Made by a program: the position numbers and the translations under genes
Notes under the pieces: generated by a model
Told to the model about the DNA's origin: nothing
The model's database searches: none
The model's input: only the letters and a program-made list of their open reading frames with translations
Part shown: piece after piece, positions 1-64,000 of the stretch
How the letters are laid out: every line of letters begins with the position of its first letter
Position numbering within the stretch: the stretch's first letter is position 1
NCBI GenBank assembly: GCA_014360495.1
Contig: JACIXR010000001.1
Location: 248,001 to 312,000, forward strand
Origin: a bacterium
GTDB lineage: Bacteria > Armatimonadota > JACIXR01
DNA length: 64,000 nt
Reading direction: 5' to 3'

Positions 1-254
1 CCTTTTATATTGTATCACTCTTATATCCCAGTTTCTTTTTCTTGGATTTTTAGGTCTTCTTGAGAGAGGTCGGAGCGCTGCGGGGTTATAACCTGAGTCT
101 TTGTATATCTTTAACTTAACTATATCTTCTCCTTTCAAATCTCTCCTCTTATCTATATATTCCAATATCTTTTTGAAATTATTCAAATTAGAGTGGTACT
201 ATCTTTTACCATTTTCTCTGGAAATAAAATTTTCTTTAGTGTAAAATAGAATTG
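1..254. other. left-edge non-coding stretch
   Basis: I see no gene here. The stretch is pyrimidine-rich and AT-rich. It holds a 16-base palindrome TTTGAA-ATTA-TTCAAA at 172-187. One possible promoter is TTGAAA (173-178), 18 nt, TACTAT (197-202). A second is TGGAAA (219-224), 17 nt, TAAAAT (242-247). The second would start transcription within a few bases of the ATG at 255. Both promoter calls are by eye and weak. Confidence 0.35.
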
Positions 255-782
255 ATGAGGATTAAGATTTATCCCGTTGGCGATTTAAGATGCGATATCC
301 TCCCTTATCTCAAGGAGGAACTCTTCAGGATAATCTCCTTCCCCTGTTCCATTAGTGAGGAAACCATTGCTCCCCCTCCGGAGGCGAAGGTGGGAGAAAG
401 ATACAACGCCTCAATCATCCTTCACAACCTTCCCTCATGTGATGAAGGGGAAAGGGTGTTAGGGGTATGCGACCTTGACCTATTTGTTCCGGGCTACAAT
501 TTCATATTTGGTGAGGCTGAGTTTATGGGAACCCGTGCTTTAATAAGCCTCTATAGGCTTTATCCCCAATTTTGGGGTGAGCCACCAAACGATGCAATCC
601 TTTTGGAGCGAGCAGTAAAGGAAGCAACTCACGAGATTGGACATACATTTGGCTTGCGTCATTGTCCAAATAGGCGCTGTGTGATGCATTTCTCCAATTC
701 AATTTGGGATACAGATATAAAGGGAGCCCTTTTCTGCGAGAATTGCCAAGCCCAGCTGAAAGATAATTTCTTTGGAAGGTGA
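255..782 (+). CDS. amzA: archaemetzincin family zinc metallopeptidase (M54)
   Basis: A 175-aa predicted zinc peptidase. The metzincin motif HEIGHTFGLRH lies at about residues 126-136. It is followed by C137, C142 and M144, and then a CxxC pair (C161, C164). This is the HExxHxxGxxH-C-x4-CxM-x16/17-CxxC layout of archaemetzincins, which bind one catalytic and one structural zinc. Archaemetzincins are common in archaea and vertebrates and scattered in bacteria; their substrates are unknown. A TTG at 252 also opens the frame, but ATG 255 is more likely. No ribosome binding site is visible, and a TAAAAT box ends 7 nt upstream, so the mRNA may be leaderless. The next gene begins 8 nt after the stop. 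There is no signal peptide, so the protein is probably cytoplasmic. Confidence 0.88.
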   Translation: MRIKIYPVGDLRCDILPYLKEELFRIISFPCSISEETIAPPPEAKVGERYNASIILHNLPSCDEGERVLGVCDLDLFVPGYNFIFGEAEFMGTRALISLYRLYPQFWGEPPNDAILLERAVKEATHEIGHTFGLRHCPNRRCVMHFSNSIWDTDIKGALFCENCQAQLKDNFFGR

Positions 783-790
783 GCGCCAAG

Positions 791-1645
791 ATGAATGACA
801 AGATAAAGGAGTTAAAGATTATCGCTACGAAGCTGAGGATAGATATAATAGAGATGCTCGCAGCAGCGGGTTCAGGGCATGCAGGCGGTTCCTTATCCTG
901 TGCTGATATCATAGCCTGCCTTTACTTTTCCGTTATGCGACATAATCCTAAAAACCCAAAATGGCGAGAGAGGGATAGATTCGTTTTGAGCAAGGGGCAC
1001 GCCTGCCCTGCCCTTTATGCCGCCCTCGCCGAGGCAGGATACTTCCCAAGGGAGGAAATCTTCACATTGAGAAAGCTGAACAGCATTCTGCAAGGACATC
1101 CAGATATGAATAAGACTCCCGGTGTTGAGTTTTCAAGCGGCTCACTTGGACAGGGTTTCGCAGCTGCTTTCGGTATGGCATTGGGATATAAGATGGATAA
1201 TAACCCGGGGCGTATCTTCGTTATGCTCGGGGATGGGGAATGCCAGGAAGGGATAGTTTGGGAAACTGCTATGGGAGTGAGCCATTATAATCTTGATAAT
1301 CTAACAGCTATCTTGGACTATAACAATCTGCAAATAGATGGAAGGGTCTCGGAAATTATGGAAATCGCTCCTATCTCCGAGAAATTCCGTTCCTTTGGCT
1401 GGACTGTCTATGAAATAGATGGACATAACATTGAGGAAATCCTCTGGGCGCTTTCGCCCGAGAGGATAGTGCCGGGAAAACCGACGCTCATCGTCGCTCG
1501 CACGATAAAGGGAAAGGGGGTTTCCTTTATGGAAAACCAAGTTGATTGGCACGGCAAAGCTCCTTCTAAAGATGAAGCAGAAATAGCCCTCAAAGAGCTT
1601 AGAGAGGAACTGGAGAGGTTGATGAAAGATGAAGGAAGCTGTTAA
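791..1645 (+). CDS. transketolase, N-terminal (thiamine diphosphate-binding) subunit
   Basis: A 284-aa protein covering the first half of transketolase. It has the early GHAGGS and SKGHACPALYAAL blocks. It also has the thiamine diphosphate and magnesium motif GDGECQEG...NN, near nt 1230-1326. The C-terminal half is the next gene, as in many archaea and deep-branching bacteria where transketolase is split. Together they move two-carbon units in the non-oxidative pentose phosphate pathway. GTG 779 opens the frame, but GGAAGGTGA at 774-782 is well spaced for ATG 791, so I chose ATG. The stop overlaps the following gene by 17 nt, implying coupled translation and a heteromeric enzyme. Confidence 0.92.
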   Translation: MNDKIKELKIIATKLRIDIIEMLAAAGSGHAGGSLSCADIIACLYFSVMRHNPKNPKWRERDRFVLSKGHACPALYAALAEAGYFPREEIFTLRKLNSILQGHPDMNKTPGVEFSSGSLGQGFAAAFGMALGYKMDNNPGRIFVMLGDGECQEGIVWETAMGVSHYNLDNLTAILDYNNLQIDGRVSEIMEIAPISEKFRSFGWTVYEIDGHNIEEILWALSPERIVPGKPTLIVARTIKGKGVSFMENQVDWHGKAPSKDEAEIALKELREELERLMKDEGSC

Positions 1646-2582
1646 ATCAACGAGGAGAGCTTATGGGGAAGCCCTTGCGGAGCTCGGAGAGCTCAAAGAG
1701 GAAGTCGTTGTGCTTGACGCCGACCTTTCCAAATCCACTTACACGAACATATTTGCCAAGAAGTTCCCTCATCGCTTCTTCAATATGGGCATCTCCGAGT
1801 GCAAGATGATTTCCTGCGCCGCGGGGCTGGCGACAACTGGCAAGATTCCCTTCGCCTCCACATTCGCTATATTCGCAGCGGGAAGAGCATGGGAGATGGT
1901 GCGGCTCTCCGTCGGCTACACAAACCTAAATGTGAAAATCGCCGCATCCCACGCGGGGATTTCTGTAGGGGAAGATGGTCCCACCCACCATTGCATAGAG
2001 GATATAGCCTTGATGAGGGTAATCCCTAATATGACGGTAATCGTTCCCGCCGATGCGACGGAGACGAGGAAGGCTGTCTTTGCTTCCGCTGAATGGAAGG
2101 GACCGGTATATCTCCGTCTTGGGCGTCCCGACATTCCAATCTTGTTTGACGATTCCTACGAATTCAAAATCGGGAAGGCAAATGTCATCAAAGAGGGGAA
2201 AGATGTCTCCATATTCGCTTGCGGTCTTATGGTCTGGCAGGCTTTACAGGCAGTTGAGCTATTGGAGAAGGAGGGAATAGATGCGGAATTGTTAAATGTC
2301 TCCACGATAAAGCCTTTGGACGAGGAGGCAATCCTAAATTCCCTAAGGAAAACCGGCTGCGCTGTCTCGGCGGAGGAACATAACATCATCGGTGGGCTTG
2401 GCTCGGCGATAGCTGAACTGATGGTAGAGAAATTCCCCGCTCCCCTGGAAATAGTTGGCGTGAAGGACCGCTTTGCAGAATCAGGTCCTTGGAAGGACCT
2501 TCTCATAAAATACAATCTCTCACCTGAGGATATAAAAGAGGCGGTCATCAGGGCAATAAAAAGGAAGGAAGAAAGAAAATGA
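1629..2582 (+). CDS. transketolase, C-terminal subunit
   Basis: A 317-aa protein matching the pyrimidine-binding and C-terminal domains of transketolase and DXS-like enzymes. Visible blocks are RAYGEAL and VVVLDADL at the N-terminus, FNMGISECKM (the MGIAEQ-type block), SHAGISVGEDGPTHH, and a C-terminal regulatory-like domain after about residue 190. It must pair with the upstream subunit, because it lacks the GDG...NN thiamine diphosphate motif. The genes overlap by 17 nt, and a GATGAAAGATG-type start sits inside the upstream reading frame. The stop overlaps the next gene by ATGA. The family assignment is firm; sugar specificity cannot be told from sequence. Confidence 0.92.
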   Translation: MKEAVKSTRRAYGEALAELGELKEEVVVLDADLSKSTYTNIFAKKFPHRFFNMGISECKMISCAAGLATTGKIPFASTFAIFAAGRAWEMVRLSVGYTNLNVKIAASHAGISVGEDGPTHHCIEDIALMRVIPNMTVIVPADATETRKAVFASAEWKGPVYLRLGRPDIPILFDDSYEFKIGKANVIKEGKDVSIFACGLMVWQALQAVELLEKEGIDAELLNVSTIKPLDEEAILNSLRKTGCAVSAEEHNIIGGLGSAIAELMVEKFPAPLEIVGVKDRFAESGPWKDLLIKYNLSPEDIKEAVIRAIKRKEERK

Positions 2583-3733
2583 TTAGAGGAGTGAGAAGAG
2601 AGGAAAGAGAGCAATTGCTTTCCCTTTTGAAATCCGCTTTCCCAGACACCGAGATTGAATGGTTTCCTCCCTACTATGATGGCGACCCCTATTATAAGCT
2701 TGAATATACACGGGTGTGGGAGGAAAACGGCGTTTTGGTAAGCACGGTTCAGATTGTAAAGAAAATCCTTCGCATAGAGGACCAGACTATTTTGCTTGGC
2801 GGCATCGCAAATGTAGGCACACATCCGAAACACAGAGGGAAAGGGTATGCCACAGCCCTCCTCCAAGATTCAATCAGGCTTATGGAGACAGAAGGCTATC
2901 ATCTCTCCCTCCTTTTCACGGGAATTCAGCCATTCTATGAGCGCCTCGGTTGGCGCGAAGTCCCCTTCCCCTATCTTCATATCCCCTCCTTGCCAAAAGA
3001 CTTACCTCCCCAAACGAACATAAGGGAAGATAGCGATGAGGACATCCCTAAAATAGTGAGAATTTACAACGAGTTCAACGAAAATAGAAACCTCACAGCT
3101 GTGCGGGATGAAGCTTATATGAGGGGATGGATTTGGAAGTGGAGACATAATCAAGAGGTTTTGGTGTATGAAGAGGATTCTGAAATCCTCGCATATATAC
3201 GCTTCAGCAAGGGAGCGGGGACGGAGCCTTTTTATATCAATGAATTTGGTTGTTTGAAAGGGAAGGAAGAAGTTTTCAATCCCTTATTAAAGGAAGCCAT
3301 TAGGCGCGCTGTAGAGAATGGACGGAGCTCCTGCACCATTCACCTTCCATTTGAAGAATTCATTTTGGAGGGAATTAGAAATCTCTTGGGCGAGCCTGAA
3401 GTGCAGTATGGGAAGGGAGCGATGTGGCGGATAATCAATCTCGCCTCGCTACTTAGAGCGATATCCCCCATTCTCCGCCGTCGTTCCAAGGGAATTAAAG
3501 GCATATTCCCCCTTGATGTTGAGGGACATAGAGCGACATTGAAGGTGAACGATGGAGAAGTTGCAATAGAGGATTCGCTTCCATCCTCAATTTCTCCCAT
3601 TGAAATTTCTCAGAAAGTCTTCATAAAACTCCTTGCCGGTTTTGAGGATGAGGAAATCCTTTCCCTTCCTGCTGAACTCACTCGCCTTTTCCCTCCCACC
3701 AAGCCCATGTTCTATTCCTTTGATGCTTTTTAA
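2579..3733 (+). CDS. GNAT family N-acetyltransferase, Eis-like
   Basis: A 384-aa protein with an N-terminal GNAT fold. The acetyl-CoA loop reads VGTHPKHRGKGYATALL at about residues 80-96, and FYERLGWREV closes the first domain. A second, weaker GNAT-like region (about 140-270) and a C-terminal domain (about 290-384) give the three-part plan of Eis-like acetyltransferases. These acetylate amines on small molecules or proteins. The substrate here is unknown. The start overlaps the transketolase stop by four bases (ATGA), so the gene belongs to the same operon. No signal peptide is present. I am sure of the GNAT domain and fairly sure of the Eis-like architecture. Confidence 0.8.
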   Translation: MIRGVRREEREQLLSLLKSAFPDTEIEWFPPYYDGDPYYKLEYTRVWEENGVLVSTVQIVKKILRIEDQTILLGGIANVGTHPKHRGKGYATALLQDSIRLMETEGYHLSLLFTGIQPFYERLGWREVPFPYLHIPSLPKDLPPQTNIREDSDEDIPKIVRIYNEFNENRNLTAVRDEAYMRGWIWKWRHNQEVLVYEEDSEILAYIRFSKGAGTEPFYINEFGCLKGKEEVFNPLLKEAIRRAVENGRSSCTIHLPFEEFILEGIRNLLGEPEVQYGKGAMWRIINLASLLRAISPILRRRSKGIKGIFPLDVEGHRATLKVNDGEVAIEDSLPSSISPIEISQKVFIKLLAGFEDEEILSLPAELTRLFPPTKPMFYSFDAF

Positions 3734-3745
3734 AAAGGAGGAAAA

Positions 3746-4855
3746 ATGATAAACCAAGAGAGATTAAGGGAAACCATTCTGAAACTTCTTTCTATAAATA
3801 GCCCGAGCAAAAGGGAGGGCGAAATAGCGAGATTTCTCAAGGAGAAGTTAGCCTCTTTGGGATTTGATGTTTGGGAGGATTCCGCTGGCTCGGTAGTGCA
3901 GGGGGAGGTTGGGAACATAATAGGTAAGAGAAAGGGAAAGGGGATTCCAATTCTGTTCAATGCTCATATGGACACGATAGCGCCCACGGAAGGGATGAGG
4001 ATTAGGATAGAGGATGGGGTAATAAAGCAGGAAGGAGCGAGCATATTGGGAGGAGATGATAAAGCGGGGGTAGCGGCTATTCTTGAAGCAGTGGAGGCGC
4101 TTATAGAGAAGGGAATTCCCCATCCTCCTCTGGAGGTTGTCTTCACAATAAGCGAGGAGACGGGATTGGAGGGTGCGAAAGCATTGGATGTATCACAGTT
4201 GGAGGCGAAAGCGGGTTTCGTTTTGGATGGAGGGGAACCGCAGGTTGCCATCGTTTCCGCTCCCTCACACGAGCAGGTAACCTTTTTCGTGAGGGGGAAG
4301 TCGGCACATGCAGGCGTTCACCCCGAGGAGGGGATAAACGCCATTCAGCTTGCCGCAAAGGCAATCGCTAAAATGAGAATTGGAAGGATAGACGAGGAGA
4401 CGACGGCGAATATCGGGGTGATAAAGGGCGGAAAGGCGAGGAATATCGTTCCCGATCTCGTAGAGGTTTTGGGAGAGGCGAGGAGCAGAAACGAGGAAAA
4501 ATTAAGAAGGCAGGTTGAACATATGATTTCCTGCTTTGAAGAGGTGAAGAAGGAAGGCGGTGATGTCATCTGGAAAGTGGAAAGAGAATACAATACATTT
4601 CGCCTCACTCCGGAGTCCCTCCCCGTTCAACTCCTGCTATCAGCGAGCAAAAGGACGGGATTATCTCTTCGTTTGGAGGATGGAGGAGGCGGCTCGGATG
4701 CAAATGTCTTCAACGAGAGAGGAATACCGAGCTTGATTATGGGAGCTGGCGCCCACAAACCCCACTCTTCAGAGGAAACGATAAATCTGAAAGAGCTTGA
4801 GCTTTCCGCCATCCTTCTTTACAACATCGCAATTGAAGCGGTTAATGCTAAATAG
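3746..4855 (+). CDS. M20/peptidase T-like metallopeptidase
   Basis: A 369-aa zinc aminopeptidase-type protein. Metal and catalytic residues typical of M20 are visible: H74 and D76 in FNAHMDT, D104 in GGDDKAG, the glutamate pair E137/E138 in SEETG, D161 in VLDGGEP, and H340 near the C-terminus. The HAGVHPEEG stretch (about 188-196) belongs to the inserted dimerisation domain. The closest group I recognise is the PepT-like (PepT2) branch, which releases amino acids from small peptides in the cytoplasm. AAAGGAGGAAAA ahead of ATG 3746 is a good ribosome binding site. The gene starts 12 nt after the acetyltransferase stop and overlaps the next gene by 11 nt. Confidence 0.9.
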   Translation: MINQERLRETILKLLSINSPSKREGEIARFLKEKLASLGFDVWEDSAGSVVQGEVGNIIGKRKGKGIPILFNAHMDTIAPTEGMRIRIEDGVIKQEGASILGGDDKAGVAAILEAVEALIEKGIPHPPLEVVFTISEETGLEGAKALDVSQLEAKAGFVLDGGEPQVAIVSAPSHEQVTFFVRGKSAHAGVHPEEGINAIQLAAKAIAKMRIGRIDEETTANIGVIKGGKARNIVPDLVEVLGEARSRNEEKLRRQVEHMISCFEEVKKEGGDVIWKVEREYNTFRLTPESLPVQLLLSASKRTGLSLRLEDGGGGSDANVFNERGIPSLIMGAGAHKPHSSEETINLKELELSAILLYNIAIEAVNAK

Positions 4856-7800
4856 AAAAGAGAAGAGCCTTCGCCGGTCTCTGTTCTTTACCCTCTTTTT
4901 AATCCTACCCTCCCAGTTCCTCTTTTCCTTTGAGGCGAAGTTGTTTATTGGCGAGCCAAGGAAAGCGTTTTGGCAAAATGAAAGGATTCTCATTGGACTT
5001 TTCTCCTCTACCGATGTGGAAGGAAAGCTTTCCGTTTTAGCTATAGAGAAAGATTCTCCCTCTATTAGCATCCTGCTTCTAAAGGAGAGGAAAATGATTG
5101 GGAAGGGGGAAACTCTTCTTTGGGAATTGCCTCCATTTACCCTAAAGCCGGGGAACTATCGCTTGGTTGCCCAATTGGATGGGAAAACGATAGGTGAGGA
5201 AGAGATTAAAATCGTTTCAACCCTATTTCCTTCCCATTTTCTCATAGGCTCAACCGCTTCACCGGAGGAGAATGCGAGAATAGGGGCGAATCTGGCTCCC
5301 CTCGACCTTTACAATTACGCGAAATTGGATGGAGAGGGAAATTTCCTACCCGACCCGCTAACCCCTTCCCTTTTTGAAAAGGGAGTGGAAAGGCTGATAG
5401 CAAATGGATTGAAGGGTTTCGTTTGGCAGGGATTATGGAGCGGATATGTCCTCCATCAGCCGTTTGAGGCTAACGCTTCCTTCCTTGACCCTCATATAAG
5501 GGAAATCGCTATGCAGAGAGCGGAGTTGGGAGCCCAGCAAGCGAGAAGATTCCTATCCTCTATCGCCTCCTTAGGTGGTATGGATGAGCCTGGTTTGAAT
5601 TATGGTGTGGTAAGAGAAGGGGCTTATTCTGGGCAGATTCTCACCTTGTTTCCCGATGCTTTCCAACGCTCCGCTTATGAAAAATTGAATAAAAAACCTC
5701 TCCCCTCTGACCCTCGCAAACTTTCGCCCAAGGAGTGGCTATCCTGGATGCGCTGGCGAGCAAATATTATGAGTGATTTCTTCCGGGAGGCAAAAAAACA
5801 TATCAAGAGGGTAGCAAATGAGCTCCCTTGGGGGCAGGATATCTATGTCTCATGGGACATCAACGATGGAACCAATCCTTTCGCTCAAAGGTTGAATGAT
5901 GTGCCTACTACTCATTCATTTATGTTCTGGCGAGGAGTAGCGGAACAGTCCTGGAATTTCGCCCCTGAGAGGGTAGGTAGAAGGGACAAGAGATTTCATT
6001 TTGCCTCCAATACCACCTATTTTGTCCCCCATAATCCCGATGAGGTTTCCCTTGCGGAAATGGTTACAAACTACGCAGTTATGGATGGGGTGGGGATGCT
6101 TTGGCATCTCAATTTTCAGAAGGCAGAGAATCTCAAGCCCTCAATAGAGAGGATAAAAAGGTTGGGCGATTTCATCCTGGCTACTTTGCCCGCCCGTCAT
6201 CAAATAGGGGTTTTATACTCCTTCACTGAGGCATCTATGCGTCTGAGAGAAGCAGGCGAGGTTCCAAACGATGAAATATATCGCATTTCAAGGGATTATG
6301 CTTATGAGTGCTATGCTTTATATCACGCCATCAGAAGGGCTGGTTATACTGTGGATATAATCCACGAATGGGAATTGCCGGAGAGGGGATTAGAGGGAAG
6401 GAAGGTCCTCTTCCTTGTTGGGATAAAGCATCAGCTACCCGAAGAAATATTAAGCGAGCTCATCGGTTTTCGGAGAAAAGGCGGCGTTATTTTCGCCGAT
6501 TTAACAACCACTTGGCTTCCACCAGAATTGGGGATAAGGAAAATTGCAGTGGATATGTCCGCTTATGTAGGGGAGATTGAGAAGATCGAGAAGGATGCTC
6601 AGGCGCTTTTCAGCAAGGGGGATTATTTGGAGGGAAGCAAGCTAATGAGACAGACAGTAAGCGATTCCCTGCTTGATAGATACGCCGAAATCTTAGCAAC
6701 TTGGTTTGTTCAGGTTTTAGGGAAACCAGAGATAGAGTTTGACAGGAGAGGAATCATCCCCGGGAAGTGGGTGAGCGGTGAAGGACGCTATTATCTTTTG
6801 CTTAACGATTCCCAAAAATCGGATTCGGAACCAGTGGAAAGGGAAGTGGATGGAAAAAAGATAGAGGTTTACCCTGCGTCAGATTGGGATGAGTTGAAGG
6901 GGGTGAATTTAAAATTCAACTCGCTTCGCAAGGGGGAGGCTGTTTACATAATTGGAGGAAGGGATTGGTATAAGCATGAAGCCCATTTATTAATGCCAGG
7001 CTCAAAGCTATCGGTTGATTTCGAGCCCACGGAGATGAAAATAATCGCTGTTCTGCCTTCCCCTATAGAGGGAGTGGAGGCAAAAGCGCGATTAATTGAA
7101 AGAGAAGGCAGATTTATTGAAATAGAAGCTGGTTGCTATGGTAAGGGAAACCGGAGGATTCCCGTGGCTCTGCCATTAGAAATAATGATAGAAGACCCTA
7201 AAGGAAAACAAACGACTATTTGGCGTTCCACCGATAGCAAGGGAATTTATCGGGAGCATATACCCCTTTCTTATACCGATGAAATAGGCATATGGAAAAT
7301 GAAGGTAAAGGAATTATTCAGCGGGAAGGAATCTTCAATTGAGGTCAATGTCCCTTCGGGCCCAGCTCCCAAGCTTAAACCCATTCCCGATGTCCTGATA
7401 TTTGATGAGAAGGCGATCCGTTCGCTTCTTCTTTCCGATAAGAAGATACTCGTCGTAGTTGGGGAAAAGGCAAGCGAAGAGGAAAAGCTTGTTGCCAAAG
7501 AGCTTTGCCAAGGTCTTAAGGCTAAAGGAATTTCAGCCGAGTTGAGAGAGGAGCGATTGGTTTGGAGAAGGGGGAGGTATCCAAAGGTCTTTCCCGCAGT
7601 GGAGAGGAAAGGGGAGGAGTGGGTTGATTTGACAATAGAGGAAAGGGAGAAGAGGAGAAAGCCGTGGCTAAAGCTGCGGGTATGGGCTGGGGAAAACGGC
7701 TATCCACCAACCCTCCCCGATGCCTTTGAGGTGGATGAAAACCTCATCCTTGTTGGAACGGATAACTCAAGCATCCTTATTCAAGCCTTGCAGAGGGCTT

Positions 7801-7967
7801 CCATCTTGCCCATGGTCGCGAACAACTACTTCCCCGGGAAAGGGAGAGGAATTTTGGAATACGCTTGTTCTCCCTTCTCCCTTGAGAAAGATGTCATTCT
7901 CATAACGGGGAGCGACCCTTCGGGTGTGAGGAAATCTGCTCAGCGCCTCCTTGCTCTTTTACGCTAA
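4845..7967 (+). CDS. secreted GH42-like large protein, function unassigned
   Basis: About 1040 aa from ATG 4845. That start gives a clean signal peptide (LNRKEKSLRRSLFFTLFLIL then PSQFLFS) and overlaps the peptidase stop by 11 nt; the longer frame from 4797 would bury it. After a short beta-domain, residues of about 130-480 look like a TIM barrel, with GGMDEPGLNYG carrying a candidate catalytic Glu. Residues of about 480-600 (QIGVLYSF, GRKVLFLVG, RRKGGVIFAD) resemble the glutamine-amidotransferase-like trimerisation domain of GH42 beta-galactosidases. The C-terminus (about 860-1040) has a Rossmann-like region with ILVVVGEKASEEEKLVAKEL and DVILITGSDPSG, reminiscent of the N-terminal domains of some glucuronidases and hexosaminidases. 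Activity cannot be named. Confidence 0.65.
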   Translation: MLNRKEKSLRRSLFFTLFLILPSQFLFSFEAKLFIGEPRKAFWQNERILIGLFSSTDVEGKLSVLAIEKDSPSISILLLKERKMIGKGETLLWELPPFTLKPGNYRLVAQLDGKTIGEEEIKIVSTLFPSHFLIGSTASPEENARIGANLAPLDLYNYAKLDGEGNFLPDPLTPSLFEKGVERLIANGLKGFVWQGLWSGYVLHQPFEANASFLDPHIREIAMQRAELGAQQARRFLSSIASLGGMDEPGLNYGVVREGAYSGQILTLFPDAFQRSAYEKLNKKPLPSDPRKLSPKEWLSWMRWRANIMSDFFREAKKHIKRVANELPWGQDIYVSWDINDGTNPFAQRLNDVPTTHSFMFWRGVAEQSWNFAPERVGRRDKRFHFASNTTYFVPHNPDEVSLAEMVTNYAVMDGVGMLWHLNFQKAENLKPSIERIKRLGDFILATLPARHQIGVLYSFTEASMRLREAGEVPNDEIYRISRDYAYECYALYHAIRRAGYTVDIIHEWELPERGLEGRKVLFLVGIKHQLPEEILSELIGFRRKGGVIFADLTTTWLPPELGIRKIAVDMSAYVGEIEKIEKDAQALFSKGDYLEGSKLMRQTVSDSLLDRYAEILATWFVQVLGKPEIEFDRRGIIPGKWVSGEGRYYLLLNDSQKSDSEPVEREVDGKKIEVYPASDWDELKGVNLKFNSLRKGEAVYIIGGRDWYKHEAHLLMPGSKLSVDFEPTEMKIIAVLPSPIEGVEAKARLIEREGRFIEIEAGCYGKGNRRIPVALPLEIMIEDPKGKQTTIWRSTDSKGIYREHIPLSYTDEIGIWKMKVKELFSGKESSIEVNVPSGPAPKLKPIPDVLIFDEKAIRSLLLSDKKILVVVGEKASEEEKLVAKELCQGLKAKGISAELREERLVWRRGRYPKVFPAVERKGEEWVDLTIEEREKRRKPWLKLRVWAGENGYPPTLPDAFEVDENLILVGTDNSSILIQALQRASILPMVANNYFPGKGRGILEYACSPFSLEKDVILITGSDPSGVRKSAQRLLALLR

Positions 7968-7999
7968 GCGCTTATATTCTTTATAGGAGATGACTGAAT

Positions 8000-8881
8000 A
8001 TGCTCGTTGTGGGAATTGATGAAAATGGCTTGGGACCAGTGCTTGGTCCCCTTGTCGCAACGGCAGCTCTGGTTTCTGTGAAGAATTTCAAATCCCTTCT
8101 CGCTGGGAGCTTGAAGGAGAGCAAGGAGATTTTCCGCTCGGGTGAAAATATGGGCGAAGGTGAGGATATTGTCCTTTCATTTTTCACTTTACTTAAAGGC
8201 TATCTTCCTCGCCATCCTCAAGAGTTATTCAATGAACTTCTTTTAACTCAGGATTATACCTGTGCTTCCCCCTTCCCCCACTGCAAACCCGATTTCGTTA
8301 TCCCAAATTGGTGTGAGGAAGCGGGAATAAGAAAAAGCAAGGCAGAGATATATTTAAAGGAAGTGGATGGGGAATTGATAGAAGTGAAGAGCATAGCCCT
8401 ATGCCCCGCTCAGCTTAACAGAAGACTTGAAAGCTATAATAAAAACCACATAGATTATCTCCTTTTTGAGGAGCTGATAAGATATTTTAGGGAGAAATAT
8501 AAAGAAGAAATCGTGTTTCTTTGCGGAGCAATTGGAACGACTAAAAATTATCCGTGTTATTTTCATCATCTAAAGGCATTTCCTTTTAAGAGCGAAAGGA
8601 AGGAAGAAGAGGTAGTTTACTTTTTCCCCTCCCTCGGCGAAATCCACTTCATTCAGGAGGGAGATAGTAAGTATTTCCCAATCAAACTCGCCTCCCTTTT
8701 CGGAAAATATATAAGAGAGTTGTTCGTTGAGCAAATGAATAGGTTCTTCCGTTCAAATCTTCCATCCTTGCCTTATTGCTCGGGTTATAGAGATGAGAAA
8801 ACGAAAGAGTTTATTGAGAATAGCGAAGAAATAAGGGCGAAATTAAGGATCCCTCAAGCTTGTTTTATTAGGTCTAAATAA
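8000..8881 (+). CDS. RNase HII-like protein with a substituted active-site residue
   Basis: A 293-aa protein whose start VVGIDENGLGPVLGPLVATA matches the RNase HII/HIII block 'GIDExGxGPxxGPLV' (D7, E8). Near the C-terminus, GDSKYFPIKLASLFGKYIRE matches the last HII block, with D222 in place of the fourth acidic residue. The third acidic residue normally lies in a 'V(L/I)IDG' strand. Here the matching strand reads VFLCGAIG with C175, so the DEDD set appears incomplete. Planctomycetes and relatives carry similar 'DEAGYGPxLGPLV' proteins of unknown role (from memory). It could be a nucleic-acid-binding relative or use another acid. TAGGAGATGA upstream is a good ribosome binding site. Confidence 0.65.
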   Translation: MLVVGIDENGLGPVLGPLVATAALVSVKNFKSLLAGSLKESKEIFRSGENMGEGEDIVLSFFTLLKGYLPRHPQELFNELLLTQDYTCASPFPHCKPDFVIPNWCEEAGIRKSKAEIYLKEVDGELIEVKSIALCPAQLNRRLESYNKNHIDYLLFEELIRYFREKYKEEIVFLCGAIGTTKNYPCYFHHLKAFPFKSERKEEEVVYFFPSLGEIHFIQEGDSKYFPIKLASLFGKYIRELFVEQMNRFFRSNLPSLPYCSGYRDEKTKEFIENSEEIRAKLRIPQACFIRSK

Positions 8882-8946
8882 TTCCCCAAGATTGCCATTA
8901 GCTTCTTTTTTCTGTATAAATTTAAAAATGAATAGGAGGTAAATGG

Positions 8947-9669
8947 ATGATAGACGCTTATTCCTTTATCGGAAACCTGAACCCTTCCCTCTCCGCTTCT
9001 CCTGAAGCTGTTTTGGAAGAGATGAAAAGGAACAACATAAGCTTCTCTATCCTCACCCATTTCACTGGCTACTTCTACAATTTCCTTGAGGGAAATCACT
9101 TCCTCAGGCAGATAGTGGATGGCTCGGATTGCCTTTATGGCTATCTGTCAGCCAATCCCTATTATATTCAGCACTCCATTTCCGATATGAGGAAGCACCT
9201 CCCTCACGACAAATTCTTAGCCCTCCATTTCTCCCCCCAATACTGGGGCATGGAATGGTATGAGGAGCCGGTTTTGGAGCTCCTCAATGCTTATCGGCGC
9301 TTCGTTAAGCCCCTTGTCTGCTACTTCCCTTCTGAGCACTACTCCGTTGCCCAGAAACTGGCAAACGATTTCGCAACTATGCAATTCTTATTAACAGATA
9401 TCAAAACTTCGGAATGGGATGAAGCACTAAAGCTAGCTAAGAATTGCCCGAATATTTTCCTCTGCGTTAATCCCTATCTACTGCCTCAGGATATCAAGAA
9501 AGCCTGTGAGCTTTTGGGAGCGCATCGCCTAATAATGGGGAGCAATTTCCCCTTGTTCCCCCAATCAATCGTTTTGCGTTTGATTGAAGCAAGCGGAATC
9601 TCCGAAAGGGAAATCTCGCTCATAACCTCCCAAAACGCCAAGAAATTCTTCCGCATAGGAGAAGAATGA
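8947..9669 (+). CDS. amidohydrolase-fold protein lacking the usual metal ligands
   Basis: A 240-aa TIM-barrel-like protein resembling the amidohydrolase 2 (ACMSD-like) group. It has the N-terminal 'IDAYSFIG' in place of the usual IDxHxHxG, and the C-terminal RLIMGSNFPLFPQS in place of RxLFGSDxP. The closing segment EISLITSQNAKKFFRI matches the family's 'IlggNAxrLf' end. The histidines of the first strand and the aspartate of the last are absent, so a metal-dependent hydrolase role is doubtful; a structural or binding role is possible. AGGAGGTAAATGG gives a strong ribosome binding site for ATG 8947. gyrA begins 1 nt after the stop, so the two are co-transcribed. Confidence 0.6.
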   Translation: MIDAYSFIGNLNPSLSASPEAVLEEMKRNNISFSILTHFTGYFYNFLEGNHFLRQIVDGSDCLYGYLSANPYYIQHSISDMRKHLPHDKFLALHFSPQYWGMEWYEEPVLELLNAYRRFVKPLVCYFPSEHYSVAQKLANDFATMQFLLTDIKTSEWDEALKLAKNCPNIFLCVNPYLLPQDIKKACELLGAHRLIMGSNFPLFPQSIVLRLIEASGISEREISLITSQNAKKFFRIGEE

Positions 9670-9670
9670 G

Positions 9671-12076
9671 ATGATAGCGAAGAAGCTTTTCCCCGTTCCA
9701 ATAGAAGAGGAGATGAAGAACTCCTATTTGGATTACGCGATGAGCGTAATCGTCTCCCGCGCCCTTCCCGATGTAAGGGACGGTTTGAAGCCTGTTCATC
9801 GGCGAATCCTCTGGTCCATGTATGAGGAAAACGTGTTGCCCGATAGACCACATAAGAAATCGGCTTGGATTGTCGGGCAGGTGATGGGTAGATATCATCC
9901 TCATGGAGATGCTGCAATCTATGAATCACTTGTTCGTTTGGCACAGGATTTTGAAACTCGTTATCCCTTGATAGATGGGCACGGCAACTTCGGCTCAATA
10001 GACGGCGATAGCCCAGCGGCGATGAGATACACGGAGGTAAGGTTAGCCCCCATAGCTATGGAAATGCTCTCGGATATAGAGAAGGACACAGTGGAATGGC
10101 TTCCCAACTACGATGGTTCACTAAAAGAGCCATCCGTCCTTCCCGCAAAAATTCCCCATCTTCTTTTAAACGGCTCCGCTGGCATCGCCGTTGGAATGGC
10201 GACATCCATTCCGCCCCACAATTTAACCGAGGTCATTGACGCCCTTTTGCTACTCATTGAGAAGCCCCGCGCCAGCTTGAACGAAATCATGAACGTCCTC
10301 AAAGGACCAGATTTCCCCACAGGTGGCATCATCTTCGCCTCTCCCCAGAAATTGAAGGAAATATATAAGAAGGGAAAAGGACAGCTTCCAATTCAAGCTG
10401 TGACCCATTTTGAGGAATTAAGCGGAGGAAGAAGCGCTATCGTCGTCACGGAGATACCCTATCAAGTTAATAAAGCGAAGCTAATTGAACAGATAGCGGA
10501 TTTAGTGAAAGCGAGGAAAGTGGAAGGGATAGCGGATTTGAGGGATGAATCGGACAAGGAGGGTCTGCGGGTTGTTATTGAGTTGAAGCGGGATGCCCAA
10601 CCCAAGAAGGTGCTTAACTACCTTCTCAAGCATACCGCTTTGAGGACGACATTCGGGGTCAATATGCTCGCCTTAGTTGATGGAACACCCCGTCTTCTCG
10701 GCATCATAGATATCCTTAACAACTTCATCCAACATCGCAAGGAGGTTGTTCTTCGCAGAAGTCAATATGATTTGAACAAGGCTAAGGCAAGGGCTCATAT
10801 ATTGGAGGGACTTCTCAAAGCCTTAGACCATATAGACAGGGTTATCAGGATAATTAGGAGTTCATCCTCGCCGGCAGAAGCAAAGAAGAACTTGATGGAT
10901 TTCCTCAAGATAACCGAGGAGCAGGCGCAGGCGATTTTGGATATGCGTCTCAGCCAGCTCACCCGCCTTGAAAGAAGCCAGATAGAAGGAGAGCTAAAGT
11001 CGCTTAGGGAAGAGATAAAGCGACTTGAGGGAATCATCAAATCTCCGAAGAAATTGCTTGAGGTCATAAAAGAAGAATTGGAAGAGATAAAGAGAAAATA
11101 TGGAGATGGGAGAAGGACGCGCATTCTCCACGAGGAGCCAAAGGAGATAACGGAAGAGGATATCATCCCTGAGGAGGAGATGGTGGTCATTTTAACGAGG
11201 GATAACTACATTAAAAAAGTGCCGCTCTCCTCATTCCAAGGTGGGAGGAAGGGCTTAACTTTGACGACTAAAGAGGAGGATTCCATCTCCCATCTATTCG
11301 TTGCCTCAAGCCATTCTACCCTTCTCTTCGTGACGGATAGGGGGCAATGCTATAGCTTGCGTGCATTTGAAATTCCCCAAACCTCCCGCCAAGCCGCGGG
11401 GACTGCTCTTGACAATCTCCTCACCTTACAGGAAGGCGAGAGGATAAGATGCGCGATTCCCCTGCCCTCAAAGGAAGGCTACCTCTTCTTGGCGACTGTT
11501 AAGGGATTGGTGAAGAGATTAGAGCTTAAAGAGATAAACGGTGGGAAGAGGGGTGTGCAAATAATGAGGCTGGAGGAAAATGACCGTCTATGTTCCGCCC
11601 TCCTCACGGATGGCGAACAGCAGATTCTTTTAACCACCAAGAAAGGGATGGGGATAAGGTTCAGCGAGAAAGATGTTCGCCCAATGGGAAGAAGCGCTGG
11701 TGGTGTTAAGGGGATATCGCTTGGGAAGGATGACGAGGTCATCTCCGCTGAGGCGATATCTCCAAAATCTTTCATAATCCTTGCCTCGGAAAGAGGGTTT
11801 TTGAAGAAGATAGGGGAGAATGATGTAAGGGTGCAGGGGCGAGGGGGTAAGGGAATTATTCTCTGGAGGACAAACAAGAAATCGGGATTGGTTGCCTGTG
11901 TGGGAGTTATGGAGAACAACGATAGATTCCTTTTGAGCTCAGCAAAGGGAAATGTGTATCATTTCAAGGTCAAGGATTTGAAGGAAGGAAAGAGGGAAAC
12001 GCAGGGGGTGCAAATGGTAGAGCTCCCCCAGGATGATAAGATAGCCTCTCTTGGAAAGATAGTGAGAGGTAGCTGA
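9671..12076 (+). CDS. gyrA: DNA gyrase subunit A
   Basis: An 801-aa type IIA topoisomerase breakage-reunion subunit. It starts with SYLDYAMSVIVSRALPDVRD and has GRYHPHGDAAIYES. R119 and the DNA-linking Y120 lie in AAMRYTEVRL. A coiled-coil gate lies at about 430-490 and a six-bladed C-terminal DNA-wrapping domain from about 505. In the quinolone region, the positions equivalent to E. coli Ser83 and Asp87 are Ala81 and Glu85, a natural variation. The GyrA-box place in blade 1 reads QGGRKG (523-528), while a canonical-looking QGRGGKG lies much later (722-728). GGAG upstream of ATG 9671 is a good ribosome binding site. gyrB is not in the window. The TGA overlaps the archease ATG. Confidence 0.95.
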   Translation: MIAKKLFPVPIEEEMKNSYLDYAMSVIVSRALPDVRDGLKPVHRRILWSMYEENVLPDRPHKKSAWIVGQVMGRYHPHGDAAIYESLVRLAQDFETRYPLIDGHGNFGSIDGDSPAAMRYTEVRLAPIAMEMLSDIEKDTVEWLPNYDGSLKEPSVLPAKIPHLLLNGSAGIAVGMATSIPPHNLTEVIDALLLLIEKPRASLNEIMNVLKGPDFPTGGIIFASPQKLKEIYKKGKGQLPIQAVTHFEELSGGRSAIVVTEIPYQVNKAKLIEQIADLVKARKVEGIADLRDESDKEGLRVVIELKRDAQPKKVLNYLLKHTALRTTFGVNMLALVDGTPRLLGIIDILNNFIQHRKEVVLRRSQYDLNKAKARAHILEGLLKALDHIDRVIRIIRSSSSPAEAKKNLMDFLKITEEQAQAILDMRLSQLTRLERSQIEGELKSLREEIKRLEGIIKSPKKLLEVIKEELEEIKRKYGDGRRTRILHEEPKEITEEDIIPEEEMVVILTRDNYIKKVPLSSFQGGRKGLTLTTKEEDSISHLFVASSHSTLLFVTDRGQCYSLRAFEIPQTSRQAAGTALDNLLTLQEGERIRCAIPLPSKEGYLFLATVKGLVKRLELKEINGGKRGVQIMRLEENDRLCSALLTDGEQQILLTTKKGMGIRFSEKDVRPMGRSAGGVKGISLGKDDEVISAEAISPKSFIILASERGFLKKIGENDVRVQGRGGKGIILWRTNKKSGLVACVGVMENNDRFLLSSAKGNVYHFKVKDLKEGKRETQGVQMVELPQDDKIASLGKIVRGS

Positions 12077-12498
12077 TGCTAAGGTATAGAACTATTCGCC
12101 ACACAGCCGATAAAGCTATTTTCGCTTGGGGAAGAGATTTACCAGAGCTTTTTGAGAATTCAGCTTATGGTATGTTTTCCCTTATCGCTGATATAAGAAA
12201 TTTGAAGCTCGAGGTGGAAAGGAAAATAGAGATTAAGAATGACCAGCAAGATTACGCCATTTTGCTCGCTGATTGGCTTGGCGAGCTTCTTTATATTTTT
12301 GATGCGGAGAAAATTCTCTTCTGCCAATTCAAAATTGAATCGCTTGATGAAAAAGGCGTAAAGTCTGTATGCGGAGGTGTGAGGGCTCGTCCCGACCTTC
12401 CCTGGCGAGGCTCTTATGTAAAGGCGGTAACTTATCATAGATTGAAGATAGAGAAAAAGGGACAAGTCTATCGCGCAACTCTTTTCTTTGATGTTTAA
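12076..12498 (+). CDS. archease
   Basis: A 140-aa protein of the archease family. It shows HTADKAIFAWG at the N-terminus (metal ligand D12), LPELFENSAYGMFSLI, LADWLGELLYIFDAE, and the C-terminal VKAVTYHRLKI...ATLFFDV with a final Asp ligand. Archease binds calcium-type metals and speeds up the RNA ligase RtcB by promoting its guanylylation and allowing multiple turnover. No rtcB is present in this window, so the partner must lie elsewhere or the protein acts alone. The ATG overlaps the gyrA stop (TGATG), so translation is probably coupled. It is the last gene of the plus-strand run and faces a convergent gene 33 nt away. No obvious terminator separates them. Confidence 0.88.
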   Translation: MLRYRTIRHTADKAIFAWGRDLPELFENSAYGMFSLIADIRNLKLEVERKIEIKNDQQDYAILLADWLGELLYIFDAEKILFCQFKIESLDEKGVKSVCGGVRARPDLPWRGSYVKAVTYHRLKIEKKGQVYRATLFFDV

Positions 12499-12531
12499 TT
12501 ATTATTAAGAGATTGCCCAACCTAAAATATC

Positions 12532-15500
12532 TCAAAAATATGCCTTTATAGATATCTTCCCCTTCTTGGGCTTGATAAACACACATTCCCTCGCTTTATC
12601 AAACTCTTTATGCTCCTCTCCGTCCACCAATATCCTCTTCATTCTCTTTCCCTCGGGATGGCGGAGGCGAAGAACCAAACGCTCAGCGGAATTCTCCTCC
12701 AGACACTCTATCTCAGCTTCAATGAAACCATCCTTTATGTGGGAAGAGATTCTGAAGCTAACCCTTCCGAAATAAGTGGGAGCATTTGAGACTTCCACAT
12801 TTTTGCCATCCTCCATCCAATACGTTGGGAGGAAGGGAGCAAGCCAGAGCTCCTTTCCCCTCTCAACGACAAACATATTCCTCGTCTGCACCAGAAACCA
12901 TCCTGTTTCGTGAGTTTTATTCCAAGCTCCCATATTATGGAAATGCTCCCAGAAAGAGAGATTCTCTTCATTCAACAAAGAAGGAATCGCGTTGAAATAA
13001 GAGCGGATGAAGGGTTTTATCTCGTCGCGTTGGGCATATATCTCCACCATTCTCGTGTAGTATGGCTGGAGCTTGGAGAAACCGCCCAAGTTGAACCAAT
13101 CCTTGCGATTATCCTCCTCGGGATATTCTCCCATCCCGCTGTATAGAAACCAGTAATCCTCCATATGCTCAACAATCCAATCAGCATCCCTGCTTTTCGC
13201 CTCAAAAACGCCGCAGGGAACGAGATAATGCGCTCCGATTTCCACATCTCCCGCCCAAGAGCGATTCCCATCCTCCCCTGGATACATCTCCCCAACCTTA
13301 CCGAAGCAGTATAGCATGCCCGGATAGGCGGGAACCCATTTCCCATTAGAAAGACCGAGAACCGGCATTCGCGCTTGATTCCAGCGATAAGCCCTCACAA
13401 TATCCTCCCTAAATTCCCTCGCATCTTCTCTGAATTTCTCCGCTTTGGGGTAACCTACCTCGGCGAGAACTTCTCCCATCTCCGATAGTCCGGCGTAAAA
13501 ATGCGCCTGATTGAAGAAACGATAGGCAAAGCGATTCCAATCCGCAGCCACGCCCGGGGGCATCAAGCCGAATTCAGGCACCCTTTCCCCTTTATAATCC
13601 ATTACCTTCGTTTTCTCTCTCTGCCGAACAATCCAATCGCAAACCCTCGCTACCTCATCCGCATACCTTCTCAGCCATTCCCTGTCTCTTGTCAATTTAA
13701 AATGGCGGGCAAGGGTCCAGAGATGCCAACCAGTTCCCAATATAGTGTAGCCAGTTGTGAGATAACCCTTCTCGTTGTAGCGATTTATGAAGAACTCCAA
13801 TCCTCTTCTTGAGAACTCTGAATGTCCGAAGAGGTCCATCCCATAGATTATTGAATGTGCCTCGCTCTCCAAGGGACCATATGACATAGAGGCAATCCAA
13901 GGGGCGATTCTCTCCCCTTCTTCCTCATTCCTCGCAGCTATCAAACAGTGCACCTGGGAAGCTTTTATCACATTCGCAAGCAAGGGTTCGGGAATATCAA
14001 TCCGAAGCGAATTTGAAAGCACTCTTTCCCAGTATCCTTTCGTTTCAGCAACAAGCAAATCAAATCTATCGGATATAGCTAAAGAATCTCCTTCCCCTTG
14101 CTCTATCTCCCAGGCGGGGATGTAGAGAAGACATCTTTTCCTTTCACCCGGTCTCAATTCCCATCTTATATTTATTTCATTTCCTTTAATTTCCCCTCCG
14201 GAAATCTCCAAAAAAGCTAAAATCTTATCATCAAGAAGGATGGCTATCCCTTTATCCTTTGCTTCCAAGCGAGCCGGTATGCCCTTTTCCTTATCGGCAA
14301 GGAAAGATAATGTTATCTCTCCTCTTTGGAGGTCTTTACCCTTATTTATCGCCTCTATCTCGGCAACAAATAGGGGCTTCCTATTGAACCAATAGGGAGG
14401 TTTTTTCGTTTTCTCGTCGCTCTCATCGTAGGGAACGACGAAGCTCCTCTGCCTATAAACTATCCCCTTCTCCTCAATTTGACTGACTGTGATTGGGAAC
14501 CACCCTCCGTCAAGATATCTCTTCAAATTCTCGCTTTTCCCCGAGCCGAAATGCGCCTTGACCTCCATTGCTTCATAGATAACTCCACCTTCACGGGGAA
14601 CAACGAACTTATGATTATCACAGGCAAGGGAGAGCATAGTGGGACCGTTATTTTGGATGGGCTTATGTACCTTCTCCATCGCCTGAGAAAATCTCTGGTC
14701 TGGCATTTCTCTCACGAGCTCAATAACGCTCTTCTTCCCCTTGATTTGCTTCTTATATTCCTCAAATTTGATTTTCGGTGGATAAGTTGTGGCGAAAACG
14801 CCGAAGTCCTCAACATAAACACAGCCATTCTCAAGGATATCTTCAATGGCTATTCCGAACGAAAAAACAGGAAGTTTTATTCGCAAAATTGTTCTGTCAG
14901 ATTTTGATGGCGACGGGCGGAAATATCGCAATTTCAGGCGGAGCTCCTTGCTCAAATCCCATTCAGTTTTATAAACTTCCCCTCCATTTGTGAGAATCTC
15001 CCCATTGTAAATCTCTACTTCTCCCTTGCCCTCTTTAGGCTTCTCCAATTGAAGAACGAACTCTCCATCTTCGGGAATTGAATTTGTGAAAGCTTGAACT
15101 CGCTTTATGATTATCGTTTTGGGAGTGGGAGGGAAGATAAAACGAATCTTTTCCGTTCCATTCAAGGCGAGCTGGGGCTTACCCTGCCAATTTATAATGA
15201 AGCTGAGCGTTGAGTTGCTCCCTTTTACCTCTGCCTGTAGAGGAACCCAGTTCCCCTGCCAGTGGGATTCCCCTAACCAGGCTTGAAGCTTGATTTCCTC
15301 AGGATTGGAAATTACATTTCGTTCTGCAAATTCCAAAATTAACTCCTTCACTCTCCTCCTCTCATACCAGACGAGACCTATACAACCCTCGCCATTCATC
15401 CCTTTTTCAACGATGTAGCCCTCAGGCGATGGAGGGAGCTCCTTTTCAAGGAATAGGTCCTCGGGAGGAAATTCTTCAATTCTATTACATCTACAGCCAT

Positions 15501-16101
15501 CCATCCTCTGCGGGTCTGAGTAGACAATCTTTGCAAAGGGAGCGATATCCATATTATGCAACCCCCTTTCGGGTTTTCTCGCTGATGGGTCTCTTATGAG
15601 ACGGGCGTTCGCCCAGTTTGCGCAGTCGCAGATGATTCCATCTCCCGCGTCTTTGGAAACGAGCTTGAGCTCCTTAGCCCCTTTTAAGGAAACGCGAACT
15701 GGAAGGGGAGGGTCAAGCTCGTGTCTAATTCCGCTATCAAATACCTTCTTACCATCAACGAAGATTTGGAAGATGACGCTACCCACATTTTGTCCGCCCT
15801 GCCATTGAACGCCCACTTCAGCCTCAAAGGCAAGATATTCGCCATTGAGAGCTATTAAAATCTCTCCATTGGCGTGGTGTCCGAGTCCCTTTTCATATTG
15901 TTTATCCTTAATTTGGAGGGGAAGCGGGGTCTGATAGGAGGCGTGAGCGGAGACATCCAATCCCAAAAGACCCCATCCTTGAGTGAATGAGACGATTCTC
16001 TCCAAATGGTCGCTTAGGAACTCCTCTTTTGCACTATTAACAACACGACCATTCAGTAGGAAAGGAAGAGATAAGCCAAATAATAGAACCATCATCTTCA
16101 T
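12532..16101 (-). CDS. secreted NPCBM-containing glycosidase-like protein
   Basis: About 1189 aa. ATG 16101 is preferred over GTG 16128, because it begins the signal peptide KMMVLLFGLSLPFLLNG and a TATAAT box lies at 16116-16111, inside the longer frame. An NPCBM (new putative carbohydrate-binding) domain spans about 35-180, with KGLGHHANGEI and VFDSGIRHELDPPLPV. Beta-sandwich regions follow to about 690. From about 700 to 1110 is an (alpha/alpha)6-barrel-type catalytic region, with WIASMSYGPLESEAHSIIYG, GLMPPGVAADWNRFAY, SWAGDVEIGAHYL and NMGAWNKTHETGWF. A beta-domain ends the protein. It is probably a secreted glycosidase acting on a complex glycan. I cannot assign a GH family. No ribosome binding site was seen. 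Confidence 0.65.
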   Translation of the reverse strand: MKMMVLLFGLSLPFLLNGRVVNSAKEEFLSDHLERIVSFTQGWGLLGLDVSAHASYQTPLPLQIKDKQYEKGLGHHANGEILIALNGEYLAFEAEVGVQWQGGQNVGSVIFQIFVDGKKVFDSGIRHELDPPLPVRVSLKGAKELKLVSKDAGDGIICDCANWANARLIRDPSARKPERGLHNMDIAPFAKIVYSDPQRMDGCRCNRIEEFPPEDLFLEKELPPSPEGYIVEKGMNGEGCIGLVWYERRRVKELILEFAERNVISNPEEIKLQAWLGESHWQGNWVPLQAEVKGSNSTLSFIINWQGKPQLALNGTEKIRFIFPPTPKTIIIKRVQAFTNSIPEDGEFVLQLEKPKEGKGEVEIYNGEILTNGGEVYKTEWDLSKELRLKLRYFRPSPSKSDRTILRIKLPVFSFGIAIEDILENGCVYVEDFGVFATTYPPKIKFEEYKKQIKGKKSVIELVREMPDQRFSQAMEKVHKPIQNNGPTMLSLACDNHKFVVPREGGVIYEAMEVKAHFGSGKSENLKRYLDGGWFPITVSQIEEKGIVYRQRSFVVPYDESDEKTKKPPYWFNRKPLFVAEIEAINKGKDLQRGEITLSFLADKEKGIPARLEAKDKGIAILLDDKILAFLEISGGEIKGNEINIRWELRPGERKRCLLYIPAWEIEQGEGDSLAISDRFDLLVAETKGYWERVLSNSLRIDIPEPLLANVIKASQVHCLIAARNEEEGERIAPWIASMSYGPLESEAHSIIYGMDLFGHSEFSRRGLEFFINRYNEKGYLTTGYTILGTGWHLWTLARHFKLTRDREWLRRYADEVARVCDWIVRQREKTKVMDYKGERVPEFGLMPPGVAADWNRFAYRFFNQAHFYAGLSEMGEVLAEVGYPKAEKFREDAREFREDIVRAYRWNQARMPVLGLSNGKWVPAYPGMLYCFGKVGEMYPGEDGNRSWAGDVEIGAHYLVPCGVFEAKSRDADWIVEHMEDYWFLYSGMGEYPEEDNRKDWFNLGGFSKLQPYYTRMVEIYAQRDEIKPFIRSYFNAIPSLLNEENLSFWEHFHNMGAWNKTHETGWFLVQTRNMFVVERGKELWLAPFLPTYWMEDGKNVEVSNAPTYFGRVSFRISSHIKDGFIEAEIECLEENSAERLVLRLRHPEGKRMKRILVDGEEHKEFDKARECVFIKPKKGKISIKAYF

Positions 16102-16110
16102 TTCGTCTTG

Positions 16111-16139
16111 ATTATAACATATTTCCACAAACTTCTAAA
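16111..16139 (-). promoter_or_regulatory. promoter of the NPCBM glycosidase gene
   Basis: Read on the minus strand, TTTAGA (16139-16134), a 17-nt spacer and TATAAT (16116-16111). Only 9 nt separate the -10 box from ATG 16101, so transcription should start 2-4 nt before the start codon, giving a leaderless mRNA. Confidence 0.5.
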
Positions 16140-16208
16140 TAAATTTGACAAAGAAAATATATAGTATCCTGTAATATAAATAAAACACGTTTTGTTTTCT
16201 TAAAAATC

Positions 16209-16236
16209 TTGACTGAGTTTGAAATTGTTTTAGAAT
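16209..16236 (+). promoter_or_regulatory. promoter of prepilin 1
   Basis: TTGACT (16209-16214), 16 nt, TAGAAT (16231-16236). The predicted start near 16243 gives a leader of about 175 nt before ATG 16418. The leader has an 8-bp hairpin (AGATTCTC/GAGAATCT, 16296-16316). The whole divergent gap 16102-16417 holds no other recognisable gene apart from the small leader ORF listed separately. Confidence 0.5.
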
Positions 16237-16246
16237 AGGAAATTAG

Positions 16247-16411
16247 ATGGGGCTCAAGCCAGGGTTAAGGTTGTTAAATAGCCGCGGAGGAGAAAAGATT
16301 CTCATAGGGAGAATCTCTGGTGCCAATATATGTGCTTCTTTTTTCTTAAAATTCAGCAAGCTGGGGTATTGTAATGTTTCATCTTTAAAAATCATCAAGG
16401 AAAGGAGGTGA
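16247..16411 (+). CDS. possible 54-aa leader peptide upstream of prepilin 1
   Basis: An open frame starts at ATG 16247, about 11 nt after the -10 box. It runs 54 codons and ends with a TGA formed inside the prepilin ribosome binding site (AAGGAGGTGA). The peptide is basic and starts MGLKPGLRLL. I recognise no domain and no signal peptide. The position at both ends suggests a leader peptide coupled to prepilin translation. A frame of this length can also arise by chance, so confidence is low. Confidence 0.25.
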   Translation: MGLKPGLRLLNSRGGEKILIGRISGANICASFFLKFSKLGYCNVSSLKIIKERR

Positions 16412-16417
16412 AAAAGG

Positions 16418-17224
16418 ATGAAAAGGAAGGGATTCACTCTGATTGAGCTTCTCGTGGTCATAGCTATCATAGCTATTCTGGCCGCGATTCTGTTCCCAGT
16501 TTTCAGCCGTGCACGAGAGCAGGCTCGCAAAGCCGCTTGCCTCTCAAATATGAAGCAAGTAGGAATGGCGCTGATGATGTATGTGCAAGATTGGGACGAG
16601 ACATATCCATACCTCATATCCTGCGCTGCCCCAGAGCATGTGCTTCCCACTTCCCTACCTCAAGGTCTGCTCCATCCTTATGTGAAAAACTGCGGCGTAT
16701 GGGAATGCCCATCTGGAATTCGGATAACAACCATAGCTGTAGCTCCCGAAGGAGATAGGGCTATATGGGACCCCAATTGGGACAGCTGGCGCCTACCTAT
16801 AGACTTCGTCGGACACACAATTAACATAGGGGTAAACGAGGTCTTGGTACCTAATCTCGCTTGTGATTGGAGCGGTGGAAACTTTGGACCGGTGGTCCGG
16901 ATGTCGGAAATCCAAGCTCCCGCAGAGATAATCGCCTTCGCTGACTCACCAACAAATGCCACTTGCGGAGGAAATAGAATACCTTTCTCAAATGTATGCG
17001 CAGCTGGCTGCAACCCCGACCCTAACCATCGCACAGTTAGCAAGCACACACGCCATACAGAGGGAAGCAACATCGTCTTTGCGGATGGACACGCGAAATG
17101 GCTTAAGTGGGAGGTAATAGCAAATAATTGTTGGAGCTTAGTGGACCCAAGAGGAAGGCCAGTAAACCCAATCTTTGGAATAAGGACATGGTTTGAGAGA
17201 TGGGGAGCTGAGTGGTGGCCGTAA
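16418..17224 (+). CDS. type IV pilin-like prepilin protein, DUF1559 type (copy 1)
   Basis: A 268-aa prepilin. The N-terminus has a class III signal: KRKG before the cleavage site, then F6 and E10 in [20 protein letters not shown]. The [19 protein letters not shown] and QDWDETYPY segments follow. The C-terminal [17 protein letters not shown] is the 'H-x9-DG' ending typical of DUF1559 proteins. These proteins are exported and probably assembled or anchored at the cell surface; their exact role is unknown. Several cysteines in the globular part may form disulfides. A perfect AAGGAGGTGA site at 16402-16411 precedes ATG 16418, consistent with high expression. A G/C-rich terminator follows within 10 nt. 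Confidence 0.85.
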
Positions 17225-17232
17225 GGAAAAAA

Positions 17233-17266
17233 GGGGGGCGGGCTAAAGCCCGCCCCCTCTTTTTTC
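17233..17266. terminator. bidirectional intrinsic terminator
   Basis: A 10-bp perfect stem GGGGGCGGGC/GCCCGCCCCC (17234-17243 and 17248-17257) with loop TAAA. It is followed by a T run on the plus strand and an A run before it on the minus strand. It sits between the convergent prepilin 1 and TonB receptor genes and can serve both. Confidence 0.88.
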
Positions 17267-19185
17267 TAAAAGCGTTGGCTATAGGTCAGATTAATCCATC
17301 TCCCCGGTCCCGGGTAAAAGACAAGGTCCTCGTATTCCTTGTCAAAGAGATTTTCAATTGAAAGCGTTAGCTTCCCATCGTTCCCTATCTTTTTGCCGAT
17401 TTTCAAGTTGAATAGAACGTAGCCTCCCACTTCCGTCGGAACAGTTACATTCCAAGGGTCACCTACCCAAGTGGGTTTATCCACATCGGTCTTCCTTGGT
17501 CCTACCGCTATCATCTCCAAATCATAACTCGTTTCCTGCTTTCCCTGGAGGGAAACACCCGCCTTCAGCATATTCTTCGGCATTGAGGTGCGAAATACCA
17601 CAACAAGGGGACGATTCTTAACCAAGTCTTTGGCATCCAAATAGGTGTAATTAATCCACCAAGTGCCGAAACTGGTTTCCCTCTCAAGTTCAACTTCCAA
17701 TCCTCTCAGACGCGCCTTACCTATGTTTTGATAGACATTATTGGCATCCGCTCCAATTATGTTGTCAAGCTTCGTTTGATAGAGGGACAAATTGAAATCA
17801 TAACCTGGGGAAAGCTTCCTCTCCCAATCAAGCTGATATGTCCAACCCGTTTCTGGTTTCAAGTTAGGGTTACCTACCCACATACCTACTCCGTAGAGCT
17901 CGTGTAAGTCAGCGAACCTCCTGTTTTTGGTAACAGCGAACCTTATCTTGCTGTTTTCCCCTTGCGGAATATGAACGCTGAAGAAAGGAGAGATTATGTT
18001 CTTTCCTGGCTTGGCGGTATCATAGCGAAGTGCGAGAGTATATGCCGTAAGTTTGGAGGTTAGGAATGTATTTTGGAGGAAAACCCATTTGAAAGTTTGG
18101 TTATGTTTCTCCCACATATAGCCCGGGATATTACCCAAATACTGAACATCCAACTGACCGGGTGTTCGGAATGTATCCCTTTGATAACCTATACCATATG
18201 TCCAAATTGTATTTGGATTCGGACGGAGATTGTATTGAAACTCCGTCTTCCAAAGAGAGTAGCGCCATGGCATGAATACTGGCTTTACATCTCCTGTCGT
18301 TTCTGAATACGATTTCCATGCCTGGTGACCTGAGAATGCATAGGGAGCGATTCTAAGGAAGTAATCGGCTCTCTCGCTAATCCGTTTCTTATAAGTTATT
18401 GAGCCGGTAGAGCGAGAATGTATCGTCCAATCTGCCTCCCACTTCTTTTTGGGGTTTGGTCCAGTTGGTCTATATCCCCAAATTAGCCCCGTCATAGAGG
18501 TGCCAGCAACTGTTAGTGTTGAGTCCTCCCCTAAGGAGAAATTCAGCTTCATTGAGGTTTCCGTGAGATTCTTCCTCTGATGTTGCCTCCAGCCAGAATG
18601 AAGACCCTTATTTATGGCGATGAAGTAGTTTCTCTCCTCGTTTCCGCCTCCTGCCCAGAGCTCATAAGTTTGTCTACCATATCCCCCGATAGTCAAGCTT
18701 GCCCCTGCTCCCGGATACTTATCCCCGCTTTTAAGAGTGAGGAGAATTATTCCACCTATGGTTGAGCCAGGGTATTGGGGAGGAGCGGGACCTTTTATTA
18801 TCTCAACTTTTTCAACCGCTGTGAGGGGCATCATATTCAAAACATAAGGCCTACCAATGGGAGAAAGTATTGCCCCCTCTACTAGTATCTGCGTCCACTT
18901 GCTATCATTGCTCCTCACTATAGGGATGGAAGCACAAAGAGCAGCTCCTATAGCGGTAGTTGTCCCCGAAGTTCTCTTCAAGACATCCGGAAGGGTCTGC
19001 ACATTCACCATCTTCTCAATCTTCTCAACCGGCACCTCCTCCACCTCAGCAGGCTTCTCCTTCTCCGCCTCCACTTCCACAGCGATGGAAATCTCCGGTA
19101 CCATCTCTTCAATCGTCTCATCCTGCGAGAAAGCAATTATGCTAAGGAAAAATATACTCGCTAAAATAAACAGCTTCGCCCTCAT
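17266..19185 (-). CDS. TonB-dependent outer-membrane receptor
   Basis: A 639-aa protein. A signal peptide (RAKLFILASIFFLSIIAFSQ) is followed by an acidic, Pro/Glu-rich segment (about 22-58). A plug domain spans about 60-155, with VNVQTLPDVLKRTSG, TQILVEGAIL and VEKVEIIKGPAPPQYPGSTIGGIILL. A 22-strand-type beta barrel follows, including ENLFDKEYEDLVFYPGPG, and the protein ends in an aromatic F (YSQRF). Such receptors import siderophores, cobalamin or glycans using TonB energy. No SusD, TonB or ExbBD is nearby, so the substrate is open. A strong GGAAGGAGG site lies at 19203-19193. The protein implies an outer membrane. Confidence 0.9.
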   Translation of the reverse strand: MRAKLFILASIFFLSIIAFSQDETIEEMVPEISIAVEVEAEKEKPAEVEEVPVEKIEKMVNVQTLPDVLKRTSGTTTAIGAALCASIPIVRSNDSKWTQILVEGAILSPIGRPYVLNMMPLTAVEKVEIIKGPAPPQYPGSTIGGIILLTLKSGDKYPGAGASLTIGGYGRQTYELWAGGGNEERNYFIAINKGLHSGWRQHQRKNLTETSMKLNFSLGEDSTLTVAGTSMTGLIWGYRPTGPNPKKKWEADWTIHSRSTGSITYKKRISERADYFLRIAPYAFSGHQAWKSYSETTGDVKPVFMPWRYSLWKTEFQYNLRPNPNTIWTYGIGYQRDTFRTPGQLDVQYLGNIPGYMWEKHNQTFKWVFLQNTFLTSKLTAYTLALRYDTAKPGKNIISPFFSVHIPQGENSKIRFAVTKNRRFADLHELYGVGMWVGNPNLKPETGWTYQLDWERKLSPGYDFNLSLYQTKLDNIIGADANNVYQNIGKARLRGLEVELERETSFGTWWINYTYLDAKDLVKNRPLVVVFRTSMPKNMLKAGVSLQGKQETSYDLEMIAVGPRKTDVDKPTWVGDPWNVTVPTEVGGYVLFNLKIGKKIGNDGKLTLSIENLFDKEYEDLVFYPGPGRWINLTYSQRF

Positions 19186-19213
19186 TTCTAAACCTCCTTC
19201 CTAAAAATTCTAT

Positions 19214-19244
19214 TTGTTTAAACAATACAAAATTTATATGTCAA
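19214..19244 (-). promoter_or_regulatory. TonB receptor promoter with overlapping palindrome
   Basis: On the minus strand, TTGACA (19244-19239) is followed after 16 nt by TTTAAA (19222-19217). A perfect 12-base palindrome TTGTTTAAACAA (19214-19225) covers the -10 box and could be an operator. No regulator is identified. Confidence 0.4.
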
Positions 19245-19300
19245 ATATTTATCATTAATTTGACTTTTTTGGTAAACGATTTTAAAAAATTTCCAATAGC

Positions 19301-19328
19301 TTGCAGAAACACAAAGGGGTAAGATAAT
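19301..19328 (+). promoter_or_regulatory. promoter of the 1169-aa glycosidase-like gene
   Basis: TTGCAG (19301-19306), 16 nt, GATAAT (19323-19328). It is followed by TTGGAGGTG at 19333-19341, so the predicted leader is only about 15 nt and carries the ribosome binding site. Confidence 0.4.
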
Positions 19329-19349
19329 CATATTGGAGGTGCTAATGGA

Positions 19350-22300
19350 TTGCGTTTAATCGCTTCTTGTATTATGAGTATTTTTCTTTTTGGTTCACCC
19401 CATTTGATAGGCGAATTAAGAAAGGGAGAGACGAGCATCGCTCTGATAAAGGAATGGGATAAAATAACGGGTTTCTCCTTGAAGGCTAAAGGAAAGCCCA
19501 TCGCCTCAATATACTGGGATAGCTTGGGCGTTCTTTATCCCACTCATTTTGAGGAAAAAGATGATTCGCTTCTCTTCCGAGATTTCAAAACTCATCCATC
19601 ATTTTCACTCAGCGATAGCTATTTGAAAATCTCCTTCTCTTCAAAAGATGACTATCCGGAGATTTATTTCCGCTTAAAGATAAAGGATTTTGACCTGCAA
19701 AAATGGGAATCCGCTTTCGGGAAAATTCCCTTCCATTTCCTCGCCTGTTCCTTGCCAGGCGCTTCAATCTTCCAGGGCGGTGGAGGATGGTCAATTGCCA
19801 CCCCGAACATAGACCCTTATCCCCTCCTTGGCATCACTCCTGAGGCAAGGAAAATCGCCTCTGAATGGTCGGAGAATTGGACATATGCTCCCTCAATTGA
19901 AGCCCACGCACAACCTGTTGCGGGCTTGTGGTACCCCGAAAAGAAGCTCTACATCGGCTATGCCTTCTATGAATCCCGATTAAAAGGAGAGCCACCTCCT
20001 CCTGTTGGTATGGCTTATTGTTGGAAGAGCAAGAAGGTTAATGAATTCCTTACCCTCGTCCTTCCCTATGCAAAACCCCATCGCAAGTTCCGTTATCCTC
20101 AAAAGGGTGATTTATTGGAGGGGCATTTCACCCTCCTTTATTCAACAAACCTTCCATCCGATTCCGACCCCAATCTATTCTGCAATGAGTTCGCCTGGCG
20201 AAGATATTACAACCTTATGCCCTCCGTTCCCAACTACAGCGACCTTTCCTGGCTACCAAGCCCATATAGAGTTGATGAATTTCGTCATCCACCCTTTTAC
20301 GGTCTTATCCAAGAACATCAGGGAGATGTCTTCATCAAAAAGGGCTCACTATTGGGAATAGGGACGAGCTGGCTATGGCCACTGGATTACTTCTATGAGA
20401 AGGAAGACAATGAAGCTTTGGAGATTCTCCATAGGGATTTGGAGAGATTGAAAGGCTATGCACGCCATATTGATATTGATGGTGACCATTGCGTTTACTG
20501 GCAATGGCCTCTTGAGGGAGATTGGCAAGATTTCTGGGGAAAGGGCGTGCCAACCCTCCACAATATTCACGGAACCCTCTGCGCTCTCGCATTTCTTGAT
20601 GCTTATCGCAACGAGAGAAATCCCGATTACCTTCCCTACATAGATGGAGCCCTCCTTTGGCTGAAGCACATCCTGTTTACGCGCAACTGCTATCCAGATG
20701 TTCCCGATGGGATGTTCGCATGGGATGCCGCTCCCTTTGCGACATTTTGCATAAAATACGCTGACACCTTCCGTAAAGATAGAAATAGAAAGGAGCTCGT
20801 CTCGCTTGCTGAAAGGTTAACTCGCAGTTTGGTCTATCGCTGTCTGGCTATGTTCAGTTCCGACAACAATCCCTTTGACAATATAGATTCATCTTGGATG
20901 ATGGGAGGGAACGCGGGAGAGTTTTGGATTGGCATAGGGAGCGCCAATGAGCTGTGGGAGATGACCGCTGGTGTTCTTCTCGCCTATATATCCACGGGAG
21001 ACCCGATACTAGGGCAGTATTTAAGGGGAATATTGGAAAGATGGCATTGGCTCTTTAGGGATTCTCCCTTCCACAAAAGAGTCTTGGATTGGGATGGTGA
21101 ATTTGCAGAGATTTGGGCGCTCTGCGATGGCGTCCCAGGTTATAAGAAGGACCAGAGAAGCAAATTCGGTGGCTTGTGGGGCGGTTTGGAGCAATTAATC
21201 TATCCGCCAAAGGGCGCTAAGGCGAGGGTTGTCTGTAGACAGAAATCGGCTCTCGCCTTCAATATAGAGGGAATCCATACGACTATTTCCCAATACAAAG
21301 CGGATGCGGAAGCTAATTTCTCATTTAAAATAAACAGCAAATTAAAAGGGAAATTCCCTCTCGCAATAACTTGGCCTTTCTCCGATTTAAGAAAGAAGAG
21401 AGTGAAGGTAAACGGGGAAATAATAAATCCCTTGGTTTTTGTTGATAGACCCGATACCGTTATCATCCCTCAAGTTGAGGATGGGGATTTAGTAGAGGTA
21501 GGGAATTTGAATTCCTCTACGCCGTTATTATCGTTGAGAATAGGAAAGGGAAGAAGGAGATGGGAAGCGATAAGTCCCTCCGAAGATTTTCAGCAAATCG
21601 ATTTGAGTAAGTTTGCGAATGTAAAGATAAGGAGGGATTGGCTTGATAATTCCACTTGGGCGGGATACGAGGGAGGATTGAAATGGCTCTTCGGCATCCC
21701 CTTCGTTTTAATTGAACCGGGATTAGATGACCATCCTTGTGCCTTTAGGGGAGAGATTCCCGTTAAGATTAAAGGAAAATGGGATTATATTTTCCTCCTT
21801 ATTGGAGGTATAAATCCCGATTCCCTTTTGCTTCTTAATTTCTCAAATAAAAAATCAAACAGTTTAGACTTAAGTAAAGCGGTGAGCGCTATTGATGGTT
21901 GGCCACCAATTTTTAGATGGAAGCTCTCGCTTATATATGCTCCTTTAAATGATAATTTGGAGAGCATAAAGGTAGAGAACTGTCTCTTATTCGCAGTAAC
22001 ATTGGCAAAGAAGACGAAGAATCTTGTCCTCTCCTTTAAGGCAATTGAGGAAATGCGAGAAGAGGAGAGGATGAAAAGGGAAAAGGAAAAGAGAAGCGCG
22101 CGAGTAGCGGAATATTTGAAGAAAATCGGGAAATGCGCCATTCTTCCCTTACCCCAAGGACACGATAACTCGCCTCCGGAAATCTTCTATTCAGCAGTTA
22201 AAGAGGGTTTACTTCACTTGCTCACACCAGAAGAATTCGTTGATAAAAGCGTTTTCAACGCCAAGAATTTCCCTATCCTCTTCGTTTTCGGAGACGAAAG

Positions 22301-22859
22301 CTACATTCAAACCGTCAGGGAATTTGGGGATGGTGATAGGGCGCTGATAGAGTATTTGAAAGGGGGAGGAACGATTGTATCGCTTGCTAACGGTCCAACC
22401 CCCTTTGCTTACAATGAGAAAGGGATTCTTCTTCCCTCATATGACCGCTTCGGCTTCACACTATGCGGGAGAGGAGGAACGAGACCTCCTAAAAATCCCT
22501 CAGCTTATGCCCCTTGGGAAAAACCACCTTTGGGAGAAAGATTTGTCTTTAGAAAGAATATCAGTCTGGAAATTTTAAAGAATCTGCCGGAGGAGTTTCC
22601 CTTCTACAATAGCGGTGACCTACGCTGGCGACCTATGGGAAACTTCTGGTCTCCTGAAGAGGCGGAATACATTCCTTTGATAACCCTTTACGATAGCAAG
22701 GGAGAGAATAGAGGGGACGGAGCGGTTATAGTGCGATTCAAAGGAGGCGTATTAGCCCCCGGTAGGGTGGTTTATGTCTGGTTTCGTTTATGGCAGGATG
22801 AGAGATTCGGCGATTATTTAATAGAGGATATAATAAAGGCATTGGCTGAAACGAAATAA
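19350..22859 (+). CDS. secreted large glycosidase-like protein, unassigned family
   Basis: 1169 aa from a TTG start at 19350, placed 8 nt after GGAGGTG. The ATG at 19345 is out of frame and stops after four codons. The N-terminus MRLIASCIMSIFLFGSPHLIG looks like a signal peptide. A beta-sandwich (about 20-250) is followed by a helical (alpha/alpha)6-type region at about 285-620 (VPTLHNIHGTLCALAFLDAY, GMFAWDAAPFATFCIKYAD, SSWMMGGNAGEFWIG). Further beta-domains follow, then a Rossmann-like segment (about 930-1060) with FPILFVFGDESY and EYLKGGGTIVSLANGPTPF. The layout suggests a polysaccharide-active enzyme, perhaps lyase-like or glycosidase. I do not recognise the family, and the catalytic residues are not evident. 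Confidence 0.55.
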   Translation: MRLIASCIMSIFLFGSPHLIGELRKGETSIALIKEWDKITGFSLKAKGKPIASIYWDSLGVLYPTHFEEKDDSLLFRDFKTHPSFSLSDSYLKISFSSKDDYPEIYFRLKIKDFDLQKWESAFGKIPFHFLACSLPGASIFQGGGGWSIATPNIDPYPLLGITPEARKIASEWSENWTYAPSIEAHAQPVAGLWYPEKKLYIGYAFYESRLKGEPPPPVGMAYCWKSKKVNEFLTLVLPYAKPHRKFRYPQKGDLLEGHFTLLYSTNLPSDSDPNLFCNEFAWRRYYNLMPSVPNYSDLSWLPSPYRVDEFRHPPFYGLIQEHQGDVFIKKGSLLGIGTSWLWPLDYFYEKEDNEALEILHRDLERLKGYARHIDIDGDHCVYWQWPLEGDWQDFWGKGVPTLHNIHGTLCALAFLDAYRNERNPDYLPYIDGALLWLKHILFTRNCYPDVPDGMFAWDAAPFATFCIKYADTFRKDRNRKELVSLAERLTRSLVYRCLAMFSSDNNPFDNIDSSWMMGGNAGEFWIGIGSANELWEMTAGVLLAYISTGDPILGQYLRGILERWHWLFRDSPFHKRVLDWDGEFAEIWALCDGVPGYKKDQRSKFGGLWGGLEQLIYPPKGAKARVVCRQKSALAFNIEGIHTTISQYKADAEANFSFKINSKLKGKFPLAITWPFSDLRKKRVKVNGEIINPLVFVDRPDTVIIPQVEDGDLVEVGNLNSSTPLLSLRIGKGRRRWEAISPSEDFQQIDLSKFANVKIRRDWLDNSTWAGYEGGLKWLFGIPFVLIEPGLDDHPCAFRGEIPVKIKGKWDYIFLLIGGINPDSLLLLNFSNKKSNSLDLSKAVSAIDGWPPIFRWKLSLIYAPLNDNLESIKVENCLLFAVTLAKKTKNLVLSFKAIEEMREEERMKREKEKRSARVAEYLKKIGKCAILPLPQGHDNSPPEIFYSAVKEGLLHLLTPEEFVDKSVFNAKNFPILFVFGDESYIQTVREFGDGDRALIEYLKGGGTIVSLANGPTPFAYNEKGILLPSYDRFGFTLCGRGGTRPPKNPSAYAPWEKPPLGERFVFRKNISLEILKNLPEEFPFYNSGDLRWRPMGNFWSPEEAEYIPLITLYDSKGENRGDGAVIVRFKGGVLAPGRVVYVWFRLWQDERFGDYLIEDIIKALAETK

Positions 22860-22938
22860 AGGGGTCCACATTATTCTATCATTTTAGCCGCTTGACCTTG
22901 CTTTTCTCCAATACCTTAAAAATTTCGGTTTGTGTCGT

Positions 22939-23017
22939 TTGCGAGCCCGCCAAAGGCGGGCGTGGCAATCTCTTCTTCTCTCGTTGCGATGGCTCCCACA
23001 AGGGAAGCGTGGCAATC
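22939..23017. repeat. two tandem REP-like palindromic units
   Basis: Unit 1 (22939-22970) reads TTGCGAG, then the hairpin GCCCGCC-AAA-GGCGGGC (22945-22961), then GTGGCAATC. Unit 2 (22984-23017) reads TTGCGATGGCTCCC-ACAA-GGGAAGCGTGGCAATC. Both share the 'TTGCGA...GTGGCAATC' ends. This is the only recognisable content of the 310-base gap 22860-23169 besides the uvrB promoter. Confidence 0.6.
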
Positions 23018-23124
23018 GCTTAAAGAAATAAACCAAAAAACCAAGATTGGTTCCACCAACACAGTTCGCAAATCTCACCGCCTTTACCTTGACAAAATTG
23101 GTTCCACTTCATATTTTTACAAAC

Positions 23125-23152
23125 TTGCCATAAAATGGGTGATTTGTATAAT
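23125..23152 (+). promoter_or_regulatory. uvrB promoter
   Basis: TTGCCA (23125-23130), 16 nt, TATAAT (23147-23152), 17 nt before ATG 23170. The leader would be about 11 nt with no ribosome binding site. An alternative is TTGACA (23089-23094), 17 nt, TATTTT (23112-23117), giving a longer leader. No SOS (LexA) box of the common types was recognised. Confidence 0.5.
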
Positions 23153-23169
23153 ATCATTTGGGATATAAA

Positions 23170-25173
23170 ATGCCACAGTTTAAGCTTGTCTCCGATTATA
23201 AACCCACGGGTGACCAACCCAAAGCTATAAGGGAACTCGTTGACGGATTAAGGAAGGGGTATAAGTATCAGACCCTCCTGGGCGTTACTGGCTCGGGAAA
23301 GACATTCACGATGGCTAACATAATCGCTGAGGTTCAGCGCCCCACCCTCGTCATAGCCCACAACAAAACCTTGGCAGCCCAGCTCTGCGCCGAATTCAAG
23401 CAGTTCTTCCCCTATAACGCGGTTGAGTATTTCGTCTCCTACTACGATTATTATCAACCAGAGGCTTATATTCCCGAGCTTGACCTCTACATTGAGAAGG
23501 ATTCCTCCATAAACGACGAGATAGACCGCCTACGCCACTCCGCAACCCAAGCGGTGATGAGCAGGAGGGATGTGATTGTCGTAGCCTCCGTCTCCTGTAT
23601 CTATGGACTGGGAACCCCAGAGGATTATAAAAGAATAACCCTCGCGATAAAAAAGGGAGAGGAAATGGACAGGGAGGAGATGCTTCTCCGCCTGGTGGAG
23701 ATGCAGTATGAGAGGAACGATTTCGCCCTTCAGAGGGGGAAATTCAGGGTGAGAGGGGATTCCGTGGAAATCTTTCCGATTGATGAGGAGGTAGTTTATC
23801 GCATAGAGTTCTTCGGGGATGAAGTGGAGAGAATCTTGGAGATAGACCCTATCAGCGGTGAACTGAGGAACGACCTTGATTATCTTTATCTCTTTCCCGC
23901 CACCCATTATGTCGCTCCCTGGGACAAGATAGAGCGGGCGATTGCCTCAATTGAAGAGGAATTGAAGGAAAGGCTCGCCTATTTTGAGAGTCAGGGGAAA
24001 TTTTTGGAAGCCCAGAGATTAAAAGCCCGCACCCTCCACGACCTTGAACTAATCAGGGAAATCGGCTACTGTCCGGGAATAGAAAATTACTCCCGCCATT
24101 TTGACGGTCGCCTTCCCGGGCAGCCTCCCTACACTTTAATTGACTACTTCCCTGAGGATTTCCTCCTCTTCATAGACGAATCCCATCAGACCATCCCCCA
24201 GCTTCACTCAATGTATGAGGGAGATAAATCCCGCAAAGATGCTCTTGTGGAATATGGCTGGCGTCTTCCATCAGCCTACGATAATCGCCCTCTAAAGTTT
24301 GAGGAATTTGAGAAGAAAATAAATCAGGTTATCTTCGTCTCCGCAACCCCTGGTCCCTATGAGCTCGCTCATTCGCAAAAGGTGGTTGAGCAGATTATAA
24401 GACCGACAGGTCTCGTTGACCCTGAGGTGGAAGTGCGTCCAACAAAAGGACAGATAGATGACCTAATCGGAGAGATAAGGAAGAGGGTGGAGAGAGGGGA
24501 AAGGGCATTGGTCACCACTCTCACGATTAAGATGGCTGAGGACCTCTCGGAATACCTGAGCGAATTGGGGATAAAGGTTCATTATCTTCACTCGGAGATA
24601 GAAACCCTTGATAGAGTGGGAATTTTGAGGGATTTAAGACTGGGGGTTTATGATGTTGTAGTGGGGGTAAATCTTCTAAGGGAGGGGTTGGATTTGCCGG
24701 AGGTATCATTAGTGGCAATATTGGATGCAGATAAGGAGGGTTTCCTGCGCTCGGAGACCTCGTTGATTCAGATGATTGGGAGGGCATCAAGGAATATAAA
24801 CGGCAAAGTGATAATGTATGCGGATACGATAACGGAATCTATGAGGAAGGCGATAGAGGAGACCAATCGGAGAAGGAAAATCCAAATGGAGTATAACGAG
24901 AAACACGGGATAACCCCGGAAACAATCAAGAAAGCGGTTCACGATATCCTTCAACAGAAGATGATTCAATTGGAGAAGGAACAATTAAAGGTGAGCGAGG
25001 AAGCAGCTTCCTATTTAGATGTTGACTATATCCTCTCCCGCATAGTTGAGCTGGAGCGGGAGATGAAGAAGGCGGCTGCTAATCTTGAATTCGAAAGGGC
25101 AGCTCAGCTAAGAGACGAAATCAAACGACTTAAGGAGCTTGTGTCCGCTCCCTCAGGCGGGAAGAGGGGCTGA
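23170..25173 (+). CDS. uvrB: excinuclease ABC subunit B
   Basis: 667 aa from ATG 23170 ([19 protein letters not shown]); a TTG at 23158 also opens the frame but lies at the predicted transcription start. It is the damage-verifying helicase-like subunit of nucleotide excision repair. Walker A GVTGSGKT lies at 38-45, followed by HNKTLAAQL and the DNA-threading beta-hairpin [10 protein letters not shown] (91-100). The DESH box is near 336, motif [11 protein letters not shown] is near 538, and the C-terminal UVR domain [20 protein letters not shown] binds UvrC. It is full length with all motifs intact. It faces the minus-strand HTH gene with no gap between the stop codons. uvrA and uvrC are not in the window. 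Confidence 0.97.
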
Positions 25174-25677
25174 TTATTCAGAGGGCACTGGGGGTTCAGA
25201 GGGCTCTTCTGACTCACCGACATACTGTTGTAGAAGCTCGCCGACGAATTGTTTGAGAGTTTGTCCAACAAACTTCTTAAGAAGCACGGCTTCCTTTCCT
25301 TCCTTTATCTCCTTGAAGGCGAGCTTGGCGAAAGCTCCCGCTATATGCACCTTCAAATCCTTCTTTCCCCCCTCTTTAGACATTTCCTCTTCCATCTCCT
25401 GCAGTCTCTTCAGAGCGAGGTCGGCATTAGCTCTGAGAATGTTCCTCACAGTGTTTCTCGTCAAGCCTAAGAACTTCGCTATCTCGTCCTCAGTCTTCAT
25501 AAGCTCCTCTCTAAGAACGACGGCAAAGGAAGCTCTTGCAAGGGAAGGAAGCCAGGTAAGGGCGCGATACTCGGCGAGCTTGTGCAGTCCCCCCAAGAGG
25601 TCTATCGTCTTGAGGAAAACCCTTCCCGCTAAAAGCTCAATGTCATCGTCCTTGCGAATGGGTTCCACTATCATCAC
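25174..25677 (-). CDS. HTH protein with 'near-KaiC' regulatory domain
   Basis: A 167-aa probable DNA-binding protein. A helix-turn-helix is visible at about 62-80 (EDEIAKFLGLTRNTVRNIL). It is followed by a charged helix (about 85-105), a helical region (LKVHIAGAFAKLAFKEIKEG) and an acidic Pro/Ser tail. It closely resembles the small 'probable regulatory' proteins that occur next to KaiC-like ATPases (the TIGR03879-type domain, from memory), mostly in archaea and Aquificae. The ATG at 25677 overlaps the KaiC-like stop by four bases and uses GGAGGTGAG in the partner's 3' end. The two proteins are therefore made together and probably act as one sensory or regulatory unit. The target is unknown. 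Confidence 0.75.
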   Translation of the reverse strand: MMIVEPIRKDDDIELLAGRVFLKTIDLLGGLHKLAEYRALTWLPSLARASFAVVLREELMKTEDEIAKFLGLTRNTVRNILRANADLALKRLQEMEEEMSKEGGKKDLKVHIAGAFAKLAFKEIKEGKEAVLLKKFVGQTLKQFVGELLQQYVGESEEPSEPPVPSE

Positions 25678-26582
25678 TTCTCACCTCCTATTGGGTCAAG
25701 TATTTTCACGAGCCCTGTTTGGGTTATCTCCATAATATGGGTATAGGTATCGTGCCCGGAAAGCCTGCACCCATCTATCCTGAATAGGCGCACTATATCG
25801 CCGATTTCCTTCTTGTAGAGCTTTGCCTTATAGGATGAATCAACGAGTTCCTTGGCGAGGACCATCGTGCCATCAACTATGTGCCCTACCGCATAACCAC
25901 CAGCCGCCTCAGCCGTTAGCTCCTCGTGTCCGCTCCTCTTTTGCGATATCAGTATCGCCGTCTGATGCCACTTCTTGAGGAAATTGAAGATTCTCCTCAC
26001 AACAGCTCTCGCCATCATCTCTTTGTTCTCATATAGACCAGTTATTGAATCTATCACCGTGAACTTGACCTTATAGTTCTGGATAACATAGGCAAGAGTG
26101 GCGAGAAGTTCCTGAATGTTCTCCCGCAGATTGCCATAAGATGCTGCGTCTATTATGAGGATGTTATCGGAGAAATCGTTTAAATCATAACCCATTGCTT
26201 GAGCTCTCAATCTCAAACCGCTGACGAGAAAGGGAGCGGGTGATTCAACCGTTATGAAAGCAACCTTCTCTCCCCTCCTCGCTTGTGCAACTGTGAATTG
26301 TTCAGCCATCAATGACTTCCCCGTATCGGATACGCCTGTGAGATTGAAAACGGAATAGGCGGGTAAACCACCAAGCGTTTTCCTTGTCAATTTACCATCC
26401 ACCGATTCAACTGTGAAGAAAAGGTCATCCAAACCCTCAATACCGGTGGGAATGCCGACGATTTTGGGAGCTTTGGCGAGGGCTTCCTTAGCTGTGAAGA
26501 TACTGCGCTTATCAGGCTGAGGAAACTCCCTCTCCTCTGCTTCAAAACTTGCTCTTTCTAACTCCTCTCTTTCCATTGCCAT
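25674..26582 (-). CDS. KaiC-like RecA-superfamily ATPase
   Basis: 302 aa from ATG 26582. The start is chosen for the strong GGAGGTGG at 26597-26590; a longer frame to 26633 lacks such a site. A single KaiC domain: Walker A GVSDTGKS (83-90), the catalytic-type Glu E113 in ITVESPAPF, Walker B FTVIDSI (D178), and HQTAILISQKRSG. Unlike cyanobacterial KaiC it has one ATPase domain and no visible autophosphorylation tail. The closest relatives I recall are archaeal 'KaiC domain protein' families found with near-KaiC HTH partners, which is exactly the next gene. It is probably a regulatory ATPase. No flanking gene shows what it controls. Confidence 0.82.
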   Translation of the reverse strand: MAMEREELERASFEAEEREFPQPDKRSIFTAKEALAKAPKIVGIPTGIEGLDDLFFTVESVDGKLTRKTLGGLPAYSVFNLTGVSDTGKSLMAEQFTVAQARRGEKVAFITVESPAPFLVSGLRLRAQAMGYDLNDFSDNILIIDAASYGNLRENIQELLATLAYVIQNYKVKFTVIDSITGLYENKEMMARAVVRRIFNFLKKWHQTAILISQKRSGHEELTAEAAGGYAVGHIVDGTMVLAKELVDSSYKAKLYKKEIGDIVRLFRIDGCRLSGHDTYTHIMEITQTGLVKILDPIGGEK

Positions 26583-26659
26583 CGCAAACCACCTCCATTT
26601 AATATTTTTTAACGCATAAAAAAGAAAAGTCAAAAATCAACAAATAAAAAATAGTTTAA

Positions 26660-26830
26660 ATTGCTTCTTCGCTACGCTCCTCGCAGCTACCGCTCGTAAT
26701 GAGTAAGGAGCTAAATGTCATTGCAAGTCCGACAAAGGAAGGCATGACAATTTCATTCCTTAGCTACGATTAAATACGAGATTGCGAGCCTGACTGCTTA
26801 CGCAGTCAGGCTCGCAATGACAGTGAGGTT
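26660..26830. repeat. REP-like repeat cluster with a 17-bp perfect hairpin
   Basis: The gap 26583-26914 has no gene. It holds a degenerate copy (TTGCTTCTTCGCTACGCTCC, from 26661) and a perfect 17-bp inverted repeat at 26781-26797 and 26802-26818 (ATTGCGAGCCTGACTGC, loop TTAC) followed by GACAGTGAGG. The ends resemble the units at 22939 and 28216. There is no T run on either side, so it is not a standard terminator. Confidence 0.6.
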
Positions 26831-26914
26831 CTTACCTCGCTATGGAAGGAATTGACACTGAAACCTATACCCATAGATGCGAGTTTACTTTTTGGTGATA
26901 AACCTTCAATCCCT

Positions 26915-28117
26915 TTAAACCTGTATCAAATCCCCTGGGCGTGATTCCTTTATAAGGGCGAGAAGGAGAATTGAGGCGAGAAACGCCAATCCGGCGCCGA
27001 ATGTAAAGGCGGTTATGTGACCCGCCCAATGCCAAATCGCTCCGAAGATAACGCTCGCGGGAAATGCCCCAACCCCAATGGCGAAACGATAAATCCCGTA
27101 TGCGGTTGCCCTCAGCTCTGAGGGAACTAAATCCGCTATGAAAGCCCTTTCCGTTGCCTCCGTCAGGGAATAATAGAACCCATAAAATATGAAAAGTAAC
27201 CATACGTGAATGGGCTGGGAAGAGAAGGCGAAGCCGAAATATGTTAATGCATATAAGAACCAGCCCAAAACAATCACATATCTTCTCCCTACCCTATCGG
27301 AGATTATTCCCGCGGGCATAGAGAAGAGAGTCCTCGTCATATCCAACGCGAACCAAAGCATCGGTATGAGGGAGAGGGAAATCCCTATGTCTTTCGCTCT
27401 CAAAAGCAGAAAAGCATCGCTTGAATTCCCTAATGTGAAGATTATGACTATGATAAGGAAGAGCTTGAATCTATGGTCAAAAGGGCGGAGTGTGAGCTGA
27501 ACGGGAGGGGCACCCTCCTTTCTCTCGGGCTTCCTTTCCCTAACGAAGATGAGGGCGAAAAGGCTGAGGAGGGCAGGAATTGAAGCTAAGAAAAATATGA
27601 GGCGAAGATTCTCTTTAAGGGTGATGAGGAGGAGCGTGGCTAAGATTGGTCCAATTGCTGCTCCCAGATTATCCAGCGCCCGATGGAAGCCAAAGGCTCT
27701 TCCCCTGAATTCCTCTGGGGTTGAATCCGCAACAATTGCATCGCGAGGAGCTCCCCTCATTCCCTTGCCGAACCTATCGGCAAATCTTATAAGGAGGACT
27801 TGCCAGGGAGCTTTAGCAACGCTGAGGATTGGACGAGCAAGGGAGGAAAGGGAATATCCGAACACGACAATCGGCTTTCTAACAGCCCATCTATCCGAGA
27901 GCCAACCGGCGAAAATCTGGAGGATGCTCGCCGTTGTCTCCGCAATCCCTTCAATAACCCCTATGAAAGTCGTTCCCGCCTTTAAAACGCTCTTGAGGAA
28001 GATGGGGAGAAGGGGATAGACCATTTCGCTGCTGACATCGTTCAACAGGCTAACGATTCCCAGGAGGAAAACATTTAAGGTAACTCCCTTGAGAACGAAT
28101 CTCTCTTTTTTCTCCAT
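26915..28117 (-). CDS. MFS transporter
   Basis: A 400-aa polytopic membrane protein of the major facilitator superfamily with about 12 predicted transmembrane segments. The loop 2-3 signature is present as GWLSDRWAVRKP (about 73-84), with FADRFGKGMRGAPRD in the N-half and a matching GIISDRVGRRY in the second half. The RFGKGMRGAPRDA element occurs in a subgroup of uncharacterised bacterial MFS permeases sometimes labelled as drug or sugar exporters. The substrate cannot be deduced. ATG 28117 lies 8 nt after TATAAT (28131-28126), with TTGCTC 17 nt upstream of it, so the mRNA is probably leaderless. It is a single-gene unit between repeat-bearing gaps. Confidence 0.9.
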   Translation of the reverse strand: MEKKERFVLKGVTLNVFLLGIVSLLNDVSSEMVYPLLPIFLKSVLKAGTTFIGVIEGIAETTASILQIFAGWLSDRWAVRKPIVVFGYSLSSLARPILSVAKAPWQVLLIRFADRFGKGMRGAPRDAIVADSTPEEFRGRAFGFHRALDNLGAAIGPILATLLLITLKENLRLIFFLASIPALLSLFALIFVRERKPERKEGAPPVQLTLRPFDHRFKLFLIIVIIFTLGNSSDAFLLLRAKDIGISLSLIPMLWFALDMTRTLFSMPAGIISDRVGRRYVIVLGWFLYALTYFGFAFSSQPIHVWLLFIFYGFYYSLTEATERAFIADLVPSELRATAYGIYRFAIGVGAFPASVIFGAIWHWAGHITAFTFGAGLAFLASILLLALIKESRPGDLIQV

Positions 28118-28125
28118 AGAGGAAA

Positions 28126-28154
28126 ATTATAAAACCTGTAAAAGATTGGAGCAA
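28126..28154 (-). promoter_or_regulatory. promoter of the MFS gene (leaderless type)
   Basis: On the minus strand, TTGCTC (28154-28149), 17 nt, TATAAT (28131-28126). The ATG at 28117 follows after 8 nt, leaving no room for a ribosome binding site. Confidence 0.55.
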
Positions 28155-28215
28155 CGATATGTATAATTCGTGGTTCATATAGCTCCGAACCCACCAATGT
28201 CGTGTGTTCCAATTG

Positions 28216-28262
28216 CACTTTCTTAATAAAAAAGACTGCTTCGCTCCCAGCAATGACAGTGG
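28216..28262. repeat. degenerate REP-like unit
   Basis: GACTGCTTCGCTCCCAGCAATGACAGTGGAG (from about 28232) shares the 'GCAATGACAGTG' end with the repeat at 26815-26826 and the TTCGCT core with that at 26667. It lies in the divergent gap between the MFS gene and the 1363-aa glycosidase gene. Confidence 0.4.
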
Positions 28263-28319
28263 AGAACTAAACTATTGCGATGAAAGGGTTTTTCCTTTAA
28301 TTTTTTATAGGTGATGAAA

Positions 28320-31300
28320 ATGACCTATAAGAAAGCTCTATATTTCCTTTTCCTCACCTTTTTGGCAATCGCAAAAGAGGGAATCCTTCAAGATAACTTC
28401 CAAAACTGGCAAGTGATAAGGGGGAAATGGGAAATTCAAAATGGGAAATATATAATCAGGGAGGCAATTGGACGGGCAAGTTATTCCTTAGCCCCAACAC
28501 CAATTTCTTCTAAGCAAATAATAGAAGTAAATATTTTAATAAAAGAGAGGGTGAATAAAATTGGCTGGGCGGGAGCAGGAATATGTCTCTGGTGGGATGA
28601 AGGAAGCTTCTGGCGCCTATCCTTAGTTGAAGCACCCGACCTTGGATTCCGCTATCCGGAATTAATAGAGAATTTTGAAGGAAGACATCAAGCACAGTTA
28701 GAGGGTTCCACAAGGCTTCCTATCTGGACTGAGGGACACATAGATTGGCAGTATAACCGCCTTTATAAGATGAGATTGGAATTGGACGAGAATGGCATTA
28801 AGGGCGAGATAAGCGACCCCCAGACAGGAGCAAGCTGGCGTATAAAGTATTCATTTGAAAGGAACCCCGCGGTTCGAGAGGGAGTGGCTGGATTATGGGC
28901 ACAGTGCTTTGATGTTGAGTTCAGTGGTTTTACCCTCCAATATTGGACGGAAGATTATAAGGGAAAGCAGATTGAAATAAAAAGAGGAAAGAAGGGAAAT
29001 GTGGCGATTCTCTCTGAGGATAATTTCCCGGGAGAAGGGAAAGCGGTGGCGAACTATCTCACTTCTAAGCTGGAGAGCAGAGGCTATGGAGTGACTATCC
29101 TTGATAGCGATAGTATATGCGACCAACAAATCCTCAGCCCGGAAAACTTCTCCCTTCTACTCATTCCGGATGCTCGCTATTTCCCTCAACAAGCGACCAC
29201 TTCTCTCCGCTCATACCTCAGAAGGGGTGGCAACCTCCTCCTTATAGGAGCGCCCGCTTTCGCGAATATGCTCTTCCAGTGGGAGAACGGGTGGCTGGAT
29301 TCAACGAAATTGGGGCAAAAGATAGACCAATATTTCCTCAATCAGCCCAAAAACATTTTCCTCAATTTTGAGAACGAAGATTTGAGCGCATGGACAACTG
29401 AAAGCAATTCGCCGAAAAATCCTGTGGATTTGGATATTGTAGAGGGAAAGGTAGGAAAGTGTCTTAAAGTTACCGCTTCCCTCCCTGGCTGGGGAGCATC
29501 TGCTTCCCCGATATTTGAGGAATCTCCCTTTATTGATGACCATACCCTCACCTGTTTCTGGGCTAAAGGAGATGATACAACTATACAGATGTCTGTTGAA
29601 TGGCGGGAGAAAGACGGCTCCCGCTGGATAGCCGTCGTTGAACTCACCTCCGAATGGAAATTTTACTCCCTTCCTCCTTCCGCTTTTCTATATTGGCACG
29701 ATAATCCAAGCTTAAACCGAGGATTTCCCGGCGATTGCTTCAATCCCAAAAACGCCAAGCAAATCCTCTTCGGCATCTCTGATTCTCACACTCCCAAAAT
29801 CGGAAGCGGAAAACACACATTTTGGGTAGATGAAGTGGGAACGCAAAGCATACCAAAGGAAATAGAAACTCTTCCCAACCCCTCTTCCCTTCGCCCAATC
29901 AACCTTGAAACAGTCAGTCCTTCCTACAAAATCTACCCCTTGAGTAAAATAGACGAGTTCCAGACCTCAAAACTCGCTGTATTCCTAAAAAATTATAAAA
30001 TCAAGGAAAATATTTCCGGCTTTTCTCCTGTGTGGCGTCCCCAGGGGAGAGGGTATAACAGGGACAGGCTTTGGCGTTGGATACCACTTCTTGAAGCTTA
30101 TGAAAAAGGAGAACTGAGGGGCGCCTTAGCTTCACTTCTCCTGAAAAGGGATGGCTCTTGTCTGATTTCATTTCAATTGCAAAACCCCTCAGACATTCAA
30201 AAACCATACCTTACAGATATCCTTCTGCAAGCGGTTGATAGAATCAATGGGGCATTTTTATTTGAGGGAGGGGCAGAGCATTTCATCTATAATCAGGGAG
30301 AGGATGTCAAGATGGGTGCCCTCATCTTCAATTTAAGCCCGGAAGGAAAAACGCTGAAAATAAAATGTTCCATTACAAATGGCAAAAAGAACCTTTTCCA
30401 AAAGCAAGAGGAAATATCAATTACCCCTAAGGGAAAGACGAATCTTGAATGGCACTGGAAAGCTACATCGCCTTCTAACGGCTATTCGGTTGAAATTGAA
30501 GCCTGGGAGAATGGAAAGCTGATTGACAAAATCAGCCACCCCCTCACCGTTCTCCCACCCCAAAAGCCTCCTAAAAAGGATGATTTCGTTTCCGTTAAAG
30601 GGTCATATTTCTATCTCAAGGGGAAGAAATGGTTCCCTCGGGGGATAAATTATTGGCCATCTATGCTGGGAGGATTGGATGCGGATATCTATGCGGGAAA
30701 TTGGCTTTCTCCCACCCTCTATGACCCCTGGATTATTGAGAAGGATTTAACTATTTTGGAGAAATTGGGGATAAATATGTTAGCTGCTGTAGGAGCAGAT
30801 ATCAGTCTCATTTCGGGTGAGAAACGAGTCGTGAGAAATCTTCTGGATTTCCTCCATCGGGCTGACAAGCACAATATGAAGGTTATGCTTTACATTCCCG
30901 CCAATCCCTTCAATTTTGATGAAGAAGTCATCAGTTCTATAAGGAAAGGAGGAGGAGTTGGCGAGGTTGGTTTGGCTTCTCGTTCTCTTGAGGATGTCCT
31001 TCGCTTCATAAAGGAGACGGGGCTTCCAAATATAACCACGATTTTCGCTTATGATATAGCCTGGGAGCCCGCGGAGGTTTTAAGGGTGCAAGCTGGCGCC
31101 TTTAACTCCGCTTGGGAGAGATGGCTAATAAAGAACTATGGAAGCGTGGAGAGGGCTGAGGTAGAATTTGGGGTGAAACTTCCGAGAAAAGAAGGGAAGG
31201 TTGCTCCTCCAATTGGGCTCAACAATACTAAAGCGGACGCTGCCTTCCTTCGCTTTTTCAGCGATTACGCGAGCAAGAGATACAATGCGATAGTTCGGGC

Positions 31301-32411
31301 GATAAAAAGCATTGACCCAAATCATCTCGTCAGCTTTAGGGGCGGAGCATGCGGGCTCCCCAATGCCTATTGGTGTGCCCATCTTGATTCCATAGGTGTT
31401 GCCAAGCATATAGACTTTCTCTGCCCGGAGGGCTACAATCTTCATACGAAAGGATATGGCAATCCAACTCCCTGGGAGGATATAAGGAAGGGTGGGCTGA
31501 TAACCCTCTATTATCGGTTCATCAGTAGGGAGAAGCCAGTGATATGGATGGAGTTCTGCGGACCAGTCTGGCCGAATGGAACGGTTTGGAGGACGGAGAT
31601 GGTTTTCACACCAAAGGAGAGGCTTGAATATCAGAAGGAAGAAGAGGAGAAGTTCTACAAAATGTTCTTGGAATCTGGAGCAATAGGATGTGCTCCTTGG
31701 TGGTATCCGGGAGGATTCAGAGTAGGTGAGAACAGCGATGCGGGGATAATAAATCCCGATTGGACATTGCGTCCCGTAGCGGAAGTGATAAGAAAATACA
31801 ATCCTCTATTTGCGAAACAGAAACAGAAGAAGCCCGATGAATACATAACGATTGACTTTGATGCCCATCCCCTTGATGCGTGGGATACCTATGCTCCCTT
31901 ATATCTAAAGCTTGTGGAAGAAGGGAAAACTCCCGGTTTGAAGACAGAGGGAACAGGGACAAATTCCTGTAATGTTCCATTGACAGCTGTCGGCAACAGC
32001 GAATACAATGGGAGGAACCCTTTGAAGTTCTTAAACGCGGAATTCAATTATCTTGAGATAAAGGATAGACGCGGAAAGTGGGTGAGGGTGGAGGATGGAG
32101 ATACATTGGAGGTTGACGGAAGCGGGGAGATTTGGTGTAGAGCATCAGTGGGGAACATAGGAGAAGCGGAATGGATAGCACCCGGAAAAACGAAAGAGCC
32201 CGGAGCGGTTTATCTTCTCTGCTACGGTGGAGGTATTGAAATGGAGGTCGGGATAACAAAAAATACCCCCTTCCTCAAAGATGCTGAAATTCCTCCCTTC
32301 CTTTTGCTTTCCTCGCTTAAAAGAGAAATCACTTTAACCTTTAGAATGGTGGCGAAAGGCAGAGCCTTCTTCGGCGAGAGCTTTAAGATAAAGCTCGTGC
32401 CAAAGAAGTAG
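28320..32411 (+). CDS. secreted multidomain glycosidase, clan GH-A type
   Basis: About 1363 aa from ATG 28320, which follows AGGTGATG; GTG 28311 and ATG 28314 are alternatives. A signal peptide (KKALYFLFLTFLAIA) comes first. A laminin-G/concanavalin-like domain covers about 20-215, a Rossmann-like or glutaminase-like domain about 225-330 (NVAILSEDNFPGEGKAVANY, LRRGGNLLLIG), and a carbohydrate-binding beta-sandwich about 345-515. A TIM barrel covers about 757-1160, and a C-terminal beta-domain ends the protein. The barrel has a likely acid/base E916 in YDIAWEPAE and a nucleophile E1078 in VIWMEFCGP, the clan GH-A pattern. It may be beta-galactosidase-like or mannanase-like; family and substrate are not assigned. 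It is the first gene of the plus-strand glycan island. Confidence 0.7.
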   Translation: MTYKKALYFLFLTFLAIAKEGILQDNFQNWQVIRGKWEIQNGKYIIREAIGRASYSLAPTPISSKQIIEVNILIKERVNKIGWAGAGICLWWDEGSFWRLSLVEAPDLGFRYPELIENFEGRHQAQLEGSTRLPIWTEGHIDWQYNRLYKMRLELDENGIKGEISDPQTGASWRIKYSFERNPAVREGVAGLWAQCFDVEFSGFTLQYWTEDYKGKQIEIKRGKKGNVAILSEDNFPGEGKAVANYLTSKLESRGYGVTILDSDSICDQQILSPENFSLLLIPDARYFPQQATTSLRSYLRRGGNLLLIGAPAFANMLFQWENGWLDSTKLGQKIDQYFLNQPKNIFLNFENEDLSAWTTESNSPKNPVDLDIVEGKVGKCLKVTASLPGWGASASPIFEESPFIDDHTLTCFWAKGDDTTIQMSVEWREKDGSRWIAVVELTSEWKFYSLPPSAFLYWHDNPSLNRGFPGDCFNPKNAKQILFGISDSHTPKIGSGKHTFWVDEVGTQSIPKEIETLPNPSSLRPINLETVSPSYKIYPLSKIDEFQTSKLAVFLKNYKIKENISGFSPVWRPQGRGYNRDRLWRWIPLLEAYEKGELRGALASLLLKRDGSCLISFQLQNPSDIQKPYLTDILLQAVDRINGAFLFEGGAEHFIYNQGEDVKMGALIFNLSPEGKTLKIKCSITNGKKNLFQKQEEISITPKGKTNLEWHWKATSPSNGYSVEIEAWENGKLIDKISHPLTVLPPQKPPKKDDFVSVKGSYFYLKGKKWFPRGINYWPSMLGGLDADIYAGNWLSPTLYDPWIIEKDLTILEKLGINMLAAVGADISLISGEKRVVRNLLDFLHRADKHNMKVMLYIPANPFNFDEEVISSIRKGGGVGEVGLASRSLEDVLRFIKETGLPNITTIFAYDIAWEPAEVLRVQAGAFNSAWERWLIKNYGSVERAEVEFGVKLPRKEGKVAPPIGLNNTKADAAFLRFFSDYASKRYNAIVRAIKSIDPNHLVSFRGGACGLPNAYWCAHLDSIGVAKHIDFLCPEGYNLHTKGYGNPTPWEDIRKGGLITLYYRFISREKPVIWMEFCGPVWPNGTVWRTEMVFTPKERLEYQKEEEEKFYKMFLESGAIGCAPWWYPGGFRVGENSDAGIINPDWTLRPVAEVIRKYNPLFAKQKQKKPDEYITIDFDAHPLDAWDTYAPLYLKLVEEGKTPGLKTEGTGTNSCNVPLTAVGNSEYNGRNPLKFLNAEFNYLEIKDRRGKWVRVEDGDTLEVDGSGEIWCRASVGNIGEAEWIAPGKTKEPGAVYLLCYGGGIEMEVGITKNTPFLKDAEIPPFLLLSSLKREITLTFRMVAKGRAFFGESFKIKLVPKK

Positions 32412-32582
32412 AGAAAATGGAATAGGATGTGCTTGACTTGGGATGATATTTAGCATTCTATGGAATTAGGGTTTACCCAAAGCAAAAAACAAAGTCTCTG
32501 ATTGTAGGGTATCCGCCCTTTATTATACTTGTCCTATCAATGCTTCTCTTGATAAGGAGGCTGATATACACATCTTTAAATT

Positions 32583-32611
32583 TTGCGTTCCTTTCAAAAA
32601 TTGCACATAAT
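32583..32611 (+). promoter_or_regulatory. promoter of the DUF5060-like glycosidase gene
   Basis: TTGCGT (32583-32588), 17 nt, CATAAT (32606-32611). A short leader with AAAGGGAGGG (32628-32637) follows before ATG 32645. Upstream, 32412-32582 holds no gene; an imperfect TATCAA...TTGATA inverted repeat is present near 32534-32553. Confidence 0.35.
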
Positions 32612-32644
32612 TGAAAAAGAGACTTAGAAAGGGAGGGATTTAAT

Positions 32645-34765
32645 ATGAGGTGGTATTTCCTTTTATTCCTATTCTGCTTCTCTCTTCTCGCTAGTGAGGA
32701 GAGGGGAAAATTCATAATTTCTGTCTCACCCAAAATTGTTGGGTGTTATGAGAGGGTTGATATAGATATAAATCTGAACGCATCTTTCTCCAATCCATTT
32801 GACCCCGAGGAAGCAGATATCTCAATTGAATTGAAAACCCCTAAAGGCAAGACAATCATCATCCCCGCTTTTTACTACCAACCTTATGAACGAAAAACTT
32901 TGGAGCAGGATGGTCGCAAATTGGATTGGATTTATCCTATAGCTCCGCCCCACTGGAAAGCCCGCTTCACGCCAAAAGAAGCGGGAAGATATCAATGCAC
33001 AGCGGTTTTGAAAACTAAAAACAGGGTTCTCCGCTCAAATACTGAGAGCTTCACGGTTAAGCCAAGGAAACACCACGGCTTCGTCACCATATCCTCAAAA
33101 GACCCTCGCTTTTTCTCCTTTGAGGATGGGACCCTCTTCTTCCCCATCGGACAGAATCTCGCCTTCATCGGCCCAATGCAGTATGTTAATTTGGTTAAAG
33201 CGGAGGAAATATTCAAGAAGTTAGCGGATAACGGAGCGAATTATCTTCGTATATGGGTCTGTTGCGATGATTGGGCAATCGCTATTGAATCGCAGAAGAG
33301 CGCCTTCGGACGCTCTTGGGGTCCTAAACCTCCCTTAGCGCCTATGCCAGGGGAGGAAAACAAGCTCTGCCTACAAATTGGAGATGAAGCGGTTCTCTCC
33401 GTTGAGCCTTCCCATCCCGTCGCCCTCCGTCCCAATGCCACCTACCTCCTTTCCGGACGCCTGCGTTCGGAAAATCCATTGAAAGTTGTAATAGAGAGAA
33501 ATGGAAAACCTTTAGGTGAACCAATTTCTCTCGGTGGACAGGGGGAATGGATTCCCTTCCAGAGGGAATTCACGACTTCTCAAAACGAATGGTGGCTGGG
33601 AAGCCTTCGCGTGCGAAAAGAAGGGAAGGGAAAACTCTTGCTCGCGGATTTGTCCCTTAAGGAAAAGGGCGATGGCGTTGAGCTCCTCTGGGAAGCGGAT
33701 GTAAATCGCCCAATTATGGGTTTTTATAATCAGGTTGATTGCTTTATGATTGACGAGATTGTATCCTTGGCGGAGAGATATGGAATTCATCTTCAATTAT
33801 GCTTGTTAACAAGGAACCTGTATATGGACAAGCTGAAGAATGATAACAGCCCTGAATATGAAGAGGCTATAAGCTACGCAAAGAAGCTACTCCGCTATGC
33901 GGTTGCGAGATGGGGGTATTCAACGAGCGTCGTCAGCTGGGAATATTGGAACGAGCAGGACCCAAACCTGCCCACAGAGCGCTTCTATAACGAAATGGGA
34001 AGCTATCTTGAGCAAATAGACCCATATAGACATCTAAGAGCAACTAGCGCTTGGGCTCCCACGCCAAGGGATTGGGCGAACAGGAAACTGGATGTTGCCG
34101 ACCTTCATTGGTATCTTCGTCCCAACTGGAACGAGCTTTGGAAGGATGCTGTGGGGGCAGTTCAGGACAGGGCTCAGCTTTTAAGAAAATATGCCACTGA
34201 GAAGCCAGCATTGCTGAGCGAGTTCGGATTAGCTGATGAGCAGTGGCGCCTCAGCCCCTATATGGAAAAGGATGAGGAACTCCTCCATTTCCACGATGCC
34301 CTCTGGGCATCCGCTCTCAGCGGGCTATCCGGAACCGCGATGTTTTGGTGGTGGGAGAAGCTTGATATGATGAATGCCTACCACCACTATAAACCCTTAT
34401 CCATCTTCACCTCCGATATCCCCTTCGCCTCTGGGCTTCAATCAATAAATGCTCAAACTTCCGACGAAGCGATAAGGGTCATCGGATTGCAAGGGAAGGA
34501 CCGGGCTTATATATTCCTCTCTGATAAAGAGGCGGGCTGGTATTCTGTAGTTGTGGAGAAGATAAAGCCAAGGAAAAGAGAGGGCATTTCAATAATTATA
34601 AACGGGCTATCGCCGGGCAAATATAAAGTTCAATGGTTTGACACTTATCAAGGAAAGGTTCTTGAGGAGAAAATCGTTAAGGCAAAGGAGAAAACCTTAC
34701 AGATATCAGCACCGCCTTTCCTTCGTGATATCGCTTGCAAAATTTTGCGAATAGAGAATCGTTGA
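32645..34765 (+). CDS. secreted clan GH-A glycoside hydrolase with DUF5060-like domain
   Basis: A 706-aa protein. A signal peptide (RWYFLLFLFCFSLLAS) is followed by an Ig-like DUF5060-type domain (about 25-135, ending RYQCTAVLKT). A TIM barrel begins at about residue 145 (FFPIGQNLAFIGP, NGANYLRIW). A beta-sandwich insert (about 240-345, VALRPNATYLLSGRLRSE) interrupts the barrel. The catalytic pair is visible: acid/base E437 in WEYWNEQDPN and nucleophile E526 in ALLSEFGLAD, with FWWWEKLD later. A C-terminal beta-domain (about 615-706) follows. It is probably a GH5-like or GH39-like enzyme acting on beta-linked polysaccharide outside the cytoplasm. GGGAGGG lies 8 nt before ATG 32645. Confidence 0.8.
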   Translation: MRWYFLLFLFCFSLLASEERGKFIISVSPKIVGCYERVDIDINLNASFSNPFDPEEADISIELKTPKGKTIIIPAFYYQPYERKTLEQDGRKLDWIYPIAPPHWKARFTPKEAGRYQCTAVLKTKNRVLRSNTESFTVKPRKHHGFVTISSKDPRFFSFEDGTLFFPIGQNLAFIGPMQYVNLVKAEEIFKKLADNGANYLRIWVCCDDWAIAIESQKSAFGRSWGPKPPLAPMPGEENKLCLQIGDEAVLSVEPSHPVALRPNATYLLSGRLRSENPLKVVIERNGKPLGEPISLGGQGEWIPFQREFTTSQNEWWLGSLRVRKEGKGKLLLADLSLKEKGDGVELLWEADVNRPIMGFYNQVDCFMIDEIVSLAERYGIHLQLCLLTRNLYMDKLKNDNSPEYEEAISYAKKLLRYAVARWGYSTSVVSWEYWNEQDPNLPTERFYNEMGSYLEQIDPYRHLRATSAWAPTPRDWANRKLDVADLHWYLRPNWNELWKDAVGAVQDRAQLLRKYATEKPALLSEFGLADEQWRLSPYMEKDEELLHFHDALWASALSGLSGTAMFWWWEKLDMMNAYHHYKPLSIFTSDIPFASGLQSINAQTSDEAIRVIGLQGKDRAYIFLSDKEAGWYSVVVEKIKPRKREGISIIINGLSPGKYKVQWFDTYQGKVLEEKIVKAKEKTLQISAPPFLRDIACKILRIENR

Positions 34766-34785
34766 GAAATCGCCTTTAAATTCTT

Positions 34786-34814
34786 TTGACAAATAAAGGG
34801 AAATTTAAGATAAT
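34786..34814 (+). promoter_or_regulatory. promoter of the 776-aa protein gene (leaderless type)
   Basis: TTGACA (34786-34791), 17 nt, GATAAT (34809-34814). ATG 34824 starts 9 nt later with no ribosome binding site, so transcription should begin within a few bases of the start codon. Confidence 0.6.
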
Positions 34815-34823
34815 AACTCAGAG

Positions 34824-37154
34824 ATGGGAAAATTCAATCTCGTGTTCAAAATTTTTCTTTCCGCATTAGCAATTTCCTCATCTGCTCTCAGCCAGCCACT
34901 ATATGGGGAAAGGGGAAAGAATCTCAGCGATTGGTGGGCTAAATCGCCCCATTATGACATCACTGACCGCTTTGAACGCACCTCCTTCATCCTCTCAACC
35001 GAACTATCGCCTGCCATACTCATCCATTCCAATCAAGCCAAAATAACCCTATTCGCGAATATGGATAAATGGGGGCTGTCGCCACCCACTTTTCTTTCCA
35101 TCCCTCTCAGCAAGGGCATTCGCGCTCTCAAAAGAGGTGAATCCCTCTCCTCTCCCTCCCAAATCGCTCCCTGGATTCTCGCCTCCTTCTCCCAAGCGGA
35201 GGGATGGGAGGATTGGGATGCTCCCATTCTCATCGTCCTCCAACATCGCCCATCTCAAATATCCTTAACCAAAAAAGGACTCTCCCTATCTTTCCCAAAA
35301 GAAGCAGGAGACATCGTCCTAATGCCCATCTACGGCTACTTCAAACCCCCTCAACAGGGAAAGGATTTCCTCGCCCAGCACAATCTTCCTTCAAAAAACA
35401 TCCGCCCCTGGCAATGGGCTAAAGGGCTTCCCCAAGAAGTGTTCAATCGCTGTCAATATTTCAGCAGAATCGCCCGTGCCTTCCCCCTCTATGCTGAGGA
35501 AAGATTTGCCCTCTCAGGCGATACCCTCATAATAAGGGAAACCTTTAAATGGCGATATATAAAAGACGACTGGGAAACTAAGCCCTTACGCCTCGCTCCC
35601 CTCCCTCCCGCTCTTGCCCTTGCTTGGTGGGCGGGTAAAAACGAACTCGCCCAAAAGCCTTTCCCTATGACCCTCTATCAGCCCATCACCGACCCCAATC
35701 TATTTACTCCCTACGGTCCCTGGCTCGGAATAGAAAATGTTGATACCTACGAGATTCGCTTCCCCCTCCTCCAGTATATTCACATAACGGAGGAGGTGAA
35801 GCTTCCCAATCTTGATGAGGCGCCCCAAGTCGTCAAGCAGGCTTATGATTGGATTGTGAGGCGCGTGGGTGAAAAATTCAAGGGAGAGGATTGGCAGGAG
35901 ATTTGGGACCACGGAGGCAAGGAGAATTACTGCTGGCAGGTTATGGGAGATAGGTGGTATGGAAAAGTCCTTCCCTATCTTCCCAAAGAAATCGGGGATA
36001 GGGTGAAGTGGGTATTGAAGCAGTATATGAAGAATTTCGTCCTTAAGGAGGAGAATTATAAGGAATTTAAAGGGATGCTGCTTTTAGTTGGTCCGGGAAT
36101 AGGGACCTGGGGTGGATATGATGATGCGGGAAAGTTCTCCTCTAATCTCCTTGAAACCCTCTGGTGTTATGCCCATTACACGGGAGATTGGGGAACAATT
36201 AGGGAGCGTTGGGAGATGATAAAGCGTCTCTTCATAACACCCCTTGAATGCGATTGGAAGTCCTTCGGTCGCTATTCTATAGCGGAGATGGGAGATGAGG
36301 CGAGCCCTCCCCTCTATATGGCTCGCCTCGCTTATATGGCTGATGATTACGATACCTATGCCTTCTCCTGCTACATATTCGTTAGGGAGCTCGTTCACCA
36401 TTACATCAAGCAGGTTGGAGCGGAATACTTTCGCCTCAATCAGCCCTGGCATTCCTTGGAGTTTATGCCGAAGGAGGTTTATTTAACCAACCTTTGGGGG
36501 GATTTGGCAGGATGGCAGATAGACGGTCCGACATACCCAAAGGAAACGGGAGAGAGGCAATTTGAGAATCGTTGGGTTCGCTTCTCAAGCGAGGATGTAG
36601 CCCGCTTCTATAGGGATGTCTTGGGGAAGGAGATAAAGGAGGAGATGGAACTTTTGACGCAAAGGGCAAGACGAGGAAAAACTCCCTATAGACTAAATGA
36701 GGATACCGCTCACATAGCCCCCTCAATCATTCGTCTACGCTCCCTTCTCCTGAATGAGACGCCTGTGGAATTAGCGAAGCTTTCCCCTCCAAGCGATTGG
36801 CAGTTGGGACGCTGTGCGGATGGGGTCGCCTTCTGCCTTTCGTTCCTCCGCACGAGCCACCCCCTAAGCTACATAAGGCTAATCCCGCAGAGAAATCCCA
36901 CTAATTTCGTTTTGGGATTGGAGAGGGTGAGGGAATATTCGGAGTTTCCCGCTCTATGCTTGGCGATTGAGGGAAAGGGATTGGAGCGTCCTTTCCTACG
37001 CTGGTGGGGTTGGAAAGCTCCGAAGAAGGTGGATGCACCCGGAGGGGAATGGTGGAGCTTCGGTGAGATAATCTTCGGGGAAGGGAATTTGGGGAGGCTT
37101 GAATCCCGCTATCTAAATTGGAACAGCTTTATGCTTTTCTATCCGAGGGATTAG
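34824..37154 (+). CDS. secreted protein of unknown function, (alpha/alpha)-barrel-like
   Basis: A 776-aa protein with a signal peptide (KFNLVFKIFLSALAISSSAL) and an N-terminal beta-rich half (about 30-330) that includes ALALAWWAGKNELAQKPF. The helical second half (about 340-640) has paired helices such as WCYAHYTGDWGTIRERWEMI, ASPPLYMARLAYMADDYD and a conserved-looking WHSLEFMPKEVYLTNLWG. A short beta end follows. The helical repeat pattern resembles the (alpha/alpha)6 toroids of polysaccharide lyases and glycosidases, and the gene sits among such enzymes. I do not recognise the family and see no sure catalytic residues. It has its own promoter ending 9 nt before the ATG. Confidence 0.55.
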   Translation: MGKFNLVFKIFLSALAISSSALSQPLYGERGKNLSDWWAKSPHYDITDRFERTSFILSTELSPAILIHSNQAKITLFANMDKWGLSPPTFLSIPLSKGIRALKRGESLSSPSQIAPWILASFSQAEGWEDWDAPILIVLQHRPSQISLTKKGLSLSFPKEAGDIVLMPIYGYFKPPQQGKDFLAQHNLPSKNIRPWQWAKGLPQEVFNRCQYFSRIARAFPLYAEERFALSGDTLIIRETFKWRYIKDDWETKPLRLAPLPPALALAWWAGKNELAQKPFPMTLYQPITDPNLFTPYGPWLGIENVDTYEIRFPLLQYIHITEEVKLPNLDEAPQVVKQAYDWIVRRVGEKFKGEDWQEIWDHGGKENYCWQVMGDRWYGKVLPYLPKEIGDRVKWVLKQYMKNFVLKEENYKEFKGMLLLVGPGIGTWGGYDDAGKFSSNLLETLWCYAHYTGDWGTIRERWEMIKRLFITPLECDWKSFGRYSIAEMGDEASPPLYMARLAYMADDYDTYAFSCYIFVRELVHHYIKQVGAEYFRLNQPWHSLEFMPKEVYLTNLWGDLAGWQIDGPTYPKETGERQFENRWVRFSSEDVARFYRDVLGKEIKEEMELLTQRARRGKTPYRLNEDTAHIAPSIIRLRSLLLNETPVELAKLSPPSDWQLGRCADGVAFCLSFLRTSHPLSYIRLIPQRNPTNFVLGLERVREYSEFPALCLAIEGKGLERPFLRWWGWKAPKKVDAPGGEWWSFGEIIFGEGNLGRLESRYLNWNSFMLFYPRD

Positions 37155-37282
37155 AGATTGAGAGGCTTTCCTTTCATAGTAGAGGTTGAGGCGAAGCAGT
37201 GGGTGTTTCTTTTTAAATGATACTTCCACCAAAAACTTTAATCCATTAAACTACTCTAAACACATAATAGGAGGTTGAAATT

Positions 37283-38569
37283 ATGAAAAACCTTGAATAT
37301 CTCTATCAACTTCTCAAATACGAAATCGTTCAAAGGAGAGAGGAAGGTTGCGATGTTGAGGGTTTTGAGCTAAAGCTTGAAGAAGCGAAGGGAGATGAGA
37401 AAGGCATATGGAAGATATATGAAGAGCTTTCCTCACTTTCCCCAAAACAAGATTTCCCCTATCAAGAACCATCCGATTTGGAGGAGCTGAAAAGCGTTGT
37501 GCCATTGCCCGAATCTTTTCCCCTTCCCTCAGAGGAAATACTTTACGATAAAATCTATGGTGCTTGGCTGGGAAGATGCGCCGGCTGTATGCTCGGCAAG
37601 CCAGTTGAGGGCTGGAGCAGGGAAAGAATAAGGGAAAATCTCCAAAGAATCGGAGAATATCCCCTCTCCTTTTATTTCCCCTTAGAGTTCTTCCCCGAAC
37701 CAAATCCCTACATAAAAAGCCTAACGAGGGGGAATATCCAAAAAGCGGAGAGGGATGACGATACGGATTACACAATCATCAACCTCCACATCTCTGAGAC
37801 ATATGGAAAGAGCTTCTCCCCCCATGATGTCGGCAGGGAATGGCTTGAGCATTTCCCTTACCATCTCGTCTACACGGCGGAGAGGGAGGCGTATAGAAAT
37901 TTAGTTATTGGCTTGGAGCCTCCCGAGACCTCCCTATTTCTCAATCCATTCAGGGAATGGATAGGGGCACAGATAAGGGCTGATGCTTGGGGGTATGTTT
38001 CTGCTGGTCAGCCCGCCCTGGCTTTTGAGCTCGCTTGGCGTGATGCAATTGTATCCCACAGGAAGAACGGCATATATGGGGAAATCTTCTTCGCCGTGCT
38101 TTTATCATCGGTAATCGGAGGAAAGAATTTGCAAGAAGGAGTTGATGTAGCTCTTTCCCTCATTCCTCCTCGCTCTCGCTTCGCTGAAGCAGTTAGATTC
38201 TCTTTGGAGCTTTTTGAGAAGGAAAGGGATTGGGAGAAAGCGATAGAAAGGGCGCTTGAGAGATATGGACATTACCATCCCGTCCATACGATAAATAATG
38301 CGGCAATCGTTCTCCTTGCCCTCTTATATGGGGAAGGCGATTTCGGAAGGACGATTTGTTTGAGCGTTATGGGAGGATTGGACACGGATTGCAATGGAGC
38401 AACCGCTGGCTCAGTGATGGGTGGTATTTTGGGCGCGTCAAAGCTCCCCAAGGAGTGGATAGAGCCGCTTAACGACGAGCTCGAGAGCATACTCGTCGGC
38501 TTTCATAGGAATAAAATCAGCGATTTGGCAAGGCGAAGCACCCGCCTTGCCTTGCTATTTTACCAATAA
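37283..38569 (+). CDS. ADP-ribosylglycohydrolase-fold protein
   Basis: A 428-aa protein. Residues of about 90-425 form the ADP-ribosylglycohydrolase (DraG/ARH) fold. It has GAWLGRCAGCMLGKPVEG, the first metal motif DDDTD (158-162), and the second metal motif GGLDTDCNGATAGS with D367 and D369. These bind two magnesium ions and normally hydrolyse ADP-ribose linkages. A roughly 85-residue helical N-terminal extension precedes the fold. There is no signal peptide, so it is cytoplasmic. Its place between secreted glycosidases is unusual. Members of this fold are often found in carbohydrate loci of such bacteria, so a sugar or nucleoside substrate is possible. AGGAGGTTGAAATT precedes ATG 37283. Confidence 0.85.
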   Translation: MKNLEYLYQLLKYEIVQRREEGCDVEGFELKLEEAKGDEKGIWKIYEELSSLSPKQDFPYQEPSDLEELKSVVPLPESFPLPSEEILYDKIYGAWLGRCAGCMLGKPVEGWSRERIRENLQRIGEYPLSFYFPLEFFPEPNPYIKSLTRGNIQKAERDDDTDYTIINLHISETYGKSFSPHDVGREWLEHFPYHLVYTAEREAYRNLVIGLEPPETSLFLNPFREWIGAQIRADAWGYVSAGQPALAFELAWRDAIVSHRKNGIYGEIFFAVLLSSVIGGKNLQEGVDVALSLIPPRSRFAEAVRFSLELFEKERDWEKAIERALERYGHYHPVHTINNAAIVLLALLYGEGDFGRTICLSVMGGLDTDCNGATAGSVMGGILGASKLPKEWIEPLNDELESILVGFHRNKISDLARRSTRLALLFYQ

Positions 38570-38665
38570 AAGAAGACGAAGAGGAAAAATAACCCTTTTC
38601 CCCTTATCCAGAAAGCATTTCTAAAAGGCTGAGAAAATGGGTAAGCCCTTAAAGATAGATAACCC

Positions 38666-38694
38666 TTGCCATAAAAAGAATCTTCAATTAGACT
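38666..38694 (+). promoter_or_regulatory. promoter of the tandem GH-like gene (leaderless type)
   Basis: TTGCCA (38666-38671), 17 nt, TAGACT (38689-38694), ending 8 nt before ATG 38703. It supports the downstream start, which also gives the better signal peptide. Confidence 0.4.
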
Positions 38695-38702
38695 TCTTTT
38701 TA

Positions 38703-41090
38703 ATGATAAGAAAAAATTCTCTTCTCTTCTTGCTCTCCATCTTCTTTATTTCCCTTTCACATCCATCCACCATTGGAAAATGGAAATGCGTGAGCAACTA
38801 CATTCCCTATCCTCAGATAAACTATGATTTAAAGGTTTGGGAGAAAGACCTTGAAGAGATAAGGAAAGCTAACTTCAACGCAGTCTGGCTCGTCAATGTT
38901 TGGGCGGAGATTCAGCCTTCCCTTGACCCGCCCATTTTTAACGAAGAGCGTTTAAAATGGCTAAGGGGTGTTTGCAGGAGAGCCCAGGAGAAAGGATTGA
39001 CAGTTATCCTCGCCCTCGGCTATGTGGGTGAAGGCTGGGCGCCCAAAGGATTAGATGAGCAAATCTGGCCAATAATGCCAAAACAAGTTGAAAGTTATAC
39101 AAGTTTTCTGAGAAAGATTGCTCATATCACAAAGGATTTTCCCAATGTCGTCTATCTTCTCGCCTCCGAGGAAATCCTCCCCGCAACCCTCCTTTATCAC
39201 CCCGATAAGAGAGGGGAATGCATTGATGCTTTCAAAAAATGGGCAAGGGAAAGGAATTCAGATATAGAATATTGGAACAAGCGATGGGGAAAATCTTTCA
39301 CTTGGGAGACATTCAAGCCCCTCTCAACAGATGAACGGTCAAAATGGGAGATTTGGATGGACCACTATCTCTGGTTCGCCTCAATTCTCCGCCAAATTCT
39401 GCCGCCCATGGTTAAGGCGATTAGGGAGGAGAGACCGAATGCCATAGTCGGCTTCCACGATTTCCTCTTAGACCCCGTCTTGCCTCCCCCGTCTCCCAAC
39501 GAGGCATCTCTCCCCATCCCAAATCCCTTTGACTTCTACAGCATAGGTTACTATCTGGACCCCAAGTTAACGCTTTTGGAAAACCTTGAGGCTATGCAGA
39601 GGAAGATAGATTTAGCGAGGAGATTATACCCAACTCTTCCCCTTTGGATGGGCGAGTTGGGAGCGGATGTAGAAACTGTGGGGGAAAAGAAGCAGAGGCA
39701 TTGGTTGAATATCTCCATTTCCTCTTTGAAAAAACAGGGAATCGGCTATTCAATTTGGAATTGGCGACATTACATTGAGCGAGGGACCTCCTCTTTCAGC
39801 TTGTTGAGAAAGGACGGCTCCCCTCGCCCAGCATTAGAGGTGGTGAGAAGGTTGAACAAAAGCGAGGATAAACCCTCCTCTCTTTTCCTTCCAAATGGCG
39901 AACCGCTACTCTCCATTTATTTCTTTGGGCATTGGTGGGAACCTTGGAAGAGCGATGATTCAGCGATAAGAAGGGATTTGAGAAGGCTAAGGGAGTTGGG
40001 CTTCAATACCCTACTTTTGGACCACGAGTTCTCCCAAATGCTTGACGGGAATTGGAAATGGCTTGATAGGGAGCATAGATTGGCGAAAGAGGAGGGGTTT
40101 TACATCGTTCCCTGGCTGGAGGCTCATTGTGGTAGGGACATCTCCGCCCATTACGAATGGAGGATGGAATGCGCGAGCAGGCTTTACGGAATCCCCCCAA
40201 TTGCATTGACAATTAATCAAAAAGGGGAAACAACTCAAGCGAAGGTTTATAGCGAGGAATTCAAGGAGTATCTCGTCTCCTATGTCTCCTCCTATCTTGA
40301 GAGATATTTGAGGGATGGGAAAATATTGAGAGTCATCTGGGAAGGGAAGGAGCGTCCCGTCATCTCCCTCTCCTGCGAGATGGACTTCACCGCTTTTGAC
40401 GAGGAGACGAACCAGCTTTTCCGAGAATGGTTAAGGAAGAGGTATAAGGGCGATATAAAATCATTGAACGCCCTTTGGGGAACCTCCTTCAGCGATTTCT
40501 CACAGATAGACCCAAGGGATGAGAGGATTTTTGATTATTCAAGGGTTGACCAGCCAATCCAGCCCATCCCCGTCGTTGAGCATTCTCGTTTTAGAGCGGA
40601 GCTATGTAACTCCGCTTTCGCGGAAATAAAGAAGAGACTGAAAAAGAGGTATCCCGACCTTCTTTTCTTAGCAGAGGTTCCCTATCAGTTCGGCTCCCAG
40701 CATCCCCATGCGCTTAGCTATCAATGGAGCTGTGGCTGCTTACCCGAGATAGTTAGGTTTGCGGATATTATTTTGATAAGGGGAACGCAGGGGAGGTTGA
40801 CGAGGGAAGAGAGGGAGGAGATAAGGAAGCTGAGGAGAAGGGGGCAGAAAGTGATTTACTGCTATAGGGTCAGCAATTGGATAGACGCTGAATTCGGCAG
40901 GGATATTGCGGAGATAGGAGATGGGCTGGGATATTATAGTTGGAACGAGATGGTTGATTGTCACATAGTGGAGAATCCCGTTGGCGTGGGAAGGGAGGAG
41001 TTCCGCATATCAGCTGAGATGTCAAGGGAACTCATAGAGAGGGTGAAATCGGCGAATCTGGCTTATGTTGAAGAGATAAAGAAGCGTTGA
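38703..41090 (+). CDS. secreted tandem GH42-like double-barrel protein
   Basis: About 795 aa from ATG 38703, whose first residues IRKNSLLFLLSIFFISLSHP are a signal peptide; ATG 38637 is in frame but adds a hydrophilic 22-residue lead. Module 1 (about 25-385) has a GH42-like barrel, with candidate acid/base E156 or E157 in LASEEILP, YWNKRWGKSF, and candidate nucleophile E318 in LWMGELGAD. Module 2 (about 395-795) repeats the plan: LRRLRELGFNTLLLD, CEMDF (E559), SLNALWGTSFSDF, and FLAEVPYQF (E658). Two barrels in one chain suggest a duplicated or bifunctional beta-galactosidase-type enzyme. Substrate is unknown. Confidence 0.65.
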   Translation: MIRKNSLLFLLSIFFISLSHPSTIGKWKCVSNYIPYPQINYDLKVWEKDLEEIRKANFNAVWLVNVWAEIQPSLDPPIFNEERLKWLRGVCRRAQEKGLTVILALGYVGEGWAPKGLDEQIWPIMPKQVESYTSFLRKIAHITKDFPNVVYLLASEEILPATLLYHPDKRGECIDAFKKWARERNSDIEYWNKRWGKSFTWETFKPLSTDERSKWEIWMDHYLWFASILRQILPPMVKAIREERPNAIVGFHDFLLDPVLPPPSPNEASLPIPNPFDFYSIGYYLDPKLTLLENLEAMQRKIDLARRLYPTLPLWMGELGADVETVGEKKQRHWLNISISSLKKQGIGYSIWNWRHYIERGTSSFSLLRKDGSPRPALEVVRRLNKSEDKPSSLFLPNGEPLLSIYFFGHWWEPWKSDDSAIRRDLRRLRELGFNTLLLDHEFSQMLDGNWKWLDREHRLAKEEGFYIVPWLEAHCGRDISAHYEWRMECASRLYGIPPIALTINQKGETTQAKVYSEEFKEYLVSYVSSYLERYLRDGKILRVIWEGKERPVISLSCEMDFTAFDEETNQLFREWLRKRYKGDIKSLNALWGTSFSDFSQIDPRDERIFDYSRVDQPIQPIPVVEHSRFRAELCNSAFAEIKKRLKKRYPDLLFLAEVPYQFGSQHPHALSYQWSCGCLPEIVRFADIILIRGTQGRLTREEREEIRKLRRRGQKVIYCYRVSNWIDAEFGRDIAEIGDGLGYYSWNEMVDCHIVENPVGVGREEFRISAEMSRELIERVKSANLAYVEEIKKR

Positions 41091-41093
41091 AAA

Positions 41094-41136
41094 AGTATTG
41101 ACATAGTATTGACAGGGTTTAAAATTGAGATAAAAT
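41094..41136 (+). promoter_or_regulatory. prepilin 2 promoter with tandem -35 boxes
   Basis: AGTATTGACA occurs twice with an 11-base period (41094-41103 and 41105-41114). The second TTGACA (41109-41114) is 16 nt from TAAAAT (41131-41136). The predicted start near 41143 gives a leader of about 200 nt before ATG 41347. Confidence 0.55.
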
Positions 41137-41167
41137 GATATTAACATAGATTAGTGGGTGCAATAAA

Positions 41168-41251
41168 ATGTTTATGGAAATGCAAAATGATATACGAGAA
41201 AAATCGCTCCTTTTAAAAGGGAGAGATTTCTCTCTCTCTCTCTCTCTCTGA
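41168..41251 (+). CDS. possible 27-aa leader peptide containing a TC microsatellite
   Basis: ATG 41168 follows AGTGGGTG at 41153-41160, a rough ribosome binding site. The 27-codon frame starts MFMEMQNDIREK and ends in Ser-Leu repeats encoded by the TC run. Its TGA (41249-41251) is formed by the last T of the run. Repeat-number changes would move the stop. There is no homology I recognise. It may be a regulatory leader peptide or a chance frame. Confidence 0.3.
   Translation: MFMEMQNDIREKSLLLKGRDFSLSLSL
41229..41249 (+). repeat. (TC)10.5 dinucleotide microsatellite
   Basis: Twenty-one bases of perfect TC repeat in the prepilin 2 leader. It is preceded by GAGAGA, which can pair with its first bases. 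Tracts of this length are prone to slipped-strand changes. Confidence 0.95.
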
Positions 41252-41280
41252 TACCTTTGCTCCTTCTATTTTAGGCTTCA

Positions 41281-41317
41281 ATTAGCCGAGCCATCAGATG
41301 GCTCGGCTAATTTTTTT
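41281..41317 (+). terminator. intrinsic terminator or attenuator in the prepilin 2 leader
   Basis: Inverted repeat TTAGCCGAGCCAT/ATGGCTCGGCTAA (41282-41294 and 41298-41310; 14 bp including the A-T at 41281/41311) with loop CAG. It is followed by T7 (41311-41317). It lies only 14 nt before the prepilin ribosome binding site and downstream of the best promoter, so it must be read through for prepilin 2 expression. Otherwise it simply ends the upstream glycosidase transcript. Confidence 0.88.
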
Positions 41318-41346
41318 AAATCCAAAAAGAAAGGAGGTGAGAAAGG

Positions 41347-42171
41347 ATGAGAAGGAACGGTTTCACTCTCATCGAGCTCCTCGTCGTCATAGCTATCATC
41401 GCCATTCTAGCGGCGATTCTCTTCCCTGTCTTCAGCCGTGCTCGGGAGCAGGCTCGAAAAACAGCTTGTTTGTCCAATACGAAGCAGATAGGAACCGCCC
41501 TCCAGATGTATATGCAGGATTGGGATGAAACTTTCCCCTATGCCCCCAAGCCCTGTTGGAGTGTAGGGCCAGGTAATCAAACTTGGCTGTTTTGGACGGA
41601 GATGCTCTATCCCTATGTCAAGAATTGGCATGTCTTTAGCTGCCCCAGTATGCCTTCGGATTCCCACTCCGCTTGGCCCGCCTGCTGCTGGCCCACGAGC
41701 AATCCAAATTGCAGTAGACCTCAGAACTCCCTGACGCCCTGCAATGTGGGTGTAAAATGCGCCTACGGGATAAGCGACCTCGCTTTGAGCGGAACCTTCT
41801 GGTGCCAGGGAAAGTCAGGCGCTCTTAAATTAGCAGATATCAAAACACCAGCTGAATATGTCGTTATCGGAGACTCCTCCAATGGTTATGTAGCTCCCTA
41901 TCTACAAGTGGATGGAATGGTTGTTATGTTCGCCTTCGCTAATGCTGTGGCGGGTAGCAATCCAGGCATAGAATGTTGCGTAGGCGGTTGGGGTTGCAAT
42001 CTCACCGATTTGCAAACTGCAATAGACAAATCCGCTCGCCATACGGGTGGTTCCAACCTCATATTTATGGATGGACATGCGAAGTGGTATAAGGCAGACC
42101 AGATAAAGCCGATGGTCGCTGGAGGTAAGCTGCGCATCTGTCATTGGGACTTGGTCTGGGCGCCTCAATAA
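41347..42171 (+). CDS. type IV pilin-like prepilin protein, DUF1559 type (copy 2)
   Basis: A 274-aa prepilin close to the copy at 16418 in its first 50 residues: RRNG then [20 protein letters not shown], with cleavage after G5 and E10 conserved, then [19 protein letters not shown] and QDWDETFPY. The C-terminal [19 protein letters not shown] is the DUF1559 ending. The central globular part differs strongly from copy 1 and is rich in cysteine, so the two probably form different surface structures. AAAGGAGGTGA precedes ATG 41347. The leader contains a microsatellite and a terminator hairpin. A 12-bp G/C terminator follows the gene. Confidence 0.85.
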
Positions 42172-42185
42172 AGTAGCTCTATTTG

Positions 42186-42216
42186 GGGGGCGGGGGGGCA
42201 AACCCCCCGCCCCCTT
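42186..42216 (+). terminator. G/C-rich terminator after prepilin 2
   Basis: A 12-bp stem GGGGGCGGGGGG/CCCCCCGCCCCC (42186-42197 and 42203-42214) with a five-base loop. Only two T residues follow, so it may be leaky or act mainly in RNA stability. It resembles the stem after prepilin 1. Confidence 0.7.
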
Positions 42217-42307
42217 AAAAAGATATATTCCTCCGAAATTTCTCTTGCTTTCCTCGTAGAAGACGCAATAAAATTTTTCCAAACTGTCTCCTCGGAGGTG
42301 AATTTCT

Positions 42308-43504
42308 ATGGACAAGATGCTCTGGTTCCGAGAAGCAAAGTTCGGGATGTTCATCCACTGGGGGCTCTACGCCATCCCAGCGGGAGTCTGGAAGGATAAA
42401 ACAATCCCGGGAATCGGAGAGTGGATTATGTTCTCCGCCCGCATCCCCATAAAGGAATACGAGAAGCTCGCCGAACAATTCAATCCCGTCCGCTTCAACG
42501 CTGAGGAATGGGTAAGCATCGCCAAGCAAGCTGGTATGCGCTATATGGTCATTACAGCAAAGCATCACGATGGCTTCTGTATGTTTGATACGAAATACAC
42601 CGATTACAATATAGTCAAAGCCACCCCCTTCAAACGAGACCCTATAAAAGAGCTCTCTCAAGCATGCCAGAAGGAAGGGATTCGCTTCGGTGTTTATTAT
42701 TCCCAAACCCTTGATTGGCATCATCCCGATGGAATGGGCAACGATTGGGACTTCCACCCCGGCAAGAAGGATTTCACGAAATATCTTAGGGAATATGTGA
42801 AGCCCCAATTGGAGGAACTCCTAACGAATTACGCTCCACTCGCCCTCATCTGGTTTGATATAGGCACTCCCACTCCCGAGCTGGCGAGGGAATTGAGGGA
42901 ATTCGTCCTCTCAATCAGCCCGGAGACAATCATAAGCGGAAGAATAGGGCATAATTTGGGCGATTATCAAGAGATGGGTGATAACGAGATTCCCCAAACG
43001 ATTGTTCCCGGCGATTGGGCAACCCCAGCAACAATCAACGATACTTGGGGATATAAAAGCTATGACCACAATTGGAAGTCAACGGGTCAGCTCATCTACA
43101 ATTTGGTTGATATAGTGAGCAAGGGAGGGAATTATCTCCTAAATGTTGGACCTACAGCTGAGGGGATAATTCCTGAGCCATCCGTCGTGCGTCTGAAGGA
43201 GATGGGGGAATGGCTCTGGCTTAACGGAGAGAGCATCTATGGCTGCGAAAGGAGCCCGCTTCCCTTGGAGAAGCTTTGGTGGGGGAAATGCACGGCTAAG
43301 GGCAACAAGATTTACCTCCACATCTTCGCCTGGCCCTGGTATGGAAAGCTGGAGATTCCCGACTTCCCAAGGGAAGTGAAGAAAGCTTATCCCCTTTTGA
43401 CGAAGGAAAATCTGAGCTTCAAGCAGGATGGAAACAACCTCGTCCTCACTCTTCCCTCAAAGCCGATAGACTCAATTGACACGGTGATTGTATTAGAGAC
43501 ATAA
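42308..43504 (+). CDS. alpha-L-fucosidase (GH29)
   Basis: A 398-aa enzyme releasing alpha-linked L-fucose from glycans by the retaining mechanism. GH29 signatures: WFREAKFGMFIHWGLYAIPA at the N-terminus, AKHHDGFCMFDT (about 83-94), and YYSQTLDWHHPD. The nucleophile is D184 in LIWFDIGTP, and KGGNYLLNVGP follows. A short C-terminal beta-domain is present. There is no signal peptide, so it should act in the cytoplasm on imported fuco-oligosaccharides, unlike its secreted neighbours. A strong GGAGGTGA site lies 9 nt before ATG 42308. The polytopic membrane gene begins 4 nt after the stop, so the two form an operon and may share a substrate. Confidence 0.93.
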   Translation: MDKMLWFREAKFGMFIHWGLYAIPAGVWKDKTIPGIGEWIMFSARIPIKEYEKLAEQFNPVRFNAEEWVSIAKQAGMRYMVITAKHHDGFCMFDTKYTDYNIVKATPFKRDPIKELSQACQKEGIRFGVYYSQTLDWHHPDGMGNDWDFHPGKKDFTKYLREYVKPQLEELLTNYAPLALIWFDIGTPTPELARELREFVLSISPETIISGRIGHNLGDYQEMGDNEIPQTIVPGDWATPATINDTWGYKSYDHNWKSTGQLIYNLVDIVSKGGNYLLNVGPTAEGIIPEPSVVRLKEMGEWLWLNGESIYGCERSPLPLEKLWWGKCTAKGNKIYLHIFAWPWYGKLEIPDFPREVKKAYPLLTKENLSFKQDGNNLVLTLPSKPIDSIDTVIVLET

Positions 43505-43508
43505 ATGG

Positions 43509-45419
43509 ATGAGGAAACTCATCTCCTTAAGAGCCCTCCTAACGGGGATAATCCTTTCAATATTAGTTGACCTCTGGCTTCATTACGCTGAGCTGGTCTT
43601 GGGGAGCGCCCGGGGGCACACTGCTCTTGCCAATACCTCCATTCCAGTAGGTGCCTTCTGCGCCTTTCTCTTCGTTGTCTCAATCAACCAATTTCTCCGC
43701 CGCTATTCCCTTCCCGCCTTCACTCGTGGCGAGCTGATAACGATTTACGCTATGCTAACGACCTCAACCGTCATCTCCTCCTCGGGAGGAATGCACTTCC
43801 TTATTCCCACGCTCGTAGCTGGATTCTGGTTCGCCTCGCCTGAGAATAAATGGGAGGAGCTCTTCCATCGCTATGTTCCCGCTTGGCTTGTGCCGAAGAG
43901 CAGGTCTGCTATAGAGAACTTCTATCTGGGTGATTCGCCCGTTCCAATCAAGGCTTGGCTCAAGCCTATGTTCCTCTGGCTCTCCCTCCTCTTCGCCCTC
44001 GTCTTCGCCACCCTTTGCATCAACTTAATCTTTCGCAAGCAGTGGATAGAAAGAGAAAGGCTGACCTTCCCCACTGTCTTCCTTCCCGTTGAGATGACAA
44101 AGGAGGGATTCTTCCAGAATCGCCTCATTTGGATTGGATTCGCCATTCCCTTCCTATTAGATGCAATCAACACTTTGAGTTTCAATTTCCCCACCATCCC
44201 TCGCATAGAGGTGCGTCCCAGAGATATCTCACCCTATTTCACCACTCCTCCCTTCAACGCAATCGGCTATACACCCATCTCCTTTTATCCCTTCGTAATC
44301 GGAATAGGGTATTTGATATCCCTTGAGGTTCTCTTTTCCTCTTGGTTTTTCTTCGTTCTCACGAGGGTGCAGAGGATATTGGGTGCCGCCTGGGGAATCG
44401 GTCAGCAGGGAGGACCAATTGCTGAGTTTCCCTTTATTGGTCACCAGGGAGCAGGCGCTTTCATAGGTATAGCGATAGTTGCCCTTTGGCTCGGCAGGAG
44501 GCATTTGAAGGAGGTTTTCCTGACTGCGATAGGTAAGGCGAGGGCGGATAAAGGGGAGCCTTTTTCCTACAAATTCTCCTTCTGGGGGTTCATCTTAAGC
44601 CTTGCCTTCATAATCGGCTTCTGCGTTGTTGCGGGAATGAGGCTCATCGTCGCGATACCTCTTGTCCTAATCGCCCTTGCCTACATGATGTCAGCAACGA
44701 GGATGAGAGCTGAGGCGGGAAATGCTTGGCTCTTCGGACCGGATGTAGACCCAAACACCCTGATGACCTCAACAATCGGCACGAAGATATATCTTCCCCA
44801 GGACCTGACGATAATGTCCTATATGAGAGTCTTCACCTCCTATGACCTTCGCTGTCTATCTATGCCCCATCAGCTTGATGCATTGAAGATGGCGGAGCTA
44901 ACGGATACATCAGCGAGGTCAATCATAGTAAATATCTTGATAGCGATAGTATTTGGACTTTTCATTTCCTTTTATATCGCACTCGGTATTTGGTATAAAT
45001 ATGGCGGAGGGGCTAAATGTGATAGCTGGCGAAGCATAACCATACCGCAAAACACCTTCAATTCCTTAGCAAGCTGGCTACAGACTCCCCTTCCCACCAA
45101 TTGGTATGCAATTTCCTTCTTGATAGGTGGCTTGATATTCACGCTCTTTCTCTATTTTATGAAATTGAATTTCATTTGGTGGCCTTTCAATCCCTTCGGA
45201 TATGCTATAGCGAACACATTCACTATGACCTGGCTTTGGATGCCCTTCTTCTTGGCTTGGTTGATAAAGCTATTCATAATAAAATATGGTGGTATGAAGC
45301 TTTACAGGCAGGCGATGCCCTTCTTCTTGGGCTTGATAATGGGAGATTTCGTGGGCGGAGGATTGACGACGCTTCTTGGCTGTCTAATAAAGATGAATGT
45401 ATATCCGATAAACTGGTAG
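43509..45419 (+). CDS. large polytopic membrane protein, DUF6785/DUF6784-like
   Basis: A 636-aa integral membrane protein with about 13-15 hydrophobic segments across its length. It starts inside the membrane (LRALLTGIILSILVDLWLHY). Charged loops include FRKQWIERERLTFPTVFLP. The glycine-rich WGIGQQGGPIAEFPFIGHQG and AGNAWLFGPDVDPN segments look functional. It resembles the oligopeptide-transporter-like DUF6785/DUF6784 proteins common in Armatimonadota and planctomycetes (from memory, not verified). It follows the fucosidase by 4 nt with no strong ribosome binding site of its own, suggesting translational coupling. It could import fuco-oligosaccharides, but that is inference from position. Confidence 0.6.
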   Translation: MRKLISLRALLTGIILSILVDLWLHYAELVLGSARGHTALANTSIPVGAFCAFLFVVSINQFLRRYSLPAFTRGELITIYAMLTTSTVISSSGGMHFLIPTLVAGFWFASPENKWEELFHRYVPAWLVPKSRSAIENFYLGDSPVPIKAWLKPMFLWLSLLFALVFATLCINLIFRKQWIERERLTFPTVFLPVEMTKEGFFQNRLIWIGFAIPFLLDAINTLSFNFPTIPRIEVRPRDISPYFTTPPFNAIGYTPISFYPFVIGIGYLISLEVLFSSWFFFVLTRVQRILGAAWGIGQQGGPIAEFPFIGHQGAGAFIGIAIVALWLGRRHLKEVFLTAIGKARADKGEPFSYKFSFWGFILSLAFIIGFCVVAGMRLIVAIPLVLIALAYMMSATRMRAEAGNAWLFGPDVDPNTLMTSTIGTKIYLPQDLTIMSYMRVFTSYDLRCLSMPHQLDALKMAELTDTSARSIIVNILIAIVFGLFISFYIALGIWYKYGGGAKCDSWRSITIPQNTFNSLASWLQTPLPTNWYAISFLIGGLIFTLFLYFMKLNFIWWPFNPFGYAIANTFTMTWLWMPFFLAWLIKLFIIKYGGMKLYRQAMPFFLGLIMGDFVGGGLTTLLGCLIKMNVYPINW

Positions 45420-45476
45420 CAAAGTTGTGGAGAAATGTATAAACTTTATCAAAAATTCTAAAAAGGAGGGTTTGAT

Positions 45477-45935
45477 ATGGCGAAGGTATTGATTGTTTAT
45501 CATTCAATGAGCGGGAACACCGAGGCTGCAGCGAGAGCTGTTGCAGAGGGAGTGAAACAAGTTGAAGGTGTTGAGGTGATTTTGAAGGAAGCGATGAAGG
45601 CAACTGTGGATGATTTGCTGGAGTGCGACGCGATAGCAATTGGAACTCCCGATTACTTCAGCTATATGGCGGGAGCTCTTAAGGATTTCTTTGACCGCAC
45701 CTTCTACCCAACACATGGGAAGGTAAACGATAAACCCTACTTCGCCTTCGTGACTCACGGAGGCGGTGGAAGAGCTTTGGAGAGCGTGGAGAGAATAGCT
45801 AACGCGTTCAACTTCAAGAAGGCGGTTGAACCTGTCTTGGTCAAAGGAAGACCGGATGAGAAGGCGGAAGCGAAGCTTATGGAGGCAGGAAGGAAGCTCG
45901 CCGAAGTAGCGAAAGAACGAAGTCGTCCGCTTTGA
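45477..45935 (+). CDS. flavodoxin-fold protein (NAD(P)H:quinone oxidoreductase-like)
   Basis: A 152-aa cytoplasmic flavodoxin-like protein. The FMN phosphate loop reads YHSMSGNTEAAARAVAEG (about 9-26). GTPDYFSYMAGALKDFFDRT (about 59-78) and a glycine-rich VTHGGGGRAL loop (about 96-105) bind the isoalloxazine ring in this family. It carries electrons or reduces quinones; the partner is not shown by context. AAAAAGGAGGG lies 6-7 nt before ATG 45477. The TGA overlaps the TTG start of the next large secreted protein, which is an odd operon partner for a redox protein. Confidence 0.85.
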   Translation: MAKVLIVYHSMSGNTEAAARAVAEGVKQVEGVEVILKEAMKATVDDLLECDAIAIGTPDYFSYMAGALKDFFDRTFYPTHGKVNDKPYFAFVTHGGGGRALESVERIANAFNFKKAVEPVLVKGRPDEKAEAKLMEAGRKLAEVAKERSRPL

Positions 45936-48900
45936 ATTTATCTCAGCTCTTGTCCATTCTTAAATGTCATTTAAATAAAAACCTTTTGCTCTTGATTTTT
46001 CTTTTTCCCCTCCTCTCCTATGGAGAGGAGGTTATCTCTATCTGGGGTGGAGGAGAAAGGGGATGGCAGGGATGGATAAGCGAGGGCTCATTTTCCCAGA
46101 CCACTCGCTCTCGCCCTTCCAACCCATTCCCCTCCCTGCCTCATTATGAATCAAGCGAAACGGAAACCGCCGTCCTTCGTTCTCCCGTCTTCACTATCAG
46201 GGGAGATATCCTTCGCTTTTGGGTCAATGGCTGGGACGGAAGAAGCGGAGAAAAGGGAAAGAATTTCTTCTATCTTTGCTCTGCTGAGGATGGCTCAATT
46301 CTCCGCACAGCTATCCCTCCCCTCTCCGATGAATTCCAGCCTCTCTCTTGGCTAATAGGCGACCTAAAAGGGAAAAAAGTCTTTTTTTCCGCCGTTGATA
46401 ACAATAGGGAAACGGGATTCGCCTGGCTGGGAGTTGCCCTCGTTGAGGAAATCAAAAAGGATATCCCCCAGAATAAAAGCAATCTCTACGCTGTCCCCCT
46501 CTCCTTCGGCTTGGGGACATTTCGCATCCTCACCTATGATGGAGCTCATCGCACCACTCCTCCCTATCTCTCCTCCCTGGGAGGAGGTGAACAGGGAACG
46601 GGAGCCATCCGCTCTCCAGTTTTCACCATCGGAGTTCCCAGGATTCGCCTTCTCGTCAACGGCTGGGATGGGCAAAGAGGGGAAAGAGGGGAAAATCGCT
46701 TCCAACTCGTGGATGCGGAGACGAGGGAAATCCTGTTTTCCACCCCTCCTCCCCTCAATGATTTTCCCCATTGGATAGAATGGGATGTGGCAAATCTTCA
46801 AGGGAAAAGGGTTTACATCAGGATGATTGATGGCAATCCCGAGCCCGCCTTTGCCTGGCTCGGGTTATTTGAAGTTGACGCGGGTGAGAATTTCCATATC
46901 CGCTTTTCGGAAAATCCCTCCCTCATCGGTTGGTCGGCAGAGGGTGAGCAGCAAATCTTCACAGAGCGCCTTGTTCCCTTCCTCGCCTCTTCTTTTCCCC
47001 AATTTATGGAGAATTCCTCCGTCCGCCTCGTCTTGAATGTAAAGGCTAAACATCTCTTCCTCTTGGGAATGACCAATTCCCTTGACCAGGGCTGTCCCGT
47101 TTGGGGCGACCCAAACGATAGAACATCCCGCTTCTTCATAGGAGATGAGCTGGGAAGGATAAGGATAAAATATATAGACGGAAAGGAGGACATCTACCCC
47201 CTCGTCCTTGGGGAAAGCCTTTGGTGGGGGAAAATGTTTTACGATTTTCCCGAGCCTTTCTCCTCAGACCCTAAGGCTAGGGCGATTCTCAAGGAGACGC
47301 TTCACCTATATCCCCAATCCCCCACTCCCGATGGACGCTATGTAGCGGTGATAAATCCCCGTCCCATCCCAATCTATTCACTTGAAATTGAGGATTCAAA
47401 GGGAAAAAGAGGCGCCCCTACTTTCTACGCCCTCACTCTGGAAACCTATCCAGGCGAGAGATTTCCCTCCGGCATCCCCCTTCCAGCCGATAGACCACCG
47501 AAAGAGCTTTCCGAGTTCATAAAGGAAAAGGCACTTATTCCCGGTAAATTTTCCTTCAAGAGGGTGGAGAAGCTCGCCAAATTCCTTTACGGTTCAGAGG
47601 AAACGCTTCCCTCTCGTCTGCCCCTATCAATTCCACCCGCTTATAGAGGTCCTTACGTCCGCTTTGAAGGAAACATCTACGCCGATATCCTCTCAAACGC
47701 CTTCTACCACAATGTCCTTGATATTTTGAATAAAATAGATTCCGAGGGGATGTATCATACCTCAACGAAGAACGCTCCCTCTTGGGGTGGATATCAGGGG
47801 TTCGGGACATTCAAAAGAGATGTAGGCACATATTACGCCCATTCCTGGTCAAGGGATTTGGGGAGGAGCTTACAGGAGATAGTCTCCCTTGGCTATCTTT
47901 CCCAGGGTGAGCGGGTGGCAGATTATTGCTTCAGGATGGCTCTTCTTTGGCTTGAGAAGGGCTTTCCTCCCCATTGGTGCAGGATAATAAATATTCCGTC
48001 ACCAAACGAGGGAAACTTTGAAAACGATGGGCATGGCTTGATATCCCTCTTCCTTTACAAGCTCTGGCAGAGGCTTCCCTATGGAGAGGAATGGCTGAGA
48101 AGGCATTGGCGGGATATAGAGCTCGCGGGAGATTGGATAATCTGGCAGTTTGAGAATCCCGATAAATCGGGAGCAACGGATGTCCTCTTAACCGATAGCG
48201 AATGCGCGGGAGGCGTGGGAAGGAGCGTCTATGCGGATTATATCTGTATGGAGGCGCTCAATGCTTTCTCCGAGATGGCTGAGAGCATAGGGGAAAAAGA
48301 GAAGGCGAGAATTTGGAGGGAAAGGGCGAAGAAGATGAGGGAAGCGATTGAGAAGAACTACATCGTCGTAGAGCCAAAATACGGGAAGGTTTGGACGCTC
48401 GTAAGCTCGGGTTGGCCAAATCACAGCACGGTTCTTGGTCCCCTAATTCTGCATTGTGATAGGCAAGGCTTCCTCCCCCTCAAGGATGACCCAGATTGGT
48501 CTCAATACAACCTCTCCACCTACCAGCGCCTTATAGATTCCTATAAGCCTTTCGGCTTTTATGGAGTTGCGATGGGCTATGGTCAAGGATTCGTCACTCA
48601 ATCAGCCCTCCTCCTTGATAGAATGAGGGATGGGGAAAAGATGTTGGAATGGATGGCAAAGGCGATATACGACCCCAAATATCAGCCCTTCATCACGCCT
48701 GAGGGATGTGAGATAAGCGATGATGGAAGATTCTGGCATCGCACGGGCGATTTGGGGAACGGCGTGCAGGAAGCGGAGATTGTTAAGACTTTGAGAATCG
48801 TGATAGGAATTGATAATCCTCAGCCGGGAAAATTGAGAATCATTCCAAGGATGCCATATGGATGGAAAAGAATAGAAGTCAAAAGCTATCCAATTTGGCT

Positions 48901-49135
48901 TGGAAAGGGGGAACGAGCAAATATTGAGTATAGAATCACGAGGGATGGAAAGGGGATGAGAATGGAGATAAAAGCGGATAAGAAACTCCCCCAGATTAAA
49001 GTTCGGCTCGGACCATTTACCCAAAAGCCGAGGGAATGGAAGGGGAAAGGCGAATTGGAATTCAGTGGAGATAGCTGGTGGATATGGTATGAGCTTCCCG
49101 CTGGAATGCAAACCATAGAGGTATGGGGGTGTTAA
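45932..49135 (+). CDS. secreted glycosidase-like protein with duplicated N-terminal beta domains
   Basis: 1067 aa from a TTG start at 45932 that overlaps the flavodoxin stop (TTGA); no ATG is available near the signal peptide (NLLLLIFLFPLLSYG). Two related beta-sandwich domains follow, at about 34-175 and 187-318. Each contains SPVFTI, then (F/L)VNGWDG with RGE/SGE and a closing FAWLG, so the region is duplicated with a period of about 144 residues. The catalytic-type (alpha/alpha)6 region spans about 600-900, with YHTSTKNAPSWGGYQGFG, YYAHSWSRDLGRSLQE, DVLLTDSECAGGVG and SSGWPNHSTVLGP. A C-terminal beta-domain follows. It is likely an exo-acting glycosidase, family not assigned. Confidence 0.65.
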   Translation: MNLSQLLSILKCHLNKNLLLLIFLFPLLSYGEEVISIWGGGERGWQGWISEGSFSQTTRSRPSNPFPSLPHYESSETETAVLRSPVFTIRGDILRFWVNGWDGRSGEKGKNFFYLCSAEDGSILRTAIPPLSDEFQPLSWLIGDLKGKKVFFSAVDNNRETGFAWLGVALVEEIKKDIPQNKSNLYAVPLSFGLGTFRILTYDGAHRTTPPYLSSLGGGEQGTGAIRSPVFTIGVPRIRLLVNGWDGQRGERGENRFQLVDAETREILFSTPPPLNDFPHWIEWDVANLQGKRVYIRMIDGNPEPAFAWLGLFEVDAGENFHIRFSENPSLIGWSAEGEQQIFTERLVPFLASSFPQFMENSSVRLVLNVKAKHLFLLGMTNSLDQGCPVWGDPNDRTSRFFIGDELGRIRIKYIDGKEDIYPLVLGESLWWGKMFYDFPEPFSSDPKARAILKETLHLYPQSPTPDGRYVAVINPRPIPIYSLEIEDSKGKRGAPTFYALTLETYPGERFPSGIPLPADRPPKELSEFIKEKALIPGKFSFKRVEKLAKFLYGSEETLPSRLPLSIPPAYRGPYVRFEGNIYADILSNAFYHNVLDILNKIDSEGMYHTSTKNAPSWGGYQGFGTFKRDVGTYYAHSWSRDLGRSLQEIVSLGYLSQGERVADYCFRMALLWLEKGFPPHWCRIINIPSPNEGNFENDGHGLISLFLYKLWQRLPYGEEWLRRHWRDIELAGDWIIWQFENPDKSGATDVLLTDSECAGGVGRSVYADYICMEALNAFSEMAESIGEKEKARIWRERAKKMREAIEKNYIVVEPKYGKVWTLVSSGWPNHSTVLGPLILHCDRQGFLPLKDDPDWSQYNLSTYQRLIDSYKPFGFYGVAMGYGQGFVTQSALLLDRMRDGEKMLEWMAKAIYDPKYQPFITPEGCEISDDGRFWHRTGDLGNGVQEAEIVKTLRIVIGIDNPQPGKLRIIPRMPYGWKRIEVKSYPIWLGKGERANIEYRITRDGKGMRMEIKADKKLPQIKVRLGPFTQKPREWKGKGELEFSGDSWWIWYELPAGMQTIEVWGC

Positions 49136-49137
49136 AG

Positions 49138-52100
49138 ATGATTCTCCTCCTCATTCTTTGTTTGTCCGTCCTTGCCTTCGCCGCGGATGCAGGGCAGGAA
49201 AGAATAACAGCTTTCCACGAGACAATCCTTTCCTCCTTTGATTATTTCGCCCTTCCCGGCTTCTTTACCTACGACCACGACCCTCGCTATTGGCTCCACA
49301 ACATAGCTCTGGGCAAATGGAGGATAGGAGTGAAAACAAAGGATAAAATAGTCTTTCTCTACGAAGGCTTTGGTCAGGAGACAACACAGACGCCAGAGGA
49401 GTTGGTGATAAAGGCAAAAATAGGGAACCATCAAGTAACCGCTCGCCTGTTTCCTATGATGGTGGGGAGGGAAGAGATGAGATGGGAGGGGGCGGTGGGT
49501 TTGGTTGTGGAAAGCAAGCCCCCAGCCGATATCGTCGTTTTCTTCGGCGCTCCCGGGAGATTGAGAATTCTTCCTTTATTCTCAGAACTTCCCTTCCGCT
49601 GGCAATATCTCCTCCAACCCGAGCTAACTTTAGCTAAACCTAAATGGATGGAGAAAAAGAAAATTTTTTACTCCCCCATAGAGGAGACGACCCTATATGT
49701 TTCCGCTTCTTCCCGTTCTCTGGCTGAGGTATCGGAAGACGGCTTTTGGCTCAAATACGAAGCAAAAGGGAGATTCTCTATGTGCGTCGCTTTCTCGGAA
49801 GATGAAAGCCGGGCGATTGAGCTTGCAAAGAGGGATGTCTTATCGGAAGAAAGGAAATTAAAAGAGCATTATAAAAAGCTTTTTGAGAGCGCATGGATAA
49901 AAACTCCTGAGCCCATATTGGACGAGGCTTTCCGCTGCGCCCTTTGGAACCTTGAGTTCAATTGGGTTCGCCCTTGGGGATGGATTGAGGCAGTCCATCA
50001 TTGGGGAACTCTTTATTCCCAACAGCATAGTTTAGCGGCTGATTGGCTGGGGCAAAAGGATAGGAGCAGGGAGATGATTCTCACCCATGCACGACATATC
50101 CTTCCCGATGGAATGATTCCTCAACTGGATACCTATGGGAGGGCAAGGGTTGACTTCGGTGGTTGGAACCAGTTTTATGTATGGGATGTTCAACATCACT
50201 GGCGGCTGACAGGGGACAGGGCTTTCGCGAAGGAGATTTATTCAACTTTGTTAAAGGTTATAGAAAAAACTTTTACAGCCCACGACCCCGATGGGAATGG
50301 GCTATTGGGCTTCGGTCAGCAGATAGGAAATCAAGAGGATTATATTTCCACTCCTGAAGATGGGACATCGCCGACCATTGCGGGGATAGAGATGCTGAGA
50401 ACGAAAGAGGAGTTAGCGGAGGCTTTGGGCGATGAAGCGGAAGCAAGAGAGGCGAGGGAGAAGGCAAAATGGATGGAGGATAACCTAAAGAAGGAACTCT
50501 GGCAAAGGGAATTGGGATGGTTTGCCTTTTACAAAGATGCCCTTGGCGTTAGCCACATAGAGCCTCCCTATCATTCCCTCATCTGGCCGGTTATCTATGA
50601 AATCCTGGACCCTTTGGATTCCTACACCTCCTTACGCCATTTGAGGGAAGCATTAAAGGGGAAGGATGGGGAGATATATGTGAGCAATCTCTTTCCCTCC
50701 TATGTGAACGCCACTGTCGGCTCTCAGGCAGGAGGTCAGCAACAGCCATGGGCGACATTGGGCTTTTGCCGTCTCGGCTTTTTTGAGGATGGATTGGCCC
50801 CCCTTCTCTGGATAGCGAAGCTCGTCGTTTCCCCTCCCCACGATGGCGCCTGGCCCGAGCTGGGGATAGAGCCCACAAGAGCTTATTTCTCCCCTCCCGC
50901 TGCAGTTTTCATCTGGGGTGTTATAGAGGGGCTCTTCGGTTTGCAAGTGGATAAACCCAAAGGCGTTCTCTGGTTGAGACCTGGAATTCCACTAAAATGG
51001 AGAAATGCAGAGCTCAATCTGCCAGATTTCAAAATGCTTATTTCCCATAGGGAAGGAGAGCTGACTTTGAGAATTAACACAAAGGAGAGATTTAAACAAT
51101 GCATCCGCTGGGCTTTGCCGATTGTTGATATCAAAGAAGTGAAGGTGAACGGGAAGAATGTTCCCTTCAAAATCCAACCTCTCGTCAGCAGAATCTTGCT
51201 TACATATGATATCCCTTCTACTGATGAAAGCGAGATAAGGATTAGATACGAACCTCTCAGCTGGCGCCTCTCTTATCCTTCAAGGGTAGCGGAAGGAGAA
51301 AGCTTTTGCGTTGAGATTAAGGGAGGAGAGATTTTGGCTATGGAGGATAGGGCGGGAATTGTTGAAAGCTGGGAAGTTTTGGGGAATGGCAAGATAAAAG
51401 TTAAATTAAAGGAGAGAATTTGCGAGTTGGAAAGGAGGTTTGGCGAAGTTGGGAGAAGACTTTTCTCCCATAGGACGTTTTTCCTCAAATGTCGGTCACA
51501 CTCAATCGTTTTTTGGCTGCCGGTTGATTTGGAGATTGTGCCGCCCATAGAGGTTGAGGCGAAGGAAGATAGGCTCCTCAATCGCTCCTATTGTGTTTCC
51601 CTATTTTTAAGAAACAATACCTCTCAAGAGATAAGAGGGAAAGGAAAGGTGGAAATCGGCGTTGATGAGATGGGAAAGCAGGGAATCGTAAGGGAGGTAA
51701 ATTTTGTGTTTAAAAAGGAGCAAATCATCCTAATCCCACTCTTACCACATCCCTCTTTGCTACCCGGTGAGAACCGGGTTCTTGTTCATCTGCCGAACGG
51801 AAGGATTCTTTCTTCCTCCGTTCGCCTCAGCGAGCTGTTTGAGGAGCACCCCTATTCGCAGGAGAAAATGGGAGCGATAACTTTGCCTGATGAGATATTG
51901 AGAGCGGATGAAGAGTGGAGGAGTTTCCGCTGGTGGAGCGCCTATGGACATCCTCCTTGGAATTCCCTGCGTGCTCCCTTGGAGGGGATAAAGGGTAAAG
52001 AGATAAGTGTTCCAGCCCTTCCCGGCTTGAGATTTCCCATCAAAGAAGGGAAATTAGCTGTTGCGAGTTGGTGGATAAATCAGCCGAGGCTGAGCATAGA

Positions 52101-52452
52101 TGTGAGGAAGGAAGCGAGAAAGCTCTACTTCCTTTTGATTCCCTTCCTGGACCATCAGGATGCTTATTCAAAGGTAGGAAGCATCTCCGCGATTTGCGAG
52201 GATGAAAGCGTGATAAGGAAGGAGCTTTTCTTCCCTGGTGATTTGGATTTGTGGGGTCCGCCAGCGATAATCGGCGATTTCTCTACATTAGGGAAGGGTT
52301 GGTCAAAGAGCATATCCGTTGAGCTGCCCTCAGCGATTGGAAATGTAGTGGAGCTTGACTTGGGAAAAGAAAGAACTGTGGAGAAGGTGATAATTGAAAC
52401 CAATGGTCGCTATCCCGCCTTGGGGGTTTTATCCCTTCTCTGCTTGAGATAA
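49138..52452 (+). CDS. secreted glycosidase-like protein, (alpha/alpha)6 type
   Basis: About 1104 aa from ATG 49138, placed 7 nt after GGGGGTG and starting a signal peptide (ILLLILCLSVLAFAADA); ATG 49123 is in frame but adds five residues before it. After a beta domain, residues of about 255-605 look like an (alpha/alpha)6 glycosidase barrel: EAFRCALWNLEFNWVRPWGW, HWGTLYSQQHSLAADWLG, FGGWNQFYVWDVQHHWRL, GQQIGNQEDYISTPEDGTSP and AWPELGIEPTRAYFSPP. Several beta-domains follow to the end; the last (about 925-1104) is like a discoidin-type binding domain. The gene starts 2 nt after the previous stop, so it is co-transcribed. It is probably a glycosidase; substrate is unknown. Confidence 0.65.
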   Translation: MILLLILCLSVLAFAADAGQERITAFHETILSSFDYFALPGFFTYDHDPRYWLHNIALGKWRIGVKTKDKIVFLYEGFGQETTQTPEELVIKAKIGNHQVTARLFPMMVGREEMRWEGAVGLVVESKPPADIVVFFGAPGRLRILPLFSELPFRWQYLLQPELTLAKPKWMEKKKIFYSPIEETTLYVSASSRSLAEVSEDGFWLKYEAKGRFSMCVAFSEDESRAIELAKRDVLSEERKLKEHYKKLFESAWIKTPEPILDEAFRCALWNLEFNWVRPWGWIEAVHHWGTLYSQQHSLAADWLGQKDRSREMILTHARHILPDGMIPQLDTYGRARVDFGGWNQFYVWDVQHHWRLTGDRAFAKEIYSTLLKVIEKTFTAHDPDGNGLLGFGQQIGNQEDYISTPEDGTSPTIAGIEMLRTKEELAEALGDEAEAREAREKAKWMEDNLKKELWQRELGWFAFYKDALGVSHIEPPYHSLIWPVIYEILDPLDSYTSLRHLREALKGKDGEIYVSNLFPSYVNATVGSQAGGQQQPWATLGFCRLGFFEDGLAPLLWIAKLVVSPPHDGAWPELGIEPTRAYFSPPAAVFIWGVIEGLFGLQVDKPKGVLWLRPGIPLKWRNAELNLPDFKMLISHREGELTLRINTKERFKQCIRWALPIVDIKEVKVNGKNVPFKIQPLVSRILLTYDIPSTDESEIRIRYEPLSWRLSYPSRVAEGESFCVEIKGGEILAMEDRAGIVESWEVLGNGKIKVKLKERICELERRFGEVGRRLFSHRTFFLKCRSHSIVFWLPVDLEIVPPIEVEAKEDRLLNRSYCVSLFLRNNTSQEIRGKGKVEIGVDEMGKQGIVREVNFVFKKEQIILIPLLPHPSLLPGENRVLVHLPNGRILSSSVRLSELFEEHPYSQEKMGAITLPDEILRADEEWRSFRWWSAYGHPPWNSLRAPLEGIKGKEISVPALPGLRFPIKEGKLAVASWWINQPRLSIDVRKEARKLYFLLIPFLDHQDAYSKVGSISAICEDESVIRKELFFPGDLDLWGPPAIIGDFSTLGKGWSKSISVELPSAIGNVVELDLGKERTVEKVIIETNGRYPALGVLSLLCLR

Positions 52453-52454
52453 TT

Positions 52455-52484
52455 TTGACAATCTTGTCAATTTTATACTATAAT
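52455..52484 (+). promoter_or_regulatory. promoter with overlapping inverted repeat (LolA-like gene)
   Basis: TTGACA (52455-52460), 18 nt, TATAAT (52479-52484), the best promoter match in the window. The inverted repeat TTGACA-ATCT-TGTCAA (52455-52470) covers the -35 box and is a candidate operator. Transcription would start near 52491, at the GGAGG. Confidence 0.6.
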
Positions 52485-52504
52485 GTTTTTGGAGGCGATG
52501 AAAA

Positions 52505-53191
52505 GTGCTTAGAACAATCAAGGTCTGTGTTATCATATTAGGGTTGATTGGGGGTTCTCTCTCCGCCGTTGTACCTTCTGATGTGGAAGCCACCCTTGAT
52601 AAGTTTCTCAACATCATAACATCCTACGACAACTTCAAAATGGAGTTCCAAATCACCGCTCAGCTCGCGGGAATTAACGCCAACGCAGATGGAGTTCTCT
52701 TATATGATAAAAGCGGGAAATTCAGATTAGAGCTTGGACAACTCTTATACCTCATAAACGATGGGAACAACATCTGGTTCTACACCCCCTTATTCAAAGA
52801 GTATTCCCGTTCAGATTCCAACATTCAACAGATTGCCCAGCTGTTTTCCCCCTCCGCCACTTCTCCCACCCTCGGACCTGCTCTTTCCTTTTTCCTTAAG
52901 CAAATCTTCCAGAGCCAGGATTTCGCGCTCCAATCCGCATTTATGCGGGAGGAAAATCTGGAAAACAAAAAATCCCTTGTCCTGACATTCACAAGCGCGA
53001 AGGGATTTGAGGTTAAAATCTGGCTTGAGCCGAAAAACTATGACCTCCAACAGATAGGGGTTATGGCGAAAATAGGGGAAGGGCAGAAAATCATCATCTA
53101 TTTGAAGGTTTTAAAGTTCTCAACCAATATCTCTCTTCCCTCCAATGCCTTCCTATTTGTCCCACCACCGGGAGCTAAATTGAAGGATTGA
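52505..53191 (+). CDS. LolA/LolB-like periplasmic lipoprotein-carrier-fold protein
   Basis: 228 aa from GTG 52505, 9 nt after GGAGG (52491-52495). The nearby ATG at 52498 is out of frame and stops after four codons. A signal peptide (LRTIKVCVIILGLIGGSLSA) is followed by a fold resembling LolA and DUF2092/outer-membrane lipoprotein-sorting proteins: an N-terminal helix (VEATLDKFLNIITSYDNFKM), antiparallel strands with GVLLYDKSGKFRLE, NDGNNIWFYTPLFKEYSR, and late strands ending NAFLFVPPPGAK. Such proteins carry lipoproteins or lipids across the periplasm. Its strong promoter gives it a unit of its own. I am fairly sure of the fold, less so of the function. Confidence 0.65.
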   Translation: MLRTIKVCVIILGLIGGSLSAVVPSDVEATLDKFLNIITSYDNFKMEFQITAQLAGINANADGVLLYDKSGKFRLELGQLLYLINDGNNIWFYTPLFKEYSRSDSNIQQIAQLFSPSATSPTLGPALSFFLKQIFQSQDFALQSAFMREENLENKKSLVLTFTSAKGFEVKIWLEPKNYDLQQIGVMAKIGEGQKIIIYLKVLKFSTNISLPSNAFLFVPPPGAKLKD

Positions 53192-53315
53192 GGAGCTGAA
53201 ATTAATTAGCGAATCTCTAAAAAGGGTGGAGAATAAATGGTGGGAGAGGGAATCTTAGGAGGCAACTCAATGGAAATACGGCGAAGTAAGAAAGGATTTT
53301 TAATAATTAGCTATT

Positions 53316-54515
53316 TTATCGCCAGCCGATTATCTCCTTAACTCTTTCAACCTCCTCATTATTTTTCGGTGATAGCCATCCCGCATTCGTCAGCTTCGTC
53401 AAGACATCCGCCCAAATGGCATAATCGGAATCGGCAAATGGCTTGAATAGAACTCCTCCCCAATCGTCCAATTCACCGAAATTCTTCTCTATTAGGGGAC
53501 GAAACATCTGCTCATCAAGGACAGCCTTCAATTCCCTGATTATTCCGCTCAACATCATCTGAAAAGCCTCTTGATGAACCATAGCCTGCGCTCTCGTCCC
53601 GTATTCCCCCTCCGCAACAAGCAAGCTGGGAATCAATAGAGCACGGAGAATCTGGTTATCATAATATCTTATCGCAGATTCAAATAGCTCGCCCTTCCCC
53701 TCAAGCCTTTCAAATCTCACCTCCGCTCCTCCCGCATAAATTAAGGAGTTGCGGTTGTGTAAGTCCTCCATTATGTGTTTCATCGCTTCTATATATCTTT
53801 CCTCCCGCTGATGCACTGGACACCAAACATTCATCTCCGCCTGGGGTAGAGCGACAACCCCAAAAGGGGTGGCTTGCCTCTCCAAGTGAGTGTTCCAGAG
53901 ACGAATCAATAATTGTTTCATAAGCCAAGGGGAGTAAGCGGGACGGAGGAGGGAATTTCCCCAGGGATTGTTGAATTCAGAGGAGAATGACCAGATAATG
54001 CACCTCTTTAGAGAGAGCTCTATCTTTTCCGTTCCAATCCTTTGAACTATGCGTAAGATTTCCCCTTTATCGTTTATCTCCAAGCCATCGGGATAGATAG
54101 ATGTGGGATTGAGCACCTTTATCTTTTTCCAAATGATTTTCCCATCAAGCTCCTTGTAAGTGACCTCTGCGATAGCGAAACCCGCCCAGAGGGCAGAAAG
54201 GAGGTCCTGAACGACATCCCAAAGCGAGCCTTCCATCTTCTGAAGGGCGAATTTGACGAACTCTTCCACCCTTGGATATGAGCTGTTTTGATATCCTGCA
54301 AGGCGAGATAGGATGGAAAGGCGGATGAATTCAATCCCCGCTTTAACTGTCGGGTCTGTGCGATACATCTGCCAATAAATGGGTAGGTCTATCTGGTCAA
54401 AGGTGTAAGGGGAAAATTGAGAGAAAATATAAAGGAAATCCCTCAATTCAAACAGAGCAAATGCACCTCGCTTTCTAAAAGATTTAAGTGGAGCAATGTT
54501 TTCATTGACTACCAT
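53316..54515 (-). CDS. orphan phage portal protein (DUF935, Mu gp29-like)
   Basis: A 399-aa protein matching phage portal proteins of the DUF935 (Mu gp29) type. It has IYWQMYRTDPTVKAGIEFIR, then SLWDVVQDLLSALWAGFAIA and KIKVLNPTSIYPDGL. Next comes NNPWGNSLLRPAYSPWLMKQ, and then ALLIPSLLVAEGEYGTRAQA with the typical C-terminal helix. Portals form the dodecameric DNA entry ring of phage heads. No terminase, head, tail or integrase gene is next to it. A stop codon lies immediately before ATG 54515, and no good ribosome binding site was seen. It is full length without frameshifts, so it is either a recent remnant or a retained gene. Confidence 0.78.
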   Translation of the reverse strand: MVVNENIAPLKSFRKRGAFALFELRDFLYIFSQFSPYTFDQIDLPIYWQMYRTDPTVKAGIEFIRLSILSRLAGYQNSSYPRVEEFVKFALQKMEGSLWDVVQDLLSALWAGFAIAEVTYKELDGKIIWKKIKVLNPTSIYPDGLEINDKGEILRIVQRIGTEKIELSLKRCIIWSFSSEFNNPWGNSLLRPAYSPWLMKQLLIRLWNTHLERQATPFGVVALPQAEMNVWCPVHQREERYIEAMKHIMEDLHNRNSLIYAGGAEVRFERLEGKGELFESAIRYYDNQILRALLIPSLLVAEGEYGTRAQAMVHQEAFQMMLSGIIRELKAVLDEQMFRPLIEKNFGELDDWGGVLFKPFADSDYAIWADVLTKLTNAGWLSPKNNEEVERVKEIIGWR

Positions 54516-54707
54516 TTATTGGCAGCCCATCTCCAATTGCTAAGGAGATGCCTTATCCAGCAAACTATTCTCTAACGGAGCCCTCGCCGAAATCTTAAGG
54601 CTATGCCAAGTGGTCCAAACTGCTAACACTTAAATAAGAACCTAAACTAGCCATGACTTGAAATTTATAATAAATAAGAAAGACGATGAAAGGAGGACTT
54701 CTTCAAA
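54516..54707. other. divergent gap between portal and beta-helix genes
   Basis: No gene or known RNA family is recognised. It contains a CATCTCC/GGAGATG hairpin (7 bp, loop about 9, near 54529-54551) and an AT-rich stretch ahead of the beta-helix gene's ribosome binding site. Small frames of fewer than 30 codons exist on the minus strand but have no supporting signal. Confidence 0.3.
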
Positions 54708-56897
54708 ATGCGTGTTATCTTTTTCCTGAGCTTAATTGCTTTGGCTTTTGACGCCTTAAGATGTAGCGAGCTTCCCTCCTTGAATTGGCAGGAACGCTCA
54801 GATTGGATAAATGTCAAGGAGGATATAAATCCGCCCGCCAACGGTGATGGGATAACAGACGATACCGAAGCCCTTCAGAACATCTTTTCCCATCTTCAAG
54901 ATGGAATGGTCATCTACTTCCCTCCAGGGACATATAGGATAACGAAAACTATAGAGTTCCGGGGACCCGCTGTGGGCGTGAGCATAATAGGACACGGAAG
55001 GGATACGAGGATTATTTGGGATGGTGAGGAAGGAGGGAGGATGGTATGGGTGAACGGTTTAGCATACTCAATTTTTATGGGGATTGTTTGGGATGGGAAG
55101 AACAAGGCGGGAGTGGGATTGGATTTCGCCTCCCATCTTCGTTTCAACACGGAGACGGACCACGAGTTTGAACACTTCCTCAATTTCAAGGAGGCGGGAA
55201 TTCGCATAGGTTATAACGAGAAATTGGCTTCCGCAGAGGCAATTTACCGCTACTGCATTTTTGAGAACTGCAAAATCGGCTTCTCTATGTCTAATTGGAA
55301 CGAATACGACCACACATTTGATAAATGCGAGTTCAGAAACTGCGAAATCGGCATCAGCGACCTCCATGGGAACTTCTATGTTCGCAATTGCCATTTCGAA
55401 TTTAATGGCACAGACATACAATTCAATAGCGAGCATGGAGATTCCGTCCGTCGTTCAACCTCCTTCGGCTCTGGGACTTTTATAAAGGAATTGGGGACAA
55501 TCGCTCCCTTAACAGTTGAGAATTGCCATGTCAGCAATTGGAAATCGGAGGAGGGAGCAATCATCCTCAATGGCTCGCCTGCTTTAATAATTGACTGCCA
55601 GTTCTCCAACCCACCCAGGAAAGGACCTGCAATTAAAATACTTCGCGATGACCAAAGAGTGATTATCAGCGGAAATAAAATAGAGGGAGATAATCCCCTC
55701 CTTGAGAAAACCCCAAATTCCCTCATAGTGGAAGTTCCCGAGGGAAAGGTTAAGCCAATCAGATTAAATGCCCGAAGAACGGTAATCCCAAAGAATGTAA
55801 TAATCCCCACAAAGGTCTTTGATGCGAAGGTTGATTTCGGAGCAAAGGGAGATGGAATCGCAGACGATACAAATGCAATCCAATCCGCGATAGATGCAGC
55901 TCGCAAATATGGGAGATTCGCTATCGCTTACCTGCCAACTGGACGCTATAAGGTCTCTAAAACTCTTGAAATATCGGGCTCCAACTTCTTCTTTGGTGGA
56001 ACGGGTTTTCGCACGGGTATAATTTGGGGAGGAGAAAAGGGAGGAACGATTCTCTCAATAAAGGACGCGAGGAATGTGATAATTGAAAACATCGCAATCG
56101 GTCACGGCGATTTCCCTCTCGCTGAAAACAGCGAGGACATCCTCCAAACATCATCGGGTAAAGGTTCATTTGTTCGTTATAATAGAGTATTCGTCTACGG
56201 CTGTTATTTAAAGGACCCTTTCAAGAAAGGGCTTCATTTGAAGGGCTTGGGAAGAAACGACTTCGTTGATATCCTCCATCTGCAGGGGAATATAAGGATA
56301 GATGATTGCCAAAGAGCAAATCTTCTTTTCAGAAATTCCTATGAGGGTTCGGTTGTGATAAGGGGAAAGAACAAAGAGAGAGATGGTTTAACCGCTTTTC
56401 TTATGCGTCTCGCTACCCTCGTTCCATATAGCCTATATGTCTACGATAGCAATTCAGCGACATTCGTTGATTTCTACAACGAACAATCGGAAAGACATCT
56501 ATATTTGGAAGGGAACAAAGGGGACCCTGAGGGAAGGGTGGTTATAATGGGCGCCAAGTCACATTTAAACGAACCATTGCCCTACGCCGATATCAACAAC
56601 TATCATGGCTCCCTCATACTGGGGATGAACCAGCTCTATATCAACCCCAGCGAGTTTATCTTCAATCAAACCGGAGATAACCCCTTCCGTCTTCTTCTTT
56701 TCGGACATTTCTTCTACAACACTAAACCCAAGTTTTCCTTCTCTTCTGGGAATTATTATCTCTTAGCGAATTATCCTGAGGAGAAAAGCGAAATTTCAAA
56801 AGAGGCTATATCTCTCCTTTCCCTTGCCTTTGATGACCTACGCAGAGCGGAAATCCTTGAGCAGAGGATGGATGCGAAAGCCTCTAACCTTCGCTGA
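54708..56897 (+). CDS. secreted double beta-helix protein, pectate lyase superfamily
   Basis: A 729-aa protein with a signal peptide (RVIFFLSLIALAFDALRC) and two right-handed beta-helix units of the pectate-lyase-3 type. Unit 1 begins with NGDGITDDTEALQNIF and IYFPPGTYRITKTIEF (about 45-85). Unit 2 begins with FGAKGDGIADDTNAIQSAI and AYLPTGRYKVSKTLEI (about 378-425). The 'GDGxxDDTxAIQ...PxGxYxxSxTL' entry motif marks polysaccharide lyases, GH28-like and phage tail-spike enzymes. It probably binds or cuts acidic or other polysaccharide outside the cell. AAAGGAGG lies about 11 nt before ATG 54708. Its 3' end overlaps the convergent gltX by 14 nt. Confidence 0.82.
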   Translation: MRVIFFLSLIALAFDALRCSELPSLNWQERSDWINVKEDINPPANGDGITDDTEALQNIFSHLQDGMVIYFPPGTYRITKTIEFRGPAVGVSIIGHGRDTRIIWDGEEGGRMVWVNGLAYSIFMGIVWDGKNKAGVGLDFASHLRFNTETDHEFEHFLNFKEAGIRIGYNEKLASAEAIYRYCIFENCKIGFSMSNWNEYDHTFDKCEFRNCEIGISDLHGNFYVRNCHFEFNGTDIQFNSEHGDSVRRSTSFGSGTFIKELGTIAPLTVENCHVSNWKSEEGAIILNGSPALIIDCQFSNPPRKGPAIKILRDDQRVIISGNKIEGDNPLLEKTPNSLIVEVPEGKVKPIRLNARRTVIPKNVIIPTKVFDAKVDFGAKGDGIADDTNAIQSAIDAARKYGRFAIAYLPTGRYKVSKTLEISGSNFFFGGTGFRTGIIWGGEKGGTILSIKDARNVIIENIAIGHGDFPLAENSEDILQTSSGKGSFVRYNRVFVYGCYLKDPFKKGLHLKGLGRNDFVDILHLQGNIRIDDCQRANLLFRNSYEGSVVIRGKNKERDGLTAFLMRLATLVPYSLYVYDSNSATFVDFYNEQSERHLYLEGNKGDPEGRVVIMGAKSHLNEPLPYADINNYHGSLILGMNQLYINPSEFIFNQTGDNPFRLLLFGHFFYNTKPKFSFSSGNYYLLANYPEEKSEISKEAISLLSLAFDDLRRAEILEQRMDAKASNLR

Positions 56898-58317
56898 ATA
56901 GCTTTAGCGCTTCCTCTATCCTTTTTATGGTCTTTTCCTTGCCCAAAATAACTATTGATTCTATCAATGGCGGGCTGACCGTCTTTCCTGTAATTGCAAC
57001 ACGGAGGGGATGAAATACCTCCTTTGCCTTCACTCCCTCCCTTTCAGCAAGCCCCCTTAAAGATTCTTCTATCTTTTCCTTCGTAAATGGCTCGCAATGG
57101 CTGATGGTTTCCTTAGCGAGGGAAAGAAGACGCCTTCGCACCTCCCCTCTCAACCACTCATCAACAGCGGATTTATCGTAATTTATCTTCTCAAGGAAGA
57201 AGAAATCCGTCCATCTGCCTATCTCCGCGAGCGTCTTCGCCCTTTCCTGAACGAGTGGGATTATCTTCTCAAGAGTGGCGATGGGGTAATTCTCATCTAT
57301 CAATCCCTCTCTGGCGAGGAAGGGAAGGGCTAACTCCGCGAGGCGCGAAGGAGAGGATGTCTTCATATAATGGGAATTCAGCCAAACAAGCTTATCGTAA
57401 TTGAAAATTGCGGGATGCCTCTTAACCCTTTCAAGGCTGAACTCCTCAATCATCTCCTCCCTTGAGATTATCTCCCTATTCCCACCGGGAGACCATCCAA
57501 GAAGAGCGAGGAAATTGAGCATCGCCTCGGGGAGGAAGCCCTGCTCTCTAAACTCATTTATTGAAGTTGCCCCATGTCGCTTGGAGAGGCGAGATTTATC
57601 CGGTCCGAGAATCATAGGGAGGTGGGCGAATTGGGGTAGGGGATAACCCAAAGCTTGATAGAGAAGTATCTGCTTTGGCGTATTTGAGATATGGTCTTCT
57701 CCCCTTATGATATGGGTTACCTGCATATGAAAATCGTCAACGACACAAGCCAAATTGTAAGTGGGAATTCCATCCTTGCGCATAATGACGAAATCCTCTA
57801 TCTCCTCGTTCATGAACTCTATGTCCCCTCTGATTATATCCCTAAACACCGTCTTCCCCTCCAAAGGAACCTTGAACCTTATCGCCGGCTTCCTGCCTTC
57901 CCTTTCCAAGTCCTCCCTTTCCTTCTCCGATAGTTCCCGGCAATGCCTATCATACATGGGCTTCTCCCCTCTTTTTAAAGCCTCCCTCCTCCTCTCCTCC
58001 AATTCATCGGGAAGGCAATAGCAGGGATAGGCATATCCCTCCTCTAAAAGCTTTTCCACCGCTTCCCTATATAGCTCAAGCCTTTGGGATTGGTAATAAG
58101 GTCCCTCGTCCCAATGCAAACCCAGCCAATCCATTGCGGAAAGGATTGCGGAAAATGCTTCATCAACATTCCGTCGCAGGTCTGTATCCTCTATACGTAG
58201 AATGAAGACTCCCCCCATTTTCCTCGCAAATAGCCAATTGAAGAGGGCAGTGCGAGCGCTCCCTATATGGAGATAACCTGTTGGGCTGGGGGCAAAGCGA
58301 ACCCTTACCATCTTCAT
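56884..58317 (-). CDS. gltX: glutamyl-tRNA synthetase
   Basis: About 477 aa from ATG 58317. It is a class I aminoacyl-tRNA synthetase charging tRNA-Glu (and possibly tRNA-Gln if the indirect pathway is used). The HIGH motif is HIGS in RFAPSPTGYLHIGSARTALF. The KMSKS-equivalent is SRLSKRHGA near residue 250. The zinc-type CYC...DRHC cysteines lie near 100-135. A full C-terminal anticodon-binding region is present. GTG 58320 and ATG 58311 are other possible starts; ATG 58317 overlaps the upstream stop (TGATG), indicating coupling. It is the last gene of the ftsK-rimO operon in this window. Confidence 0.95.
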   Translation of the reverse strand: MKMVRVRFAPSPTGYLHIGSARTALFNWLFARKMGGVFILRIEDTDLRRNVDEAFSAILSAMDWLGLHWDEGPYYQSQRLELYREAVEKLLEEGYAYPCYCLPDELEERRREALKRGEKPMYDRHCRELSEKEREDLEREGRKPAIRFKVPLEGKTVFRDIIRGDIEFMNEEIEDFVIMRKDGIPTYNLACVVDDFHMQVTHIIRGEDHISNTPKQILLYQALGYPLPQFAHLPMILGPDKSRLSKRHGATSINEFREQGFLPEAMLNFLALLGWSPGGNREIISREEMIEEFSLERVKRHPAIFNYDKLVWLNSHYMKTSSPSRLAELALPFLAREGLIDENYPIATLEKIIPLVQERAKTLAEIGRWTDFFFLEKINYDKSAVDEWLRGEVRRRLLSLAKETISHCEPFTKEKIEESLRGLAEREGVKAKEVFHPLRVAITGKTVSPPLIESIVILGKEKTIKRIEEALKLFSEG

Positions 58318-60095
58318 CACTTCGTGAGAATGTATTTCTTCTTGGACCTTTTCATTACCTCGTCCCTCTTAGCGGAATCATAATAGAAGTAGCCCTCTTC
58401 CTTTTCCCTTATATAGAAGCAGGGGAAGATGCTCAGAATGGAAGCCACTCTCCGCTTCGGCGTCCTTCTTATTATGTTCACCTCGCTTAAAATCGTGAAG
58501 AAATGGGCTCTTTTGTGATACTCAAGAAGAGTTTGAATTACCTCAATCGTAGGCTGTTCTATCAGCTCCTCCCTCAATTTGAGGAGGTCGTTCAACCTCT
58601 TCTGGGAAATGGAGAGAAGGGGATGAGTCTCTCCCTCCCAAATTAACCTATATACTCCCTCGTCCACCTTCCTAACCTTGATAATTCCCCCTGAGGGAGG
58701 AAGGTTATTTTTGTACCATTCTTTGAGACCGAAGATGAGAGGAAGGTCCTGGTTATACCAAAGTTCTATCTCCTCGTCGTCGTGGAGGAATGCAAGGGAT
58801 TGGAGGCGGGGCTCGGAGGGATAGAAGCTTTTCTCCCATTGACGCACTGGAAGCGTCCCCGCGATATAATGATGATAGGGGATGACCAGCTGAATTTCCT
58901 CTTGGGGAGGTGAAACCTCTATCTCCTCCTCATCGCCTGTGTCCTGGATTATTGGGTCCTTGAGAAGTTGAGGAAGGGCATCCTCCAGTCCCTCATCGGA
59001 GAGCTCTACCTCCAATTGCTCTCCATCCAAATCCTCATATTGAAACTCCCTATCTATCTCCACTTCCTCAGGGATGGCAAGGATTTCCGTGGGTATTTTC
59101 TCCAATTTAATCCACTTATCCCCTCCTACCCAGAGTAGACCCTCCCTTCCCTTGAGGAACTCCTTGAGCGTCTCCTCAACCTGCTTCATATCCACATCCT
59201 CTAACTCAAACAGCTCCCTTGCCGACTTGCTGATAGATATGATGTCTTTCCCCTCAATATACGATAAAAACATCTCTTGCTCGTCCTTGCCGAATATGAA
59301 GGGCTCGGGCTCTACAGCTCCCGGTGGAATCTCTATCTCCTTAAGGAGAGCTACAGCGGCGGGTATCTGTTCCTTGTTCACCCAGGTCGCTTCTTTAATC
59401 ATCAAAAATCCGCCATCTTCAAACATTTCCTTCATCAACCTGAGAGAATCCACGCTACCCCTTGCTCTCCAAACAAGGAAAGAGAAAACTTTATGTGATA
59501 TCGCTCCCCTTTCCCTCAACAAAGCCTTTATCTCTTCAATTGGTTTCTCGCCTTTTAAGGGAGGCATAGCCAACCATTCCTCCAATTCCTTTATCTCCTC
59601 GTCCATAAAGTTATAAAACACTATATCCTCCTCTTTTGCCCCTCTTTCCACCTGAAGCAGCCAGCGTCTTAAACCCGCTTTATCCCCTAAAACGAAATAC
59701 TTCTTAGCACGGGAGGAGAGAAGGGAAGGGAGCGATTGAAGATAAACCTCGGGCAAACGCTTTTGAACTATCGCCAACTCTTGAGACAGGATTTTGAGGG
59801 GGATGGGTTTCCCTATATTCTTCAATATCGTCTCTATGTCGCCCTCTAAAGGACGACTCACCTGTTCCTTTCTATACCTTATATTTACGCTTCCCTCCTC
59901 AACTACGCCTTCCTCCCACATAGGGATGAGATAGCGGACAAGCTTGCGGGGAAGGCGAAGTCCTTTCTCTTCAAGCAGGGGCACAAGCTCCTTAATGAAG
60001 AGGGCTTTCCCCTTCTCAAGGAGTATGTCCCTTACCATATCATAAAAAATGCGCAGAGCAACAATCCTCCCTATATGAGAGATTGTCTTGTCCAA
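58317..60095 (-). CDS. conserved-looking protein of unknown function with winged-helix-like ends
   Basis: 592 aa from TTG 60095, fixed by GGAGGTG at 60107-60101. I do not recognise a family. The N-terminus (about 15-75, IKELVPLLEEKGLRLPRKLV) and C-terminus (about 520-575, LLEYHKRAHFFTILSEVNII and RRTPKRRVASILSI) look like winged-helix DNA-binding modules. The middle has several more helix-rich segments, such as MKEMFEDGGFLMIKEATWVN. A very acidic linker lies at about 345-410 (EEVEIDREFQYEDLDGEQLE). There is no signal peptide or membrane segment. It sits between an nrdG-like gene and gltX with overlapping or near-overlapping ends, so it is expressed with information-processing genes. A nucleic-acid-binding role is inference. 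Confidence 0.55.
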   Translation of the reverse strand: MDKTISHIGRIVALRIFYDMVRDILLEKGKALFIKELVPLLEEKGLRLPRKLVRYLIPMWEEGVVEEGSVNIRYRKEQVSRPLEGDIETILKNIGKPIPLKILSQELAIVQKRLPEVYLQSLPSLLSSRAKKYFVLGDKAGLRRWLLQVERGAKEEDIVFYNFMDEEIKELEEWLAMPPLKGEKPIEEIKALLRERGAISHKVFSFLVWRARGSVDSLRLMKEMFEDGGFLMIKEATWVNKEQIPAAVALLKEIEIPPGAVEPEPFIFGKDEQEMFLSYIEGKDIISISKSARELFELEDVDMKQVEETLKEFLKGREGLLWVGGDKWIKLEKIPTEILAIPEEVEIDREFQYEDLDGEQLEVELSDEGLEDALPQLLKDPIIQDTGDEEEIEVSPPQEEIQLVIPYHHYIAGTLPVRQWEKSFYPSEPRLQSLAFLHDDEEIELWYNQDLPLIFGLKEWYKNNLPPSGGIIKVRKVDEGVYRLIWEGETHPLLSISQKRLNDLLKLREELIEQPTIEVIQTLLEYHKRAHFFTILSEVNIIRRTPKRRVASILSIFPCFYIREKEEGYFYYDSAKRDEVMKRSKKKYILTK

Positions 60096-60099
60096 GATT

Positions 60100-60837
60100 T
60101 CACCTCCATTTACCTCTATAGCTTGCTGTTTTCACATATTTCCTTGCGATTGAAAGAAAGCGTTCCACCTCTTCCCTTCCATAGGGTTTGAGATGGCGAA
60201 ACGCTTCCTCTTTCGCCTGTTCCGGTTGATAATCCTGCAAAAACCATCTACTCGCCCCCTCAATCATCCTACCGATATCTTCTATCTCCTCATCCCCTAT
60301 AATTGATGGCACAAGCGTTGTTCTGAACTCGTAGTCTACACCTATGGAAAGCAGAAATTCAATGCTCTCTCTTATCCTCTCCAAATCCAATCCCTTTATT
60401 CCGCTCGCTATTTCGTATCTCTCATCCAGGGGCGCTTTCACATCCATAGCTATATAATCAACAAGCCCTCGCTCATAGAGCTCCTTTAAAAGCTGGGGAT
60501 TATAGCCATTCGTATCAAGCTTAACCATTTGTCCCAACCCCTTTATCCTCTCTAACAAATCTATTACCTGAGGATAAATTGTTGGCTCCCCTCCTGTTAT
60601 CACTACACCATCTATCCAATCTTTATGCTTTCTCAAATATACCTCAACGATTTCCCAATCTATGTCATCAAACTTCTCCGGCTCTTCAACGATTTGCCAG
60701 TTCTGGCAGAAGGGGCAGAGGAAGTTGCAGCCGGGAAGGAATAGAACGCAGGACACCTTCCCATCCCAATCAATGAAAGATGTCTCCAAAAAGCCCTTTA
60801 TTCCTAACAAGTTTATGCGGGAAGGATGCTTACTCAC
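60100..60837 (-). CDS. radical SAM activating protein, NrdG2-like
   Basis: A 245-aa radical SAM enzyme. The iron-sulfur ligands are C37, C41 and C44 in GCNFLCPFC. VVITGGEPTIYPQ carries the SAM-binding GGE motif, and LDTNGYNPQLL follows. This matches the NrdG2 (TIGR02495-type) subgroup of anaerobic ribonucleotide reductase activases, which make the glycyl radical on NrdD. No nrdD is in the window. GTG 60837 overlaps the 3' end of the thioredoxin-like gene by 8 nt. The thioredoxin-like neighbour could supply electrons, a pairing known for such activases. Some members act on other glycyl-radical enzymes, so the partner is not certain. Confidence 0.82.
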   Translation of the reverse strand: MSKHPSRINLLGIKGFLETSFIDWDGKVSCVLFLPGCNFLCPFCQNWQIVEEPEKFDDIDWEIVEVYLRKHKDWIDGVVITGGEPTIYPQVIDLLERIKGLGQMVKLDTNGYNPQLLKELYERGLVDYIAMDVKAPLDERYEIASGIKGLDLERIRESIEFLLSIGVDYEFRTTLVPSIIGDEEIEDIGRMIEGASRWFLQDYQPEQAKEEAFRHLKPYGREEVERFLSIARKYVKTASYRGKWR

Positions 60838-61093
60838 TTTCGTTCAAATAGCGGTATATATCCTCCTTTGCTGGCACTTCTCCTCTCCAACCTGCGACCT
60901 CTTCATCCTCGTTATTGACGATTATTATCCCCGGAGTTGAGAAAACGCTATAAAAGGAAGCCTCCGTCAACCCGTCAAGGCTCTTAACATCATAATAAAC
61001 CACCTCCACTCCTTCCTCCTCCAATTCCTTTCCTAATTTCTTTGCCGCTGGGCAACGAGGACAACCTTCCTGCCAAAATATCTTCAACTTCAT
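60830..61093 (-). CDS. thioredoxin/glutaredoxin-like small redox protein
   Basis: An 87-aa protein of the thioredoxin fold. The redox pair is C11 and C14 in WQEGCPRCPAAKKL, and the cis-proline is in VFSTPGIIIVNNED. It is shorter than a classical thioredoxin and close to the small 'CPxC' glutaredoxin-like proteins. It would reduce disulfides in the cytoplasm. The gene overlaps rimO by four bases (ATGA) and the NrdG2-like gene by eight, so the three are made together. Likely clients are a ribonucleotide reductase or the radical SAM partners; this is inference from position. Confidence 0.8.
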   Translation of the reverse strand: MKLKIFWQEGCPRCPAAKKLGKELEEEGVEVVYYDVKSLDGLTEASFYSVFSTPGIIIVNNEDEEVAGWRGEVPAKEDIYRYLNESE

Positions 61094-62373
61094 CTTTCAA
61101 CCTCCTCTGCATAGAGATTATAGCTATCCGCATTGAGAATTTTCGCGGAAACAAAGCTTCCCACCCGGCAATCCTTAGCCCTTAATAGCACCCTGCCATC
61201 AATCTCCGGCGCCTCCCTGAATGAACGCCCGCTTAATCTCTTCCCATTTATCCCCTCAACCAACACCTCTATTTCCCTCCCTATCCAAAGCCTGTTTCTC
61301 TCCTTTGCTATTTTCCTTTGCAGCTCCATAGCGGTTTCAAGCCTCTCCTTTACTATCTCTCCCCTCAAAGGGGGAAGAAGGGAGGATTTCGTTCCCCGCT
61401 CTGAATAATAGGGGAAAAAGCCAACCTTATCAAGCTTGGCTTCCTTCAGAAATTCAAGAAGCATTTGGAAATCCTCCTCGCTCTCGGTGGGAAAGCCAAC
61501 GATGAAGCTTGAACGAAAGCAAGCATAGGGTATGGCTTGCCTTATCTTCTCTATGAGCCTCAAATATCTTTCAGCCGAGCCTTCCCTTCCCATAAGTTCC
61601 AATATGCGAGGAGAAGCATGCTGAAAAGGGATGTCAAAGTATTTAACTACTTTATTCGTTTCCGCCATCATCTCCAGAAGCTGGGGAGTAATCCTTGAGG
61701 GATGCATATACATAACTCGTATCCACTTAACATCGGTATTAGATAGTTTAGCAAGAAGTTTAGGAAGCGTCAACTCACCATAAATATCCAATCCATATCT
61801 CGTCGTCTCCTGCGCCACCAATATTATCTCCTTTACCCCCTTCCTCACCAATTCCTCAGCCTCAGCCAAAATACCCTCCATTCTTCTGCTCTTATACCCA
61901 CCCCTGATATAGGGAATGGTGCAATAATTACACCGATTATCGCACCCATCAGCTATCTTAAGATAAGCATAGGGAAAAGTTGTAAGAAGGACGCGGGGAG
62001 GAGTATTCAATGGGTCGGGCTCATCAACATCAACGGTTTTCCTCCCCTCCCTTGCCCTTATCAGCGCCTCCGGAAGCCTCCATCCCTTTCCCAGTCCAAG
62101 GACAACATCCGCATCTATGCGGGAAAGATTATCTCTCCACCTTTGAGGCAGACAACCGACAACAGCAAGAAGTTTTCCCTTTCTTCTCGCCCTCCTTATC
62201 TCTCTTAGAGCCTCCTTCACCGCCGGCTTTATGAAGGCGCAGGTATTTATCACTATCGCATCCGCTTCCTCTTCAGAGGAGAGAGAAAAGCCCTGCGTTA
62301 GGAGGAAGGATAAAAGGCTCTCTGTATCCACCCTATTTTTGGGGCAACCCAAACTTACGAAGGCAACCTTCAC
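61090..62373 (-). CDS. rimO: ribosomal protein S12 methylthiotransferase RimO
   Basis: A 427-aa methylthiotransferase that adds a methylthio group to an aspartate of ribosomal protein S12. The N-terminal UPF0004 cluster cysteines are C10 (VSLGCPKNRVDTE, the RimO-type signature), C45 (INTCAF) and C74 (VVGCLP). The radical SAM cluster is C144, C148 and C151 in DGCDNRCNYCTIP. A TRAM domain ends the protein (about 365-427). The SLGCPKNxVD start separates it from MiaB. The GTG start at 62373 shares one base with the ftsK stop (TAGTG). The gene is the second member of the operon. Confidence 0.93.
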   Translation of the reverse strand: MKVAFVSLGCPKNRVDTESLLSFLLTQGFSLSSEEEADAIVINTCAFIKPAVKEALREIRRARRKGKLLAVVGCLPQRWRDNLSRIDADVVLGLGKGWRLPEALIRAREGRKTVDVDEPDPLNTPPRVLLTTFPYAYLKIADGCDNRCNYCTIPYIRGGYKSRRMEGILAEAEELVRKGVKEIILVAQETTRYGLDIYGELTLPKLLAKLSNTDVKWIRVMYMHPSRITPQLLEMMAETNKVVKYFDIPFQHASPRILELMGREGSAERYLRLIEKIRQAIPYACFRSSFIVGFPTESEEDFQMLLEFLKEAKLDKVGFFPYYSERGTKSSLLPPLRGEIVKERLETAMELQRKIAKERNRLWIGREIEVLVEGINGKRLSGRSFREAPEIDGRVLLRAKDCRVGSFVSAKILNADSYNLYAEEVER

Positions 62374-64000
62374 TATTCTTCTTCCCTTGAAGAGAACATC
62401 TCCTCTACTTCTTCGGGAGTAACAAGGACCTCCCTCGGCTTCACCCCTTCCTGCGGTCCAACGATTCCCCTCTCCTCCATAAGCTCCATTAGGCGTGCTG
62501 CCCGATTGTATCCTATCCTCATTTTCCTCTGCAACATAGAAGTTGATGCTTGTCCGAGCGTGGCGACGAGCCTAACCGCTTGCTCAAACAGTTCGTCATC
62601 GCTCATCTCTTCCGCCCACATCTCGCCCAGCTCCACGGGCTTGGTCCATTCCGCAAGTGGTGTGGGCTCGCCTTGCTTGCGCCAGAAACCCGCAACTTTT
62701 TCCATCTCCCTCTCGTTGATGAAGGGAGCCTGTATCCTGGTTGGTTTAGGGGAATCCAAGGGAGCGAAGAGCATATCTCCACTACCTATAAGCAGTTCCG
62801 CTCCTCCCGTATCCAAAATTACCCTTGAATCTATTTGAGTTGAGACGGCGAAGGCTATACGGGAGGGGAAGTTAGCCTTTATCAAGCCCGTTATGATATC
62901 AACGGAGGGACGCTGGGTGGCGACTACAAGATGGATTCCCGTTGCCCTTGCCAGCTGGGCTAAGCGACAAATCATCGCCTCAACTTGAGCCTTCTGCTTC
63001 GTCAACATTATATCCGCAAGCTCATCAACCACTATGACGAGATAGGGGAGCTTTTTCTCGGGGAAACGCTGATTATAACCTGCTATATTCCTCACCCCAG
63101 CCTCAGCAAATATATCATATCTCCTTTCCATCTCCCGCAAAGCCTTCTGCAAAACCATTATAACATCCGCCACTTCCTTCACCACAGGCTCCACAAGATG
63201 AGGTATCCCATCAAACAAAGTCAATTCAACCCTCTTTGGGTCAACTATTATCAATCTGAGTTCATCCGGGCTGAACTTGTATAGAAGGGAAGTTATAAAG
63301 GAAGAAAGAAAAACGCTCTTCCCTGAGCCAGTAGCTCCCCCAACGAGGAGGTGGGGCATTGCGGTAAGGTCGGCATAAATGGGTTGCCCAGCGACATCCA
63401 ATCCCAAGGGGAAGATAATCTTCGTGTGGTTTTTCCAGAACTCTTCCTTTTCCAAAAGCTCTCTAAGGAAAACCGTTCTTACCACCTTGTTAGGGACCTC
63501 TATTCCAATTGCGGATTTGTTGGGGATGGGCGCTTCCACCCTAACTGATTTTGCCGCTAACTCCATCGCCAAATTATCGGCAAGGCTGACTATTTTATGC
63601 ACTTTTATTCCCGGTGCCAGTCGGACCTCATAGCGAGTTACCGTGGGACCTCTTGATATCTCCACTACTTCCGCTTGAACCTTGAAATCAGCCAATGTGC
63701 GGGTTATTATGGCGATGTGTTCCTTTGCCTCGCTCTCAAGACGTCTCTCGGAGGGCTCCTTTGGTTTATTCAAGAGGTCAAGGGGTGGAAGCTGCCAAGG
63801 AGATTTATCCAGAGGCTTTATCTCTTCTTTCTCCTCCTCCATTTCCTTATCTTTCTTCCTCAGGAAGGAGAGAAGCTTCAGCTTTCCCAAGGAGGGCTCC
63901 TTTTTCTTCTCCTCCACCACCTCGGAGGGCTTGGGAGGGAGAGGAGCTGGCTTGATGGGACGAGGTGGGAGCTGGGGCTGCTCCTCCTTCTTTTTTAGTC
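62373..64000 (-). CDS. ftsK: DNA translocase FtsK/SpoIIIE (partial, runs off the right edge)
   Basis: The C-terminal part of an FtsK-type DNA pump; the frame stays open to base 64000. A GTG at 63920 is therefore probably not the true start. From the edge inward there is a Pro/Lys/Glu-rich linker (PQLPPRPIKPAPLPPKPSE). The alpha-beta motor follows, with Walker A GGATGSGKSVFLSS (near 63345-63310) and Walker B LVIVVDELADIM, then VATQRPSVDIITG. The gamma winged-helix domain (DDELFEQAVRLVATLG, SMLQRKMRIGYNRAARLMEL) reads KOPS-type sequences and contacts XerD in other bacteria. The membrane domain should lie beyond the window. It clears chromosome DNA from the division septum. Confidence 0.93.
   Translation of the reverse strand, partial: LKKKEEQPQLPPRPIKPAPLPPKPSEVVEEKKKEPSLGKLKLLSFLRKKDKEMEEEKEEIKPLDKSPWQLPPLDLLNKPKEPSERRLESEAKEHIAIITRTLADFKVQAEVVEISRGPTVTRYEVRLAPGIKVHKIVSLADNLAMELAAKSVRVEAPIPNKSAIGIEVPNKVVRTVFLRELLEKEEFWKNHTKIIFPLGLDVAGQPIYADLTAMPHLLVGGATGSGKSVFLSSFITSLLYKFSPDELRLIIVDPKRVELTLFDGIPHLVEPVVKEVADVIMVLQKALREMERRYDIFAEAGVRNIAGYNQRFPEKKLPYLVIVVDELADIMLTKQKAQVEAMICRLAQLARATGIHLVVATQRPSVDIITGLIKANFPSRIAFAVSTQIDSRVILDTGGAELLIGSGDMLFAPLDSPKPTRIQAPFINEREMEKVAGFWRKQGEPTPLAEWTKPVELGEMWAEEMSDDELFEQAVRLVATLGQASTSMLQRKMRIGYNRAARLMELMEERGIVGPQEGVKPREVLVTPEEVEEMFSSREEE

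Follow-up and report, generated by a model that had tools for sequence, protein, structure and literature searches.

A leader ORF with a TC microsatellite and a following terminator as a probable phase-variable attenuator of a prepilin gene in Armatimonadota

The leader of an H-X9-DG/DUF1559 prepilin gene in an uncultured bacterium of the phylum Armatimonadota (positions 41094-41346) is probably a phase-variable transcription attenuator, a reading to which we assign a probability of roughly three in four. It lies in a stretch of 64,000 nucleotides, the window in the following, which belongs to contig C1 of a draft genome with a length of 2.55 Mb and a completeness of 97% (G000). The evidence comes from the anatomy of the leader, from its paralogs in the same genome and in a sister species, and from a pilus switch in Streptococcus gallolyticus that works on a comparable layout.

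The elements of the leader are listed in Table 1. The initial annotation had described a promoter, a 27-codon ORF ending in a (TC)10.5 tract, and a terminator with a 14-bp stem and seven T residues. The promoter is present and actually occurs in two overlapping copies, and re-reading of the coordinates of ORF and tract showed them to be correct. The T7 run of the terminator was likewise found, behind a stem that is slightly longer than given, namely 15-16 bp. Its arms (41280-41295 and 41297-41312) are predicted to fold with -23.4 kcal/mol, the T7 run occupying 41311-41317. The Shine-Dalgarno sequence of the leader ORF is weak (GGGTG, 7 nt 5′ of the ATG), and that of the prepilin, a strong GGAGG, begins 15 nt past the T-run. 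A consensus scan of the plus strand detected no promoter between tract and prepilin, so that transcription starting at the upstream promoters has to pass the hairpin. In addition, the sequence CTCCTTCT (41258-41265), located after the tract, is complementary to AGAAAGGAG (41327-41338) at the prepilin Shine-Dalgarno site. The two are paired in the minimum-energy fold, which would make a second, translational layer of control possible.

Table 1. Features of the prepilin leader and related elements. Positions refer to the window unless a genome and contig are given.
Feature	Position	Strand	Basis or remark
GH42-like gene, 5′ flank of the leader	38637-41090		
11-bp tandem repeat at the promoter pair	41094-41114	+	repeat scan
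Two overlapping sigma-70-like promoters, TTGACA-16-TAAAAT	41098-41136 (41098-41125, 41109-41136)	+	11/12 matches each
Leader ORF, 27 codons (MFMEMQNDIREKSLLLKGRDFSLSLSL, then stop), present frame, predicted OFF	41168-41251	+	similarity to paralog leaders
Upstream hairpin AAATC.CTCCTTTT/AAAAGGGAG.GATTT, with GAGA/TCTC extension into the tract	41196-41233	+	MFE and centroid fold
(TC)10.5 microsatellite, perfect, proposed frame switch	41229-41249	+	homologous (CT)n tracts in G002 leaders
Family-frame continuation SDTFAPSILGFN, stop TAG 41283-41285 (+1 unit)	41252-41285	+	frame reading
Predicted intrinsic terminator, 15-16 bp perfect stem, T7	41280-41317	+	equivalent hairpin in seven other full leaders
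Prepilin Shine-Dalgarno region GAAAGGAGGTGAG	41329-41341	+	conserved among prepilin paralogs
H-X9-DG/DUF1559 prepilin, 3′ flank of the leader, gene proposed as controlled	41347-42171	+	prepilin assignment
Non-leader tracts of at least seven TC units	G002:C5:5309-5324, G002:C96:11113-11134, G001:C13:501-514 (L211, L223, L213)		ORFs without Pfam match
Type-2 sites, examples	G000:C8:10527-10599, G000:C2:271422-271496, G000:C7:69946-70022, G001:C2:6984-7057		plus 19 further

The length of the tract determines where the leader ORF ends, and the frame arithmetic of the initial annotation proved right. The present stop is TGA at 41249-41251, 28 nt before the hairpin; one additional unit moves it to TAG at 41283-41285, inside the hairpin, and one unit fewer to TAG at 41272-41274, 5 nt before it. 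From this arrangement we infer that the leader ORF is translated, that transcription terminates at the hairpin, that the tract slips in living cells and that prepilin expression depends on these events. Transcription would start upstream of the leader ORF and would have to cross the intrinsic terminator to reach the prepilin gene. Ribosomes on the leader ORF would compete with folding of the terminator, and slipped-strand changes in the TC tract would set where these ribosomes stop. In the present state, the ribosome would leave at 41251, the terminator would fold and the transcript should be terminated near 41317 (OFF). An additional unit would make the ribosome stop within the 5′ arm, where it would block the hairpin and allow transcription of the prepilin (ON). 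As a refinement of the original proposal, loss of one unit should likewise prevent folding and give the ON state, because the stop would lie only 5 nt before the hairpin and a gap of 4 bp is ON in the streptococcus.

The window ORF does not stand alone. About 44 prepilin-like paralogs (H-X9-DG/DUF1559) are present in the window's genome, some of them in tandem and with leaders of several kinds. By leader comparison, the ORF is a member of a small family of leader ORFs preceding such genes, here termed type 1. A profile search detected type-1 ORFs in the window's genome and in the sister species G002, not in G001, and none outside the genus among 291 genomes of the phylum. The DNA similarity of the window leader to a leader on contig G000:C8 reaches significance by itself (E=3e-4). 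At the homologous position, G002 leaders carry (CT)10, (TC)11 and, in a third case, (CT)5, and C/T-rich codons take this place in leaders that lack a long tract. Between the (CT)10 and (CT)5 leaders, identity is 98% over the 50 nt before the tract and 93% over the 180 nt after it, and nevertheless they differ by 5 units. Thus, change has been much faster in the tract than in its flanks. Unit numbers, taken from single consensus assemblies (one per species, two of the three fragmented), differ among paralogs and between species; the paralogs have very different tract lengths, in place of the invariance among relatives that the initial annotation had named as evidence against switching.

The reading frames vary as well. 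All members without a long tract are in the family frame, whereas the tract-bearing ones are found in mixed frames: the window leader and G002:C122 in the predicted OFF frame, G002:C154 in the third frame and G002:C23 in the family frame. The motif ILGF(N/S), which the window would encode in the family frame, recurs in the leader ORFs at G000:C1:328742 and G000:C8:24754 (read by eye). The codon-position bias after the tract is slight and the coding constraint there is weak, as expected if the length of the peptide matters and not its sequence.

Long TC tracts are rare in these genomes. A 12-mer of the tract occurred five times, compared with 0.11 in shuffles. When both strands were searched, the tract of the window was the only one with at least seven TC units in the 2.55 Mb genome (about 0.15 expected). 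G001 contains one and G002 four such tracts, which makes six in the three genomes of the genus. Three of these six are located in type-1 prepilin leaders, at the same place and in two species. In the other three cases, the tract lies at the 5′ end of a longer ORF whose N-terminus resembles a signal peptide (Table 1). Two of these ORFs are paralogs with 8 and 11 units, both in frame, and one is apparently out of frame; in this case, on G001:C13, an ATG with a good Shine-Dalgarno sequence is out of frame with the remainder of the protein (read by eye). Judged by their sequences, these non-leader tracts are likely to be cases of ordinary coding-frame phase variation. Throughout the phylum, tracts of at least seven units occur in 19 of 151 genomes, a count that includes the three of this genus; elsewhere in the phylum, none of the inspected loci precedes a prepilin gene and several are located near the N-termini of ORFs.

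The hairpin is conserved along with the ORF. A stable hairpin with a T-run (-16 to -27 kcal/mol) is present in each of the eight full leaders; it starts 29-34 nt after the tract, and the T-run is weak in G002:C122. The window hairpin differs in sequence from those of the paralogs. In the seven ungapped paralogs, the window excluded, the register of the stem is kept, with 88.6% of the cells pairing compared with 37-59% when the strands were slid against each other. Nine cells of this stem represent double, compensatory changes, a number that 5 of 500 shuffles equalled or exceeded. In each of the eight leaders, one of the three frames has its stop 18-29 nt upstream of the hairpin and is predicted to be OFF; the stops of the other two, predicted to be ON, lie 0-5 nt upstream of it, inside it or past it. 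The leaders share ancestry, and the frame pattern therefore does not amount to eight independent observations. In most of the paralogous leaders, the long frame extends across the hairpin, which is followed by a pseudoknot RNA. Taken together, the ORF, the position and lengths of the tract and the hairpin spacing seen among paralogs, along with a proven precedent, support the suggestion of the initial annotation that the leader is a phase-variable attenuator.

Other explanations were weighed against the attenuator. It appears unlikely that the leader ORF is decaying or neutral, that the tract arose accidentally by replication slippage and that the hairpin is an ordinary terminator with a limited effect. 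Such a history would agree with the shortness of the window ORF, its position outside the family frame and its TAG where paralogs have GAG or GAA, with the weak coding constraint past the tract, and with a G001 ortholog devoid of tract, ORF and terminator. However, it fits poorly with the fact that, of only six tracts of at least seven units in the three genomes, three occupy the same place in leaders of two species, and with hairpin register and distance conserved through compensatory changes. Furthermore, the off-frame stop abutting the tract has been kept through different codons in the two species, TGA in one and TAA in the other. This stop also points to frame as the relevant property and argues against an action of the UC-rich tract as RNA, by Rho loading or by a change of the upstream hairpin, in which tract length would tune termination gradually. 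Rho has a preference for pyrimidine-rich YC sequence, and in the predicted fold the upstream hairpin includes the paired 5′ end of the tract, but leaders without the tract keep hairpin and T-run, so that the intrinsic terminator suffices, and we regard a purely RNA-level role as highly improbable. The family could also encode a real protein of about 60 residues that is switched by the tract, with secondary effects on the prepilin. The 38 codons past the tract are conserved in length without indels, and the paralogs share motifs such as FMRxDxKRxCQ. Yet the protein has no Pfam match and the synonymous excess is slight, and the family frame of the window is only 39 codons long, its end lying inside the terminator. 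The Shine-Dalgarno-like AGAGGTGG/AGAGGCGATG codes for the KRxCQ segment (read by eye), which may thus be kept for RNA reasons. A protein function of this kind is therefore considered quite improbable.

Further candidates were rejected for the window. The tract does not switch an N-terminal extension of the prepilin, as every window frame ends 61 nt or more upstream of the gene; a reading open into the prepilin was found only for G002:C122 with one additional unit. Translational coupling through an overlapping stop does not apply to the window, and it is possible in G002:C154, where the stop lies 4 nt before the prepilin start. An Rfam identity of the window leader was also rejected: no match reached the gathering score, and the sub-threshold ylbH match (27 bits, cut-off 50) is on the opposite strand. 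In 16 paralog loci, Rfam models matched only tRNAs and one cobalamin riboswitch.

The attenuator is not the only regulatory element found upstream of these prepilin genes. In G001, the GH42-like gene, the prepilin gene and a fucosidase gene are syntenic with the window and 75, 84 and 87% identical, and the prepilin leader contains neither a tract nor a type-1 ORF nor a terminator of this kind. The switch is therefore not essential to the prepilin. This leader instead harbors an element termed type 2, an H-type pseudoknot located just before the ribosome site of the prepilin. In most copies it includes an inserted hairpin, CGCCGGAAAGACCGG. The pseudoknot is of the GCCCCC/GGGGGC type, and many copies are preceded by a Shine-Dalgarno sequence and an ORF of 3-5 codons that terminates at the base of the first stem (read by eye). 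A covariance model built from 19 copies located 23 sites in the three genomes of the genus, all 23 upstream of prepilin genes, and gave only two marginal hits in 118 other genomes searched. The stem pairs covary strongly, with 93.7% pairing compared with 46-62% when slid, and 20 double-change cells, a number reached by none of 500 shuffles. In a pseudoknot scan, the scores of many leaders exceeded the highest among 55 shuffles; a permutation test on the pseudoknot strands is biased, since their pairing had been the criterion for choosing them. The members scanned had no match in Rfam, and the type-2 element is possibly a new cis-regulatory RNA. It follows the attenuator in the type-1 leaders other than that of the window, and in the window itself the model (R1) found no type-2 pseudoknot. 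Tentatively, the prepilins of this genus may be run by interchangeable leader cassettes that can be swapped between orthologs, one being a randomly switching repeat attenuator and the other a new uORF-linked pseudoknot RNA. If true, the same prepilin would be phase-variable in one species and controlled by a pseudoknot RNA in another.

Two further observations concern the prepilin paralogs as a whole. A cobalamin riboswitch is located directly upstream of one paralog (L053 406-576, G000:C3 near 63.9 kb), and similar riboswitch sequence was seen by eye in the sister-species leaders L192 (G001) and L193 (G002). In addition, many G002 contigs (e.g. C31, C81, C40, C106) break near prepilin codons 54-67, as if near-identical repeats had stopped the assembly, and gene conversion among prepilins is possible.

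In Neisseria, opa genes are simple-sequence-repeat contingency loci with the tract in the coding frame of the gene itself. The window leader resembles loci of this type in that slipped-strand change of a short repeat would switch a surface protein by frame. In contrast to them, it is the frame of a leader ORF that would be switched here, with an effect on transcription of the next gene. As in trp-type attenuators, leader translation would control folding of an intrinsic terminator; the determinant, however, would be the position of the stop codon as set by tract length. The window peptide has no run of regulatory codons, and the predicted fold consists of two independent hairpins with no evident antiterminator.

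The closest parallel is the pil1 leader of S. gallolyticus, and the idea put forward here is thus not new in kind. In that organism, the switch was proven experimentally by mutants of the terminator, of the leader start and of the leader stops, as well as by chloramphenicol, and its mechanism was called original by the authors (Danne 2014, PMC3894217). With 22 repeats, the leader stop is 39-49 bp upstream of the terminator and expression is low; with 21 repeats the stop is 4 bp upstream and with 23 repeats inside, and expression is high in both cases, while natural isolates with a spacing of at least 28 nt behave like the low form (PMC3894217). The geometry of the window, with stops 28 nt before, 5 nt before and inside the hairpin, corresponds to this pattern. 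Like the pil1 and pil3 loci, the window has a promoter upstream, a short leader ORF containing a repeat with a unit length not divisible by three, which shifts the stop, and a predicted terminator before the pilus gene. By analogy, the window leader most likely works like the pil1 switch.

The two systems also differ. The repeat is a TC dinucleotide here and a GCAGA pentanucleotide in S. gallolyticus, and the genes behind it encode H-X9-DG prepilins in Armatimonadota and sortase pili in a Firmicute. Repeat unit and pilus class, both of which descent from the pil1 leader would have to preserve, are thus different, and no sequence homology to that leader was seen. In Armatimonadota, the proposed switch would involve several paralogous leaders. 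A search of open-licence papers found no second independent case of the pil1 type, which is weak evidence. If the attenuator is real, its recurrence in a distant phylum of environmental bacteria, in several leaders and in two species, built on a dinucleotide repeat and in front of another pilin class, would point to a general solution that evolves repeatedly. It would imply stochastic switching of the surface in a bacterium for which host immunity is probably not the selective force. It would also provide a simple rule by which genomes can be scanned: a leader stop at least about 18-28 nt upstream of the hairpin would mean OFF, and a stop nearer to it, inside it or past it would mean ON.
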